Source of the DNA: Candidatus Baldrarchaeum yapensis
GTDB taxonomy: Archaea > Asgardarchaeota > Baldrarchaeia > Baldrarchaeales > Baldrarchaeaceae
Assembly: GCA_016840465.1 (NCBI GenBank)
Contig: JAEOSH010000012.1
Location: forward strand, 1-47,534
DNA length: 47,534 nt
Direction of reading: 5' to 3'
Both the position numbers and the translations under genes were made by a program. This document shows, piece after piece, positions 1 through 47,534 of the stretch. The first letter of the stretch is position 1. The number at the start of each line of letters is the position of its first letter. The notes under the pieces were generated by a model. That model ran no database searches. It worked only from the letters and a program-made list of their open reading frames with translations, and was not told where the DNA came from.

Positions 1-6
1 CTAAGA

Positions 7-1296
7 TCACGATCTACGCTCTATCGCGAGCTCGTACTTTAACTTCACAATGCAGTTCGGGGGGATATTTCTATCGACAATAACTCCCGCCGATATTTCT
101 GAATCGTTACCTATAATTATTCCCGGCATTATCGAGACATTTATCCCTATTCGCGTGTTATCTCCTATAATCGCGCCAAATTTCTCCATGGGGACTCTAA
201 TTCTCTCACCATTTATTTCTATGCTAATAGTTCTCCCCCTTAGGGGAGTGTTCCAAGTTTGAGTCCCAGCGCCTATATCAACATTGCTACCGATGATACT
301 ATCGCCGATGAAAGAAAGACGACCAACCTTTGTTCCGTCGAAAATCACGCTATTCTTTGTTTCCACACCAAACCCTATTATGCTATTTTTACCTATCGAT
401 GTGTATTCCCTTATGAGGGAATTATTTCCAATGTAGCTATTCTCTCCGATGTACGACGGGCCCTTTATTACGGTTCCTTGCCTTATTACGGCATTATCGG
501 AAATCCATACGGATCCCTCTATCTTTACATCGTTCATTATCTCCGCTCTCTCCGAAATAAATGAACCTCTGCCCCTGAGTATCCTATTGAGAACATAAGA
601 GTTTGCCCTTAAGATATCCCACGGGTACTGTAGCTCTACCCATTCTCTTTCCCAAATCGTTACGAAGGCCCTTCCCCTTGCGGAAAGGGTATTCAATGCC
701 TCTGTGAACGATAGACTTTTTCTCAAAACATCAAAAATTTCAGAGGAGCACACATACACGCCTGTTATTGCATAATTGCTTGGCTCAGTTCCGTTCTTCG
801 GCCTTTCGATGACATAACGAACCTGAGAGTTTTCATCGAATGAAACTACTGTATGAAGGTGTGGCTCGCCCACCAACGTAACTGCAAGAACAATATCAGC
901 GTTTAATTCATCAAATGCTTGTAGCGTTCTTTTTACAAGCTCTGGCTCGAGCAACACGTCCGCATGCAATATTATAAACCGCTCATCGCTCTCTAAGAAT
1001 TTCTCACCTCTTAAGATGGCATCCCTAATCCCCATAGGTTCCTTTTGTTCCAAATATGTTATATGTAGCCCCAGAGACTCCCCACTTTTGAAGTAATCTC
1101 GTATTTGCTCTCCCTTATAACCTATAACCATGTAAACGTCGCGGATGTCGAGCGCAGATAGTGTTTGTAGCAAATAGAACAGGAGGGGACGACCCGCGAT
1201 TTCTATCATCGGTTTGGGTCTTGTATTTGTTATCGGCCTCAGCCGCTGTCCGAGACCCCCAGCAAGCACTAATGCCTTTAATCGCAGCCTTACCAC
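7..1296 (-). CDS. Sugar-phosphate nucleotidyltransferase with C-terminal hexapeptide beta-helix
   Basis: 429 residues. The N-terminus carries the nucleotidyltransferase signature (residues 8-26, LVLAGGLGQRL followed by TRPKPM), and a metal-binding Asp is likely in ILHADVLLE near residue 110. Residues from about 245 onward are hexapeptide (I/V-G-x) repeats forming a left-handed beta-helix. The architecture is that of archaeal COG1208 or GlmU-like proteins, which transfer a nucleotide to glucose-1-, mannose-1- or GlcNAc-1-phosphate to make activated sugars for cell-surface glycans. The substrate cannot be read from sequence alone. The start is GTG, four bases after the fibrillarin stop, so the gene is probably the last of a nop5-fibrillarin-nucleotidyltransferase operon. 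The gene is complete; its TGA lies just inside the window edge. Confidence 0.85.
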   Translation of the reverse strand: MVRLRLKALVLAGGLGQRLRPITNTRPKPMIEIAGRPLLFYLLQTLSALDIRDVYMVIGYKGEQIRDYFKSGESLGLHITYLEQKEPMGIRDAILRGEKFLESDERFIILHADVLLEPELVKRTLQAFDELNADIVLAVTLVGEPHLHTVVSFDENSQVRYVIERPKNGTEPSNYAITGVYVCSSEIFDVLRKSLSFTEALNTLSARGRAFVTIWEREWVELQYPWDILRANSYVLNRILRGRGSFISERAEIMNDVKIEGSVWISDNAVIRQGTVIKGPSYIGENSYIGNNSLIREYTSIGKNSIIGFGVETKNSVIFDGTKVGRLSFIGDSIIGSNVDIGAGTQTWNTPLRGRTISIEINGERIRVPMEKFGAIIGDNTRIGINVSIMPGIIIGNDSEISAGVIVDRNIPPNCIVKLKYELAIERRS

Positions 1297-1300
1297 CTAT

Positions 1301-2002
1301 CTATGGCTTATACTGCGATATTACCATCGCATGTGCCTTATCAAAAGGCTCTAGATGCACTACGTCTTTTATTTCGAATCCACGGCTTTTAAGAGTCTCC
1401 ATCTCCTTCTTATACACCTCTGAGGGTTCCTTTGTTACGTCTATAGACCTTGCCTTGATAGCTAGGAATGCCCACCCTCCCTCCTTCAAGAAGAAGTCTG
1501 CATTATCGGCAAGAAGCCTTGCCTGCTCTGGTTGCGCGACATCCGCATAAATCACGTCTACTTCTTCAACTAACATCCTATACTGCCATGGGAAACGCGC
1601 ATCAGCCAGTATTGGAATCATATTTTTGCGATGTTCACAGACGGTCAATAACTCTCTCAGTATTCTCGGTGAGAACTCTATGCAGTAAACGATGCCCTCT
1701 ATACCGACAATATCAGCAACATGACTTGCAGTGGTTCCAGATGCGGCCCCAAGGTACAGTACTCTATCCCCCGGCTTTATTGGCATAAGCTTTATACCCT
1801 TCAATATGGAGGCCGCAAGTTTCGACCTGTAAGGATCCCAAGTCCGATACTCAACACCCTCTACTCGTGCAAGCCTCTCGCCGTAAACGCGAGTCCCCGG
1901 CGCGAGATTCTTCGTTGCAAGCCTCTCGACAACGTCATCCTCAAACTGTAACCAGTAAACCTCTTGGAACTTTTCATGAGGACGCACAGATGGGCTCATC
2001 AT
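1301..2002 (-). CDS. flpA: Fibrillarin-like rRNA/tRNA 2'-O-methyltransferase
   Basis: 233 residues, usual length for archaeal fibrillarin. The N-terminal beta region ([27 protein letters not shown]) is followed by [14 protein letters not shown] and the SAM-binding motif [17 protein letters not shown] near residues 83-100. Fibrillarin is the catalytic subunit of the C/D box sRNP: guided by C/D sRNAs and held by Nop5 and L7Ae, it methylates ribose 2'-OH groups on rRNA and tRNA. Its start codon overlaps the stop of nop5 by four bases (ATGA), so the two are translationally coupled, the usual archaeal arrangement. A second ATG follows immediately and could be the real start. A candidate guide RNA for this enzyme lies at 27702-27780. 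Confidence 0.97.
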
Positions 2003-3222
2003 TTACCACCTCTCTTCTTTTTCTTCTTCCTTACTTTCTTTTCACGAGGCCTTTCAACCTTCCTCTTCGGGGGCCTCGGATACTTCTTCCTTATCTCTTC
2101 GATTCTCTTCATTAAGTCTTCTTTTAACTCATCCGCTATGTACTGACCGCTAAATGCGTCTACTCTCGCTGCAATTGCGAGTTTTCCAGCGAGAGCACGC
2201 GCGATTTTCCCGCGCTGCCACCTGGGTGCACGGTGTATCAGGGGGCTCTGGAATATCACTCCGTGCTTGGGAGGCTTTGCACCTGTTCTCAGGGCCCGGA
2301 ATAAAGCCTTCTCTGCACCTAAAACTTGAATTGTTGATGATGGCATTTTTGCCAACTCCTCGAGACTTCCCGCGAGGCTTATGAGGCGCGCACCAAGTAG
2401 TGGTCCCACGAGTCCCTTTATGTTGGGTGCAACCTCATCCATAGTCTCGCTTATGTACTCTTCTAAGTCCCTCCGTAACCTGTAGAGACCCAGAACTATA
2501 TTGGCAAGTTTTCTCAATCCCTCAATGTCCCTCTCAGTAACGTTCGCACCCATAGAAGTCTTCGCCGCAGACATTATTTTCGATATGAGATTATCATTTA
2601 ATCCGATTTCCTTAAGCTTCTTGGGAGAGAAGCTCGAACGCAACCCGAGTTTTGCAACCAAATTTATGAAATCCCGGTGTTCATCAACCAATTCATCAAG
2701 TTCGGGAAAGTGAAGGCTATACCATTCTCTTATCCTAGACGCAAATAAGTTTATTGTCTTATCAATGTCATCTATCGTTTCAATAGCCTGTGCAACGAAT
2801 CTATCTCGCCTCTCGGCTGCCTCTCTGATCTTCTTCTTTGATATTATCATACTGATCTCTTGAACGAATGGTATGTACTCGGTTATTGTCTCGACAATTC
2901 CAAACTCCTTGGCAAGTTGAGGAAGCCGTGCTCTAATGCTCTGTGCACCAGCGCTCGGCTTTTCTACAGAGATTAATGCATCCACAGTCTTCCTAAGCGT
3001 TGATGCGAGGTCCTCGCTCTCCACTATTATTTCATCAACTCCCCTTTTCTTGAGATTCTCTATCATTTCTAGTATTTCCTCTATTGCCTCTCCCTGCTGA
3101 AGTCTCATGATTTTCTCGGCTATCTGCTCTGGATCCTTCGGAAATAGGACCTTTTCGATCAGATTTTTATTTTCATCAAGAGCGAAGATTCCAATAGGGG
3201 TCTCTACAACGTATGTCTTCAA
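1999..3222 (-). CDS. nop5: C/D box sRNP core protein Nop5 (Nop56/58 homologue)
   Basis: 407 residues. Contains the N-terminal fibrillarin-binding part, a central coiled coil, and the NOP domain with [42 protein letters not shown] and [16 protein letters not shown] near residues 280-335. The C-terminus is a lysine/arginine-rich tail, as in eukaryotic Nop56/58. The protein bridges fibrillarin and L7Ae-bound guide RNA and measures the box C/D to C'/D' distance. The start is TTG, preceded by GGAGGG at a normal distance. It is the first gene of the operon, with fibrillarin directly downstream, and diverges from pyrD across 89 bases. Confidence 0.97.
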
Positions 3223-3311
3223 CCCGAACCCTCCTTTACATCATCGAATCTCTCAGTTATCGAAAAACCTTAAGAGGTTGTAAGAATAAAAGTTTACCCA
3301 CAGGTGGAAGT

Positions 3312-4211
3312 ATGGTCGATATATCAGTTTCCATAGCGGGCCTCCATCTACGAAACCCGACAATGCTAGCATCAGGAGTTCTTGGAATGTCAGGCAAACT
3401 TCTGAAGAGAGTTGCATCTGCAGGAGCAGGGGCAGTGGTTACGAAATCTATAGGCCCCAAACCTCGCCCCGGCCATCCTAATCCCACGTTTGTGGAACTG
3501 CCATACGGATACCTGAACGCTATGGGTTTGCCCAATCCGGGTATCGATGAATTCGTTCAAGAAATCAAAATAGCTAAGGAGAGTGGAGTGCCTGTCATAG
3601 TGAGCGTGTTTGGCCAATCACCCGAAGAATTCGCTTATGTTGCGGAAAGGGCCGAAAAAGCTGGTGCGAGCGCCATCGAGGTAAACGTCTCTTGTCCTCA
3701 TGCAGAGGTTGGACTAATAGGCCAAGACCCGGTGCTGACAAGGGAGGTCGTTAGAAGTGTTAAGGAGAGAGTAAAAATCCCGGTATTTGTAAAATTGACA
3801 CCGAATGTTACTGATATCACCGAGATTGCATGTGCCGCGGAAAAAGCGGGTGCTGACGCCGTAACTGCGATAAATACGGTGAAAGCCATGTATATAGACA
3901 TCGAGAGTGCAAAACCAGTGCTATCGAACAAGATAGGAGGACTTTCCGGACCTGCTATCAAGCCCATCGCCATCCGATGCGTTTACGAAATTTATGAGTC
4001 CGTACGAATACCCATTATCGGCGTCGGGGGAATACAAAACTGGAAGGATGCAGTGGAGTTCTTCTTGGCCGGAGCATCGGCGATACAAGTAGGATCCGGA
4101 GTAATTATGGGGCTAAATATCTTTAGAGATATTTGCGGTGGAATAAAAAGGTACTTGGAAAGGAAAGGTTTCACAAAGTTGCGCGAAATAATAGGACTTG
4201 CGCACAGGTGA
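3312..4211 (+). CDS. pyrD: Dihydroorotate dehydrogenase (NAD-type catalytic subunit)
   Basis: 299 residues from the ATG at 3312, which has GGTGG just upstream; the open frame runs 33 codons further 5' but that part has no family similarity. FMN-binding TIM barrel of the class 1B type: [25 protein letters not shown], the active-site-cysteine motif [20 protein letters not shown], and the phosphate-binding end [27 protein letters not shown]. It oxidises dihydroorotate to orotate in pyrimidine synthesis. The next gene, pyrK, starts seven bases downstream and supplies the FAD/2Fe-2S electron-transfer subunit, which fixes the class as 1B. Confidence 0.95.
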
Positions 4212-4218
4212 TTGGAAA

Positions 4219-5022
4219 ATGCCGATGGACATTGTGAGGATAGTGTCGGTGAAGAAGGAAACACAAAACGTCAAGACGATTTACTTCGAATGGGAGTCCG
4301 CAGAGAAAGCGCAACCCGGACAATTCGTGATGGTATGGATTCCAGGAGTCGACGAGATACCTTTAAGCCTCTCAAATGTTGGTTCTAAAATTGCGTCCGT
4401 TACTGTAAAGAAGGTGGGTAATGGAACGGCGGCCCTGCATCAAATGAATGTCGGAGACATGATCGGAATCAGGGGGCCCTACGGAAGATCATTCGCGGTA
4501 ACGGGAGATAAGGTGTTAATAGTTGCGGGAGGAGTCGGTATGGCTCCCATACTTCCTCTGATTAGGGAAGTCTGTTCAAAAGGATGTAATGTGACGGTAG
4601 TTGCGGGGTTTAAGAGTTCAGATGAGATAATATTCAGAGACTACCTAGAAAGTTCCCCCAAAGCTTTAGGAATTAAAGTGTATCTGTGTACGGAAGATGG
4701 CTCGCTCGGGATTAAAGGAACAGCACTCGAGGTTGCTAGGAAAATCCTAAAGAATGAGGTTTTCGATTGCGTGTACGTGTGTGGTAAAGAAACTCTAATA
4801 AGAGGCGTCTTTGATGAATCCATAAGAAAGGGAATTGAAATACAGGCATCTCTAGAACGATATATGAGATGTGGCGTTGGGCTTTGCGGTAGTTGCGTAT
4901 TAGGAGAATATCTGGTGTGTCGAGATGGTCCCGTTTTCGATACCGAAATGCTGAAAAACGTGGTTGATGAACTTGGGAACTTCAAGCGAGATGAATGTGG
5001 TAGGAAAACTAAAGTTTTATAG
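4219..5022 (+). CDS. pyrK: Dihydroorotate dehydrogenase electron-transfer subunit
   Basis: 267 residues from the ATG at 4219 (AGGTGA upstream overlaps the pyrD stop); an in-frame TTG at 4198 is less likely. Ferredoxin-reductase-like fold: FAD-binding GQFVMVWIPGVDEIPLSLS and RGPYGRSF, NAD-binding VLIVAGGVGMAPILPL, then a C-terminal 2Fe-2S motif C-x4-C-x2-C-x7-C in RCGVGLCGSCVLGEYLVC. It passes electrons from PyrD-bound FMN to NAD. The pair forms a heterotetramer in bacteria with class 1B enzymes. Confidence 0.95.
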   Translation: MPMDIVRIVSVKKETQNVKTIYFEWESAEKAQPGQFVMVWIPGVDEIPLSLSNVGSKIASVTVKKVGNGTAALHQMNVGDMIGIRGPYGRSFAVTGDKVLIVAGGVGMAPILPLIREVCSKGCNVTVVAGFKSSDEIIFRDYLESSPKALGIKVYLCTEDGSLGIKGTALEVARKILKNEVFDCVYVCGKETLIRGVFDESIRKGIEIQASLERYMRCGVGLCGSCVLGEYLVCRDGPVFDTEMLKNVVDELGNFKRDECGRKTKVL

Positions 5023-5073
5023 GTGGAAGAGGTATAGCATAAAGCCTAGAAAAATTAAGGACGGTGATATGAC

Positions 5074-5235
5074 ATGCCAGGTACCCACGGATCACTAAGC
5101 AAGGCCGGAAAAGTTAGAAGCCAGACTCCAAAGATCGAGGGTAGACCCCGTCACTCGCCTATTCCGAGAGTTAGAAACAAGCGAAATTACTTCAAGAGAG
5201 TAATTAAGGGACTGAGACCCGGTCAGCCCAAGTGA
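5074..5235 (+). CDS. rps30e: Small ribosomal subunit protein S30e
   Basis: 53-residue highly basic protein starting [20 protein letters not shown] and ending GLRPGQPK. The N-terminal HGSLxxAGKVRxQTPK pattern is diagnostic of eS30. The ATG is preceded by GGTGAT at eight bases. Archaeal S30e stands alone, whereas the eukaryotic protein is made as a ubiquitin-like fusion (FAU). S30e is found mainly in TACK and related archaea, so it helps place the organism. It lies 51 bases after pyrK and ends 13 bases before the convergent hypE. Confidence 0.95.
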
Positions 5236-5248
5236 TAATAGGAAGTTT

Positions 5249-6268
5249 TTAACATACCCTCGGGATTGGCTCGCCATAGGGCTTCTCCAGAATCCTAGTT
5301 CCACCAATGCTTGTCCTTACTAGAACATAACCTGGCTTCTCCGCTTTCACTTCTCCTATGATTGCCGCGTTTCTCCCATATTTTGTCTTCCTTATTGCAT
5401 CAAGAACCTCCTCTGCCTTATCGTTGCTCACACCTATTACCGCCTTGCCCTCGTTCGTGACCTCAAGGGGATCTATGCCCAGCATTTCGGCCGCTGCCTG
5501 CACTTCCTCCCTTATAGGCAACGCATCCTCCTCTATCCATATGGATACCTTGGATTTTTCGGCCATATCGACCAACGCGGCAGCAACGCCGCCCCTTGTT
5601 GGATCCTTCATCGCTGTTATTCCTCCGACCGATAATGCAGCGTTTATCGTCTCCCAAATTGGTGCAACATCGGACTTTAACTCGGTTTCAAACTCCAACC
5701 CCTCTCTTTTTGCTAAGAGAGCAATTCCATGATCTCCGATGGTTCCGGTTATTATTATTTTATCTCCGGGCTTCAATCCTGAGTCTTTTATTATATGTCC
5801 TCTCTTCACGATCCCTACGCCTGTGGTCGTGATTATTATTTTGTCGACCTGTCCCCGTGGCACGACTTTCGTGTCTCCGGATATGAGTGCAACTCCGACC
5901 TCTTCCGCTGTTTGTGCCATTGATGCCAGGATTTTCTCCAAATCAGAGATAGGAAATCCCTCTTCCAATACCATTGCCGATGTTATAGCTATAGGGCGAG
6001 CACCCATTACGCTAACATCATTAATTATGCCTGCAACCGCCAGTTTACCTATATCTCCACCTGGAAAGAATATGGGATCCACAGTATGGGCATCCGTCGA
6101 GATAACTATCTCATAGTCACCCACTGGTATGGAGGCGCCATCATCCAGATCATCGAGGCCGACGCCACCCGCTGTCCGGAGGCTAAACTTTGGAATTATA
6201 ACGTTTTTTATTAATTCGTCCATTAGAATGCCGCCAGCACCGTGTGCCAGTTCTATCCTCTTTTCCAT
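5249..6268 (-). CDS. hypE: Hydrogenase maturation protein HypE (AIR-synthase fold)
   Basis: 339 residues from the ATG at 6268. An ATG at 6283 is also in frame, but the TATA box at 6301 would start transcription near 6280, so the inner start fits better. Motifs include [61 protein letters not shown] and [11 protein letters not shown]. It ends PIPRVC; the C-terminal Cys is the residue HypE carbamoylates and dehydrates to thiocyanate, giving the CN ligand of [NiFe] hydrogenases. The intact tail argues for an active HypE. No other hyp or hydrogenase gene is in the window. Confidence 0.93.
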
Positions 6269-6300
6269 TATTGTTTCCCCCATTCATGGAATCAAAAATA

Positions 6301-6310
6301 GGTTTATAAA
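6301..6310. promoter_or_regulatory. Shared TATA box between hypE and rps8e
   Basis: The near-palindromic GGTTTATAAA(C) sits between the divergent genes. At the usual 25-base spacing it would start hypE transcription near 6280 and rps8e transcription near 6332. Both distances leave short leaders containing purine-rich Shine-Dalgarno sites. Inference from position and composition only. Confidence 0.45.
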
Positions 6311-6353
6311 CATCGATTATTCTGTCTTTAAGGCAGAGCCGGGGTGCAGAAGC

Positions 6354-6749
6354 ATGGGTGTATGGCACGGCCCATCGAGGAGACTTCCAACAGGTGCTCT
6401 CAGAAAGCTTGCGAGGAAGAAAAGGAAGTACGAAATGGGTAGACCTCCTGTAGAGACGACTATCGGCGAGGAGAAGAGGAAAGTAGTAAGGGCGAGAGGA
6501 GGCAACATAAAGGTAAAGCTACTGCAAGCAACGTATGCGAACGTCTCTGACCCCAAGACGGGTATAACAAAGAAAGTAAAAATACTAAAAGTGATAGAAA
6601 ATCCTGCAAACCGGGATTACTCTAGAAGAGGGATTATCACTAAGGGCGCCATCGTAAAAACAGAAATAGGAGACGCCGTTGTAACCAGCCGACCGGGGCA
6701 GGATGGCGTAGTAAACGCTGTGCTTATCTCTGAAGAAACCAAGGAGTAG
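6354..6749 (+). CDS. rps8e: Small ribosomal subunit protein S8e
   Basis: 131 residues from the ATG at 6354; the open frame extends far upstream into antisense hypE but only this part matches the family. Diagnostic segments are the start [32 protein letters not shown], the central [13 protein letters not shown], and the end [34 protein letters not shown]. Basic and of usual archaeal length. It leads a likely operon with SRP19 (7 bases downstream) and gar1. Confidence 0.96.
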
Positions 6750-6756
6750 AGCAGTT

Positions 6757-7053
6757 TTGAAGCAAAAAGACCATTACATCCTATGGCCTGTATATTTTGA
6801 CTCCAGAAAAACGAGAAAAGAGGGTAGGAGGGTTCCTAAGAAACTTTCTGTAGAAAATCCAAGAGTTGAAGAAATCATAAAGGCTCTAGAGGCTATGGGG
6901 ATCGAGGGAAAAATTGAGAAAGATAAAGCTTATCCTCGGTGCTGGTGGGAGGGAGGCGGTCGGGTTCTGGTTAGAAAGGATGCTTGTTCTTTTAATAAGC
7001 GTCGTCTTATACTCGAAGTTGCAAAACTCCTACACAGGATGAGAAAGAAGTGA
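6757..7053 (+). CDS. srp19: Signal recognition particle 19 kDa subunit
   Basis: 98 residues, TTG start. Matches archaeal SRP19: YILWPVYFDSRKTRKEGRRVPKKLSVENPRVEEIIKALEAMG at the N-terminus and YPRCWWEGGGRVLVR in the middle, with a basic C-terminus. SRP19 binds helices 6 and 8 of 7S RNA and promotes loading of SRP54, for cotranslational targeting of membrane and secreted proteins. Only six bases separate it from gar1, so rps8e, srp19 and gar1 are probably cotranscribed. Confidence 0.95.
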   Translation: MKQKDHYILWPVYFDSRKTRKEGRRVPKKLSVENPRVEEIIKALEAMGIEGKIEKDKAYPRCWWEGGGRVLVRKDACSFNKRRLILEVAKLLHRMRKK

Positions 7054-7059
7054 TAAAAA

Positions 7060-7362
7060 ATGATAAAGAGACTGGGGAAGGTCTTACACGTATCACCGCA
7101 TAAGGTGATGATCGTCAGAAGTACCTTTGCCCCAGCGATCGGAAACACCGTAGTTACAAAGGACATGGAGAACATAGGCGAGGTCTTCGATGTATTCGGT
7201 CCCGTGAGCAAACCTTATGTGAGCATAAAACCCAAGAAGGGCGTCGATCCGGAAAAACTTATCGGTGCGACGTTATATGTGTACCTGGAGGAAGAAAAAG
7301 AAACCTCAGTGAAGAAGAGAAAACCCGCTAAGCGTAAAGTTAAAGGGAAGCCCCAAAAGTGA
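7060..7362 (+). CDS. gar1: H/ACA RNP subunit Gar1-like protein
   Basis: 100 residues. The beta-barrel core MIKRLGKVLHVSPHKVMIVRS..GNTVVTKDMENIGEVFDVFGPVSKPYVSIKP matches archaeal Gar1, with a lysine-rich tail. In archaea Gar1 binds Cbf5 and helps substrate release during H/ACA-guided pseudouridylation. The GEVFDVFGPVSxPYVSI segment is the best family marker. It is the third gene of the S8e operon. The 146 bases after it hold a weak hairpin (arms 7375-7380 and 7389-7394) and the start of the next transcription unit. Confidence 0.9.
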   Translation: MIKRLGKVLHVSPHKVMIVRSTFAPAIGNTVVTKDMENIGEVFDVFGPVSKPYVSIKPKKGVDPEKLIGATLYVYLEEEKETSVKKRKPAKRKVKGKPQK

Positions 7363-7508
7363 AGAGGCTGCCTGTGTAGGTGTCTGCTCCCTACATTTAG
7401 TTATAATAGCAAATGCTCACTTGGCGAATTACGACGTCTTAACAATAACTTTTTACACCATCTGGGGCGTAAATTAAACATAGTTGCCTGATGATGCAGT
7501 GATGCAGA

Positions 7509-7880
7509 ATGTCGCTCGATGAAAAGGCATACGAAATAATAAAGGCGGCTGGAAAGGAAGGAATTCTCCAAAGCGAACTATGGAAGAAACTTGGTATTTC
7601 GAGCAGAGAAGGTGCACGTATAGTTTCTAGACTGGAGAAAAGAGGTCTCATCGAGAGAAAACGAGTAATACACAATGGAAGACGAACTTACAGGGTCTTT
7701 GCGCTCATTAAGGAGGAATCGCAGATCCAATGGGACACATTAGAAGGGTGCCCCTGCTTCACATGTCATGACCTTTACAGATGCGGCTCGGGTAACCCCC
7801 TCTCACCCGAGTTATGTGAAAAGATGACTAAATGGCTTATGAAGCTGGTAGACAAGTTTAAGGATTCCGAAACCTCTTAG
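7509..7880 (+). CDS. TFE-beta / RPC34-like winged-helix protein with Fe-S cysteines
   Basis: 123 residues. Residues 5-68 form a winged helix (EKAYEIIKAAGKEGILQSELWKKLGISSREGARIVSRLEKRGLIER). The C-terminal part has five cysteines at 81, 83, 86, 92 and 103 in CPCFTCHDLYRCG...SPELCEKM. This combination is the layout of archaeal TFE-beta (homologue of RNA polymerase III subunit RPC39/34), whose cysteines hold a 4Fe-4S cluster and which joins TFE-alpha to open the promoter during initiation. Which four cysteines would be ligands is not clear. The alternative is a generic archaeal winged-helix regulator. The upstream sequence has a tandem TGATGCAG repeat at 7492-7507. The 3' end overlaps the convergent methyltransferase by 23 bases. 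Confidence 0.75.
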   Translation: MSLDEKAYEIIKAAGKEGILQSELWKKLGISSREGARIVSRLEKRGLIERKRVIHNGRRTYRVFALIKEESQIQWDTLEGCPCFTCHDLYRCGSGNPLSPELCEKMTKWLMKLVDKFKDSETS

Positions 7881-8454
7881 CGATAATATAAATTTCTGCG
7901 CTCCTCTTCCGGGAAGCCTCCGGCTTATACGGTTTGACAAATGAGAAAAGTTCCTTGACATTTTTCAGAAAATCCTCAAACATGTCCCCTTGGAACACTT
8001 TAACAACAAAGTTTCCACCAACTCTCAAAACACTCCTTGCAATCTCTAATGAGCGCTGTGCCAAAAACACCTGGCGTGCATGATCAACACACCAAACGCC
8101 ACTAACATTTGGGGAACAATCACTCAATATAAGGTCGTACTTTTCAGGACATGCATCCATAATTTTCCTAAGCGTGCTATCATCCGTTATGTCCCCCTTT
8201 ATAAATACAACGCCTGGGAGCGGAGAAATATCGACTATATCTACCCCCACAACCACCCCATCCTTTCCGACCCTCTTTAGTGAGTATTGAAGCCATCCTC
8301 CAGGCGCACAACAAAGATCCAAAACACGCTTAACACCGTCGAAGACCCTGTACTTGCGGTCGATTTGCTCAAGCTTATAAATAGCCCTTGACCTATATCC
8401 CTCTCTCTTAGCTTTTAGATAGTAATAGTCCGGTTTACGCCTTCTCCTTTTCAT
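7858..8454 (-). CDS. rlmE: FtsJ/RlmE-type ribose 2'-O-methyltransferase
   Basis: 198 residues, family length. The SAM-binding motif is VLDLCCAPGGWLQYSLKRVG (residues 45-63), and the K-D-K-E catalytic tetrad is visible at about K27 (RAIYKLEQ), D112 (LSDCSPNVSG), K152 (VVKVFQG) and E187 (KRSAEIYII). Bacterial RlmE methylates U2552 of 23S rRNA; archaeal homologues are presumed to act on the same A-loop position. No guide RNA is needed. It is transcribed after trm1 with three bases between them. Confidence 0.93.
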   Translation of the reverse strand: MKRRRRKPDYYYLKAKREGYRSRAIYKLEQIDRKYRVFDGVKRVLDLCCAPGGWLQYSLKRVGKDGVVVGVDIVDISPLPGVVFIKGDITDDSTLRKIMDACPEKYDLILSDCSPNVSGVWCVDHARQVFLAQRSLEIARSVLRVGGNFVVKVFQGDMFEDFLKNVKELFSFVKPYKPEASRKRSAEIYIIAKRFRNP

Positions 8455-8457
8455 AAA

Positions 8458-9663
8458 CTAAGCACCCTTTGTGAGTTCCTTAATTATCTTAACAAGCTCA
8501 CCCCTATTAGCATTCGTCTTTATTGCATTCGGATTGAAGTGCGTTTCCACTGCAATATATCCTAAGCTTCTGAGGTGCTCTATGAGCATTTTCTTCGGGG
8601 GTATAGTTACTCCCGCCTGTTTAGATAGCAGAGGTATAATATGGTAAAAAGGAGGAGCATTTGCTTCAAGAATTGCGAGTCTCAGCATTTTCTCAACCCT
8701 TTTTCCTTTACCTAGATGCTTAGACCCAAATACATCCATCATTTTTGAACAAAAATCTTTGGATATTATGTTCTTCGTCCAGATGGGTCCTCCGATCTCC
8801 ACCTTCTGCGATCCACACTCCACGCACTTGTCGATCTTACTCGGAACAACTTCCTCTACTACCTCTCTGTGGTTGCAGTCCCTACAGTGCAGTACGTATC
8901 CTAAGTTCCTAATGCTTTTATCTGCTCTTCCCGCTCCTTCAGACAATTTCAAGAACACTCTCACATGGTGCCTGTAATAGTATGCGAAAAGGGGCTCCAC
9001 TCCAATCTCGTATTTTGCCGCCTCCCTAACCACATAGGAGATTAATATGCGAACTGCGAGTTCATGGCAGTATTCTACTCTCAAGGGGACACTTCCATAC
9101 TTTCTTATGCATGCATTCTTATGTACACCGCACAGTGGCGCCATGTCCGTTGCCGTGAGGCATAACATTCCAGTTCTGCTCTTTATCACCTTAAACGCCG
9201 AATCTAGAAATGGGGATGGCGAGCCAAATGGATCTATATCAACAACTTCGAATCTAGTGGACTTCTCTGCAAGTTCCAACATTAATGCGCAAGCCTCTCT
9301 ATTAAACACTTGGACTTTGTCCTCCAAATTGTTTAATTTTACGTTCAAAGCCATCAATTTCGCAGCGATCGGATTCTTATCGTTTATCACGACCTTGACA
9401 GTACCATTAACCTCTTTGGCGTATCGGAGACCTCGTATTCCGCATCCGGAAAGGGGCTCGCATACGGACATCTCTCTATTTAACATGTCCTTATAGGCCT
9501 GCAGTGCAAGAACAGAAATATCCCTGCTCAGTTCCATTTCCGGGTTGTAAAAAACGGGGGCCTCCGTAGGCTCGAATATTTCCATGTCTGGAGCGAAGAA
9601 CCGCGTTTCCCCTTCCTGATACATTTTTATTGGGAATCCGAGGTTGACATTGTTGACGCTCAA
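8458..9663 (-). CDS. trm1: tRNA (guanine26-N2)-dimethyltransferase Trm1
   Basis: 401 residues. It has the Trm1 N-terminus (EGETRFFAPDMEIFEPTEAPVFYNPEMELSRDISVLAL), SAM-binding ..EPLSGCGIRGLRYA, the catalytic DPFGSPSPFLDSA and LCLTATDMAPLCGVH. A C-terminal zinc-ribbon-like segment has cysteines in HCRDCNH..KCVECGSQ near residues 256-285. It dimethylates G26 of tRNA (and G10 region substrates in some archaea are handled by a different enzyme). The TTG start has GGTGAT eleven bases upstream. The first 20 codons' DNA overlaps a possible longer reading of the divergent rnhB. Confidence 0.95.
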   Translation of the reverse strand: MSVNNVNLGFPIKMYQEGETRFFAPDMEIFEPTEAPVFYNPEMELSRDISVLALQAYKDMLNREMSVCEPLSGCGIRGLRYAKEVNGTVKVVINDKNPIAAKLMALNVKLNNLEDKVQVFNREACALMLELAEKSTRFEVVDIDPFGSPSPFLDSAFKVIKSRTGMLCLTATDMAPLCGVHKNACIRKYGSVPLRVEYCHELAVRILISYVVREAAKYEIGVEPLFAYYYRHHVRVFLKLSEGAGRADKSIRNLGYVLHCRDCNHREVVEEVVPSKIDKCVECGSQKVEIGGPIWTKNIISKDFCSKMMDVFGSKHLGKGKRVEKMLRLAILEANAPPFYHIIPLLSKQAGVTIPPKKMLIEHLRSLGYIAVETHFNPNAIKTNANRGELVKIIKELTKGA

Positions 9664-9697
9664 GATGAATCACCCAATATGCAGTGAAGGGTCTGTT

Positions 9698-10345
9698 ATG
9701 TATATTGCGGGGATTGACGAGGCGGGTCGTGGCCCCGTTATAGGTCCAATGGTAATAGCAGGTGTGCTGATCACCGAGGAAGATCTCGGCAAGCTAGCAA
9801 AGCTTAACGTTAGAGACTCGAAAATGCTTAGCAGGTCCAGAAGGATAAAGCTTGCGGAGGAGATATTGAGGATCGCCAAAAACGTGAAAATAATAGAGGT
9901 CAGTCCATCCGAAATAGACAATGCAAAGGGTCGCGGCATTTCTTTAAACGTGCTAGAGGCGATGAAGATCGCGGAAATCATAATTTCCCTGAAGCCCGAC
10001 ATAATTTACGTGGACTCGCCGGATATATTCCCAGATAGATTTGCTGAAACCGTGAAAAGCTTCTTACCGAACGAACTGAAGGAAGTGACAATAGTATCTG
10101 AACACAAAGCCGATGCAAAGTTCCAAATAGTGTCAGCGGCGTCGATTGTTGCAAAGGTACACCGCGACAGAATAATAACACGTCTGAAGGTAAAGTACGG
10201 TGACTTCGGAAGCGGATATCCATCAGATTGGAGAACAATAAGGTTCCTGCAAAATTATGTGAAACAGTACCATGATGTGCCTGATATTGTCAGAAAGTCC
10301 TGGAAGACCGTAAGAAAAATCCTTGAAAGTATTAAGAGTGGTTGA
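9698..10345 (+). CDS. rnhB: Ribonuclease HII
   Basis: 215 residues from the ATG at 9698 (GTGAAGG upstream); an ATG at 9665 is an alternative that would add 11 non-family residues. Begins MYIAGIDEAGRGPVIGPMVIAG with the DE pair of the DEDD active site at residues 7-8. Further acidic residues lie in DIIYVDSPD and EHKADAKFQIVSAASIVAKVHRD. It cleaves the RNA strand of RNA-DNA hybrids and single ribonucleotides in DNA. The gene ends 14 bases inside the convergent HTH gene. Confidence 0.95.
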   Translation: MYIAGIDEAGRGPVIGPMVIAGVLITEEDLGKLAKLNVRDSKMLSRSRRIKLAEEILRIAKNVKIIEVSPSEIDNAKGRGISLNVLEAMKIAEIIISLKPDIIYVDSPDIFPDRFAETVKSFLPNELKEVTIVSEHKADAKFQIVSAASIVAKVHRDRIITRLKVKYGDFGSGYPSDWRTIRFLQNYVKQYHDVPDIVRKSWKTVRKILESIKSG

Positions 10346-11360
10346 ACTCCTCGTATTTGCACCTTCTGCTGATTATGTTTATCAGATCCTCTGGATCCTC
10401 CATCCTCTTGAGTTCATTAGTTCTGAGGATCGGTACACCCTCAATACTGTTACTAACTTTCTTCCCCTCGATTATGAAGACAGCATCCTTCTGTACGACC
10501 TTAGATACACTTTTTACAATTCTTATCCTCCTCAAGATGGTTCTATCATCCGCATATCCCACTCCGGTTAGAAATATTGCCTCTTCCTGAGTGGGAGCCT
10601 CAGTTATAGCGTCAAACGGGGCGCATCTGGTCGGAAACGTCTTAAAACCAAGAGACTGAAAAAGCCTAAACACCTTCTCTTTCAAAATGTCTTTTATGTA
10701 TGAAAACTCCACGTCCTCTATCGTGACATCCGTTATATTCCACGAGAAAACATCTATAGGAAGGGTTATGTCTTCTTCGAGAACCTCCTCGAGCCTCAGT
10801 GCTGTTTCTAGAGATGCATCCATCTCTCCACGTTCATACTCGTAAATGGACTTTCTTGATACGCCAACAAGATCCGCTAATACCCCTAGGGAATATCCCT
10901 TCTTTTCCCGGCACGCTCTTATCTTCTCAGTATTCAGCTTAACGAAGAATCCTCCCCTTTTCGCATATATCACCGGAAGTAGACTTCTTATCAGGATATT
11001 ATAGAGCGTGAACGGATTTATTGCGGGAATGCCGTACCTCTCATAAACGACACCTTCCTCCATGGGCTCCTTCCCGGCTCTCTCGCCAATAAGCAGAGGA
11101 GATGCGGATAGCAGGTACGATATATATTTCAATTCCCTGGCATGATTGGCGCTAAGAGCGTCTATGTTTATTAGAACCTTTATCAGTGCCAGCAGAGAGC
11201 CTTTCCTCGCCGCTATGTCGAAGCACGATGACTTGACCCTACACTCAACGGAAATTGAAAAATCCGCCTGTTTCAATATATCCTTAACTAGGGCAAGCAA
11301 CTTCTGGCGATCCCCTATAATTGGCATGTTTTCCCTCGCGCCAGAGATCTGCGAGTCCAT
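10332..11360 (-). CDS. Archaeal HTH-type regulator with N-terminal nuclease-like domain
   Basis: 342 residues. The Cro/C1-type helix-turn-helix is central, about residues 150-205 (KIRACREKKGYSLGVLADLVGVSRKSIYEYERGEMDASLETALRLEEVL). The N-terminal 110 residues are an alpha/beta region (VKSSCFDIAARKGSLLALIKVLINIDALSANHARELKYIS) and the C-terminal domain repeats a similar fold (VGYADDRTILRRIRIVKSVSKVVQKDAVFIIEGKK). This matches the archaeal HTH-regulator family known as MF_00584 / COG1395. Targets are unknown. I see no obvious operon partner. Confidence 0.85.
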   Translation of the reverse strand: MDSQISGARENMPIIGDRQKLLALVKDILKQADFSISVECRVKSSCFDIAARKGSLLALIKVLINIDALSANHARELKYISYLLSASPLLIGERAGKEPMEEGVVYERYGIPAINPFTLYNILIRSLLPVIYAKRGGFFVKLNTEKIRACREKKGYSLGVLADLVGVSRKSIYEYERGEMDASLETALRLEEVLEEDITLPIDVFSWNITDVTIEDVEFSYIKDILKEKVFRLFQSLGFKTFPTRCAPFDAITEAPTQEEAIFLTGVGYADDRTILRRIRIVKSVSKVVQKDAVFIIEGKKVSNSIEGVPILRTNELKRMEDPEDLINIISRRCKYEEFNHS

Positions 11361-11452
11361 TCCTCGTCACTATTTTCTCTTTAATTGAAATAATCAAAAC
11401 GTCGATCAATAATAATCCCTAGAATTATTTAAACTCCACGAATGGAAAAGTC

Positions 11453-11965
11453 TCAGACAAAACCACTTCTACCAAAGCGCTGCGGCCGGGACGGCCATAA
11501 TATGCTTCTGGCCTCACTTATATCCTCTTTGGCAACACCGAATCCTATCACCACGAGGGTTCTGAATTTTCTGCGCAATTCTGCGACGTGTGGCCAGTAA
11601 ATGTAAGGAGGCAGATCCGCGTCCATGTACCTTGAAAAGGGTAACTCGGTATTTCCTAGTAGCTTATGGATTGTGAACTGTTCGAGCTTCCCTCCTGCTA
11701 TTGTAAACACGCCCTTACCTAAATCAAGCCTACGGACAACCACAAATGGCAAGCGCAACATTTTATGAAAACGATCGGGCACGAACTCGGCCAACTTCCT
11801 TATCTCGTCCCTATCCAGCGAGTAGTGCGAACCATCTCTCGCGACAATATTTGGACTATCTTCTTTTAGCAATTCTTCGAGAGTTTTATAGGCTCTTGGC
11901 AGATGGTCGTTTATTTTTTCTATCTCGAACTTCCAAAGAACCCTTAATACCTTATCCACTATCAC
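11453..11965 (-). CDS. UPF0216 (DUF61) family protein
   Basis: 170 residues, GTG start. The sequence DGSHYSLDRDEIRKLAEFVP..LRLPFVVVRRLDLGKGVFTIAGGKLEQFTIHKLLG and YIYWPHVAELRRKFRTLVVIGFG is characteristic of the archaea-specific UPF0216 family, which has no established function. No membrane segments or signal peptide. The start faces bpsA across about 84 bases with AT-rich promoter-like sequence. The C-terminal tail (SRPQRFGRSGFV) is basic and probably disordered. Confidence 0.85.
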   Translation of the reverse strand: MIVDKVLRVLWKFEIEKINDHLPRAYKTLEELLKEDSPNIVARDGSHYSLDRDEIRKLAEFVPDRFHKMLRLPFVVVRRLDLGKGVFTIAGGKLEQFTIHKLLGNTELPFSRYMDADLPPYIYWPHVAELRRKFRTLVVIGFGVAKEDISEARSILWPSRPQRFGRSGFV

Positions 11966-11987
11966 AAGAATTGCACCTCAAAATTCC

Positions 11988-11997
11988 AAATATTTAT
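11988..11997 (+). promoter_or_regulatory. TATA-like box upstream of bpsA
   Basis: AAATATTTAT lies 52-61 bases upstream of the chosen bpsA ATG. It would put the transcription start near 12018 and give a leader of about 30 bases. Composition and spacing only. Confidence 0.4.
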
Positions 11998-12048
11998 GAT
12001 TCGGGTAAAAGCCTTGCTAACATAACCGGAGCAGAGAAGACCGTGAGC

Positions 12049-13146
12049 ATGGTGTCGATTATGCGGGAAGATATACTGAAGACATTAATTGCAATATCCT
12101 CAAAGGCGGAGAAAAAGGGGAATGTGCCCCGCAAGGTATCTGCAAGTAGCGTATATAATATTATTAACGCAATATATAAGTTAAAATCAGCCGAATTCTG
12201 GCATATCGTGAAAGAATCCGGAGAATACACACTTGATGCATTCAAAATTCTTCTAGCCCTTATGGAGGAGAACTTTGTAAAGCGTATCGGAAGAGAGTTC
12301 ACTTTATCTACAAAGGGAAAACAAGCCGCCGAGTCAATAGGTTTAGTTGCAAAATCTGCAAAATGCAATATGTGCACCGGAAAGACCATTATAATTGACA
12401 TTTTATCGGAAATAAGAGACGAATTTGAAAAAATATGCAGTAAAAGACCAAGATTAAAGGTTGAATATGATCAAGCACCAATACTCCCGTCAGATGCATT
12501 ATCAAGAGTTGCATTCATGATAGAACGAGGTGACGTTTCTGGAAAAGATATAATAGTCTTGGGAGACGACGACCTTGTGAGTGTTGCCTTAGCGTTGACC
12601 GAGTTGCCAAACAGAATTGTTGTTTTGGACATAGACGAAGAGTTGATAAAATTCATCCGAGAACATCTGAGTACAGCATCGATTAAGGCTGAGGCCTTAA
12701 CATATGACCTGCGATATCCGTTGCCAGATGACCTAAGGGATTCCTTCGATGTATTCTTTACAGATCCCCCCGATACAACGTTGGGGCTTATTCTCTTCTT
12801 GTCAAGAGGAGCTGAGGCCCTGATAAAAGAGGAAAAGGTGCGGGCATGTGGCTATTTCTGCATGACACATGCGGATGCGCCGATCGATCGGTGGTACAAG
12901 ATTGAGAAGACACTTTTGGAAATGGGCTTCGTAATAACCGATATAATTCGTGACTTCAATACGTACTACGACCTTAGCGTCGAGACGGAGGATTATATAA
13001 AGGAGGGAATTCTGGAAAAAATTCCTCCACCAACCAAACCATGGTATGTAAGCTCATTGATTAGAATTGAGGGACACGGGAAAATAAGTCCAGCAATAAA
13101 GGGAACATTCTTTGATGAAAAGGTCTACGATTATCTTCACTGGTGA
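12049..13146 (+). CDS. bpsA: N4-bis(aminopropyl)spermidine synthase (branched-chain polyamine synthase)
   Basis: 365 residues from the ATG at 12049 (an ATG at 12061 is equally possible; the open frame continues upstream antisense to UPF0216). Residues 1-130 are a winged-helix-like N-terminal domain ending near a short cysteine pair (CNMCTGK). The C-terminal part is a Rossmann methyltransferase-like fold with the family motif GDDDLVSVAL and the catalytic-loop DVFFTDPPDTTLGL. Formerly DUF43. BpsA adds aminopropyl groups from decarboxylated SAM to spermidine to make branched quaternary polyamines, which stabilise nucleic acids in (hyper)thermophiles. A spermidine-synthase family gene lies 1.4 kb downstream on the other strand. 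Confidence 0.9.
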   Translation: MVSIMREDILKTLIAISSKAEKKGNVPRKVSASSVYNIINAIYKLKSAEFWHIVKESGEYTLDAFKILLALMEENFVKRIGREFTLSTKGKQAAESIGLVAKSAKCNMCTGKTIIIDILSEIRDEFEKICSKRPRLKVEYDQAPILPSDALSRVAFMIERGDVSGKDIIVLGDDDLVSVALALTELPNRIVVLDIDEELIKFIREHLSTASIKAEALTYDLRYPLPDDLRDSFDVFFTDPPDTTLGLILFLSRGAEALIKEEKVRACGYFCMTHADAPIDRWYKIEKTLLEMGFVITDIIRDFNTYYDLSVETEDYIKEGILEKIPPPTKPWYVSSLIRIEGHGKISPAIKGTFFDEKVYDYLHW

Positions 13147-13151
13147 AAGCA

Positions 13152-14513
13152 ATGAGCGGAAAACTCCCAGAGAATGTAAAGGCACGCCTCCGAAAAATCT
13201 TCGGAAAAAATGTCTCGTTCGATCTTGTAGACTTAATATGCTACTCGTCCGATGTTTTTCCGGAATCCGTGCAACTATATGCGAGGCATATTCCAGATGC
13301 TGTTGTAGTTCCGACCAACGTTGACCAAATACGTGAGTTATTAAAACTAGCGAATGAGTACAAAATCCCCATTATTCCGTGGGGCGCCGGAACCAACCTC
13401 ACAGGTGCGGCTACTCCTCTAAGTGGCGGAATAGTTGTCGATATGAAAAAGATGAACAGGATCATAGAGATAAACGAAGACGAACTGTATGTGTTTGTGG
13501 AAGCGGGAATTACTTTAGAACGACTGGAGAAATTTCTTCAAAATAAAGGATATACGATCGGGCATGAACCGGGAAGTTTCCCATCAGCTACAGTTGGCGG
13601 CGCTATTGCAACGAACAGCGTGGGTTATAGAGCAATTAAGTACGGGTTTATTGGCGATATAGTACTAGGACTGGAAGTCGTCCTTCCTCGTGGCGATCTG
13701 CTGGTGATAAGGCCTGCAACTAAAAGTTCATCCGGGTACAACCTAAAATGGCTATTTATAGGCTCAGAGGGGACGCTGGGAATTGTGACAAAGGCGTGGC
13801 TCAAAATAAGAAAGGCTCCTGAGGAGAGGATTCTGTTCTGTGCTCTTTTTAAGAGTTTTGAGGAGGCGTTGCTATGCGCAATTGATATTTTCAGGCGAGG
13901 TCTAGATCCCGTCTATTTAGAAGTAAATGATGAGAATGCAATGCTGGAGTTTGAGGATTACGTTCGTGAAGGAGCAAAAGCAATGCTAATTTTTGGGTTT
14001 GAGGGCCTTCGCGCCGAAGTTAAAGTGAAAAGCGACATTGCTACAAAAATATGCTCGAGACATAACGCTATATTTGTGAACGAGGAGTTCGAAAGGGAGT
14101 TCCTAAAAAACAAATACACAAGGTATGCACGATTACCTCCCGGCAAGTTTGAGGTCACAGAGGACTATTATGTTCCCGTTAGAAAAATCCTTAAATTGAA
14201 GAGGAAATTCGAGAAAATAGTGGAAAGGTACGGATTGGAGAATCTAGGAATATCTGTATGGATTTTCCCGTCTCTTTTCGAAATCTCTCTCCGTTTTAGT
14301 GACTCACAAATCGCAACTTACAGGAAAGTTGTGGAGGAGTTTGTAAAAGAGGTAGCAGACGCAGGCGGGTCTTTATCTCATTGCCATGGAGTAGGTACTA
14401 AGTTATCTGCTATACTCAGTCTCGAGCACGGCGACACGGGCTTCGACATCATGAGGAGTATTAAGCAAATTTTTGATCCAAATAACATCTTAAATCCCGG
14501 AAAATGGCCATGA
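13152..14513 (+). CDS. FAD-linked oxidase of the GlcD / D-lactate dehydrogenase / AGPS superfamily
   Basis: 453 residues from the ATG at 13152, with GGTGA (overlapping the bpsA stop) six bases upstream. The VAO-type FAD-binding domain is clear: DAVVVPTNVDQIRELLKLANEYKIPIIPWGAGTNLTGAATPLSGGIVVDM, then GHEPGSFPSATVGGAIATNSVGYRAIKYGFIGD. The C-terminal domain ends SHCHGVGTKLSAILSLEHG...IFDPNNILNPGKWP. The HxHGVG segment resembles alkyl-dihydroxyacetonephosphate synthase as well as glycolate/D-lactate dehydrogenases, so the substrate is uncertain. It appears cotranscribed with bpsA. Confidence 0.85.
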   Translation: MSGKLPENVKARLRKIFGKNVSFDLVDLICYSSDVFPESVQLYARHIPDAVVVPTNVDQIRELLKLANEYKIPIIPWGAGTNLTGAATPLSGGIVVDMKKMNRIIEINEDELYVFVEAGITLERLEKFLQNKGYTIGHEPGSFPSATVGGAIATNSVGYRAIKYGFIGDIVLGLEVVLPRGDLLVIRPATKSSSGYNLKWLFIGSEGTLGIVTKAWLKIRKAPEERILFCALFKSFEEALLCAIDIFRRGLDPVYLEVNDENAMLEFEDYVREGAKAMLIFGFEGLRAEVKVKSDIATKICSRHNAIFVNEEFEREFLKNKYTRYARLPPGKFEVTEDYYVPVRKILKLKRKFEKIVERYGLENLGISVWIFPSLFEISLRFSDSQIATYRKVVEEFVKEVADAGGSLSHCHGVGTKLSAILSLEHGDTGFDIMRSIKQIFDPNNILNPGKWP

Positions 14514-14516
14514 CAC

Positions 14517-15440
14517 TCATACTGGAATCTCTATAGGCTTCTCATCCGTGGATACCGGAACATCAGTACGCTTTAACGCCATTAAAATGTCCTTAGGGAG
14601 TACGAATAACGCCTCATGGAGTTCCGGAGAATAATATTCGGTGTAAACACCCCTCTCTTCGAATCTTTTCTTTATAAGATCTTTACTTATACTTCTAGGG
14701 TCTATATGATCTGAAGCAATTATAAACATCCAATAGAGCCCAAAGGATGGAATCCATGCCCCATAAGGCCTGACTATCGAAAAAACCTCCGATAATGTCT
14801 TATAAATCGCAACAAACTCTCTCTGATATACGTATGGGCTCTCACTATGGGTAGTCACGATTCCATTTGAATTAAGTCTCGATTTTATTAATTTATAGAA
14901 CTCAACGGTGTACAGACGGGCTGACTGTCCCGAAGGATCTGTCAAGTCCAGAATTACCACATCAAACTTGTCATTAGTCCTCTCGACGAATCTTCGCCCA
15001 TCCTCTATAAAAATACTCACTCTTTCGTCGTTAAATGCATCCTTATGAACCTCTTTCAAGTATTTTTTCGAAATTTCTATTATTTCCTTGTCCAGATCTA
15101 CAAGAACAACCTCCTTCACGACGTTGTGCTTAAGAACCTCCTCTAATGCCCCTCCATCTCCTCCCCCAATTATTAACACCTTTTCCGGTCTGGGATGGGA
15201 AAAGAGGGATGGATGAACGAGACTCTCGTGGTAAATGTACTCATCGAAAGTCGATAATTGCACCTTTCCATCTATTAGGAGCATTTTGCCAAAGTCTGGA
15301 GATTCGACAATTTCCACTCGCTGATATTTCGTGGTGCCGGAAAATATCACTCTATTTATCTGTACCAGTCGTGAGAGACTCCTAGTGAGCCGCTCATGAT
15401 AAAGCATGCCACCAATGTCGATCGATGATGAAGAGGGCAT
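14517..15440 (-). CDS. speE: Polyamine aminopropyltransferase (spermidine synthase family)
   Basis: 307 residues from the ATG at 15440; an adjacent GTG at 15449 is in frame, but GGTGG at the upstream stop suits the ATG. Motifs: YQRVEIVESPDFGKMLLIDGKVQLSTFDEYIYHESLVHPSLFSHP, SAM-type GGGDGGALEEVLKH, DLTDPSG with the catalytic Asp, and ALFVLPKDI near the end. It transfers aminopropyl from decarboxylated SAM to a diamine or triamine; archaeal members often accept agmatine or cadaverine, so spermidine synthase is a family-level call. Its start lies ten bases past the stop of a roadblock gene (15450-15842), indicating coupled translation. Confidence 0.92.
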   Translation of the reverse strand: MPSSSSIDIGGMLYHERLTRSLSRLVQINRVIFSGTTKYQRVEIVESPDFGKMLLIDGKVQLSTFDEYIYHESLVHPSLFSHPRPEKVLIIGGGDGGALEEVLKHNVVKEVVLVDLDKEIIEISKKYLKEVHKDAFNDERVSIFIEDGRRFVERTNDKFDVVILDLTDPSGQSARLYTVEFYKLIKSRLNSNGIVTTHSESPYVYQREFVAIYKTLSEVFSIVRPYGAWIPSFGLYWMFIIASDHIDPRSISKDLIKKRFEERGVYTEYYSPELHEALFVLPKDILMALKRTDVPVSTDEKPIEIPV

Positions 15441-15449
15441 ATCTGCCAC

Positions 15450-15842
15450 CTATCTCTGAAGTGCTGATATTCGCTCTATGGCGCTTCTCAAGTTTAAACT
15501 TATCAGTCCAATCTGCGAGAGTGCATCCGCTCCGGCATATGCAACTAATATGACATTTCTCCCTCCCGCGATCACAATGTAACCATTCGTCCCCCTTATC
15601 GTTATTTCACGCAATTCTCCTCGCTTGAGTTTTTCGGAGACGGTGGACGAGTGTTCATATATTTTGATTATGGCTTCAGCTGTGGGCTCATATGGGATCC
15701 TTTCGATCCCCTCCGCCGCTATCAATTCTCCAGTATTCGAAACAACAATCATTCCCTCAATTGCTGGAATGATCTTCATGATTTCCCTAAGAATTGCCAA
15801 TATCTGCTCTCTGGCCGCCACACGGTCTTCCTCCTTTGACAT
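15450..15842 (-). CDS. Roadblock/LC7 domain protein (locus A, minus strand)
   Basis: 130 residues, nearly all one roadblock/LC7 domain: IPAIEGMIVVSNTGELIAAEGI (strand-turn-strand), a central helix, then GYIVIAGGRNVILVAYAGADALSQIGLISLNLRSAIERISAL. This is the family of MglB, Ragulator and dynein light chains, which dimerise and regulate small GTPases. It precedes speE, with its stop ten bases from the speE ATG, and diverges from the roadblock/GTPase operon starting at 15945. Why it is coupled to a polyamine gene is unknown. Confidence 0.88.
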   Translation of the reverse strand: MSKEEDRVAAREQILAILREIMKIIPAIEGMIVVSNTGELIAAEGIERIPYEPTAEAIIKIYEHSSTVSEKLKRGELREITIRGTNGYIVIAGGRNVILVAYAGADALSQIGLISLNLRSAIERISALQR

Positions 15843-15944
15843 CTATGATCTACATTCTCCTGCCAAGTTTTAATTGTAACGAACACCATAAATTAATTGA
15901 GTAACACAGTTAATATTTGATAACCCCAAGGAGCGTTTTCCCCA
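15843..15944. promoter_or_regulatory. Divergent promoter region between the two arms of roadblock locus A
   Basis: 102 AT-rich bases. A TATA-like AGTTTTAATT near 15867-15876 could serve the minus-strand roadblock-speE unit, giving a nearly leaderless transcript. CATAAATTAATT near 15887-15898 could serve the plus-strand operon and leaves AAGGAG (15928-15933) in the leader of the 94-residue roadblock gene. Inferred from spacing. Confidence 0.4.
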
Positions 15945-16229
15945 ATGCTATCCGAGGATGTCATTAAGAGCATTCTTGAGAACCTCGGGAAGATGGAAGG
16001 CGTTAAGGGGGTCGTTATCACAACGACGGAGGGAATTCCGGTACACTCAACATTCCCACCAGATGTAACCGAGAAAATATCCGCATTTGCCGCGTCTCTC
16101 TTAGGAAAAGCTAAAGAGATGATCAAGGAAGTGGGTGGCGCAAAGGTTACCTTTATAACACTAGACACGTCGGAAGGCGAACTCTTAATATCAAGTGAAC
16201 AGGAATATGTGATAGCGATCTTGCGGTAG
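15945..16229 (+). CDS. Minimal roadblock/LC7 domain protein (locus A)
   Basis: 94 residues, a bare roadblock domain: KSILENLGKMEGVKGVVITTTEGIPVHSTFPPDVTEKISAFAASLLGKAKEMIKEVGGAKVTFITLDTSEGELLISSEQEYVIAILR. The VKGVVITTTEGIPVHSTF strand pattern is close to MglB and dynein light-chain roadblock proteins. Expected to dimerise and to bind a GTPase. First gene of a plus-strand operon that continues through a second roadblock protein, a GTPase, a third roadblock protein, uppS and an NYN-like gene. Confidence 0.88.
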   Translation: MLSEDVIKSILENLGKMEGVKGVVITTTEGIPVHSTFPPDVTEKISAFAASLLGKAKEMIKEVGGAKVTFITLDTSEGELLISSEQEYVIAILR

Positions 16230-16284
16230 GAATAAATTTAATACCGGGTTTGCCGTGAAAAATAATGATGTGGACGGTGGTCGA

Positions 16285-16752
16285 ATGGAGCCTAATGTCT
16301 TTGAGAAAATACTAACAAGGCTAATAAAGAGCGAAAGCGGAATAAGACGGGCGATCTTAGTCGATAGAACCGGTCTGACTATCGCCCATGCCTCGAAGTT
16401 CTCATCCTATTATCCGATAGACGTGGAGGGAATAGGCGCTATTGCAAGCGCGATTTTCGTTGGCAGTGAGGAGCAGGGCAAGAACCTTGACATAGGAGAC
16501 CTACAAATGGTGATATCAGAGTTCGAGAACGGAAAAATATTCGCAATCAGCTGCGGACAGGGGGTACTTTGCCTAATCACCGATCCGGATGTCAATATAG
16601 GAATGATAAGGTTGCTCATGAAACGAACTGCTGCAGAATTAGGGAAATTGCTGGATGAGTTCCTATCGGCCACCGTCTCGATTCCTGTAGAGGAGAAGAA
16701 GGAGGAAGAGGAAGAACTAAAGGCAGCCCTCGATGCGCTGGAACAATTATAA
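16285..16752 (+). CDS. Roadblock/LC7 domain protein with acidic C-terminal tail (locus A)
   Basis: 155 residues from the ATG at 16285 (GGTGGT upstream; a GTG at 16255 would add ten residues). Residues 5-120 form a roadblock domain: SESGIRRAILVDRTGLTIAHASKF..IGAIASAIFVGSEEQGKNLDIGDLQMVISEFENGKIFAISCGQGVLCLITDPDVNIGMIRLLMKRTA. The last 25 residues (VEEKKEEEEELKAALDALEQL) are a charged helix, possibly a docking or coiled-coil segment. It ends 15 bases before the GTPase gene, which is its likely partner. Confidence 0.85.
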   Translation: MEPNVFEKILTRLIKSESGIRRAILVDRTGLTIAHASKFSSYYPIDVEGIGAIASAIFVGSEEQGKNLDIGDLQMVISEFENGKIFAISCGQGVLCLITDPDVNIGMIRLLMKRTAAELGKLLDEFLSATVSIPVEEKKEEEEELKAALDALEQL

Positions 16753-16767
16753 TGGTGGCCATAAGAC

Positions 16768-17358
16768 ATGCCAAGAGTTGACCCCCAGGGAAGATTACAC
16801 TTTAAAATAGTGTTCTGGGGTCCCTCTTTATCGGGAAAGACGACATCACTTAGGTGGATATACAATAACGTAGAGGGAATAACTAAGGGGAGATTTGTGT
16901 CGATAGAAGATCCGACAGGCAGAACGCTATACTTCGACTACACGCCTGTCTCCATATCGTCAAAAGTCGTGTTCGATCTCTATACAGTCGCGGGGCAAAG
17001 AAGGCACAAAATACAGAGAAGGAAGGTGCTGGAAGGAGTAGATGGAATACTATTCGTAGCAGATTCGGATCCAGCTCAGCTTCAGGAAAATGAAATTAGC
17101 ATGACCGAATTAAGACAACTGCTAGGAGACAAGCTTGGAAGGGAAATACCACTTGTCGTGTTACTAAATAAGCGAGATCTTCCAAATGCCGTGAGTAAGG
17201 AAACCCTCCTCAATGCCCTTAAGATAGTCCCGGTAAATATTCGCGTTTATGAGGGAATCGCGATAAGAGGGATAGGAGTGAAACAGGCTTTCAAAGCGAT
17301 AGTTCGTGAGGTGCTCTGGAACTATTACCAGCGGGCTAAGCAACAGAAGGCACAATGA
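16768..17358 (+). CDS. MglA-like small Ras-superfamily GTPase (locus A)
   Basis: 196 residues. P-loop GPSLSGKTT at residues 18-26, a DPTGRTLYFDY switch region near 48-58, the G3 motif in YTVAGQ (72-77), and G4 NKRD at 134-137. As in bacterial MglA, the usual Asp of the DxxGQ motif is Thr (TVAGQ), which separates it from Arf, Ras and Rab. MglA-like GTPases act as switches whose GAP is the roadblock protein MglB. Here three roadblock genes share the operon, so one or more may be GAP or scaffold. There is no lipidation motif or membrane segment. The ATG follows GGTGG. Confidence 0.92.
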   Translation: MPRVDPQGRLHFKIVFWGPSLSGKTTSLRWIYNNVEGITKGRFVSIEDPTGRTLYFDYTPVSISSKVVFDLYTVAGQRRHKIQRRKVLEGVDGILFVADSDPAQLQENEISMTELRQLLGDKLGREIPLVVLLNKRDLPNAVSKETLLNALKIVPVNIRVYEGIAIRGIGVKQAFKAIVREVLWNYYQRAKQQKAQ

Positions 17359-17385
17359 AAAAGTTTATCCAAAACAGGAGTTTTC

Positions 17386-17793
17386 ATGTTTATGAAGGTG
17401 ATTGAAGTGAGTGAGGTTGTAGGGGTTGAGCCTCAAACACTATCCAAATTACTAAAGGAGTTTACAATGACAGTCCCAGAAATCGAGGGCGCGGCCCTTG
17501 TCACTGATGAGGGACTACCAATAGTGTCCGTTCTTCCAGAGGGTGTTGATGAAACAAAGATTGCCGCTATGACGGCAGCAATTCTATCTCTTGGAGAACA
17601 AACATCTAAAGAATTAGGGAAGGGGTCTCTAGAGCAGGTTTACATTAAAGGGAAGAACGGTTACATAATAGCGATGGATGCGGGATCGAATGCCGTGTTA
17701 GCCGTCATCGCAAGCAGTGAAGCAAAACTAGGGCTAGTTTTGTTTCGCATGGAGCAGCTTGCTGAGAAGATATCAAAGATAATATCTTTGTAA
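17386..17793 (+). CDS. Roadblock/LC7 domain protein (locus A, downstream of GTPase)
   Basis: 135 residues. The roadblock fold spans residues 18-130: LSKLLKEFTMTVPEIEGAALVTDEGLPIVSVLPEGVDETKIAAMTAAILSLGEQTSKELGKGSLEQVYIKGKNGYIIAMDAGSNAVLAVIASSEAKLGLVLFRMEQLAEKI. It is similar in layout to the minus-strand roadblock protein at 15450 (GYIVIAGGRNVILVAYA against GYIIAMDAGSNAVLAVIA), suggesting duplication. AGGAG precedes the ATG at 17386; an ATG two codons on is possible. Seventeen bases separate it from uppS. Confidence 0.9.
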   Translation: MFMKVIEVSEVVGVEPQTLSKLLKEFTMTVPEIEGAALVTDEGLPIVSVLPEGVDETKIAAMTAAILSLGEQTSKELGKGSLEQVYIKGKNGYIIAMDAGSNAVLAVIASSEAKLGLVLFRMEQLAEKISKIISL

Positions 17794-17810
17794 AGCTTGG
17801 GTAGTCAAAA

Positions 17811-18575
17811 ATGAATATTTTAGGGCCAATTTATCGGTTGTATGAATGGCTATTGTGGAGAAAGGTGAGTAAAGGGAAAATTCCACAACACGTTGGTGTA
17901 ATACTGGATGGCAATAGAAGGTTTGCACGAGAGCACGGCCTTGACATCGAAAGTGGTTACCGGAGGGGTGCTGAAAGAGTCAGGCACTTCCTCAAGTGGT
18001 GTTTAGACATAGGAATAAAGGTGATAACGCTCTATGCCTTCAGTACTGAAAACTTTCAGCGCGATGAGCGGGAAGTTAGTATACTTATGAAATTATTAAA
18101 AGAGTACGCAGAAAAGGCGCTAAATGAACCTTACATTTACAAATACAAAGTCCGTATTCGCGTACTTGGAAGAAAATATTTGTTCCCAGAGGAATTAAAG
18201 GAACTAATAAATGAACTTGAAGAGAGGACAAAAAACCATGACAAGTATTTTCTAAACATAGCCCTCGGCTATGGCGGACGAGCAGAAATTGTAGATGCGG
18301 TTAAGAAAATAGTAAGGGAAGCGATTAATGGGAAAATAGATCCCGAAGAAATAGATGAGGACATGATAAGAAGGTATCTTTATACCGATGGGCTCCCAGA
18401 CCCGGATATTATCATCAGAACCTCCGGTGAGGAGAGACTGTCAGGTTTTCTCCTATGGCAGTCAGCATACTCCGAGTTGTATTTTTTAGATGTTTACTGG
18501 CCAGCAATAAGAAAAATAGACTTCCTTAGAGCTATTAGAACATATCAGCAACGGGAACGCAGATTTGGAAGGTGA
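17811..18575 (+). CDS. uppS: cis-Prenyl diphosphate synthase (UppS / DHDDS family)
   Basis: 254 residues. Diagnostic motifs are HVGVILDGNRRFAREHGLD (catalytic Asp and the Gly-Asn-Arg-Arg motif), GAERVRHFLKWCLDIGIKVITLYAFSTENFQR, LNIALGYGGRAEIVDAVK, and the C-terminal PDPDIIIRTSGEERLSGFLLWQSAYSELYFLDVYWP. It condenses isopentenyl diphosphate onto an allylic primer to form the long cis-polyprenyl (dolichol-type) carrier for glycan assembly at the membrane. It lies inside the roadblock/GTPase operon with short gaps on both sides. Confidence 0.95.
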   Translation: MNILGPIYRLYEWLLWRKVSKGKIPQHVGVILDGNRRFAREHGLDIESGYRRGAERVRHFLKWCLDIGIKVITLYAFSTENFQRDEREVSILMKLLKEYAEKALNEPYIYKYKVRIRVLGRKYLFPEELKELINELEERTKNHDKYFLNIALGYGGRAEIVDAVKKIVREAINGKIDPEEIDEDMIRRYLYTDGLPDPDIIIRTSGEERLSGFLLWQSAYSELYFLDVYWPAIRKIDFLRAIRTYQQRERRFGR

Positions 18576-18579
18576 TTTC

Positions 18580-19086
18580 ATGAAAGAAAAAGAAAAATCG
18601 CTTCTTAAGAAACTTCTCTTCAAGAAGAGAAAAAAGAAGAAAATGGCAGTACTTATAGATTTAACCAATGTCGGAGAGGAGAATAGGATAACCCTTCTAA
18701 ATGAAATAAAAGCTCTTCTACTTTCAATTCCGAAAATGAGAACGATAAGCATGATAAAAATATTTCTGGGGGATAGCGCACCCGAAGGGATAATAGAGAT
18801 GTTCATGGAACTGGGGGTTCCTCCGGTTATAGTACCAGAACATCCGGACATTTATCTCGCATACGAACTTGTAGATATATCCCACTCAGAGAAGTTCGAT
18901 GGAGTGATTTTATACTCGTGTAACAAGAATATCCTCCCAGCACTCAGTAAGATAAAGGAGTCCGATAAAGAACTACTAGTGATCCTCTCAAAGCACGACG
19001 AAATTGCAGAAATTCTGAGATCAATTGCCGATCAAGTACTACAACCGGAACCTCCTCCAACGGAAGAGCAAAAAACAAGTAATTAA
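18580..19086 (+). CDS. NYN/PIN-like domain protein with altered acidic residues
   Basis: 168 residues from the ATG at 18580, with GGTGA five bases before; this GGTGA overlaps the uppS stop. The N-terminus is very basic (lysine-rich to residue 21), followed by an alpha/beta domain resembling NYN (PIN-like) nucleases: MAVLIDLTNVGEEN (D27), PEHPDIYLAYELVD (D90), then FDGVILYSCNKNILPALSKIKES. In active NYN proteins that last segment usually reads SGDSDFxP; here both Asp positions are Asn (N115, N117). It may bind RNA without cutting it. The basic tail suits nucleic-acid or membrane binding. The family call is moderate, from the strand pattern. Confidence 0.6.
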   Translation: MKEKEKSLLKKLLFKKRKKKKMAVLIDLTNVGEENRITLLNEIKALLLSIPKMRTISMIKIFLGDSAPEGIIEMFMELGVPPVIVPEHPDIYLAYELVDISHSEKFDGVILYSCNKNILPALSKIKESDKELLVILSKHDEIAEILRSIADQVLQPEPPPTEEQKTSN

Positions 19087-19116
19087 TGGTAAGTAAGAAT
19101 AATTCGAAAATAACTC

Positions 19117-19374
19117 TTAGGAATTGCTTCTTTTACTATCATTGACATTCACGATAATTATATCTCCGCACCTCGTCCATTCGTAGGGAATGGTTATACG
19201 GTTCTGCTCCTTAGAATTCTCGTTTGCGCAATCTACATCTATTTGTCGTTTTATACTCACAATGAGCTTGCTTATTCTTTTCCTGTTGAGATCTATTATG
19301 ATGTCCTCAACAACGCCTACAAATACTCCTCCTGCCGTGTAAACCTTTTTTCCGACAAGTTTTGATGCATACAT
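19117..19374 (-). CDS. PRC-barrel domain protein
   Basis: 85 residues. Begins MYASKLVGKKVYTAGGVFVGVVEDIIIDLNRKRISKLIVSI, the typical small-beta-barrel PRC pattern (G-x-x-V-x-D...G-x-V-x-D-I-I-x-D). The end ITIPYEWTRCGDIIIVNV is also typical (bases near the usual VPxxxVxxIGDxxI). Archaeal single-domain PRC proteins are common, often of unknown role; some take part in cell division (CdpB-like) in other archaea. It lies downstream of the acyl-CoA synthetase genes. Confidence 0.85.
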   Translation of the reverse strand: MYASKLVGKKVYTAGGVFVGVVEDIIIDLNRKRISKLIVSIKRQIDVDCANENSKEQNRITIPYEWTRCGDIIIVNVNDSKRSNS

Positions 19375-19379
19375 TTACG

Positions 19380-20090
19380 TTATTCCTCCGGCTTTGAGAG
19401 TATTATGCGTGCATCGACGGTTTTTGCGCCCTTTGAATACGCAAAGATTGGATTGAGATCCAACTGATCGATCTCCTCTATTTCCATTACCAACTTCGAA
19501 ACATTAAGTATGATATTTACCAGCGTATCAATATCGGCGGGTGGCCTCCCTCGGATACCGGTAAGCACTGGATATCCCTTTATCTCCTGTATCATCTCCC
19601 TCGCATCGTATGCCGTCAGTGGCGCTATTCTGAAGCTAACATCCTTCAAAACCTCAACAAATATCCCACCAAGGCCAAACATTATCGCGGGTCCGAACTG
19701 TGGATCCTTTGTCATACCAACTATAACCTCGGCCACAGGCTCAGGAGCCATTTCCTGTACGGTCACTCCTCTTATATCTGCGTCACTCTTGAACTTTCTC
19801 ACGTTTTCAATAATTTCCTTGAACGCTTGGCGAACTTCTTGATCATTCTTCAGATTAAGCTTGACACCGCCTACATCACTTTTATGGATAATGTCGGGGG
19901 ACAGTATCTTCATGACAACTGGGTACCCTATCCTGTTTGCGGCCTCCACAGCCTCATCTTCGTTCGTTGCAATCTCGAATTTTGTTACCGGAATTCCGTA
20001 ATCTGCAATTACCATCTTTGCCTCGGACTCGAGTAGGAAATTTCGTCCTTCAGATAGCACCTCTTCTATTATTTTTCGCGCCTTACTCAT
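19380..20090 (-). CDS. acdB: ADP-forming acyl-CoA synthetase, beta (ATP-grasp) subunit
   Basis: 236 residues from the ATG at 20090, with GAGGTG upstream; a GTG at 20102 is in frame. ATP-grasp domain of the acetyl-CoA synthetase (ADP-forming) type: LLESEAKMVIADYGIPVTKFEIATNEDEAVEAANRIGYPVVMKILSPDIIHKSDVGGVKLNL, PQFGPAIMFGLGGIFVEVLKDVSFRIAPL, GIRGRPPADID, LDLNPIFAY. It converts acyl-CoA, ADP and phosphate to acid, CoA and ATP in peptide or sugar fermentation. The start overlaps the alpha-subunit stop by eight bases. Confidence 0.93.
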   Translation of the reverse strand: MSKARKIIEEVLSEGRNFLLESEAKMVIADYGIPVTKFEIATNEDEAVEAANRIGYPVVMKILSPDIIHKSDVGGVKLNLKNDQEVRQAFKEIIENVRKFKSDADIRGVTVQEMAPEPVAEVIVGMTKDPQFGPAIMFGLGGIFVEVLKDVSFRIAPLTAYDAREMIQEIKGYPVLTGIRGRPPADIDTLVNIILNVSKLVMEIEEIDQLDLNPIFAYSKGAKTVDARIILSKPEE

Positions 20091-21531
20091 TGCTCTTAAC
20101 ACCTCTCTTTTTTAAAGCATAACCGCTTTCTCCAAATAATATTTTTCTAATTTCCTCCCTCCTCCTATGATACTCATGCAACGCCCATAGGGCTTTAGCG
20201 GCTCTTTCGGGAGTAGGATAAGCGGGTATGTTATTTTCCTCCAGCAACTCGGCTGCACGCATTGCGAACATTCCACCCATGACCACCGTCACGATGGGCT
20301 TACCCACAGAATCGGCAATATCGGCAATGTGGTCAACAACTGTCAGATCCAAAAGTGGGGCAGTAAATAACATTATCACCATCGCTGTATCGACATGTTC
20401 GGTTGGCAGAACATCTTCTAGGGCAATTCTGTATCTAAGCGCATCTGTATCTCCGGTCACATCAACCGGGTTCTTCACAATGCAATGTGGCGGATACTTT
20501 GTGTAGAGTCTCCTCTGAATTTCAGGAGGCAACTCGGGAACGCAAAGTCCGAGTTCTTCGCATGCGTCTACTGCCATTACCCCGGCTCCACCACCGTTTG
20601 TGACTATAAGAACTCTTGGACCTCGTGCAACGGGTTGCATGAATAGCGCTTTTGCAAGATCAAACGCCTCCTCGAAGTTCTTAGCCCTGATGACCCCTGC
20701 TTGTTTAAATGCGGCGTCATAAACTTGATCAACTCCTGCAAGCGCGCCTGTATGCGATGATACGGCTCTTGCCCCTCCCCTCGACCTTCCTGATTTTATT
20801 GCAATTATTGGTTTCCTGAGAACGACCTTTCTCGCGGCATCTATGAACTTTCGTCCCTCGTTTTCCTTAAAACCTTCGATGTACAAAACTATGACCTTCG
20901 TATCTTCGTCCTCTGCAAGAAACTCGAGCAACTCCGCCTCATCCACATCACATTTATTTCCTAGGGAAATCATCTTACTAATGCCCAAGCGGACACTCGC
21001 GCACCAGTCCATCATTGCGGAGGCAAATGCTCCACTCTGCGATATGAATGCTATTGGCCCAGCCTCGGGCCGATTGAGTTTATAACGGGGTAAAAACACG
21101 GTGTCAACGCCAGTCTTTGAGTCGAAAACTCCCACGCAGTTTGGACCGATGATCCGAATGTTAGATTCTTTGGCGATCTTTACAACCTCCTCCTCTCTGC
21201 GCCTTCCTTCTTCTCCAATCTCGCTAAAACCGCCCGAAATTATCACTACACTTTTTACCTTCTTCTCAGCGCACTCCTTGAGCACTCGCGGAACTATATG
21301 CGCAGGTGTGGCGATCACCGCCATGTCGATTTCATCGGGGATGTCGATTATACTTGGGTAACATTTTCGACCTAGAATCTCCCCGTAGTGGGGATTCACC
21401 GGGTAGACGCGTCCCTTGAACTTCTTGCTTAGGAAATTCCTCAATAAGACGTTTCCTACACTGCCATCTCTACCCGATGCTCCTATTATCGCAACACTAT
21501 TGGGCTCGAAAAAGTACTTTAGGTTTGACAT
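20083..21531 (-). CDS. acdA: ADP-forming acyl-CoA synthetase, alpha (CoA-binding) subunit
   Basis: 482 residues. Contains the CoA-binding Rossmann domain (FFEPNSVAIIGASGRDGSVGNVLLRNF), the succinyl-CoA-synthetase-like ligase domain with the phosphohistidine segment SHTGALAGVDQVYDAAFKQAGV (catalytic His near residue 257), and NPVDVTGDT. The enzyme makes ATP by substrate-level phosphorylation from acetyl-CoA or other acyl-CoAs. Separate alpha and beta genes match archaeal ACD, in contrast to the fused bacterial or eukaryotic forms. No hint of acyl specificity. Confidence 0.93.
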   Translation of the reverse strand: MSNLKYFFEPNSVAIIGASGRDGSVGNVLLRNFLSKKFKGRVYPVNPHYGEILGRKCYPSIIDIPDEIDMAVIATPAHIVPRVLKECAEKKVKSVVIISGGFSEIGEEGRRREEEVVKIAKESNIRIIGPNCVGVFDSKTGVDTVFLPRYKLNRPEAGPIAFISQSGAFASAMMDWCASVRLGISKMISLGNKCDVDEAELLEFLAEDEDTKVIVLYIEGFKENEGRKFIDAARKVVLRKPIIAIKSGRSRGGARAVSSHTGALAGVDQVYDAAFKQAGVIRAKNFEEAFDLAKALFMQPVARGPRVLIVTNGGGAGVMAVDACEELGLCVPELPPEIQRRLYTKYPPHCIVKNPVDVTGDTDALRYRIALEDVLPTEHVDTAMVIMLFTAPLLDLTVVDHIADIADSVGKPIVTVVMGGMFAMRAAELLEENNIPAYPTPERAAKALWALHEYHRRREEIRKILFGESGYALKKRGVKSNE

Positions 21532-21614
21532 CTAATGCCCTCTTTCATGCTTTTGCATCGTCTCTGACTTACTTCCTAAAGTTCTTTAAACCCTTATATG
21601 TTTGTCAATTCCAT

Positions 21615-22382
21615 TCACTCGTAAACGACGAAATCCTCGCCGCCTGCACATATTCTCTGAAGTACGGCATAGAGGTCATCAAGCCCCTCCCACTTAACAG
21701 ATGATGTGAGAATAAGCCCGGAGGGCAATCCCATCTCGCTGAGAAGTTCACATATTCGGAGGCTCATTTCCCTCCGTAAGCCCCGCCCCTCCAGATCTAT
21801 TGCATTCAGCAAACTCATATGATCCTCTGACCACTCGAGAATCCTGTTAAGATCCTCCTCGGATAACATATCCTTTTTCGTCAGAACATAGATTTGAGGT
21901 TTATTGAACCTATATTGGACAGATAACCCCAAAAGGAATATGGACACGTAGCTTAGCGGATTGCTTGCCAAGACTCCATCCACAAGATACACGATTGCAC
22001 ATCGATCCCCACCGAGAACAGAGACAAGATATGGGCCCACACTTCTGTATGCAAACAACTCCATTTGTCCTGGCGTGTCGACTAGAACATAATCGGGCCT
22101 CAACTCCTCAATCTCATTTTTTAATCTGTCGATTTCTCCGATTAGCATGTCTATTGAAAGTATCAGCGCCCCGTTTGGTCCCAATTCGTAGTTCAACATG
22201 ACATCTTCAACCCTCACGTAATCGCGAACGTCGACATCCGGTGCGTATGGAAGCTTTCTCACGCCGGGATCGAGATTAACGGTAGCAACATTCACATCGT
22301 GCTGTTTTAACCACTCTGCAAATACTCCTGTCAGCGTGGATTTCCCGCTACCGGCTGTCCCGATAAAGAATACGAAGAACAT
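21615..22382 (-). CDS. GPN-loop GTPase
   Basis: 255 residues. G1 GTAGSGKST at residues 8-16, the family-defining GPN motif in YELGPNGALILSIDML, G3 DTPGQMELF and G4-like TKKD. Belongs to the Gpn1-3/XAB1 family (archaeal PAB0955 type), homodimeric GTPases. Eukaryotic homologues help assemble and import RNA polymerase II; the archaeal role is unknown. The ATG is preceded by GGTGAT. It diverges from the COG1709 regulator across 162 bases. Confidence 0.95.
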   Translation of the reverse strand: MFFVFFIGTAGSGKSTLTGVFAEWLKQHDVNVATVNLDPGVRKLPYAPDVDVRDYVRVEDVMLNYELGPNGALILSIDMLIGEIDRLKNEIEELRPDYVLVDTPGQMELFAYRSVGPYLVSVLGGDRCAIVYLVDGVLASNPLSYVSIFLLGLSVQYRFNKPQIYVLTKKDMLSEEDLNRILEWSEDHMSLLNAIDLEGRGLRREMSLRICELLSEMGLPSGLILTSSVKWEGLDDLYAVLQRICAGGEDFVVYE

Positions 22383-22496
22383 CTTATCACCGTTGGACGG
22401 AAGAACCCGTCAAGTGATGCACTTGCTCGCAATAATATATCGCCGGGCATCAATTTTTAAAACTTTTATACAGGTAAATACCTTCGACAATTGCCG

Positions 22497-22505
22497 ATAT
22501 TTATT
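22497..22505 (+). promoter_or_regulatory. TATA-like box upstream of COG1709-type regulator
   Basis: GATATTTAT lies 40-48 bases before the ATG at 22545. A second AT-rich element (TTTTAAAACTTTTATA, about 22455-22470) lies further upstream and could serve either direction. The 162-base gap holds no other feature I can support. Confidence 0.35.
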
Positions 22506-22544
22506 TCGATAAAATGCGAAACGCTTATTTTGTAAGATGACATA

Positions 22545-23306
22545 ATGGCACGTATGTCCTTCAGCGATGAATGGATCGAGAGAATAGCGCAGGAGATAGC
22601 AGGGGATATAATACTATCGGATGAGCCAGGGAAAGTGATGAGAAAGTGGAGAGAACGCTTTCAGGTATCGCAAAAGGACCTAGCCGAATACCTCGGAGTA
22701 TCTCCATCGGTAATAAGCGATTATGAGAGCGGACGCAGGACCTCCCCCAGAATCCGGACTATAAAGAGAATGGTGGAAGCCCTTATAATGATAGACCTCA
22801 ATCGAGGAGGTAATTTCATCAATGCCCTTAGAAAATTAATATCTCCGAATATACCTTCTGACATTCTACTAGACATCCGAGAGTTCCAATATCCGGTCCG
22901 TGCTGTGGACTTCTGCCGTCAACTCAACTGTGAAGTGATTGCAAATGAGGACATACTGAAAGAAACCATGATCTGCGGGTATACCGTCGTTGATAGTATA
23001 AAGGCGATTCTAAAGCTTACTCCCGAACAACTGCTGAGATTGTATGGTGTCTCCCCACAAAGAGCAGCTATCTTCACGAAAGTATCAACGGGTCGGTCTC
23101 CGATGGTAGCAATAAGGATAGTCCAAATAGGCGGCGGAAAGGCCTTAAAGCCGGCAGTTGTAATACTCCATGGTCCGAAAAAGGTGGACGAATTAGCGAT
23201 CAAAATCGCAGAATTGGAAAAAATACCACTACTCGTGTCAAAGATCGAGACTATCGATGAACTCCTGCGGAGAATACGAAGCTTCACACCTTATATGCAA
23301 AGGTGA
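22545..23306 (+). CDS. XRE-type HTH transcriptional regulator (COG1709-like)
   Basis: 253 residues. The helix-turn-helix is at residues 36-85 (MRKWRERFQVSQKDLAEYLGVSPSVISDYESGRRTSPRIRTIKRMVEALI). The C-terminal domain (residues 110-250) is alpha/beta with HGPKKVDELAIKIAELEKIPLLVSKIETIDELLRRIR, resembling the thiamine-phosphate-synthase-like sensor domain found in some archaeal regulators; I cannot assign the ligand. It stands just upstream of alaS but has its own promoter-like region. Confidence 0.8.
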   Translation: MARMSFSDEWIERIAQEIAGDIILSDEPGKVMRKWRERFQVSQKDLAEYLGVSPSVISDYESGRRTSPRIRTIKRMVEALIMIDLNRGGNFINALRKLISPNIPSDILLDIREFQYPVRAVDFCRQLNCEVIANEDILKETMICGYTVVDSIKAILKLTPEQLLRLYGVSPQRAAIFTKVSTGRSPMVAIRIVQIGGGKALKPAVVILHGPKKVDELAIKIAELEKIPLLVSKIETIDELLRRIRSFTPYMQR

Positions 23307-23375
23307 TTTCTGAGGCGCACCAACCGCACAATCAAAAATTTAAGACAGAACGTGTGATCATGATAAAATTATGGA

Positions 23376-26180
23376 ATGCTTTCACGGGAGTGTGACAAAG
23401 GAGTGACAATCGCCGAGAAATATAGATCCTTTTTTACTAAGGAAAAATATGAAGTCGAACTTTTCCGGGAGAAAGGATTTGTCAGAAAGAAATGTAAAGT
23501 TTGCGGGAACTATTTCTGGACACTGGACCCCGATAGAGAAACTTGTGGAGACACGAACTGCGTAATGGGATATAAATTTGTAGGAAGGAGAGGACCTAAC
23601 TGGGACTTTCATCAGACAATAGACAAATGGTGCGAATTTTTTGAAAAACACGGTCATACGAGGATAAAAGAGTACCCCGTGGTCGCACGTTGGCGAGATG
23701 ACATAGCATTCACGATTGCTTCAATTGCAGACTTCCAGCCTTGGGTTGTTAGCGGCGTTGTCGACCCACCAGCGAATCCCCTTGTTGTGCCGCAACCTTG
23801 CTTACGGTTCGGGGGCAAAGGGTTTAATGACATAGATAATGTTGGAAAAACAGGAAGACATTTTTCTCTGTTCATAATGGGCGGGCAACATGCCTTCAAT
23901 TCAAAAAAATGGAAGAGTTACTGGATGGACGAGTGCATAGATCTTAACTTTAAATTTCTGACGGAATACTTAAAGATTCCACCGGATGAGATAACCTATA
24001 GAGAAGATGTGTGGTCGGGAGGAGGAAATCTAGGTCCATGCCTCGAGGCATTTGCCTACGGACTTGAAATCGTTAATAATGTGTTCATGCAATATGAGGT
24101 GCTACCCGACGGGTCAATAAAAGAAATGGAAAACAAAATCATAGATGTAGGATGGGGAATAGAGCGCATCTGCTGGTTTTCACAAGGTACTATAACGGCA
24201 TATGACGCAGTATTCGGCCCGGTACTTGAGTGGTTGAAGAAGGAAACTGGAGTAAAAGAGGACCTGTCACTACTGAAAAGATATGTCGAAGCATCATGCC
24301 TACTAGATAGTTCTGAAATCTCGGTGGCGGATAGGGATAAGATAGTTGCCGAAAGAATAGGCGTGCCCTATGAAGAGTTACAGCAGTCGCTAGGGCCGAT
24401 ACATGCTCTCTATGCAATTGCCGACCACACAAGGGCCTTGCTCTTTGCAATCGCAGATGGCGCAATTCCATCAAATGTCGGTGGAGGATATAATCTGCGT
24501 GTGCTGTTAAGACGCTCCCTATCACTTAATGACCTCTACGGACTGGATATAGACTTCATAGAACTGTTCTATAGGCATATGGAATATCTGAAAAGATCAT
24601 ATCCACGAGTACTCGAAGCGGAGGGGATAATAGAGGACATATTCAAGGTGGAAAGACAAAGATATTATGAAACTCTATCTAAGGGCAGATCTTACGTCGA
24701 ACGGTTGCTAAAGCGAAAGCGAGAATTGAAAAAGGAAGATCTCATAGAACTCTATGAATCACGTGGGATCCCACCCGAACTTGTGCAAAAGGTGGCAAGC
24801 GGGCTAGGAATAAAGGTAACCATCCCCAGCGACTTCTACGTGAGCCTTAGTGAGAAAGTATCTAAGCGCGAGGTAGGACAAAAAGAAGAGATTACTGAGG
24901 CACTCGCGAATAAGGTCAAAGACCTTCCTCCCACAAGAGAACTCTTCTACGAAGATCCCTACCTAATTGAATTCCGAGCTAAGGTTTTGAGAATAATAAA
25001 CAACAGGTATATTGTACTCGATAAGACATGCTTCTACCCGACAGGAGGCGGGCAACTTCATGACACGGGCTTTATAGGTAATACGAGAGTGATCAATGTC
25101 GAGAGAGTCGGAACCGTAATAGTTCATGAGGTAGAAGATACAACCACCCTGAACGAAGGTATGGAGGTCATCTGCAAGATAGATGCTGATCGCAGACGCT
25201 CCCTCATGAGGCATCATACCGCAACGCATATAATAAACGAAGCCGCGCGCAGAGTTCTAGGAAAGCATGTGTGGCAAGCAGGAGCAGAAAAGCGTCCAGA
25301 AAAGGCGCGATTGGACATAACTCATTATAAACCGCTAACACCGGAGGAAGTGAGGGAAATAGAGTATCTAGCAAACAAAATAGTGATGGAAAACAGACCA
25401 GTTGAGATAGAATACCTCGAGCGAACGATTGCTGAACAAAAGTACGGTTTCAGGATCTACCAAGGTGGAGCAGCACCAGGAAGAGTGCTGAGAATAGTAA
25501 AAATACACGACTGGGACGTAGAAGCCTGTGGCGGAACACACTGTTCGACGACAGGTGAAGTGGGATTGATTAAAATTCTAAGGGTTGAGAGGATCCAGGA
25601 TGGTGTTGTTAGAATAGAGTTCTGCGCGGGTGAAGAGGCCATCAAACAGATGCAGAATGAATTGTTGCTACTTGAAAAAGCTGCGCAGGTGTTGAGAGTA
25701 CCAAAGGAGCAGCTGCCAGATGCGGTAAATAGGTTCTTTAACGAGTGGAAGGAAAGAGGCAAGACAATAGAGAAGCTTATGGAGGAACTGGCTGAAGTTC
25801 GTGCCGACGCTCTCATATCCTCTGGAGAAAAATTGAACAACGTGTTGCTTGTTGCTGGCGTGCTCGGAGTTGGAAGAGAGGAACTCGTAAAGATAACTGA
25901 GAAGATAATAAACAGGGAGCCGTCCTCAATAGTTGCCCTTGGCGGAGGGACAGAAAATGCAACAGTGGTTCTCGGTTTCGGTGAAAGGGTCTGTCAGTTA
26001 TTTGATAACGCGAAAAAACTAACAAATGAGTTGTGCAAGAAGACGATTGGCGGTGGGGCCGGCGGAAAACCGCCGCTTATAGTTGGAGGAGGACCAAAGC
26101 GGGAATCCCTCGAAAGGTTGATAGAGGTCCTAAAAATAGAACTGAAAAGATTGTTGTCGGAACAAACCTTTCCGGAATAA
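23376..26180 (+). CDS. alaS: Alanyl-tRNA synthetase (archaeal type)
   Basis: 934 residues, typical for archaeal AlaRS. Archaeal N-terminus with zinc-ribbon-like KKCKVCGNYFWTLDPDRETCGDTNC, class II catalytic core (PVVARWRDDIAFTIASIADFQPWVVSG, LRFGGKGFNDIDNVGKTGRHFSLFIMGG), the editing domain RHHTATHIINEAARRVLG near residue 612 with its partner CGGTHCSTTGEVG near 716, and the C-terminal DHHA1 domain ending GGGAGGKPPLIVGGGPK. It charges tRNA-Ala and clears mischarged Ser and Gly. The first ATG is followed by ten codons before the conserved region; a later GTG would be equally consistent. Confidence 0.97.
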   Translation: MLSRECDKGVTIAEKYRSFFTKEKYEVELFREKGFVRKKCKVCGNYFWTLDPDRETCGDTNCVMGYKFVGRRGPNWDFHQTIDKWCEFFEKHGHTRIKEYPVVARWRDDIAFTIASIADFQPWVVSGVVDPPANPLVVPQPCLRFGGKGFNDIDNVGKTGRHFSLFIMGGQHAFNSKKWKSYWMDECIDLNFKFLTEYLKIPPDEITYREDVWSGGGNLGPCLEAFAYGLEIVNNVFMQYEVLPDGSIKEMENKIIDVGWGIERICWFSQGTITAYDAVFGPVLEWLKKETGVKEDLSLLKRYVEASCLLDSSEISVADRDKIVAERIGVPYEELQQSLGPIHALYAIADHTRALLFAIADGAIPSNVGGGYNLRVLLRRSLSLNDLYGLDIDFIELFYRHMEYLKRSYPRVLEAEGIIEDIFKVERQRYYETLSKGRSYVERLLKRKRELKKEDLIELYESRGIPPELVQKVASGLGIKVTIPSDFYVSLSEKVSKREVGQKEEITEALANKVKDLPPTRELFYEDPYLIEFRAKVLRIINNRYIVLDKTCFYPTGGGQLHDTGFIGNTRVINVERVGTVIVHEVEDTTTLNEGMEVICKIDADRRRSLMRHHTATHIINEAARRVLGKHVWQAGAEKRPEKARLDITHYKPLTPEEVREIEYLANKIVMENRPVEIEYLERTIAEQKYGFRIYQGGAAPGRVLRIVKIHDWDVEACGGTHCSTTGEVGLIKILRVERIQDGVVRIEFCAGEEAIKQMQNELLLLEKAAQVLRVPKEQLPDAVNRFFNEWKERGKTIEKLMEELAEVRADALISSGEKLNNVLLVAGVLGVGREELVKITEKIINREPSSIVALGGGTENATVVLGFGERVCQLFDNAKKLTNELCKKTIGGGAGGKPPLIVGGGPKRESLERLIEVLKIELKRLLSEQTFPE

Positions 26181-26273
26181 TGTATTATCGCAATATTACA
26201 TTACAAATAGTTTCGCTTAACCCTCTCACTTCTTAGCAATGATCGCCTTAAGCCCACGTATTATTCTGAAAAG

Positions 26274-26283
26274 TTCTATAAAC
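26274..26283 (+). promoter_or_regulatory. TATA-like box for the 62-residue small protein
   Basis: TTCTATAAAC lies about 37 bases before the ATG at 26316. Predicted transcription start is near 26304, leaving a 12-base leader containing GGTGG. The promoter and Shine-Dalgarno site together support the small gene being real. Confidence 0.45.
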
Positions 26284-26315
26284 AGCCACTGTAAAGAGAC
26301 TACACGGTGGTTGTC

Positions 26316-26504
26316 ATGAAGAGGTTGCTGGCTCAAGCATATCTCCATAAACTCGTCGAGAAGATAGATGAGTTGCTGATGAAAGATGTAGAGGAGGAAA
26401 CATTGAAACTCAAAATATTGAGTTTACTCACGCCTTCTGAGCTAATAGACATATTACTAATGTTGCGGCGAAGTGCAATTACTGCACCAGCAACAAACAA
26501 TTAG
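26316..26504 (+). CDS. Small helical protein of unknown function (62 residues)
   Basis: I do not recognise this protein. 62 residues from the ATG at 26316 (GGTGG six bases upstream; a GTG at 26307 is in frame). The sequence MKRLLAQAYLHKLVEKIDELLMKDVEEETLKLKILSLLTPSELIDILLMLRRSA has an amphipathic, strongly helical heptad-like pattern with alternating charged and leucine-rich faces, suggesting a helical hairpin or a small coiled-coil adaptor. It ends two bases before the convergent purA stop. Coding status is inferred from promoter, ribosome site and amino-acid pattern. Confidence 0.55.
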   Translation: MKRLLAQAYLHKLVEKIDELLMKDVEEETLKLKILSLLTPSELIDILLMLRRSAITAPATNN

Positions 26505-26506
26505 CG

Positions 26507-27517
26507 TCACACTTCGAATCTCCTATCGATAATTTCTTTACAATCCGGGCCAGTCCCTATGAGCGTAACTGGGAGCTTAAGTTCGCTTTCTATCTTTTCT
26601 ACAAATTCCTTTGCTTGAGTGGGAAGTTTTTCGTACTCCTTTATCCCTCTTGCTTCCGGAAATAGGACATCAAGTTTTGTGAGCGCTATTTGGGTTGCAC
26701 TATTAAGCATAATGGCTCGCTTTGCTAGTTTGAAGTTGAAAGGCGCAGCACGCCTCTCTCTGCCGGTAACCGTCGCCACCTCGTACCATCCCCTCCTCTT
26801 AGCCTCCTCTTTACTTATCTCACCCTCTAAGGGCCCGCCACCCACCCTCGTTACATAGGACTTAAAGACGATGATCACTTCATCGACCTTCTTCGGCCCT
26901 AGTCCAACATCAGCGCAGGCGGACGCTGCACATACGTCTTTTGATGTCACGTAGGGATACGTTCCGTGATATAGTGATAGAAACGTGCCTTGCGTTCCCT
27001 CGACGATCACAACATCCCCTCGATCAACTGCCTCATTAACCTCTAGTGGAACGTCGGTTATATACGGCCGAAGCTCCGGAATTTGTTCAGCAACTTTTAC
27101 AACCCTCAGTGCCCGATCGGCATTTGCCGGACCGCACCCCGATCCGGTGGTCCCTATTTTCCCGGACAGATGCTTTTCCCTTCTATCCCGATCTATGTGC
27201 GACTGTTCTATTATCGCACAGTATTTATCTATTCCCACCCTGCCCTCCGCACCGGTCACTTCTACCTCCTTGAGAAAAACCTCGGGATTTACAAGCACTC
27301 CTGGTCCTATGAGTAGCCGTGCCTTTTCATAGACAAATCCACTCGGTATCTGTCTGAGTTTATACGTTTTACCCCTGTAGTGAACAGTATGCCCGGCGTT
27401 CGGTCCGACCCCAGCTCTCACAACTATGGATGCCTTATCCTTCAACGCTAGGTAAGATACTATTTTTCCCTTCCCCTCATCTCCGAAAAATCCGCCGACC
27501 ACGACCGTACACACCAT
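26507..27517 (-). CDS. purA: Adenylosuccinate synthetase (short archaeal form)
   Basis: 336 residues, the short archaeal type (bacterial PurA is about 430). VVGGFFGDEGKGKIVSYLA holds the GDEGKGK P-loop-like motif with the catalytic Asp. Also seen are RAGVGPNAGHTVHYRGKTYKLRQIPSG, IGTTGSGCGPANADRALR, VIVEGTQGTFLSLYHGTYPYVTSKDV and TGRERRAAPFN. It converts IMP and aspartate with GTP to adenylosuccinate in AMP synthesis. The ATG follows GAGGG, with a TATA-like box at 27549-27556. Confidence 0.97.
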   Translation of the reverse strand: MVCTVVVGGFFGDEGKGKIVSYLALKDKASIVVRAGVGPNAGHTVHYRGKTYKLRQIPSGFVYEKARLLIGPGVLVNPEVFLKEVEVTGAEGRVGIDKYCAIIEQSHIDRDRREKHLSGKIGTTGSGCGPANADRALRVVKVAEQIPELRPYITDVPLEVNEAVDRGDVVIVEGTQGTFLSLYHGTYPYVTSKDVCAASACADVGLGPKKVDEVIIVFKSYVTRVGGGPLEGEISKEEAKRRGWYEVATVTGRERRAAPFNFKLAKRAIMLNSATQIALTKLDVLFPEARGIKEYEKLPTQAKEFVEKIESELKLPVTLIGTGPDCKEIIDRRFEV

Positions 27518-27548
27518 GGATATCCCTCTCGGTCTTAGTAGTTCTTCC

Positions 27549-27556
27549 TTTTAAAC
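27549..27556 (-). promoter_or_regulatory. TATA-like box for purA
   Basis: On the minus strand this reads GTTTAAAA, 32-39 bases before the purA ATG. It predicts a start near 27526 and a leader of under 15 bases. Between it and 27670 I see nothing else that can be supported. Confidence 0.4.
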
Positions 27557-27670
27557 TTTCCGGCAGATAGAATAACTTCTCACAATAGTTTCTCAATTTC
27601 GGAATTTGCGAGCGGAATCTAAACACTCATGGCAGGAGCATATAGTTGAGTTACTACTTTAAGCGGAATT

Positions 27671-27678
27671 GTTTAAAG
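27671..27678 (+). promoter_or_regulatory. TATA-like box for the C/D box sRNA
   Basis: GTTTAAAG is centred 27 bases before the first base of the sRNA's terminal stem (27702), the usual archaeal TATA-to-start spacing. It supports independent transcription of the RNA from this position. Confidence 0.5.
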
Positions 27679-27701
27679 TTCAACGAATATAGAACTATAC
27701 T

Positions 27702-27780
27702 GATCCGGCAAAGGTAAGGATGAATACTTCCGGCGCCGATTTGGTGACGATAAGGCATTTATCTGAACCTTTGCCGGATC
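27702..27780 (+). ncRNA. C/D box sRNA (2'-O-methylation guide) with 14-bp terminal stem
   Basis: A perfect 14-base inverted repeat (27702-27715 and 27767-27780) closes a loop with all elements of an archaeal C/D sRNA. Box C is AGGATGA (27717-27723), D' is CCGA (27736-27739), C' is GTGACGA (27744-27750) and D is CTGA (27763-27766). Both guides (27724-27735 and 27751-27762) are exactly 12 bases, the standard archaeal spacing. The terminal kink-turn has a three-base bulge (27716-27718) before the tandem G.A pairs, with D abutting the stem. In C'/D' the usual U.U pair would become C.C, a paired change that keeps the motif. By the box-plus-five rule the D guide would methylate the fifth base of AUAAAUGCCUUA and the D' guide the fifth base of CGCCGGAAGUAU. 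The targets are not identified. Nop5 and fibrillarin are encoded in this window. Confidence 0.82.
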
Positions 27781-27827
27781 ATCTCGGCGTAACGTAATTT
27801 GGGAGGTATTACTTTCATCCGAATCAA

Positions 27828-27837
27828 TTTTATAATG
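27828..27837 (+). promoter_or_regulatory. TATA-like box for pyrG
   Basis: TTTTATAATG lies 48-57 bases before the pyrG ATG, predicting a start near 27858 and a leader of about 27 bases that contains AGGTG (27871-27875). It lies 48 bases after the end of the sRNA, so the two are likely separate transcripts. Confidence 0.45.
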
Positions 27838-27884
27838 CAAAGCAAGGGATGTTTGAATAGTTTTGATCCAAGGTGCACGTTGAC

Positions 27885-29537
27885 ATGAGAACAAGATACA
27901 TTTTCGTAACCGGAGGAGTGATGTCCGGTATAGGAAAAGGCGTCACTACCGCCTCCATCGGGAAACTTTTCCAGTTTCGCGATTACACCGTTGACGCCAT
28001 TAAGATAGACCCTTATCTCAACGTGGACCCTGGAACTCTCAATCCCATCGAGCATGGGGAGGTGTTCGTAACAGAAGAGGTTTGGGAATTCGAGCCAGTG
28101 AAAGGAATGAAATTCAGAATCTCCGAAATAGATCAGGACTTCGGAACCTATGAGAGATTTCTGGGAAAAAACATTCACCCTAGGAATAATATCACGAGTG
28201 GACAGGTATACCTATCGGTAATTCTCAAGGAGAGGGCGGGGGAATTTCTCGGAAAGACTGTGCAAATAATTCCGCATATAACGGACGAAATAAAAAGGAG
28301 AATACGGCAGGTCGCCGAAGAGGAACAACCCGACATACTCATGGTTGAGGTTGGTGGAACGGTCGGCGATATAGAAGCAATGCCATACCTAGAAGCAATT
28401 AGACAATTTAGACTTGAGGAGCCTAGATGGGCAACCGCATTAGTCCACGTTACCGTCGTTCCTCGACTAAAAACCGTCGGTGAGCATAAGACGAAGCCGA
28501 CCCAGCATAGCGTGAAACTATTACAAGGAATGGGTCTACAGCCCGATGTAATAGTTTGCAGAAGCGATACGTTTCTCTCTGATAATATTAAAAGGAAGAT
28601 AAGCCTATTTTGTAATGTTCCCCCAGAAGCGGTTATTTCAAACCCCGATCTTGAATGTGTCTATGAACTGCCACTAATATTCGAGAGGCAGGGACTTGGA
28701 GACTACCTCTGTAAGTTATTAAACCTAGAGCCTCGCAAACCTTACACCGAGAAATGGAAAAAAGTGGTATCTAGGTTTAAGAATGCGAGAAGAAAAGTAC
28801 GTATAGCACTTCCCGGAAAATACACAGCAATCCATGACAGTTATATATCGATAAACGAGGCATTATCGCACGCGGCGGCATATTTGGACGCAAAAGTAGA
28901 GATATCATGGCTTGATTCCGAAAAATTCGAAAAGGATAAGAAATCTATGGAAACATTGAGCGAATATGATGGAATTCTGCTAACGCCAGGATTTGGAAGT
29001 AGGGGAGTGGAGGGAATGATCCTTTCTGCGATTTATGCGATGAAAAACGACGTGCCATTTTTAGGAATATGTTTTGGCGCTCAACTATTTTTCGTGGCAT
29101 TCTGCAGGGAATATTTGGGACTGGAAGGAGCGAACAGTACAGAAGTTGACCCGAATACAAAGTTCCCGGTCGTGGATTTACTTCCGGAACAGAAGCGCAT
29201 AACTGCCAAGGGCGGAACCATGAGATTGGGAGGGCATGAGGTAATAATCGAGGAGGGTACAAGATTATACGACGCCTACAAGAGAAGAGTGGTGATCGAG
29301 AGATTCCGTCACCGTTACCACATAATAAGAGAGTTCGCAAAGAGGGGAGAGGAGTACGGCCTCGTGATATCCGCATACGACAAAACCGGTCGGATAATAA
29401 ACGCAATAGAACTTGAAGATGCAAAGTGGATGGTTGGCGTTCAGTTCCACCCGGAGTTTAAGAGCCGACCGGATGCACCATCACCCATATATCTAGCATT
29501 TGTTAAAGAATGCTTAGAGTACAGAAGTAAGAGGTAA
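27885..29537 (+). CDS. pyrG: CTP synthase
   Basis: 550 residues from the ATG at 27885 (AGGTG nine bases before; a GTG at 27873 is in frame). The amidoligase domain begins TRYIFVTGGVMSGIGKGVTTASIGKLF. The glutaminase domain has PFLGICFGAQLFFVAF with the nucleophilic Cys near residue 395 and VGVQFHPEFKSRP carrying the His/Glu pair. It makes CTP from UTP, ATP and glutamine. It is probably the first gene of a unit with nurA (four bases downstream) and herA. With pyrD/pyrK it is the second pyrimidine gene set in the window. Confidence 0.97.
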   Translation: MRTRYIFVTGGVMSGIGKGVTTASIGKLFQFRDYTVDAIKIDPYLNVDPGTLNPIEHGEVFVTEEVWEFEPVKGMKFRISEIDQDFGTYERFLGKNIHPRNNITSGQVYLSVILKERAGEFLGKTVQIIPHITDEIKRRIRQVAEEEQPDILMVEVGGTVGDIEAMPYLEAIRQFRLEEPRWATALVHVTVVPRLKTVGEHKTKPTQHSVKLLQGMGLQPDVIVCRSDTFLSDNIKRKISLFCNVPPEAVISNPDLECVYELPLIFERQGLGDYLCKLLNLEPRKPYTEKWKKVVSRFKNARRKVRIALPGKYTAIHDSYISINEALSHAAAYLDAKVEISWLDSEKFEKDKKSMETLSEYDGILLTPGFGSRGVEGMILSAIYAMKNDVPFLGICFGAQLFFVAFCREYLGLEGANSTEVDPNTKFPVVDLLPEQKRITAKGGTMRLGGHEVIIEEGTRLYDAYKRRVVIERFRHRYHIIREFAKRGEEYGLVISAYDKTGRIINAIELEDAKWMVGVQFHPEFKSRPDAPSPIYLAFVKECLEYRSKR

Positions 29538-29541
29538 GGAG

Positions 29542-30699
29542 ATGTCAAATGTTTCAAAAAGCATAGAGGGCCTGGTACGAAAAATAATAATGTTAGAGGA
29601 AGAGAAGGAGGTATTCGTAAACATACTAAGACGGGTAAAGTACAAAATCAGCACCGATATGCTCCCCAAGCCTTTAACATGGAACATACTGGAGAAACAG
29701 TTCGTATATGGCGTCATCCCTACATCTCTCAATGGCTTGCGAATAGCAGGTATCGATGGAGGTGTTGTCACTCGATATCTTCAGACATTTGACCTCGTCA
29801 TTACCCGAGCAGTCGCTGCAATTTTTCATTTTTCCGGAGACAGTTTGAAGGTGGAGTACTTCCCAGAAAAATTCCCTTCGCCAGAAATACTTCTCGACAT
29901 GGCGCCCTCGAGCATAGCCGACTCGGAGATAAACGCATCACTTGAGAGAGTAAGAGCGGAGCTTGATGTTGCAATGAAACTGATAGATGAGTACAGCGTA
30001 GATGTCATACTAATGGACGGGTCTATAATTCCGCAAATGAGCGACAGGCCACCAGCCTACTCAACTGAGTTAAATGCAAAGTACAGGGAAATAGTCACCA
30101 AGTACCTAGAACTGTATGATAGGTGTTCAGAAAACGATATTTTGCTTGCTGGGGTGATAAAGGACAGCAGAAGTTCCCGTTTTATGAGTATTCTCTCAAG
30201 GCTACTACCCCATATGATCCGTCAATATCCCGAATTAAGGGATCTGTTGAGGATAGATTACCGCAGGATACTGCTAAATTTCAAGGATACCGATTTTCTC
30301 TTCCGATTTTTAAACGTGAAGGAGCGCACGACTGTTTTTAGATTCTCAGAGAAATGGTTTGAAAGCCTATCAGAAATGGGAATTGATGCCGAGAAAAAAC
30401 TACGCGAGATGTTTTGCATCTTTTACATAAAACCGGCGGAGTTCGATGTCCCCCTAAGAATAGAATTTTTATCCGCAGGTAAGGACCCAGGTACTATCGC
30501 AGAAAGGCTATCCTCAATAATTTACCCATTATCCTCCCATCACCCAGAGTATGCGTTACCATCAGTTCTCATAGAAGCGGACGCGATGGCCAAGATTCTT
30601 GAGACTGATCTCGAGATAATATATGAGAGTTTGGTGAACAAGATAGGATTCTCACCATCTCTGCTGAGATTACGAAGAGAGCGAAGCCCATTCTTCTAG
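29542..30699 (+). CDS. nurA: NurA-domain DNA nuclease
   Basis: 385 residues. The NurA fold is supported by LRIAGIDGGVVTRY (acidic metal site near residue 72), DVILMDGSIIPQM (second acidic site), LLAGVIKDSRSSRF, and the C-terminal SSHHPEYALPSVLIEADAMAKI. NurA is a 5'-3' exonuclease/endonuclease that acts with the HerA translocase to resect DNA ends for homologous recombination, alongside Mre11-Rad50 in archaea. The next gene is herA, 53 bases downstream. mre11 and rad50 are not in the window. Confidence 0.9.
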   Translation: MSNVSKSIEGLVRKIIMLEEEKEVFVNILRRVKYKISTDMLPKPLTWNILEKQFVYGVIPTSLNGLRIAGIDGGVVTRYLQTFDLVITRAVAAIFHFSGDSLKVEYFPEKFPSPEILLDMAPSSIADSEINASLERVRAELDVAMKLIDEYSVDVILMDGSIIPQMSDRPPAYSTELNAKYREIVTKYLELYDRCSENDILLAGVIKDSRSSRFMSILSRLLPHMIRQYPELRDLLRIDYRRILLNFKDTDFLFRFLNVKERTTVFRFSEKWFESLSEMGIDAEKKLREMFCIFYIKPAEFDVPLRIEFLSAGKDPGTIAERLSSIIYPLSSHHPEYALPSVLIEADAMAKILETDLEIIYESLVNKIGFSPSLLRLRRERSPFF

Positions 30700-30752
30700 A
30701 TCATTCCGTTAAAATTAAAAATTCGGAATACCAGAAGTTGATGGGGACATAA

Positions 30753-32300
30753 ATGAGAAAGGAGATAGGGACCATAATATGCACCGGTCGTTCACCCTGT
30801 GCATCCGAGTTTGATTTCGTAGTGACGGACAATTCATCCCCGATACCGGTGAGAAAGGGTCAATTTGTGGAGGTAAAGACCGAGGAAGGCATCATAATAG
30901 GTCAGGTTACCGAAGTCGTTAAAACGAATAGGTACTTCATGCATGCAGACGCGGTGAGAGAGTTCGAAAGGAGCGGATACTTGGTATCATCGATATTCCC
31001 GGTCGACAGATGGGAATATATAATAGGTAAGGCAATTGCACTCGCTGTCCTAACGAAAAACGGCATAGAGAGGGTGACATTCCCGCCCTCACCCGGAGAT
31101 AGGGTGTTTTTGGCAGATGAAGAAGTACTTCCAAAGTTCTTAGGCTTTGATATGGCGAATGGGGTCGAAATAGGAACCCTAATGTACCATGATGTTCCCG
31201 TGAGGCTAGATCTAACAAGACTTCTCCAAAAGCATGTGGCAATTCTCGCAATGTCGGGTGCTGGAAAGTCTTACCTTGCATCTATACTTATGGAGGAACT
31301 TCTGCTGAGAAGACCCGAACAGGGACGGATCGGTGTGATCGTGATAGACGTGCATGGCGAGTATGTTTCAATGGCCGAAAAATGCGAAGATAGCAATTTA
31401 ATAGACTTCTCAGACAAGATTTCGGTTATAGATGCCTCCTATTTTCAAATATCTGTGCCCTTACTATCAGAGCGTGACCTCGCAGAGTACCAACCGCAGA
31501 TGACACCTATCCAAATCAGAGAACTGGGGCGTATAATAAGTGCTCGTAGGAGGAAAATGCTAGAAAAGGGGGAGCCTTATGACTTAAAGCAAATAATTCA
31601 GGACGTGGAACGAGATGAACGGATACAACCACGAACAAAGGAGGCGCTTCTCGGATGGCTCTACGATCTCGAATCAACAGGACTATTTGGCCCTACAGAA
31701 TCACCAATACTCGAAAACATAATAAAACCCGGACATGCAACGATAATAGACCTTAGCGGAATCGTTAGCCTCAGAAAAAAGCAGATAATTGTCGCCTATA
31801 TGCTGAGAAGACTATTTGATCTGCGAAAGAGAAATGTAATACCGCCGTTTCTGGCAATAATCGAGGAGGCGCATCAATTCTGCCCAGAAGCCAGAAGAGA
31901 ACTTGCAATTTCAAAGAGCATAATAGAAACAATAGCGAGGGAGGGAAGGAAGTTCTTTGCATCATTGTGTTTAATAAGTCAGCGACCCGTCAGACTATCA
32001 ACAACGGCTTTGTCCCAATGCAATACGCATATCATACTGCGGATAACTAATCCCTATGACCTAAAGCACATAGGAGAGAGCTGTGAGGGAATTGACAAAT
32101 CAACTTTAGACGCTGTGACAACACTAAACGTGGGAGAGGCGTTGATAGTGGGGGAGGCCACGAATTTCCCAGTTTTTGTAAAGATAAGGACTCGCAAGAG
32201 CAGGGAACTCAAATACTCGGTACGATTGGAGGAGGTTGCAAGGAGATTTGAAGAATTTTCGGATAGACAACTATCTGAGTTTTATGACAATTCTATCTAA
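30753..32300 (+). CDS. herA: HerA DNA translocase/helicase
   Basis: 515 residues. An N-terminal beta-barrel (HAS) domain (GQFVEVKTEEGIIIGQVTEVVKTNRYF) is followed by a FtsK-like ATPase: Walker A AMSGAGKSYLASIL near residue 166, IVIDVHGEY, Walker B FLAIIEEAHQF near 370, and the motif LISQRPVRLSTTALSQCNTHIILRITNPYDLKHI. HerA forms a hexamer that pumps DNA into NurA during end resection. The 3' end overlaps the convergent ArsR-like gene by 30 bases. Confidence 0.95.
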   Translation: MRKEIGTIICTGRSPCASEFDFVVTDNSSPIPVRKGQFVEVKTEEGIIIGQVTEVVKTNRYFMHADAVREFERSGYLVSSIFPVDRWEYIIGKAIALAVLTKNGIERVTFPPSPGDRVFLADEEVLPKFLGFDMANGVEIGTLMYHDVPVRLDLTRLLQKHVAILAMSGAGKSYLASILMEELLLRRPEQGRIGVIVIDVHGEYVSMAEKCEDSNLIDFSDKISVIDASYFQISVPLLSERDLAEYQPQMTPIQIRELGRIISARRRKMLEKGEPYDLKQIIQDVERDERIQPRTKEALLGWLYDLESTGLFGPTESPILENIIKPGHATIIDLSGIVSLRKKQIIVAYMLRRLFDLRKRNVIPPFLAIIEEAHQFCPEARRELAISKSIIETIAREGRKFFASLCLISQRPVRLSTTALSQCNTHIILRITNPYDLKHIGESCEGIDKSTLDAVTTLNVGEALIVGEATNFPVFVKIRTRKSRELKYSVRLEEVARRFEEFSDRQLSEFYDNSI

Positions 32301-32549
32301 TTGGAGTTCGCATATTTTCCTAACACCATGCTCGCCAGGCTCGTAGTGGGTCTTTACGATTCCGGCCTTCTCTAAAATTTTTATTTGAGCGCTTATGTTA
32401 GCTTCGGTCTGCTTAAGCGCCTCTGCGATCCTACTAATGTCCGTCTTCTTTTTATCCCTGAGAAGTGTTATTATCCGCCATCTGGTCTTCGAAGATAAGG
32501 CCTTGGCGATCTTTACAACCTCATCGCCTTCAATAAGCAACTCCTGCAT
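32271..32549 (-). CDS. ArsR-like winged-helix regulator
   Basis: 92 residues: VVKIAKALSSKTRWRIITLLRDKKKTDISRIAEALKQTEANISAQIKILEKAGIVKTHYEPGEHGVRKICELQLDRIVIKL. This is the ArsR/SmtB-like winged helix, lacking the metal-binding cysteine box. Typical archaeal small regulator; ligand unknown. It overlaps the 3' end of herA on the opposite strand by 30 bases. GAGGCG precedes the ATG. Confidence 0.88.
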   Translation of the reverse strand: MQELLIEGDEVVKIAKALSSKTRWRIITLLRDKKKTDISRIAEALKQTEANISAQIKILEKAGIVKTHYEPGEHGVRKICELQLDRIVIKLR

Positions 32550-32730
32550 AGAATCGCCTCTTGACTATTCTATCAATTCTGCAGTTTAACGTTGTAATTC
32601 CGAATTCATAAGCTTACCTCTATGTTCACCTTCCACATGAGTTTTATAACGCGTTCTACAGATTTAAGACAGACGAAAGAACCGGGCCACGAAATATTCT
32701 TCCTTAAAGGACATATGGGAAAAAGTCGCA

Positions 32731-32740
32731 TTATTAATAT
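32731..32740 (+). promoter_or_regulatory. TATA-like box for rio2
   Basis: TTATTAATAT lies 33-42 bases before the rio2 GTG at 32773, with GGTGA at 32761-32765 as the ribosome site. The rest of the 223-base gap (32550-32772) shows no other supportable feature; a 48-codon open frame in it is not convincing. Confidence 0.4.
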
Positions 32741-32772
32741 CACGCCTAACACGAGTACATGGTGACATTGCA

Positions 32773-33651
32773 GTGCTAAAGGCGCTAAAAGTATTCAAAG
32801 AGCTCAAGCAAGAAGACATCTCGGTACTAGGGGCAATAGAGAGATTGATGCGGAAATACGAATACGTACCAGTAGAAATGATTGCAAAGGAGGCAAAAAT
32901 GGACATAAACGACGTCGAGTACTACCTCAGCCGCCTAAACAAATTTGAACTCGTAAGAAGGTGGATAGGCCCTTACATCGGATATGTGCTCAACATGCAC
33001 GGATATGATTGCCTGGCACTACATGCGCTCGTGTGCAAGGATGTCATATCGGCTATCGGTAGAAAACTTGGTGTGGGTAAAGAAGCAGACGTTTATGACG
33101 CTCTCACGCCTGATGGAAGGCGAGTGGTGTTGAAATTCCATAGGATCGGAAGAATAAGTTTTAGAAGTGTAAGAAGAGTGAGAGTTTACGTAGGAGATAG
33201 GAGACACACATCTTGGCTCTACATATCTCGATTATCCGCAAAGCGGGAATTTGAAGCCCTTAAAATCCTGTACCCCCTTGGAGTGGCGGTTCCCGAGCCC
33301 ATAGCTCACAATAGGCACGTGGTCGTGATAAGTTTCATCGATGGGATCGAACTTTCTGAGGTTAAAGAACTTTCTGACCCCCAAGGTTTCCTCGGAGAGA
33401 TAATTGAAAATCTACGAATCGCATATGTAGACGGTGGAATCGTGCATGCAGATCTTAACGCCTACAATATTATAGTAACTGACGACGAGGAGATGCTAAT
33501 AATCGATTGGCCACAATGGGTGTCCACAATACATCCGAGTGCAGAAATGCTCCTGAGAAGGGACCTAAAGAACATATTTAAGTTCTTCAGAAAGAGATTT
33601 GGAATTGAGGCAGATGAAGAGGAAGCCCTCAAATATATAAAGGGTGAATAG
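32773..33651 (+). CDS. rio2: RIO2-family atypical serine/threonine kinase
   Basis: 292 residues, GTG start with GGTGA eight bases upstream. An N-terminal winged helix (residues 15-80) is followed by the RIO kinase domain: GVGKEADVYDAL nucleotide loop, lysine in RVVLKFHRIGRISFRS, hinge, catalytic HADLNAYNIIV near residue 225 and metal-binding IIDWPQW. The winged helix makes this Rio2 rather than Rio1. Rio2 takes part in late 40S (small-subunit) maturation. Four bases separate it from the DUF460 gene. Confidence 0.95.
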   Translation: MLKALKVFKELKQEDISVLGAIERLMRKYEYVPVEMIAKEAKMDINDVEYYLSRLNKFELVRRWIGPYIGYVLNMHGYDCLALHALVCKDVISAIGRKLGVGKEADVYDALTPDGRRVVLKFHRIGRISFRSVRRVRVYVGDRRHTSWLYISRLSAKREFEALKILYPLGVAVPEPIAHNRHVVVISFIDGIELSEVKELSDPQGFLGEIIENLRIAYVDGGIVHADLNAYNIIVTDDEEMLIIDWPQWVSTIHPSAEMLLRRDLKNIFKFFRKRFGIEADEEEALKYIKGE

Positions 33652-33654
33652 TTC

Positions 33655-35715
33655 GTGGAGAACAAAGGGGAAGAAAGAGGTCTAGTGTTTGGTGTGGATA
33701 TACTTCCCATGCACTCCCCCCAATCGAAGAAAGAAGCAAAATACGCCCTCGTCGTCCTAAGCAACGATGGGAAAGTTCTAGAGAGAGTGCAGGGAATATC
33801 AAAAATGGAACTCTTTAAAAGAATTCAGGAATGTAGGCCAGACATCATTGCAACAGATAACGTATTCGAACTTGGAGCGAACGAAAAGGAACTAATAGAC
33901 TTCATATCAAGCTTGCCTGCGAATACGAAGGTAATTCAGGTAACCGGCTCCCCAAGGCACGGAATGGAACCGCTCTACAGAATCGCAAAGCGGCATGGAA
34001 TTAGCATATCAAGTAAGAGTTCATCGCTTGAGGAGGCAGAAGCAGCGGCCCGCCTAGCATTAATGGGCATAGGTTATGAGGTGTCAGCGGTTGAAGGCGA
34101 AGTGAAAATCATAATTTCACGTGCTAGAACATTTGGACCCGGTGGATGGAGCCAGCCTAGATATAGGAGATACCTCTGCGCACTAGTGCAACAAGTGACG
34201 CAAGAAGTGGAGGAACTTCTCAAAAAGCACAATATCGACTACGACTTTTATTGCAGGAAAACGAAATTTGGCTTCATAACGAGCAAATTCACGGCCTACA
34301 CGACCCTTGATGTCATAAGGAAATTAATAAAGGAGCCAGTGAAGCAAGATGTGCAGATAAAGATAATACCTGTAAGGCGAAAGCATCTAGAATTCATTCC
34401 GCTGAACTCCCATGAGGAAGAGTCCGGAAGGACGAAATATCTCATAATAGGTGTAGATCCCGGTGTAACTACGGGCATCGCCATACTTGATATTCACGGA
34501 AACCTGTTAGAGATTTATAGTGCAAAGGAACTGTCAAGGGGTGATGTCATAAGGCTGATATCGAAATATGGCCGCCCACTAGTAATAGCAACTGATGTAA
34601 ACCCCCCGCCCGAGTTTGTGGAAAAGTTGGCAATAGTCTTCGATGCTGAAATATACACTCCACCCCGACCACTTACTGTTGCGGAAAAGAGAAATATAGC
34701 ACAGGAGTATCTGGAAAAACATGTAAGAGAAAAAATATCATTGAATTCTCACGAAAGAGATGCTCTCATAGCTGCAATAAAGGCATATATGTCGATAAAG
34801 AATAAACTGGAGAAAATAGAGGCGCATGTAAAGGAGTTAGGGGTTAAAGTGCCAATCGAAGAAGTTAAGCGCTTAGTACTACGTGGCATGTCTATAAAGA
34901 GAGCGATAGAAGAACTACTGAGCAAAATGGAGAAAAGAAATGAACAACAGGAAGAAGAAACGAGAGAAGAAGTGGATATAAATGAGTTAATTGCGAAAAT
35001 TGAAGAACTAAGGGCAGAATTACGGAAAAAAGGGAAGGAACTGAGCAATCTGAAGGATCTTCTTAATTCCTATAAGGAAAGGGTCAAGCAACTAGAAAAG
35101 GAGAATGCGGCACTCAAAGAGAGCATTAAAAAATTGCTGAGAGAAAGAATATTGGAGATGGAGAGAGATAAGGAAATACTAGTAAGAGATCAGATGATAG
35201 AGAGTTTAATAAATGAGAAGAAGAGGCTCGAGCAGCAAGTGAAAGAGTTAAACGAGAAGATATCGAAATTAATAGGATTAAAGACTCTGGAGACCCGAGG
35301 GGACGTCATACCACTTAAAATAATTGAAAGATTTACTTATGACAGTATAAGGTCGGTAGAAAAAGAACTCGGCATAAAGAAGGGAGATGTCGTTCTTCTC
35401 CTCGACGCAAGCGGCGGAGGAGCCTCAACGGCAGAGTTGCTGATAAAGAAGGGAGTGAAAGCGGTGATTTATAAGACTAAAATGAGCCACACCGCGATGC
35501 AGAAGTTTCGAGAAAATAGAGTTCCGGTTATACCCGCCGATAAGGTCAAAATAGATGCTGTGGAGTCGTTTGCGGTGGTTAACAAGAAGAGTTTGGAGAG
35601 AGCGGTGAGGGAGTGGCATGAGAGTATAGAGGAGGAAGAATCCAGACTGACCCACGAGAAGTTAATTTCGATAATCGAGGAGTACAGGCGGGGAAGACAG
35701 AATTCTGGCGGATGA
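33655..35715 (+). CDS. DUF460 protein (RNase H-like fold, coiled coil; COG2433)
   Basis: 686 residues, GTG start with GGTGA just before it. The N-terminal part (residues 10-170) is followed by a RNase H/RuvC-like domain with LIIGVDPGVTTGIAILD near residue 263 and the second acidic site in VIATDVNPPPEFV. Then comes a long charged coiled coil (about residues 425-545) and a C-terminal alpha/beta domain (GDVVLLLDASGGGASTAELLIKKGVKAVIYKT). Archaea-specific, conserved, biochemically uncharacterised as far as I know. A nuclease or RNA-binding role is inferred from the fold. Confidence 0.9.
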   Translation: MENKGEERGLVFGVDILPMHSPQSKKEAKYALVVLSNDGKVLERVQGISKMELFKRIQECRPDIIATDNVFELGANEKELIDFISSLPANTKVIQVTGSPRHGMEPLYRIAKRHGISISSKSSSLEEAEAAARLALMGIGYEVSAVEGEVKIIISRARTFGPGGWSQPRYRRYLCALVQQVTQEVEELLKKHNIDYDFYCRKTKFGFITSKFTAYTTLDVIRKLIKEPVKQDVQIKIIPVRRKHLEFIPLNSHEEESGRTKYLIIGVDPGVTTGIAILDIHGNLLEIYSAKELSRGDVIRLISKYGRPLVIATDVNPPPEFVEKLAIVFDAEIYTPPRPLTVAEKRNIAQEYLEKHVREKISLNSHERDALIAAIKAYMSIKNKLEKIEAHVKELGVKVPIEEVKRLVLRGMSIKRAIEELLSKMEKRNEQQEEETREEVDINELIAKIEELRAELRKKGKELSNLKDLLNSYKERVKQLEKENAALKESIKKLLRERILEMERDKEILVRDQMIESLINEKKRLEQQVKELNEKISKLIGLKTLETRGDVIPLKIIERFTYDSIRSVEKELGIKKGDVVLLLDASGGGASTAELLIKKGVKAVIYKTKMSHTAMQKFRENRVPVIPADKVKIDAVESFAVVNKKSLERAVREWHESIEEEESRLTHEKLISIIEEYRRGRQNSGG

Positions 35716-35721
35716 GTATTG

Positions 35722-35973
35722 TTACTCCTCGTACTCCTCGGCATCCTTGGTGGCGTCGGGCTTTATAAAGAGAATGTTATTTCCTCTAATGAATATCTCT
35801 CCGTAACATGCTTTTCTTTCCCCGTTTTCCAGTTCTATGGCATTAACAAGCCTTAGATTCATATAACTGTCCACTTGCGCTAGACGCCCTATGAATTCTG
35901 TTCCGTCCTTTAACTTCACAAGGACCTTATTATTAACAGATTTTTCGAGTAGTCGGAGCGGATTTCTTTCCAT
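35722..35973 (-). CDS. Sm-like archaeal protein (LSm)
   Basis: 83 residues from the ATG at 35973 (GGGGGATGG upstream; an earlier ATG at 35982 lies too close to that site). Sm1 motif NKVLVKLKDGTEFIGRLAQVDSYMNLRLVNAIE and Sm2 motif GEIFIRGNNILFI with the conserved RGN-x2-I. The acidic tail (DATKDAEEYEE) is unusual in charge. LSm proteins form heptameric rings that bind U-rich RNA. It ends six bases after the convergent DUF460 gene's stop. Confidence 0.95.
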   Translation of the reverse strand: MERNPLRLLEKSVNNKVLVKLKDGTEFIGRLAQVDSYMNLRLVNAIELENGERKACYGEIFIRGNNILFIKPDATKDAEEYEE

Positions 35974-36066
35974 GTGCGCCATCCCCCAGTTTTACAAAAA
36001 AGATGTCCACACATCCCGTTAAAAATGTTATAGTTTCTTTGTTTATAAACCATACCGCATGACATA

Positions 36067-36633
36067 TTACTTATTGTCATATTTCTGTAATTGTCCAGCG
36101 AATATGATATCCTCGACGTGTGTGTCATCAATTACACTTTCAATTTTAATATTTGCCTCTTCCAGCAATGATACCATAACATGTGCATCGGCTGTTTTTC
36201 GCAAAGTGCTAATAGCAATGTAGGAACGGTTCTTTCCGACTCTTACAATCTCCGAAAGCGCCATTTTAACGTTAGGAATATTCTGAATAACCGTTATGCA
36301 AAACACAACATCAAGCATCTCATCTCTGATAGGTAAATTTTCAACATCGGCACAAATGAGTTCAACATTACTGCTTCTAATCTTAAATTTCGCAATTTTC
36401 AGCATTTCCGCAGATATGTCCACTCCTACTACCCTAACGGCGCAATCTGAGAGTAATCTGCACAAATTCCCGGTTCCACAACCAAGATCGCTCACCAGAA
36501 GGGGCCCCTCTAACTGAGAACTTGTAATGGACAAAACTATCCTATATTTCATGTTCTGCAGATTTTCATAACGTGCATCGTAAAATGGTGCATGCGCATC
36601 ATAATATTCCTTAACGCGTAACTTCTTGTTCAC
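36067..36633 (-). CDS. Class I SAM-dependent methyltransferase
   Basis: 188 residues, GTG start at 36633 (GGTGG upstream; another GTG at 36642 is possible). The methyltransferase motif I is LLVSDLGCGTGNLCRLLSD, followed by VVGVDISAEMLKIAK, ELICADVENLPIRDEMLDVVFC and NVKMALSEIVRVGKN. This is a UbiE/Methyltransf_11-type small-molecule methyltransferase. The substrate is unknown. The C-terminal end (DDTHVEDIIFAGQLQKYDNK) is not diagnostic. It diverges from apgM. Confidence 0.85.
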   Translation of the reverse strand: MNKKLRVKEYYDAHAPFYDARYENLQNMKYRIVLSITSSQLEGPLLVSDLGCGTGNLCRLLSDCAVRVVGVDISAEMLKIAKFKIRSSNVELICADVENLPIRDEMLDVVFCITVIQNIPNVKMALSEIVRVGKNRSYIAISTLRKTADAHVMVSLLEEANIKIESVIDDTHVEDIIFAGQLQKYDNK

Positions 36634-36702
36634 GGGCCCCACCGAGATTATTATTTGATGCTTCGCCTCCTAGATAAAAATGCGCACCGGAAGGGATGTC
36701 AC

Positions 36703-37959
36703 ATGAAAAAGTTGAAGGTCATACTAGTAATTGCAGACGGCATGGGAGATCGTCCTCTAAAGGAACTCGGACATAAAACCCCACTTGAGGCTGCTAATAC
36801 CCCTGCTCTCGACCACATTGCATCAAGCGGCGTTTGTGGAATCATGGATCCAATAGCGCCGGGTGTAAGACCCGGAAGTGACACGTCGCACCTTGCAATC
36901 TTAGGATATGATCCCTACAAGTATTACAGTGGGCGTGGTCCCTTCGAGGCACTGGGGGCTGGAATGGAGTTAAAAGAGGGAGATATAGCGTTCAGGGCAA
37001 ATTTTGCAACTGTGCAAGAGAAGGACAATAAGTTAATAGTTATAGACAGACGTGCAGGAAGAAAAATACCAGAAGGAGATGCGTTTACGAGCGAGCTTTC
37101 AAAGATGAAGTTAGAAAGCGCAAAAGATGTGGAAGTGATCGTTAAACATACAGTGGAGCATCGATGTGTTGTGGTGCTCCGGGGGAGAAATTTATCACAC
37201 CACGTTAGTGATACCGACCCTCACGAGGAAATGGTACCGATAAAGGAGTGTAAGCCTCTTTCTCAAGACGATGCGGCACTGAGGACGGCGAAAATGGTGA
37301 ATGAATTAACTTATAAGTCGTACCAAATACTAAATTCGCATCCCCTTAATGTTGAACGTGAGAAGAGGGGTCTTCCAAAGGTAAATTGCATACTGCTCAG
37401 AGGTGCAGGAGTTTATAGAGAAATTCCATCATTGCAAAGGAGATTTGGAATAAAGGCAGCGTGCATTGCTGGTGCTGCACTTTATAAGGGAGTTGCAAGA
37501 GCTGTGGGAATGGAAATAATCAAAGTACCCGGCGCGACTGGAACCTACGAGACCGATGTGATAGCAAAGGCGCGGGCCGCCATAGATGCCTTGAGGAAAT
37601 ACGATTTCGTGTTCATACATTTTAAGGCAACTGACAATGCATCTCACGACGGAAATATCGAGATGAAAATAAAAATGCTCGAAAAATTCGATGTACTCGT
37701 AAAGTACCTAATAGATAATGTAAACATGGACGAAACAATAATAACTGTAACATCTGATCACACAACTCCTATAAGCATTCGAGATCATACAGGGGATCCG
37801 GTTCCCCTCGCTATTTGCGCCCCTGACGTGAGGAGGGATGATGTCGAGAAATTCGATGAAAGGTCCTGCGCACGTGGCCATCTTGGCAGAATACGAGGTA
37901 CTGATCTCATGAACATATTAATGGACTTGGCAAACAGATCTGAAAAATTCGGCGCATAA
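36703..37959 (+). CDS. apgM: 2,3-bisphosphoglycerate-independent phosphoglycerate mutase (archaeal)
   Basis: 418 residues from the ATG at 36703 (GGGAT upstream); the open frame begins 16 codons earlier without family similarity. ILVIADGMGDRPLKELGHKTPLEAANTPALD and RPGSDTSHLAILGYDPYKYYSGRGPFEALGAG carry the metal-binding Asp and nucleophilic Ser of the alkaline-phosphatase fold. Further metal ligands are in HFKATDNASHDGN and VTSDHTTPI. It interconverts 3- and 2-phosphoglycerate in glycolysis and gluconeogenesis. It is convergent with the PfkB kinase gene, one base apart. Confidence 0.96.
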   Translation: MKKLKVILVIADGMGDRPLKELGHKTPLEAANTPALDHIASSGVCGIMDPIAPGVRPGSDTSHLAILGYDPYKYYSGRGPFEALGAGMELKEGDIAFRANFATVQEKDNKLIVIDRRAGRKIPEGDAFTSELSKMKLESAKDVEVIVKHTVEHRCVVVLRGRNLSHHVSDTDPHEEMVPIKECKPLSQDDAALRTAKMVNELTYKSYQILNSHPLNVEREKRGLPKVNCILLRGAGVYREIPSLQRRFGIKAACIAGAALYKGVARAVGMEIIKVPGATGTYETDVIAKARAAIDALRKYDFVFIHFKATDNASHDGNIEMKIKMLEKFDVLVKYLIDNVNMDETIITVTSDHTTPISIRDHTGDPVPLAICAPDVRRDDVEKFDERSCARGHLGRIRGTDLMNILMDLANRSEKFGA

Positions 37960-37960
37960 A

Positions 37961-38875
37961 TCACAGATCTACTTCTTGCACTTTATTTATTATCTGGGCA
38001 ACTCTCTCCGATATCTTATCCCTGCCAGCAAACCCGGATGGTCCGTATTCTTCTACGGAAAATGAAGCAGCAGCCGAAGCATAAGCGGCAGCTTGGATCT
38101 CATCCCCCGTATTTAGATATTCTATCATGAAAGATATTGTGAAAACATCACCGGCGCCTGTTGGATCGAGTGCCCTTGTTTTAAACGCCGGTACATGGAA
38201 TATTCCCTTTTTCGAAGCAATAAGTGCTCCTTTCTCTCCCATCGTGACCAGTGAGACTCTCGCCCCCATCTTCAGTAGCGTTTTAGTAGCGTCCACAGCA
38301 TTAGACATGCCCGTGGCAATGCAAGCCTCTTCGAGATTTGCATGCACAACATCAACAGGTTTTATGAAATCGGCGATGTCATCTCTAGGGACAAGCTTAA
38401 CTCTTAAGTCTTCATCGACAGACCTTATAAGGCCTTGAATATCGATCGAAAGTAACGAAGATGGGTTCTTCAACTTGTTCACGATATCAGAACTTATCTC
38501 CCCCGCTACAGGCCCGAAGTGGATGATATCACTATCCCTACACTTCTCAGGAATGTCGGAGTATAGTATGTCTTGACACTTTGAAATCAGGAACGATGTC
38601 CTCGTTCCTCCCTCATATATATGCCTGAACCTCGTAGTTGGTCGAGACGAAAGTGTGACGAAAGAAATATCAATACCATTCCTCGCCAAAGTTAAGAGAA
38701 AACTGTCAGGAAAGTCCTCTCCAACCTTTGAAACTATTAAAACTGCAGCTTGTTGGCGTTTTGCCGCGAAACCGCTATACGTTGGGACACCGCCCATGGC
38801 TATCTTCTTAACACCTTTTTCAACGATTATTTCGTCTATTGTTAAATGTCCTATTATCGAAATTTGAACCGCCAT
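37961..38875 (-). CDS. PfkB/ribokinase-family carbohydrate kinase
   Basis: 304 residues from the ATG at 38875. It follows the MoaD-like stop by one base, with GGTG inside the end of that gene. MGGVPTYSGFAAKR near the N-terminus and RALDPTGAGDVFTISFMIEYL near residue 235 are the PfkB signatures, the latter with the catalytic Asp and the anion hole. Substrate class (ribose, nucleoside, fructose phosphate, inositol) cannot be read. It appears cotranscribed with the MoaD-like gene and probably the repeat protein upstream. Confidence 0.88.
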   Translation of the reverse strand: MAVQISIIGHLTIDEIIVEKGVKKIAMGGVPTYSGFAAKRQQAAVLIVSKVGEDFPDSFLLTLARNGIDISFVTLSSRPTTRFRHIYEGGTRTSFLISKCQDILYSDIPEKCRDSDIIHFGPVAGEISSDIVNKLKNPSSLLSIDIQGLIRSVDEDLRVKLVPRDDIADFIKPVDVVHANLEEACIATGMSNAVDATKTLLKMGARVSLVTMGEKGALIASKKGIFHVPAFKTRALDPTGAGDVFTISFMIEYLNTGDEIQAAAYASAAASFSVEEYGPSGFAGRDKISERVAQIINKVQEVDL

Positions 38876-38876
38876 T

Positions 38877-39173
38877 TTAATACACCATGAGCCCTCCGGC
38901 AACAGGCGGAAAGAATGTCACAACATCGTCATGCTTTAATCTTGTTTTAAGGCCATCCAAGAATTCAATATTTCTTCCATTAACTAATATCTTCACATAC
39001 TTTTTAACGCGCCCCTTCTCATCAAGCACTTCATCCCTGAACTTCTCATTCATGTTTTTCGAGATCCACTCTATCAGGTCGAAAACTGTGCTATCATCGT
39101 CCAATTCCACAGTAAATACGTCTGTTCCAAGCAGCTCTCTGAACATTGCAAACACTTTAACCCTTACTCTCAC
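38877..39173 (-). CDS. MoaD/ThiS-family ubiquitin-like protein with four-residue extension after GG
   Basis: 98 residues, GTG start with GGAGG upstream. Beta-grasp pattern: VRVKVFAMFRELLGTDVFTVELDDDSTVFDLIEWISKN..VKKYVKILVNGRNIEFLDGLKTRLKHDDVVTFFPPVAGG followed by LMVY. FFPPVAGG is the archaeal MoaD C-terminus, but GG (residues 93-94) is not terminal as in standard MoaD/ThiS. The protein would need trimming, or uses another chemistry. It could be a sulfur carrier for molybdopterin or tRNA thiolation, or a SAMP-like modifier. The gene overlaps the 3' end of the repeat-protein gene by 17 bases. Confidence 0.82.
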   Translation of the reverse strand: MRVRVKVFAMFRELLGTDVFTVELDDDSTVFDLIEWISKNMNEKFRDEVLDEKGRVKKYVKILVNGRNIEFLDGLKTRLKHDDVVTFFPPVAGGLMVY

Positions 39174-40266
39174 TTCCTTTCCTCCTCGTCATCAGATAGA
39201 TACTCACCGTGACTATGATAATCGAGGCAATAAATATCCATAGGTATGGAGGCAATCCAATAGTCACTCCTTCACTTCTGATCTTTTCAAGTTCAGAGAG
39301 CGCGTTTAGAATTTCCAATATTTTAACGGCAGCATACGTTGCCTCAAGTGATGATGGACATTTTTCACGGAGCGAAAAGCCCCCGTCGGAGCCCTGTAAG
39401 GACAGGACCCACCCGATGACATCTGACCTTATACTATCGACGAAACCCTTATCATAGCGTATCAATATATCTAATGCCCAAAATGTTGATAGAAGATCGG
39501 GGCTTTTTACGTCATCTTTTAGCTTGAATCCTTTACCTCTTTCGTATAAACTTCGTATATAGAAGGACAGATTTAGAGACTGGTACCATTGATCAGAAAC
39601 ATTCAGCGCACGAAGAGTCATAACACCAGCATAAATAATGTCCATTTGTGGAGCCTCGATCGTTAATGTCGAGTTCATAAAGTTAATAACCCAATTTTTC
39701 ACCTCGGTCTTGATGCTTTCATTTAATTCTCCTAGGAGATCGAGAGTCGAAACCGCGTAAAACGTTGCGATGATGCTACCGCTTTCATTCGGGCGATATG
39801 AAAAACACCCGCCATGGTAACAATCAAAGATCCATTTGCAGACATTGTTTACATTTACTAATTCGTCATAAAGCCCCAAATCGATACACAACTTAACACC
39901 GTAATAGATGGTATAAATCGTAGGCTCAACCCCTTTACTATCAGCGAAGAGTCCGTAATTTGGGTCGTCAGTGTTAGTGATGAAGTATACATCTTTTAAC
40001 CACCCCTTAAACTCATCCCGATAGGTGTCATTCCATGCGTCTAGAGTTTTCAAAATCATGTAGGAATAGTAGGTTGATGTCAGATGGGCATTTTTCGCAT
40101 TCGGACTATCAGCGTATCCATCACCTCTTTTTGAATGCGCAAGAAATTCTAATATCATATTTTTACGCGTGGGTGGAGGCTTCAGAAAAACCACGGCTGC
40201 AACGCTGGCAACTATCACACTAATTATTATGAGTGCAATTATGATTCTGAGCCTACGGTCGCGCAT
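39157..40266 (-). CDS. Membrane-anchored protein with prenyltransferase/squalene-cyclase-type repeats
   Basis: 369 residues from the ATG at 40266, with GGTGAT upstream; a GTG at 40284 is in frame. Basic N-terminus (RDRRLR), a transmembrane helix near residues 7-28, about six helical repeats resembling terpene cyclase/prenyltransferase beta-subunit (alpha-alpha toroid) repeats (e.g. LSLQGSDGGFSLREKCPSSLEATYAAVKILE, YGLFADSKGVEPTIYTIYYGV), and a C-terminal transmembrane helix YLWIFIASIIIVTVSIYLM followed by RRKGSESKG. The charge pattern places the repeats outside. No zinc or DxDD catalytic motif is visible, so a binding or structural role is more likely than catalysis. Confidence 0.75.
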   Translation of the reverse strand: MRDRRLRIIIALIIISVIVASVAAVVFLKPPPTRKNMILEFLAHSKRGDGYADSPNAKNAHLTSTYYSYMILKTLDAWNDTYRDEFKGWLKDVYFITNTDDPNYGLFADSKGVEPTIYTIYYGVKLCIDLGLYDELVNVNNVCKWIFDCYHGGCFSYRPNESGSIIATFYAVSTLDLLGELNESIKTEVKNWVINFMNSTLTIEAPQMDIIYAGVMTLRALNVSDQWYQSLNLSFYIRSLYERGKGFKLKDDVKSPDLLSTFWALDILIRYDKGFVDSIRSDVIGWVLSLQGSDGGFSLREKCPSSLEATYAAVKILEILNALSELEKIRSEGVTIGLPPYLWIFIASIIIVTVSIYLMTRRKGSESKG

Positions 40267-40338
40267 ATTATCACCTTTACACAAGCACCATTACGTTTAG
40301 AGCATCACTATCGGAGATTTATGTTTTTTGTGAAATGT

Positions 40339-40764
40339 TTATATGTAGAAATAGAACCTCTGCCCGCCTATTTCCTTTAATCCCCAAAATTTGCTCTTAC
40401 GGATGACAGAAACAATGATCATGGGAGTTTCCGGGTACATGAGATTTAATCTCTCCAATTCCGCTATCCGGCACCACCTAGTGGGTAGATTGCCGCTATG
40501 TTCTCTAGTAATCAACTTACACGTGAAAACTGCTATTATCATGGTTTTCTCGGAGTCAATCACCTGATAAAGCTTCTCGAGCCCGACAACATCAACAAGA
40601 CATCCCGTCTCCTCAAGGATTTCACGTTTCAACGCCTGATCAAGTCTTTCCCCGGGATGCACCTTTCCCCCAGGTAATGCCCACCCTCCATCTCTTTCCT
40701 TGACCAGCAGAACTTTCCCTTCGGAATTGAATACCACTCCAACAACAGTAACCGAGATGTCCAT
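40339..40764 (-). CDS. Nudix hydrolase
   Basis: 141 residues from the ATG at 40764, with GGTGAT (overlapping the preceding stop) four bases upstream. The Nudix box is complete at G33-x5-E39-x7-R47-E48-x2-E51-E52-x-G54 ([23 protein letters not shown]). Short protein of the MutT/ADP-ribose-pyrophosphatase-like class; the substrate (NTP, NDP-sugar, ADP-ribose) is not deducible. It follows the NAD(P)HX-repair gene, so a link to nucleotide-metabolite cleanup is plausible. Confidence 0.92.
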
Positions 40765-40773
40765 GCGCATCAC

Positions 40774-42300
40774 CTAAGGCAAACCAAACTTCTTAAATAC
40801 AAATGGAATTTTTTCAATGACATCCTCTGGTGTTATATGGTATCCTTTCTCCTCCACAGCCATGTCCCCAGCTACCCCGTTGACAAAGGCCGCCGTGGCA
40901 GCGGCATCAACCGCATCGTTTCCCCATGCCAAGAAGGTTGCAACTATTCCCGATAACACATCACCAGTTCCACCAACGGTCATACCGGGGTTTCCGGTAA
41001 TATTAACATAGCAACGATCTCCGTCACTTATTAGATCCTCCGGACCCTTAACTAAAAGTGTCACGTTGAACCTTTTGGCGTATGATCGGACAATATCTAT
41101 TTTCTTTTCAAGAGAGAGGCTCTCATCTAGAGAACTTCCCGTCAGGGTCAAAAATTCGCCCCTATGAGGGGTCAAAACTGCTCTTAGTCCTCTTAAAGCA
41201 TGAACATTGTCACTAATGATCTTTAAGGCATCCGCATCTATAACAACGGGTTTTCCATACTCCCTTATTATGTCTAAAACTTTCAGGCAAGCAACTCGTG
41301 TTTTTTCATTCAATCCGAGACCTGGTCCTATTACGATGGAATCAAATCTCTGAATAATGTTCTTGATGAGATCGACGCCCCTATCGTCGAACCACCCGCC
41401 TGGGTACTCATAAACGATGATGCTTGGAGAAAAGGATCGTATTATACCGGAAACCTTTTCTGGCGCAACAACCACTGCAATATCTGCTCCGCACCTCAAT
41501 GCAGCGAGGGCAGCTAGGGCAGGTGCGCCACTATACTTCTCGCTTCCACCTATTATTAGTATTCTGCCAAAATCTCCCTTATGGGAGTCCCGTCTTCGCG
41601 CCTTTATGGACGCTCTCAAGTTGCCGGGTCCTACATATAACTCGGCCTCTTTAGGGATACCTATATTCACTACAAGAATTTCTCCGCATATTTCCCGCGC
41701 GATGATCAGTCCCCGTTTCATCGCATGAAAGGTAACTGTAACATCGGATTTCACGGCAACTTTAAACTCGCCAGTATCCGGATCTAAGCCGGAGGGCACA
41801 TCTACTGATACTTTGAGCCCCTTACTCTCATTTATGATCGAAATTGCGGTCTTTACTGGCTCCCTAGGCTCTCCTTTTATTCCAGTACCCAATATTGCAT
41901 CGACTATCACATCCGCGGAGACCACCTTCTCTCTCATCATTAATATTTCCTCGCGAGTCCTGATGATTTCTTTCTCGACAGATACCATTTTTTCCAGAAT
42001 GTTCCAATTTCTTCTTGCCTCTTCCGTTCTTATTGAACTTGGCTCGCCTAGCAACATTACCGTAACCTTCGAACCTAAAGATGCAAGATGTCTCGCGGCC
42101 ACGAAACCGTCTCCCCCATTATTTCCGAGTCCCGCAATCACAACAACCTTTTTCCGACGGAGGTCGCCAACTTTCTCCAATACTGTTCTTGCAATGGACG
42201 AGCCGGCATTCTCCATCAGTTGTAGGCGTGATATCCCCAGCCATTCACAATTATCGTCGATCATTCTCATTTCTCTCGATGATAGGACGCGGGTGCTCAA
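40774..42300 (-). CDS. nnr: Bifunctional NAD(P)HX epimerase / ADP-dependent NAD(P)HX dehydratase
   Basis: 508 residues, TTG start with GGTGA eight bases before it. The N-terminal YjeF_N epimerase domain has MENAGSSIARTVLE and VVVIAGLGNNGGDGFVAARHLASLG. The C-terminal dehydratase (carbohydrate-kinase fold) has ILIIGGSEKYSGAPALAALAALRCGADI, AVLTPHRGEFLTLTG and GMTVGGTGDVLSGIVATFLAWG near residue 445. It repairs hydrated NADH/NADPH formed by heat or by GAPDH. The fused form is common in archaea and bacteria. Confidence 0.96.
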   Translation of the reverse strand: MSTRVLSSREMRMIDDNCEWLGISRLQLMENAGSSIARTVLEKVGDLRRKKVVVIAGLGNNGGDGFVAARHLASLGSKVTVMLLGEPSSIRTEEARRNWNILEKMVSVEKEIIRTREEILMMREKVVSADVIVDAILGTGIKGEPREPVKTAISIINESKGLKVSVDVPSGLDPDTGEFKVAVKSDVTVTFHAMKRGLIIAREICGEILVVNIGIPKEAELYVGPGNLRASIKARRRDSHKGDFGRILIIGGSEKYSGAPALAALAALRCGADIAVVVAPEKVSGIIRSFSPSIIVYEYPGGWFDDRGVDLIKNIIQRFDSIVIGPGLGLNEKTRVACLKVLDIIREYGKPVVIDADALKIISDNVHALRGLRAVLTPHRGEFLTLTGSSLDESLSLEKKIDIVRSYAKRFNVTLLVKGPEDLISDGDRCYVNITGNPGMTVGGTGDVLSGIVATFLAWGNDAVDAAATAAFVNGVAGDMAVEEKGYHITPEDVIEKIPFVFKKFGLP

Positions 42301-42352
42301 GAGTGGTCACCCACGATCGCCTGAAGGGTTCATAACTTGTCGAGGAGATAAA

Positions 42353-42378
42353 TATCGGATATTACTTAAAGTCCGATA
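42353..42378. promoter_or_regulatory. Inverted repeat in the nnr/archaetidylinositol-synthase divergent promoter
   Basis: TATCGGA (42353-42359) and TCCGATA (42372-42378) form a perfect seven-base inverted repeat with a 12-base spacer, overlapping TATA-like sequence of both genes. The eight-base TAAATATC occurs at 42349-42356 and again at 42381-42388. This could be an operator for a dimeric regulator, or chance in AT-rich DNA. Confidence 0.35.
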
Positions 42379-42440
42379 ATTAAATATCCCCTCATATCTT
42401 TTAACTCAAAATCGGCCATAACCCTACATAGGTAATCGAA

Positions 42441-43016
42441 ATGTTGAGTAGGCTGAAAAACATCGCCGAAAAATTGTTAGCACCAATCGCTAGGGCGGTA
42501 CTAAAAGCGGGTTTATCTCCGAATGTTTTAACAGTACTCGGTCTCGTTCTTGCCGCTCTTGCTGCCTTATTTTATTCCCTGAAGGGAATACTACTCGCAC
42601 TTATATCACTATTCGTATCAGGACTTCTAGACGCTCTTGATGGAACGGTTGCAAGAATGTCTCAAAAATCATCGGCGGCTGGCGGCTTTCTGGACGCGGT
42701 TTCCGATAGGTACAGTGATGCTTTTCTCATACTGGGTATTGTCATTGGCGGATATTGTGATGTACTTATAGGGCTACTTGCGCTATCCGGTTGCATGCTT
42801 GTGAGTTATGCGAGGGCGAGAGCCGAAAGTTTAGGAGTGCGTGAGTTTGGCATTGGATTGGCGGAGAGGCCCGAACGCTTAATCATAATAATGGTGGGAA
42901 CCGCCTTAGAGACGGTACACGCCGGAAGCTTATACGTGAGTATGATAGTTCTCTCAATACTCGCGCATATAACCGCAATCCAAAGGACATTCTACGCGCT
43001 CAGGTGTCTGAAGTGA
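42441..43016 (+). CDS. CDP-alcohol phosphatidyltransferase, likely archaetidylinositol phosphate synthase
   Basis: 191 residues with several membrane helices. The CDP-alcohol phosphotransferase motif D-G-x2-A-R-x8-G-x3-D-x3-D is complete at residues 67-89 (DGTVARMSQKSSAAGGFLDAVSD). Membrane enzymes of this family attach an alcohol (inositol-phosphate, serine or glycerol-phosphate) to CDP-archaeol. The length and SPNVLTVLGLVLAALAALF match archaeal AIP synthases best; the substrate is a family-level inference. The 3' end overlaps the PadR gene by 17 bases. Confidence 0.85.
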   Translation: MLSRLKNIAEKLLAPIARAVLKAGLSPNVLTVLGLVLAALAALFYSLKGILLALISLFVSGLLDALDGTVARMSQKSSAAGGFLDAVSDRYSDAFLILGIVIGGYCDVLIGLLALSGCMLVSYARARAESLGVREFGIGLAERPERLIIIMVGTALETVHAGSLYVSMIVLSILAHITAIQRTFYALRCLK

Positions 43017-43353
43017 GATCGAATACGAGGTCTAACAGTTTCTTCAAAAAAATTTTTGCCTGTTTCATAGCGTTTTGCCCCTTTTCCGTGATCACATAGT
43101 ACTTTCTTGCGACCTCCCCGGATCCCTTTATTTCCTGCACCTCAACTAACCCCTCTCTTCTGAGCGAATAAAGAACAGCATAACTTGTAACCTTGCCTGG
43201 CGTGAAATTAAACCGCTTCTTTATCTCCTCCCGCAACTCATAACCGTACTTGGGGCCCTCCTGCAGAAGTCTCAAAATGTAGATCCAAAGATTCTCCCTA
43301 GTTAGTTTAGAAATTAGACGGTCTAGCGCCTTGGTTCTCTCTTCTATTTTCAG
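43000..43353 (-). CDS. PadR-family transcriptional regulator with unusual start
   Basis: 117 residues if read from CTG at 43353; 91 from the first canonical start, TTG at 43275. The winged helix is clear: LLQEGPKYGYELREEIKKRFNFTPGKVTSYAVLYSLRREGLVEVQEI. Upstream of TTG the frame stays open and encodes LDRLISKLTRENLWIYILRLLQEG, which completes the first helix PadR proteins normally have. No ATG, GTG or TTG exists in that stretch before an in-frame stop near 43420. Either CTG (AAGGGGG seven bases upstream) starts translation, or there is a sequence error, or a shortened protein is made. C-terminal part is short helix-forming. Confidence 0.75.
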   Translation of the reverse strand: MKIEERTKALDRLISKLTRENLWIYILRLLQEGPKYGYELREEIKKRFNFTPGKVTSYAVLYSLRREGLVEVQEIKGSGEVARKYYVITEKGQNAMKQAKIFLKKLLDLVFDLTSDT

Positions 43354-43369
43354 AACCCCCTTGAGGGTT

Positions 43370-43663
43370 CTATCTTCTTCCGAGCGGTACTCTCTTCTTT
43401 CTCTCCTCTTCAGGCCTTATCTTAGCGATCCCGTAGTAAACAGCACATCTTATACAGTAATAAACAGTATCGGTACGTGTGTATATGTATGCCCCCTGCT
43501 TCCGTAGCTCCTTCATGAGCGAAGGGTCAACTAGGCTTATCCTCCGTGTTATCTTTTTCGCCTTATCTCTCGGCACCCTTTGACCGCACTTGCAACATTG
43601 GACGTACTCGGTTCGCCCCTTACTACCCTTCGATCTTCCACCACTTTTTCGTTTCTTTGGCAA
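43370..43663 (-). CDS. rps26e: Small ribosomal subunit protein S26e
   Basis: 97 residues. Starts MPKKRKSGGRSKGSKGRTEYVQCCKCGQRVPRDKAKK and continues VYYCIRCAVYYGIAKIRPEEERKKR. The CxxC pairs (CKCG and CIRC) form the eS26 zinc site, and the family pattern is unmistakable. S26e occurs in eukaryotes and in TACK/related archaea but not in most euryarchaea, so it is a lineage marker. The ATG has GGAGG upstream, with a TATA-like CCTTAAAAATG at 43713-43723 (minus direction). Confidence 0.96.
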   Translation of the reverse strand: MPKKRKSGGRSKGSKGRTEYVQCCKCGQRVPRDKAKKITRRISLVDPSLMKELRKQGAYIYTRTDTVYYCIRCAVYYGIAKIRPEEERKKRVPLGRR

Positions 43664-43712
43664 GATTTTTCCTCCAGTTCCTCCTTCTACCTTAATTTGT
43701 GATAACTACATA

Positions 43713-43723
43713 CCTTAAAAATG
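43713..43723 (-). promoter_or_regulatory. TATA-like box for rps26e
   Basis: CATTTTTAAGG on the minus strand, 50-60 bases before the ATG at 43663. It predicts a start near 43692 with a leader of about 29 bases carrying two GGAGG sites. The rest of the 143-base gap (43664-43806) shows nothing further I can support. Confidence 0.4.
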
Positions 43724-43806
43724 TTCTGTAAAAACGAAATTCACGAAAAACAAATAAAGTGGAGGAACGCACAGCACCTAGCATCGCGTTACAGAGCAAC
43801 GTATCG

Positions 43807-44433
43807 TCAGAATCTAGTGGATGCCACTATGAGTCCTGCCATCGTGATATGCAACGCAAAGTACTCGAGTAACATTTCAAAATTCAGCAATAAGTGATGT
43901 GAAAGTGCCCATACCACTAAGCATAACGTTAGCAGGGCTATGCGCGCACTTTTCAATTTTATTGCGGAGAGAATAAACACCGATACTATCAGCAAACCCC
44001 CGCTAATTGCATAAATTTTCATTATTGCTGAAAACCACAAGGGGACCCCGGGCTCGTCAAATATCTCCGCCCTGACGACATGTATCCCGATGAACGGCAA
44101 TGATAGTAATATGCACACCACGCTTACAATTATCAGAATTCTAATCGCCCGTCTCAATCCTCTATGGACAAAAATCTCCGAAAGTAACAGCCAGCCTATC
44201 GCCCCAGTCGGCATTCCTATGGTGAACCATATAAGTGCAAACATATCTCTCGAAAACAGGCCAACCGACCATATCAGTACATCTATCTGCCCAAGTATTC
44301 CAAGTACATAGTAAATGGCAAAAAACAACGTCCCCTTCTCCACCTTCTTATAAACAATTGCAGGCCTTAGCAATAAGTATGCTGCAACCACAGACGCCAA
44401 GATACTAGTCGTACCAACTACCTCGAGAACCAT
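43807..44433 (-). CDS. Seven-helix membrane protein of unknown function (locus B)
   Basis: I cannot assign a family. 208 residues from the ATG at 44433 (GGTGA five bases upstream; a GTG at 44442 overlaps the GTPase stop). Hydrophobic segments are near residues 3-22, 36-58, 66-86, 96-116, 134-156, 160-178 and 183-204, so about seven helices. There is no large soluble domain. The 7TM pattern recalls sensor-type membrane modules (7TMR, MASE) but without recognisable motifs. It is the last gene of an operon with a GTPase, an unknown protein and a double-roadblock protein, so a membrane receptor or anchor for that GTPase is a working idea. Confidence 0.8.
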   Translation of the reverse strand: MVLEVVGTTSILASVVAAYLLLRPAIVYKKVEKGTLFFAIYYVLGILGQIDVLIWSVGLFSRDMFALIWFTIGMPTGAIGWLLLSEIFVHRGLRRAIRILIIVSVVCILLSLPFIGIHVVRAEIFDEPGVPLWFSAIMKIYAISGGLLIVSVFILSAIKLKSARIALLTLCLVVWALSHHLLLNFEMLLEYFALHITMAGLIVASTRF

Positions 44434-44438
44434 GAAAA

Positions 44439-44990
44439 TCACCCTATATTCTCCAATATTTTCAAGAGCAGAGTCTCAAACGCCTCCTTTACCCCCATAC
44501 CGGTGATCGCCGAAGTTCGCATCACCTCAACCTCATCTCCCAATCCAAGAGCGCTCTTTAACTCCTCTGGGGAAATTACGCCATTAAGGTCACATTTGTT
44601 TATGCAAAAGAGCAACGCCGTACTCCGCTTAATCACGCGTTTCAGCTCCTCCCAGCATTTTTTATTGAGCTCTATGCAGGTGCGTTGCCCATCCGCTACG
44701 AAGATGACCCCATCGGTTCCCCTGAGTATCGTGTACCTGGTTCCTGCGTAATAATCCTGTCCGGTAGCCGTCCATAGATTCACCTCCAACGTCCAGTCAT
44801 CAAATTTCAGTTTGATTACCCCAAAGTCGAAAAAGAGAGTCCTTCCGGTAGTGGTCTCGACGGATCTAACATGGTCGTCGTATCCCAGTTCCTTCAATAG
44901 AGCCTTCAGTGAGGTGGTCTTTCCGCTCATCGCAGGTCCATAATACACGATCTTCAATTTTATCGTTTTATTAGCGCGATCTACAATCAT
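44439..44990 (-). CDS. MglA-like small Ras-superfamily GTPase (locus B)
   Basis: 183 residues from the ATG at 44990 (GGTGAT four bases upstream, overlapping the previous stop; a GTG at 45002 is in frame). P-loop GPAMSGKTT at residues 18-26, TTTGRTLFFDF near 46-56, G3 NLWTATGQ (71-78), G4 NKCD (131-134) and G5 TSAITG (159-164). As in MglA, Thr replaces the Asp of DxxGQ. It is related to the locus A GTPase but clearly distinct, so the genome keeps at least two. The adjacent roadblock protein (45892-46818) is the likely partner. Confidence 0.92.
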   Translation of the reverse strand: MIVDRANKTIKLKIVYYGPAMSGKTTSLKALLKELGYDDHVRSVETTTGRTLFFDFGVIKLKFDDWTLEVNLWTATGQDYYAGTRYTILRGTDGVIFVADGQRTCIELNKKCWEELKRVIKRSTALLFCINKCDLNGVISPEELKSALGLGDEVEVMRTSAITGMGVKEAFETLLLKILENIG

Positions 44991-44995
44991 GATCA

Positions 44996-45889
44996 TCACC
45001 ACAGACTATCGATCCAGTCGCTAATGCTGCGAATCACGCTCTTAGAAATCAAATCTCCGAAATCCTCTCCCCACTCGGCCCTAATAAACTCAAGAAGGCC
45101 CGCAATGTCTATGTGCGGATAGAGTATTGTCTGTAGTAAAGTCCTATCGGAAATCCTATCCCTCATACCAACATTGTTAAGTATTCTGAGTTTGTAAAGA
45201 AGTATTAAGGCCCTCCTAGCCGCATGCACGAAGTTCAGAACCTCATTTCGTAGCAACTCCTCCTTGAGCATAGTCTCCTCGGTACTGAAATCTAAGAGTA
45301 TATCCGAGAGATCGGTATCCAACCTCAGTCCGCGAATTCTCCTCCTGATGACTTTACGCATTCTGCTCAGAGCGGTATGAGTCCTCACAATAGCATTTTC
45401 AATTAACTGCCTTTCAAATCCATAAAGCCTTTCCTGATCTCCCAAGGACTCCATGCGCACTCCATCGCTCAAGTATAAGACCTCCACAGGTCCGGAATAT
45501 CTGAAAACTCCCTCAACAATCTTATTAGTATCGTTATTTGGCTCTCGAAGAACCCCCAAAACCCAACCCTTGAAGTCAGAAAATTTCTCGAGCGCCATTT
45601 TCACATATCTGCATGGACACACAATTACAACTCGCTTTGCATGTAAATCCTGTCTCTCTCTCCTCAGGATTTCTTCGTACTCCCTTGTAGTTATGAAATC
45701 TATACCAAAGATGACTTTATCCCTATGAGGCGCAAATGAAGCTATATACTCAAGCATTAAATCCACGGATCCCCCATTTTCCCCAATAACGATAATGGGC
45801 CTCCTTAATAGCAGTGCGCTCAGCAACCTCGCCAACTCGTCTACATTCAATGACGAAAATATCATTGAGGGCGAAAACGTGCCCTTCAT
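44996..45889 (-). CDS. Protein of unknown function (297 residues, locus B)
   Basis: I do not recognise this protein. 297 residues, ATG with GGAGG upstream inside the end of the roadblock gene. Residues 5-150 read as alternating strands and helices (RRPIIVIGENGGSVDLMLEYIASFAPHRDKVIFGIDFI, KRVVIVCPC, GWVLGVLREPN, PVEVLYLSDG), an alpha/beta domain without a P-loop or other catalytic signature. Residues 155-297 are mostly helical, with a basic segment RMRKVIRRRIRGLRL near 178-192. No signal peptide or membrane helix. Its stop overlaps the GTPase start region, so it is translated with the GTPase and could be its regulator or effector. Confidence 0.8.
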   Translation of the reverse strand: MKGTFSPSMIFSSLNVDELARLLSALLLRRPIIVIGENGGSVDLMLEYIASFAPHRDKVIFGIDFITTREYEEILRRERQDLHAKRVVIVCPCRYVKMALEKFSDFKGWVLGVLREPNNDTNKIVEGVFRYSGPVEVLYLSDGVRMESLGDQERLYGFERQLIENAIVRTHTALSRMRKVIRRRIRGLRLDTDLSDILLDFSTEETMLKEELLRNEVLNFVHAARRALILLYKLRILNNVGMRDRISDRTLLQTILYPHIDIAGLLEFIRAEWGEDFGDLISKSVIRSISDWIDSLW

Positions 45890-45891
45890 GT

Positions 45892-46818
45892 TTACCCCCT
45901 CCTAAATATCCTCATTATTTTGGATAATATTCCGGATAGGTAACCTCTATGTCTGTTTCTGGTGTTATCTATCAAATCCCTTAATTTTTTGACATACGAG
46001 GGAAGAAAGACCTTTATAAGACCAAGCCTTAACCCCTCTTTTGAATTCTTGAGTGCAAGAATGCCGACGCTTATGTCGTAAAGAATGTAGTTGGTCTCCT
46101 CAAAATCACAAATAAACTGAGTCACCTGACTTCTTTTAAGCGTCCATGCTAGCCTCTTCGAAACGTCCATCACTGAATAGAGAAAGGGAGCTAAGTACTC
46201 CAACTCGCTACCATTCTTGGAAACGGTAACAACAGGCGTTCCTCCATCAATTATAAATGCCGCGGACATAACTTGAGGTATTACTTTCATCAGGCCGTCA
46301 AGAAGCGATCTTATTGTACGAATTTCATCATCACTGAACTCGAAAACCTCCCTCTCTACAGTGTCCACCTCTAGCGACCCCGGCCTCAAAGAGAACCTCT
46401 TAAGAGTCTCCAACATGGCATCATCAATACCCTTAGGAGGAACCCTAAGATCCCTCAACCGTAACAACTCGGGATACGCAATACTCACAAATTCGTTGAT
46501 CTTCAAGAAAATCGCGCCCATATTTACCGATGCGTGGGTCAATACGGCAAGGCGCAATTCCTCAATTTGAGGGAGAGATGATATTATGAGTTTTGCCCTA
46601 TCGCCTTCTATTACTACATAGTTCGGATTCTTGTTGTGTATTTGATGGACCGCCTTTATTATGGCCGCTACCGATGAGCACACTCCTAGTACCTCTTCCT
46701 GACTAAGCCACGCACCCGAAATTCCCAGCGGGTATCCGTCCTGCTGAACCAGTACCACGACCTCAACTCCGGGTACTTGCCTAATCATCTTAAGGCGAGA
46801 CGCTATGCTGCTTTCCAT
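45892..46818 (-). CDS. Two-domain roadblock/LC7 protein (locus B)
   Basis: 308 residues from the ATG at 46818; a GTG at 46836 would lie upstream of the likely transcription start. The N-terminal roadblock domain (about 8-115) reads VPGVEVVVLVQQDGYPLGISGAWLSQEEVLGVCSSVAAIIKAV...VVIEGDRAKLIISSLPQIEELRLAVLTHASVNMGAIFLKINE. A second, weaker roadblock-like domain (about 175-285) reads IPQVMSAAFIIDGGTPVVTVSK...LYSVMDVSKRLAWTLKRSQVTQFICDFEETNYILYDISVGILALKNSKEGLRLGLIKV. The basic C-terminus ends in KIMRIFRRG. Covalent pairing of two roadblock domains would mimic the MglB or Ragulator dimer. It leads the operon. Confidence 0.85.
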   Translation of the reverse strand: MESSIASRLKMIRQVPGVEVVVLVQQDGYPLGISGAWLSQEEVLGVCSSVAAIIKAVHQIHNKNPNYVVIEGDRAKLIISSLPQIEELRLAVLTHASVNMGAIFLKINEFVSIAYPELLRLRDLRVPPKGIDDAMLETLKRFSLRPGSLEVDTVEREVFEFSDDEIRTIRSLLDGLMKVIPQVMSAAFIIDGGTPVVTVSKNGSELEYLAPFLYSVMDVSKRLAWTLKRSQVTQFICDFEETNYILYDISVGILALKNSKEGLRLGLIKVFLPSYVKKLRDLIDNTRNRHRGYLSGILSKIMRIFRRG

Positions 46819-46856
46819 GGCTGCTCGCCCCTCCACATAAGTGTCTCTAAGAAATG

Positions 46857-46864
46857 TATAAAAA
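46857..46864. promoter_or_regulatory. Bidirectional TATA-like box between locus B and the deacetylase
   Basis: TATAAAAA lies midway in the divergent gap. Plus-strand transcription would start near 46886, with a leader carrying GGGGAT before the deacetylase ATG. Minus-strand transcription would start near 46834, just before the roadblock ATG at 46818. Inferred from spacing. Confidence 0.4.
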
Positions 46865-46913
46865 CCCCGAAAGATCGCGTCTTATTCAGTCATGTAGAAA
46901 ATTGGGGATAACA

Positions 46914-47534
46914 ATGAAGTTGGGTCTGGTCTACGGGAAAGTATTCCTGCAACACTCCGTTTCCATACTAAGACCGTGGATGGAAGCTTTTGAAAGTCCG
47001 TTGAGATACGAATGTGTAATTAGGCATCTGAACACAAAGGGCATACTAAGCAATAATAGAATAATACGCATACCTCCTGAAAGGGCAACCTTCGATAGTA
47101 TTCGCAAAGTGCACTCGTCGTACCTCGTAGATATCGTCAGAATTCTTTCGACGTTTGGAAAAGGGGTCGTGGGGCACTGCTCCCATGTTTCCGATCATTT
47201 ATCAAATGTGACACTATACGCATGTGGAAGCGCAATAAGAGCCGGCAACGCTGTCTTCCGAAAGGAAGTAGATATGGCATTCGCCCTCATTCGTCCTCCG
47301 GGCCATCATGCAAGCAGGTCACACGCTGAGGGATTATGCTACTTTAATAACGTGGCGGTGTTAGCAAGCCATCTGAAGGAAGAACATGGCGTAGAAAGAA
47401 TACTTATAGTCGATCACGACACGCACCCCGGCGACGGAACCATGGAAATTTTTTATAGCGATAAAAATGTCTTTGTGTTCTCAATACACGAATATGACTT
47501 CGAGTACCCTGAGAGGGGATGGCTGGGGGAAAGG
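46914..47534 (+). CDS. HDAC-family deacetylase, 5' part (acetylpolyamine amidohydrolase / AcuC-like)
   Basis: First 207 residues; the gene runs off the window. The class II-type core is visible: ALIRPPGHHASRSHAEGLCYFNNVAVLASHL (catalytic histidines in GHHA) and IVDHDTHPGDGTMEIFYSDKNVFVFSIHEYDF, where D-x-H supplies zinc ligands. The usual HHGNG/HHGDG reads HPGDG here. Archaeal members can deacetylate polyamines or proteins; polyamine genes lie elsewhere in this window, which makes a polyamine substrate worth testing but does not show it. GGGGAT precedes the ATG. Length and C-terminal features unknown. Confidence 0.9.
   Translation, partial: MKLGLVYGKVFLQHSVSILRPWMEAFESPLRYECVIRHLNTKGILSNNRIIRIPPERATFDSIRKVHSSYLVDIVRILSTFGKGVVGHCSHVSDHLSNVTLYACGSAIRAGNAVFRKEVDMAFALIRPPGHHASRSHAEGLCYFNNVAVLASHLKEEHGVERILIVDHDTHPGDGTMEIFYSDKNVFVFSIHEYDFEYPERGWLGER

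Follow-up and report, generated by a model that had tools for sequence, protein, structure and literature searches.

A probable ancestral Asgard gene cluster: one MglA-type GTPase and four roadblock proteins in Candidatus Baldrarchaeum yapensis

Why does a single small GTPase gene of Candidatus Baldrarchaeum yapensis lie among four genes for roadblock proteins, in a series that runs on into uppS, and do these genes belong together? Asgard archaea are the closest living relatives of eukaryotes, and small GTPases and roadblock proteins number in the dozens in their genomes. The locus (locus A) was analysed in a window of 47,534 nucleotides of contig JAEOSH010000012.1. Our preferred reading, to which we assign a probability of about 70%, is that it represents the lineage copy of an ancestral Asgard cluster, in which one MglA-type GTPase and a dedicated set of four roadblock proteins would form an MglA/MglB-type membrane switch with three extra roadblock subunits.

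Gene content and protein types of the locus

The gene Rb1 (15450..15842, minus strand), encoding a roadblock protein of 130 aa, is divergently transcribed and separated by a 102-bp intergenic region (15843..15944), presumably a shared promoter region, from a plus-strand series of six genes. These are Rb2 (15945..16229), a short roadblock protein of the RBLC7/LAMTOR5/dynein-LC7 type (94 aa); Rb3 (16285..16752), a predicted MglB-type roadblock protein (155 aa); the MglA-type small GTPase (16768..17358; 196 aa); Rb4 (17386..17793), a further roadblock protein (135 aa); uppS (17811..18575), a cis-prenyltransferase or polyprenyl diphosphate synthase (254 aa); and a degenerate NYN-domain protein (18580..19086; 168 aa). 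Taking the homology-supported Rb3 start at 16285, which is more likely than the upstream GTG at 16255, and the NYN start codon ATG at 18580, the intergenic gaps from Rb2 to NYN are 55, 15, 27, 17 and 4 nt in gene order. Open reading frames and domain matches agree with the initial annotation, which had described three roadblock genes, a GTPase, uppS and an NYN-like gene on the plus strand with gaps of 4–55 bases, and a fourth roadblock gene on the opposite strand. Its proposed coupling of Rb1 to speE (spermidine synthase; 14517..15449, minus strand) held in part: the two genes abut with no gap at this locus, but the arrangement is not conserved in relatives. In genome G003 of the sister family, 236 kb of one contig separate speE from the cluster, and the gene was rejected as a member of the conserved unit.

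The GTPase contains the P-loop GPSLSGKT, the segment GRTLYFDY, the G3 motif TVAGQ without DxxG, and NKRD. According to the published MglA hallmarks (Arg finger and TVxGQ; PMC4316618), it is of Group 1 type: GRTLYFDY aligns with DRTLFFDF of Myxococcus xanthus, placing an intrinsic Arg finger beside G2; YTVAGQ lacks the Asp of DxxGQ and carries Ala in place of the Pro of TVPGQ; and a roadblock/MglB gene is found within four genes, Rb3 being adjacent. The DxxGQ of Rab and Ras proteins was not found at G3, nor was a Rag-type C-terminal roadblock domain, the 196 residues comprising the GTPase domain alone. The best solved-structure match is M. xanthus MglA (1e-36), 36 Asgard loci rank first in searches, followed by bacterial MglA, and in a tree built with no Rab/Arf/Rag outgroup the Asgard sequences form a clade beside bacterial MglA. 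An Asgard-specific motif, RHxxQRK, follows switch II. The label "MglA-like" given initially was apt, and it can be sharpened by the apparent presence of an MglB-type partner, Rb3.

All four roadblock proteins match Pfam Robl_LC7, with E-values from 2e-9 (Rb1) to 4e-21 (Rb4), and in the roadblock tree each forms a separate clade according to its position in the cluster. Rb1, the fastest-evolving cluster member, belongs to a clade of 16 positional orthologues (support 100/99), and Rb4, which carries N- and C-terminal extensions outside the core domain, to a clade with a support of 98/85; the solved structure 7F8M is nearest to Rb4 (41–48%). Rb2 (Robl_LC7 8e-17, LAMTOR5 3e-7) lacks a C-terminal helix, and its best solved match is 7F8F (8e-23), a crystal structure that corresponds residue for residue to the Rb2 of an Odin-type cluster (genome G174, locus L189). 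Rb3 combines the Robl_LC7 fold with a position as sister of bacterial MglB (support 96/80), and its C-terminus consists of a flexible linker followed by an acidic helix, EELKAALxELEK, which parallels the MglB tail EITDDDIDNLFSE and the helix to which a guanine nucleotide exchange (GEF) role has been assigned in MglB (PMC11016934). In addition, Rb3 lies directly upstream of the GTPase gene, reproducing the mglB-mglA order. Its best solved matches are MglB (1e-6) and LAMTOR2; it also matches MAPKK1_Int, the Pfam name of the LAMTOR3/MP1 family, and scores 35 bits against the 200-bit cut-off of the NCBIfam equivalog model for Thermus MglB.

Conservation of the cluster and candidate sub-assemblies

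The initial annotation had proposed comparing the neighbourhood of the GTPase in related archaea, and this comparison found the roadblock and GTPase genes conserved as neighbours across Asgard families. The order Rb1(-)|Rb2-Rb3-GTPase-Rb4 recurs in related Baldrarchaeota, in Hermod-, Jord-, Thor- and Borrarchaeota and in further Asgard families. The core genes recur in 355 of 396 cross-family comparisons (90%), whereas the remaining genes of these 20-kb loci do so in 235 of 1512 (16%). This flank control covers ten lineages and is slightly biased towards the core because it includes the probably mis-binned genome G166 (locus L160, as f23). The apparent clusters of this "Njord" genome and of G160 (family f20) were rejected as separate lineages, since they share 76–95% identity with the clusters of f3 and Jord, their bins show contamination of 12% and 9%, respectively, and other members of both families lack the cluster. 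Recurrence across so many families is more than chance, and it supports, at the level of gene sequence and order, the view of the roadblocks and GTPase as one ancient unit. Rb3 was found in 200 of 224 Asgard genomes, including all 45 of good quality.

The divergent Rb1/Rb2 layout is present in Baldr, Hermod, Jord, f26, f27, f29 and Odin, and in Thor with an insertion; the intergenic span elsewhere is 147–375 bp. In Odinarchaeum, Rb1|Rb2-Rb3-Rb4 stay together as a unit from which the GTPase is missing. In the Loki-like families f18–f20 and in f9, f10 and f14–f16 the genes are dispersed, and an operon layout is thus not indispensable to the cluster. In f18–f20, deviations affect both the tail of Rb3 and the switch I/beta2-beta3 region of the GTPase, a joint change that fits a contact between Rb3 and the GTPase.

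Divergence rates covary between Rb2 and Rb3 (r=0.76, p<0.001) and between the GTPase and Rb4 (r=0.49, p=0.014); both correlations are stable when any single lineage is dropped, and the same two pairs are the tight gene pairs of Thorarchaeota, where a search of the Rb3-GTPase gap found no tRNA genes. Rb3 and the GTPase are not linked by rate covariation (partial r -0.31), a result that is hard to square with an Rb3 of purely MglB-like function. AlphaFold read-through fusions, run with shallow alignments and a single copy per chain, gave no confident docking (pTM 0.62 for Rb3+GTPase and 0.53 for Rb2+Rb3+GTPase), and placed the C-terminal helix of Rb3 at residues 143–154 (fusion numbering) with low confidence; a triple fusion containing Rb4, in which MAFFT had placed Rb4 rows on Rb3, was dropped.

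The covariation of Rb2 with Rb3 also bears on a different reading, possible but on balance unlikely, in which the cluster encodes a forerunner of Ragulator: a mixed RB/RBLC7 scaffold, comparable to LAMTOR2/3 with LAMTOR4/5, would tether the GTPase to a membrane rather than act mainly as an MglB-type GTPase-activating (GAP) and GEF module. The LC7/LAMTOR5-like character of Rb2, the LAMTOR2 and MAPKK1_Int matches of Rb3, the several distinct roadblocks per GTPase and the Odin unit, which survives without its GTPase as a scaffold might, are all consistent with it. However, the GTPase is of MglA and not of Rag type and lacks a roadblock domain, Rb3 clusters with MglB, none of the recurrent neighbours was recognised as a LAMTOR1-like wrapping protein, and Odin-RBLC7 crystallised as a homodimer (PMC10933270).

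Under the MglA/MglB-type reading, Rb3 would share its branch of origin with bacterial MglB and use its acidic helix much as MglB uses its exchange-driving helix, while the divergent Rb1, the LC7-type Rb2 and Rb4 would be extra subunits, each conserved separately. Gene content, order, orthology, conservation and catalytic motifs are established directly; from these, the products most likely assemble into a switch at a membrane surface, in which the GTPase would cycle between GTP and GDP, roadblock dimers would serve as GAP/GEF and scaffold, and Rb2+Rb3 and GTPase+Rb4 may form two tighter sub-assemblies.

uppS and the wider neighbourhood

The uppS gene, which serves synthesis of the lipid carrier of cell-surface sugars, is the only cis-prenyltransferase gene in the genome; its product retains the motifs DGNRR and RTSGEERLSGFLLWQSAYSELYF, including DGN and RxSG, and scores above cut-off with Pfam (4e-84) and TIGR00055 (5e-85). 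The product of the gene that follows matches Pfam NYN (4e-7) and, below the cut-off of that model, TIGR00288 (5e-14). NYN nucleases conserve an acidic active site with an SGDxDF-like motif; here, as in the relatives, other residues stand in its place, which agrees with the initial description of the gene as degenerate.

Retention of uppS, set in advance as a test by the initial annotation, was observed in many families. It immediately follows Rb4 in five families. In f1, f2, Hermod, f29 and the majority of Thor, no more than about 120 nt lie between the two genes; in f3, f4, f7 and Jord the separation ranges from a few hundred bases up to about 4 kb. In f5, f8 and f12, uppS is roughly 8–40 kb away. 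Pairing of uppS with NYN occurs elsewhere in f3, Hermod, Odin and the Heimdall-like f5 (loci L201 and L203 included). From this distribution uppS appears to be an ancestral neighbour, and uppS and the degenerate NYN gene, lying in the same direction, are probably co-transcribed in many lineages.

A functional tie of the GTPase module to envelope glycans, as first suggested, is unproven. We regard it as unlikely that the module, by co-expression with uppS or by acting on it directly, governs envelope glycan or membrane growth that depends on polyprenol. This idea draws on the single-copy state of uppS and its position beside Rb4 in several deep families, on a linkage that persists at 8–40 kb where the cluster is broken, on the Heimdall-like f5, where Rb4 lies near uppS-NYN and away from the GTPase, and on the Loki locus L193, with uppS 2.6 kb from Rb3. 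Against it, uppS linkage is absent in Odin, f10 and f26, uppS of the Odin locus L201 goes with NYN and not with the roadblocks, and unrelated housekeeping genes also recur as neighbours. Highly doubtful, in turn, is a combined version in which the GTPase joins all four roadblocks in a hetero-oligomeric membrane scaffold, an archaeal precursor of the Ragulator type, that sets the place or time of polyprenol-dependent envelope growth with uppS as its co-regulated output.

Because uppS is unlinked or distant in some families and other housekeeping neighbours recur, general conservation of the region has to be weighed as well. SMC-ScpA-ScpB adjoins Rb1 in Hermod, SMC is near Rb1 in Odin and Thor, with a distance of 8 kb in f3, and genes for an acetyl-CoA-synthetase-like protein (ACSb) and a GPN GTPase recur as well, the former in 56% and the latter in 44% of the comparisons, as would be expected of a slow-to-rearrange region whose genes, roadblocks, GTPase, uppS and NYN included, share no function. 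We consider this quite improbable, given the 90% recurrence of the core genes versus 16% for the rest, the single protein fold and known partner type that the core genes share, and the Odin roadblocks, which stay together though the GTPase is gone.

Comparison with known systems

According to Tran et al. (2024; PMC10933270), GTPase and roadblock genes of the Lokiarchaeon MK-D1 do not generally share operons. In the present comparison, they do so elsewhere in Asgard archaea. The layout broke up in the Lokiarchaeial lineages, in which it had been sought earlier; across many Asgard lineages the cluster allows a switch to be matched to its likely regulators from gene layout, which the MK-D1-based view held to be impossible. 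That study treated the Asgard RB and RBLC7 proteins (7F8F, 7F8M) as isolated proteins; here the Odin Rb2 of 7F8F is placed in a cluster, and a solved structure is tied to its genomic partners.

Ragulator-Rag (LAMTOR1-5) likewise arranges several RB- and RBLC7-type roadblocks around a small GTPase, but the Asgard GTPase is of MglA type without a roadblock domain, and no LAMTOR1-like gene was seen. With the cluster, the role of roadblock-GTPase systems ancestral to Ragulator becomes testable with five small proteins. The Streptomyces conservons (cvnA-D) are also conserved operons that combine a GTPase of MglA type with a roadblock of MglB type, from which the Asgard cluster differs in lacking a histidine kinase and in having four roadblocks instead of one. 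MglA-MglB, the Group 1 MglA system known from Myxococcus and Thermus, provides the best sequence and fold matches and shares the Arg finger, TVxGQ and an immediately upstream MglB-type roadblock with an acidic C-terminal helix. In the 2014 survey, no more than two MglB were coupled to a single MglA, and archaea were not among the Group 1 holders listed (PMC4316618); the present cluster would place a Group-1-type MglA/MglB pair in archaea, one that differs from the bacterial systems by three extra, separately conserved roadblock genes, by Ala for Pro in TVPGQ and by RHxxQRK after switch II.

Gene content and conservation of the cluster

All genes that the initial annotation listed at locus A proved to be real, as judged from open reading frames and domains. 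The four roadblock proteins, Rb1 (15450-15842, minus strand), Rb2 (15945-16229, plus), Rb3 (16285-16752, plus) and Rb4 (17386-17793, plus), passed the Robl_LC7 model, the GTPase (16768-17358, plus) matched the Arf, Ras and Gtr1_RagA models weakly, the cis-prenyltransferase uppS (17811-18575, plus) was unambiguous in domain search, and the last gene (18580-19086, plus) matched the NYN model poorly. For Rb3 the most probable start is ATG 16285, given that its orthologues mostly have 154-156 aa, and this leaves intergenic gaps of 55, 15, 27, 17 and 4 nt. Genome-wide, nine roadblock domains, twelve Arf-like GTPase matches and a single uppS copy were counted. Elsewhere in this genome, a roadblock whose nearest model is Rb4 lies close to two GTPases (L184, G000:C83), and an Rb2-group roadblock adjoins a GTPase (L186, G000:C30). 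The window also carries a second Ras/Arf-like GTPase (44439-45002, minus) in a four-gene minus-strand run, the other three proteins of which (43807-44442, 44996-45889 and 45892-46836) had no Pfam match.

Searches with the GTPase covered 228 Asgard genomes and public genome contigs, and 60 neighbourhoods were read (same-order genomes: G002-G004, with the Baldrarchaeota record JAEOSG010000013.1 among them). Lineage names for the coded families follow the matching public contigs. The order Rb2-Rb3-GTPase-Rb4-uppS, with Rb1 transcribed divergently, was found in the family of the window (f1), the Baldr sister family (f2), Hermod f11, Jord f13 (uppS 2.5-4 kb further on), Thor f28 and, with Rb4 inverted, f29. 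The GTPase and all four roadblocks also occur in Borrarchaeota (L013) and, without uppS, in f26; f3 has Rb2-Rb3-GTPase-Rb4-uppS-NYN with Rb1 not nearby, and in f12 uppS lies about 40 kb from an Rb2-Rb3-GTPase-Rb4 run. Heimdall-like families f4-f9 keep subsets, including Rb2-GTPase (f5), Rb2-GTPase-Rb4 (f6), Rb3-GTPase-Rb4 (f8) and, in f7, a rearrangement that includes uppS and NYN. Of 224 genomes, 200 contain Rb3, as do all 45 good ones. Clusters L160 (G166) and L159 (G160) resemble those of other families and, both bins being contaminated, are probably mis-binned contigs. At L015-L036 (Thorarchaeota and others) there is another MglA-like GTPase, the ORF of which is extended (~275-310 aa); in many Thorarchaeota it lies ~7 kb from an Rb4-like roadblock gene.

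Across ten lineages, the core genes Rb1-Rb4 and uppS had a relative within the 20-kb locus of the other lineage in 355 of 396 comparisons (90%), and all other genes of these loci in 235 of 1512 (16%). The 90% is somewhat generous, because anchoring on the GTPase favours near genes, one of the ten lineages, f23 (G166), is possibly a mis-binned near-copy of f3, and roadblocks could match one another across positions. Genes just beyond the core still scored far below it. The initially noted coupling of speE (14517-15449, minus) to Rb1 is not conserved, speE scoring zero in this control and lying 236 kb off in G003.

Broken versions and the uppS neighbourhood

Much can be learned from broken versions of the cluster. 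Genome G174 (a single contig of 1,418,269 bases) was taken as Odinarchaeum because it encodes PDB 7F8F exactly; it keeps Rb1 divergent from Rb2-Rb3-Rb4 (L189), lacks a GTPase in the Rb3-Rb4 interval, and has uppS-NYN as a separate pair (L201). The Rb2 of this genome and the 94-residue chain of 7F8F are identical. Judged by length and description, we take 7F8F to be the Odin-RBLC7 protein that Tran et al. 2024 (PMC10933270) describe in a paper whose text does not print the code. Family f27 keeps Rb1 divergent from Rb2-Rb3 (L202), and at Loki L193 Rb3 lies 2.6 kb from uppS. At loci away from the roadblock cluster, too (L201, L203), uppS is paired with a degenerate NYN protein (18580-19086 in the window), which suggests that the two form a unit of their own.

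The initial annotation had tied uppS to the roadblock-GTPase module and suggested envelope glycan or membrane work; the ancestral adjacency is real, and a shared function is only putative, because SMC-ScpA-ScpB, acetyl-CoA-synthetase-like genes and GPN recur as neighbours as well. At Hermodarchaeota L150, SMC (4694-8266), ScpA (3874-4560) and ScpB (3330-3878) follow Rb1 on its strand, Jord and Thor have same-sized homologues of these genes, and in Odin Rb1 lies ~3 kb from SMC; a tie of Rb1 to chromosome segregation is possible.

Subunit relationships and comparison with MglA/MglB

The roadblocks formed four positional clades (support 100/99 for Rb1, 88/88 for Rb2, 98/95 for Rb3 and 98/85 for Rb4), and six of seven bacterial MglBs were the sister group of Rb3 (96/80), in a tree whose deep joins are rough because the alignment is short (145 columns). 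The best solved-structure match of the GTPase was MglA, by sequence and by the fold of its model, and the alignment revealed an Arg finger and a TVAGQ motif; it therefore fits the criteria for Group 1 MglA, for which the survey does not list archaea (PMC4316618). The C terminus of Rb3 consists of a flexible linker followed by a conserved acidic helix, EELKAALxELEK, in Odin and in all lineages that have the close GTPase. Bacterial MglB ends in EITDDDIDNLFSE, and its C-terminal helix drives nucleotide exchange on binding to MglA (PMC11016934). Loki-like Rb3 ends in LDLSDLD, and Loki-like GTPases diverge too, in the switch I/beta2-beta3 region, which is compatible with a joint change but represents a single evolutionary event.

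After correction for the average of the remaining genes, between-lineage distances covaried in two pairs only, Rb2-Rb3 (r = 0.76, p < 0.001) and GTPase-Rb4 (r = 0.49, p = 0.014), a pattern that survived dropping any one lineage. Since the remaining genes enter the correction, neither signal is independent of the other. The same pairs are tightly spaced in Thorarchaeota (Rb2-Rb3 ≤24 nt, GTPase-Rb4 usually ≤20 nt), where one pair is separated from the other by 140-400 nt or more. AlphaFold read-through fusions gave correct folds and no confident docking (pTM 0.62 for Rb3+GTPase and 0.53 for Rb2+Rb3+GTPase).

With a probability of roughly 0.7, locus A encodes a switch of the MglA/MglB type that carries additional roadblock subunits and would operate at the membrane, the roadblock dimers serving as GAP/GEF and scaffold. 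There is a tension in that ancestry favours Rb3 as the regulator of the GTPase, whereas rates indicate Rb4; an Rb2:Rb3 dimer together with an Rb4:GTPase unit would reconcile the two. A literature search, with most subscription papers and all preprints outside its coverage, found no paper on a four-roadblock-GTPase cluster, and Tran et al. 2024 (PMC10933270) describe roadblock-GTPase operons as generally absent in MK-D1. The pairing of roadblock proteins with a GTPase is already known from MglAB and conservons, as are Asgard roadblock structures.

Follow-up and report, generated by a model that had tools for sequence, protein, structure and literature searches.

The MglA-MglB polarity switch of Myxococcus and Thermus consists of an MglA-type GTPase, which bears an arginine and a glutamine in its switch regions, and an adjoining roadblock gene whose product, MglB, is a single-roadblock homodimer acting as a GAP. 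The actinobacterial conservon (cvnA-D) contains a roadblock protein, a Ras-like GTPase and two more genes per operon, cvnA encoding a membrane protein with a histidine-kinase-like ATPase and cvnC a DUF742/HTH protein (PMC8510531). The Rag-Ragulator system with FLCN-FNIP comprises a heterodimer of small GTPases, a roadblock scaffold and a longin-DENN regulator. Eukaryotic DENN proteins are GEFs for Rabs, and indeed major Rab exchange factors, while FLCN-FNIP2 and C9orf72-SMCR8 are GAPs, FLCN and C9orf72 being linked to disease. A 2012 survey of the DENN family derived the longin domain alone from archaeal or prokaryotic roadblock proteins and placed the longin-DENN fusion in the eukaryotic stem (PMC3521125). 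Roadblock, longin and TRAPPC3 proteins have since been described in Asgard archaea by Tran et al. (2024), who remarked that small GTPase genes of MK-D1 generally lie outside operons with roadblock or longin genes and that their partners are hard to predict from gene layout (PMC10933270). A search of openly accessible journal papers found no report of DENN or folliculin proteins from Asgard archaea.

The four-gene locus and its comparison with described systems

The window, that is the whole 47,534-nucleotide stretch of DNA analysed, comes from the 2.27-Mb genome of the Asgard archaeon Candidatus Baldrarchaeum yapensis, in keeping with a first-pass annotation that had taken the host to be an archaeon. 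The same annotation had described four same-strand genes with two-base gaps or overlaps, and all four reading frames were found with spacing that agrees (Table 1). More specifically, two bases (45890-45891) separate the stop of the double roadblock gene from the start of the next gene, whose product is here called the middle protein. The stop of the latter gene (44996-44998) lies just 5' of the likely GTPase start, and that of the GTPase gene (44439-44441) overlaps GTG 44442, the earliest codon at which the membrane protein gene could start. The likely start of the roadblock gene is the in-frame ATG at 46818, where the earlier annotation had also ended the locus. The cluster is flanked by a divergent histone-deacetylase-family gene (46854-47534, plus strand) and on its other side by the ribosomal protein S26e gene (43370-43663); in Baldrarchaeia relatives a gene resembling the former sits upstream on the same strand.

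Table 1. Positions of the genes, domains and related operons discussed in the text (window coordinates unless a locus is named)
Feature	Position	Strand	Remarks
Double roadblock gene	45892-46836	minus	314 aa; first gene of the unit
N-terminal roadblock domain	46417-46821	minus	residues ~6-140; profile match to 7f8m_A
C-terminal roadblock domain	45952-46359	minus	residues ~160-295; matches 9jue_D (E 6e-9), CvnB5 (E 8e-6), MglB (E 0.002)
Middle protein gene, candidate stand-alone DENN (cDENN + dDENN-like)	44996-45889	minus	297 aa; "unknown" gene of the first-pass annotation
Alpha/beta (cDENN-like) part of middle protein	45440-45889	minus	from model
All-helical C-terminal (dDENN-like) part of middle protein	45047-45421	minus	from model; helix 202-239
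MglA-type small GTPase gene	44439-45002	minus	187 aa; likely start ATG 44990
GTPase switch region	44757-44843	minus	Arg54 = 44841-44843; Gln82 = 44757-44759
Seven-helix membrane protein (7TM) gene	43807-44442	minus	seven hydrophobic segments
Second-type Hermod operons	L204:1737-3721, L205:4950-6947, L206:2-1489		genomes without the middle protein in the main cluster
Asgard longin-DENN proteins, Folliculin/C9orf72 type	L268:1360-2598, L262:1069-2208, L200:5715-6695		

The GTPase had been called MglA-like, and its closest solved relatives are indeed MglA proteins (profile E 1e-43). Its P-loop, NKxD motif, switch-I Arg54 and switch-II Gln82 are invariant among 38 members, giving it, together with its closeness to MglA, each of the features by which an MglA GTPase was recognized. 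Arg54 aligns with the arginine in RTLFFDF, and Gln82 with the glutamine in PGQ, of T. thermophilus MglA, counterparts that are the catalytic residues positioned by MglB. A Rag GTPase was ruled out, the protein being a single-domain GTPase that has no C-terminal roadblock domain; the locus shares with Rag-Ragulator and FLCN-FNIP a small GTPase, a roadblock scaffold and a longin-DENN-type regulator, but it holds a single GTPase instead of a heterodimer. Elsewhere in the window, positions 16255-18575 (plus strand) encode a roadblock protein (165 aa), an MglA-like GTPase (196 aa, 36% identical to that of the four-gene locus) and a second roadblock protein (135 aa), both roadblock proteins matching RB profiles, and a gene with cis-prenyltransferase motifs comes after this set. 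At least ten small-GTPase-like regions occur in the source genome, such numbers being the usual Asgard expansion.

The reading of the first gene as a double roadblock protein held for both halves, each of which matches roadblock structures by profile; 7f8m, matched by the first, is itself an Asgard roadblock structure, and the two halves align with each other (hhalign probability 82, E 1e-5). Membership in the Roadblock/LC7 family follows from these profiles, the window protein lying just under the Pfam Robl_LC7 cut-off and 35 of 36 orthologues matching Robl_LC7. Identity with MglB was rejected, as there are two roadblock domains per chain. Thus the locus shares with MglA-MglB the MglA-type GTPase, its switch Arg and Gln, and the adjoining roadblock gene, but differs in that the roadblock protein is a fused pair and not a homodimer, in the DENN-like third subunit encoded between the two, and in its restriction to Asgard archaea.

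Seven hydrophobic segments were found in the window membrane protein and in two orthologues ~40% identical to it, as the earlier seven-helix call had it. The likeness to the conservon, which had been proposed as a resemblance short of a full match, extends to the roadblock protein, the Ras-like GTPase and the presence of two more genes; those two, however, encode the 7TM protein and the DENN-like protein, both without a Pfam match and unrelated to cvnA/cvnC-type proteins. With two of four components differing, a conservon was ruled out.

A gene trio conserved across the Asgard phylum

When loci were gathered with the GTPase profile in a scan of named genomes (n = 80), the roadblock, middle protein and GTPase genes occurred in fixed order on one strand in 68 of them, in the Baldr, Odin, Thor, Loki, Hel, Hermod and Sigyn lineages, all Asgard archaea. 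The middle protein is present in 41 of 79 relatives, with a double roadblock gene adjoining in nearly all, and its profile matches 112 of 393 relatives, every one in the Asgard phylum. Most roadblock and middle protein genes are spaced by -4 to +23 bases, in counts to which two releases contribute some of the same genomes. The genes flanking the trio vary from lineage to lineage. Because the order is kept across the phylum while the flanks change, the trio is held together as a unit; its gene order is conserved beyond chance, and it constitutes an ancient, conserved unit. Loss of adjacency in related genomes had been named in advance as a finding that would overturn the proposal, and the core trio stays together across the phylum. 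A complete Asgard trio also occurs on a contig labelled Patescibacteria (L157, JANBVM010000002.1), which was probably assigned to that MAG in error.

Of the four-gene unit originally proposed, then, three genes recur as such but the fourth does not. Clusters that include the 7TM gene were confined to the order of the window (Baldrarchaeia): L076 and L078 have an orthologue at the corresponding place, as does L077, where the contig end cuts it, and the corresponding cluster of every other Asgard lineage has no 7TM gene. Because the 7TM gene clusters with the trio in Baldrarchaeia only, the membrane link is lineage-specific and not general to the trio; the suggestion of a membrane-linked switch stands for the window's order and fails as a general property.

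Two observations from Hermod bear on the trio in opposite directions. Some Hermod loci carry the roadblock and GTPase genes without the middle protein, which counts against the main reading developed below. A second type of Hermod operon comprises genes for a roadblock protein (~180 aa), an MglA-like GTPase (199 aa) and a relative of the DENN-like protein (290 aa); this rearranged operon again joins the three components and counts for a shared complex.

Fold and relatives of the middle protein

The middle protein had been left unplaced in the first-pass annotation, but it can be placed as DENN/folliculin-like by structural models and profile homology. It has no Pfam match and no PDB sequence match, and Pfam scans of up to 69 members of its family returned scattered weak matches only. 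No family member rose above the cut-off for Pfam DENN (PF02141) or Folliculin_C, the Hermod gene matching below threshold at E 0.02-0.37 for DENN and E 0.07 for Folliculin_C. An AlphaFold model of the window protein, built with 35 orthologues (pLDDT 90), predicts an alpha/beta domain with strands at residues 32-36, 56-61, 86-91, 109-114, 135-139 and 145-149, and then a helical domain. In a Foldseek search of this model against the PDB, chains of DENND1A, DENND1B, FLCN and the C9orf72 complex were interleaved with P-loop ATPases. The DENN chains had the highest query TM-scores (0.35-0.39, against at most 0.32 for the other matches listed) and Foldseek probabilities of 0.96-1.00, but no E-value below 1e-3. 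For a separate AlphaFold model of a Thor orthologue, which shares 27% identity with the window protein, the top rank went to a chain from the FLCN GAP complex, C9orf72-complex, DENND10 and DENND1B chains were listed too, and P-loop ATPases were again interleaved, all E-values exceeding 1e-3. Both models fit the architecture of an alpha/beta cDENN followed by an all-helical dDENN, with DENN chains ranking high at Foldseek E-values above 1e-3. The mixed composition of the lists is explained by the DENN domain itself, which has a P-loop-like topology without the nucleotide-binding residues (PMC3521125).

A sequence bridge to folliculin-type proteins was found within the Asgard archaea. The Pfam Folliculin_C profile gave twelve sub-threshold matches in Asgard genomes, the best six of which (E 6e-4 to 6e-3) all belong to one other Asgard family and are proteins of ~330 aa whose N-terminal part is longin-like; their profile aligns with that of the middle protein (hhalign probability 77, E 2e-5). 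In another Asgard family, the longin half of relatives scores above the Pfam Folliculin cut-off, and matches above this cut-off occur in 39 of 224 Asgard genomes and in 0 of 14 controls. One protein (L268) has both halves, with a Folliculin longin match of 2.6e-8 and a DENN-like half at E 2e-19. A profile of the C-terminal half of these longin-DENN proteins matches 40 of 69 middle proteins at E<0.01 and none of 538 decoys, shuffles and reversals, and it aligns with the middle protein profile at hhalign probability 94.7 (E 6e-8), over a stretch of just ~60-80 residues. By these profile comparisons, the middle protein is homologous to the C-terminal half of the larger Asgard longin-DENN proteins (L268, L262 and the A5 set). 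The latter, of ~325-500 aa, have a longin half and a DENN-like half in one chain, unlike the middle protein, and the A5-type genes belong to families whose genomes had no middle protein of the trio. Among PDB sequences, the longin-DENN profile came closest to SMCR8, at only E 0.5.

When the middle protein profile was compared directly with PDB-verified human DENND1A, DENND1B, FLCN and C9orf72 (HMMER and hhalign, with shuffled and real decoys), no significant match was obtained; homology to DENN is for this reason called probable and not shown. On balance the middle protein is probably a stand-alone DENN (cDENN + dDENN) homologue. It shares with the eukaryotic DENN module (DENND1A/B, FLCN, C9orf72, SMCR8, DENND10) a predicted alpha/beta domain without Walker motifs, a predicted helical domain after it and association with a small GTPase. 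It differs in that the longin (uDENN) half is not in the same chain, which begins at the alpha/beta domain, a longin/roadblock-type domain being supplied instead by the neighbouring gene; in the outcome of the direct comparison; and in that its partner is of MglA type, not Rab or Rag.

A proposed switch and its alternatives

The MglA-type GTPase, the fused roadblock pair and the DENN subunit appear reasonably likely to form one small-GTPase switch, and a physical complex of the three proteins is likely. The double roadblock protein would correspond to an MglB dimer joined covalently, a platform that holds the GTPase, binds its switch regions and, like MglB, stimulates hydrolysis. Because the GTPase bears its own switch-I Arg and switch-II Gln, the roadblock pair probably acts by repositioning these residues. 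The DENN subunit, without a longin half of its own, would dock on the roadblock/GTPase pair, where control of nucleotide exchange would be its most likely function, and the separate chains would together be equivalent to the longin-DENN module of eukaryotes. In Baldrarchaeia, the 7TM protein added to the trio may be a membrane anchor or input.

The role of a GEF is assigned to the DENN-like subunit tentatively, and that of a GAP or scaffold is a possible but doubtful one; the former is slightly favoured because the middle protein has no longin half and an arginine is already present in the GTPase. An alternative, in which the DENN-like and double roadblock proteins together act as a GAP or scaffold in the manner of FLCN-FNIP2 or C9orf72-SMCR8 and not as an exchange factor, seems rather unlikely. 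The best structural matches do include chains of two GAP complexes, those of FLCN and C9orf72, ARF1, on which C9orf72:SMCR8 acts, sits on two longin domains (PMC8213707), and MglA has been placed in the Arf-side clade (PMC3521125). However, the catalytic arginine of those GAPs resides in the longin half (in C9orf72-SMCR8 it belongs to SMCR8; PMC8213707), which the middle protein does not have, and the GTPase carries an invariant switch arginine of its own.

That the middle protein belongs with Rossmann-like proteins, as a degenerate P-loop protein or one of another kind, and resembles DENN by fold alone is improbable. The Foldseek lists do contain VirB11, GspE, CpaF and AAA ATPases among the DENN chains, and the comparison with human DENN sequences favours this reading too; yet a Walker A motif (GxxxxGK[ST]) occurs in 0 of 69 family members, a P-loop-like fold without the motifs is what the DENN domain itself presents (PMC3521125), the ATPase matches score lower query TM, and the profile tie leads to proteins with a Folliculin-type longin domain. 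Still less probable is a conservon-like sensor system in which the 7TM protein senses a signal and relays it to the roadblock/GTPase pair. The 7TM gene overlaps the GTPase gene in the window and comes after it in Baldr relatives, but the clusters of other Asgard lineages do without it, and the locus has no histidine-kinase-like or HTH/DUF742 protein, the middle protein having a modelled alpha/beta DENN-like fold. Finally, the adjacency of the trio could be that of a historical operon whose products share no complex; a phylum-wide order amid changing flanks and the independent, rearranged linkage in Hermod render this most improbable.

A single switch built from the three proteins is the preferred reading, and the trio operon runs counter to the remark on MK-D1 gene layout, offering a ready-made candidate complex to express. 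There is perhaps an even chance that the operon preserves the ancestral longin-DENN module, with the roadblock/longin platform, the DENN subunit and the Arf/MglA-side GTPase as separate neighbours; if this is true, the DENN module would predate eukaryotes. Related Asgard lineages already bear the folliculin/C9orf72-type longin-DENN fusion. With a DENN-like protein encoded in a phylum-wide Asgard operon beside a roadblock protein and an MglA-type GTPase, the DENN half would have an origin in archaea and a specific partner, and the trio may be what corresponds in archaea to the longin-DENN module of eukaryotes.
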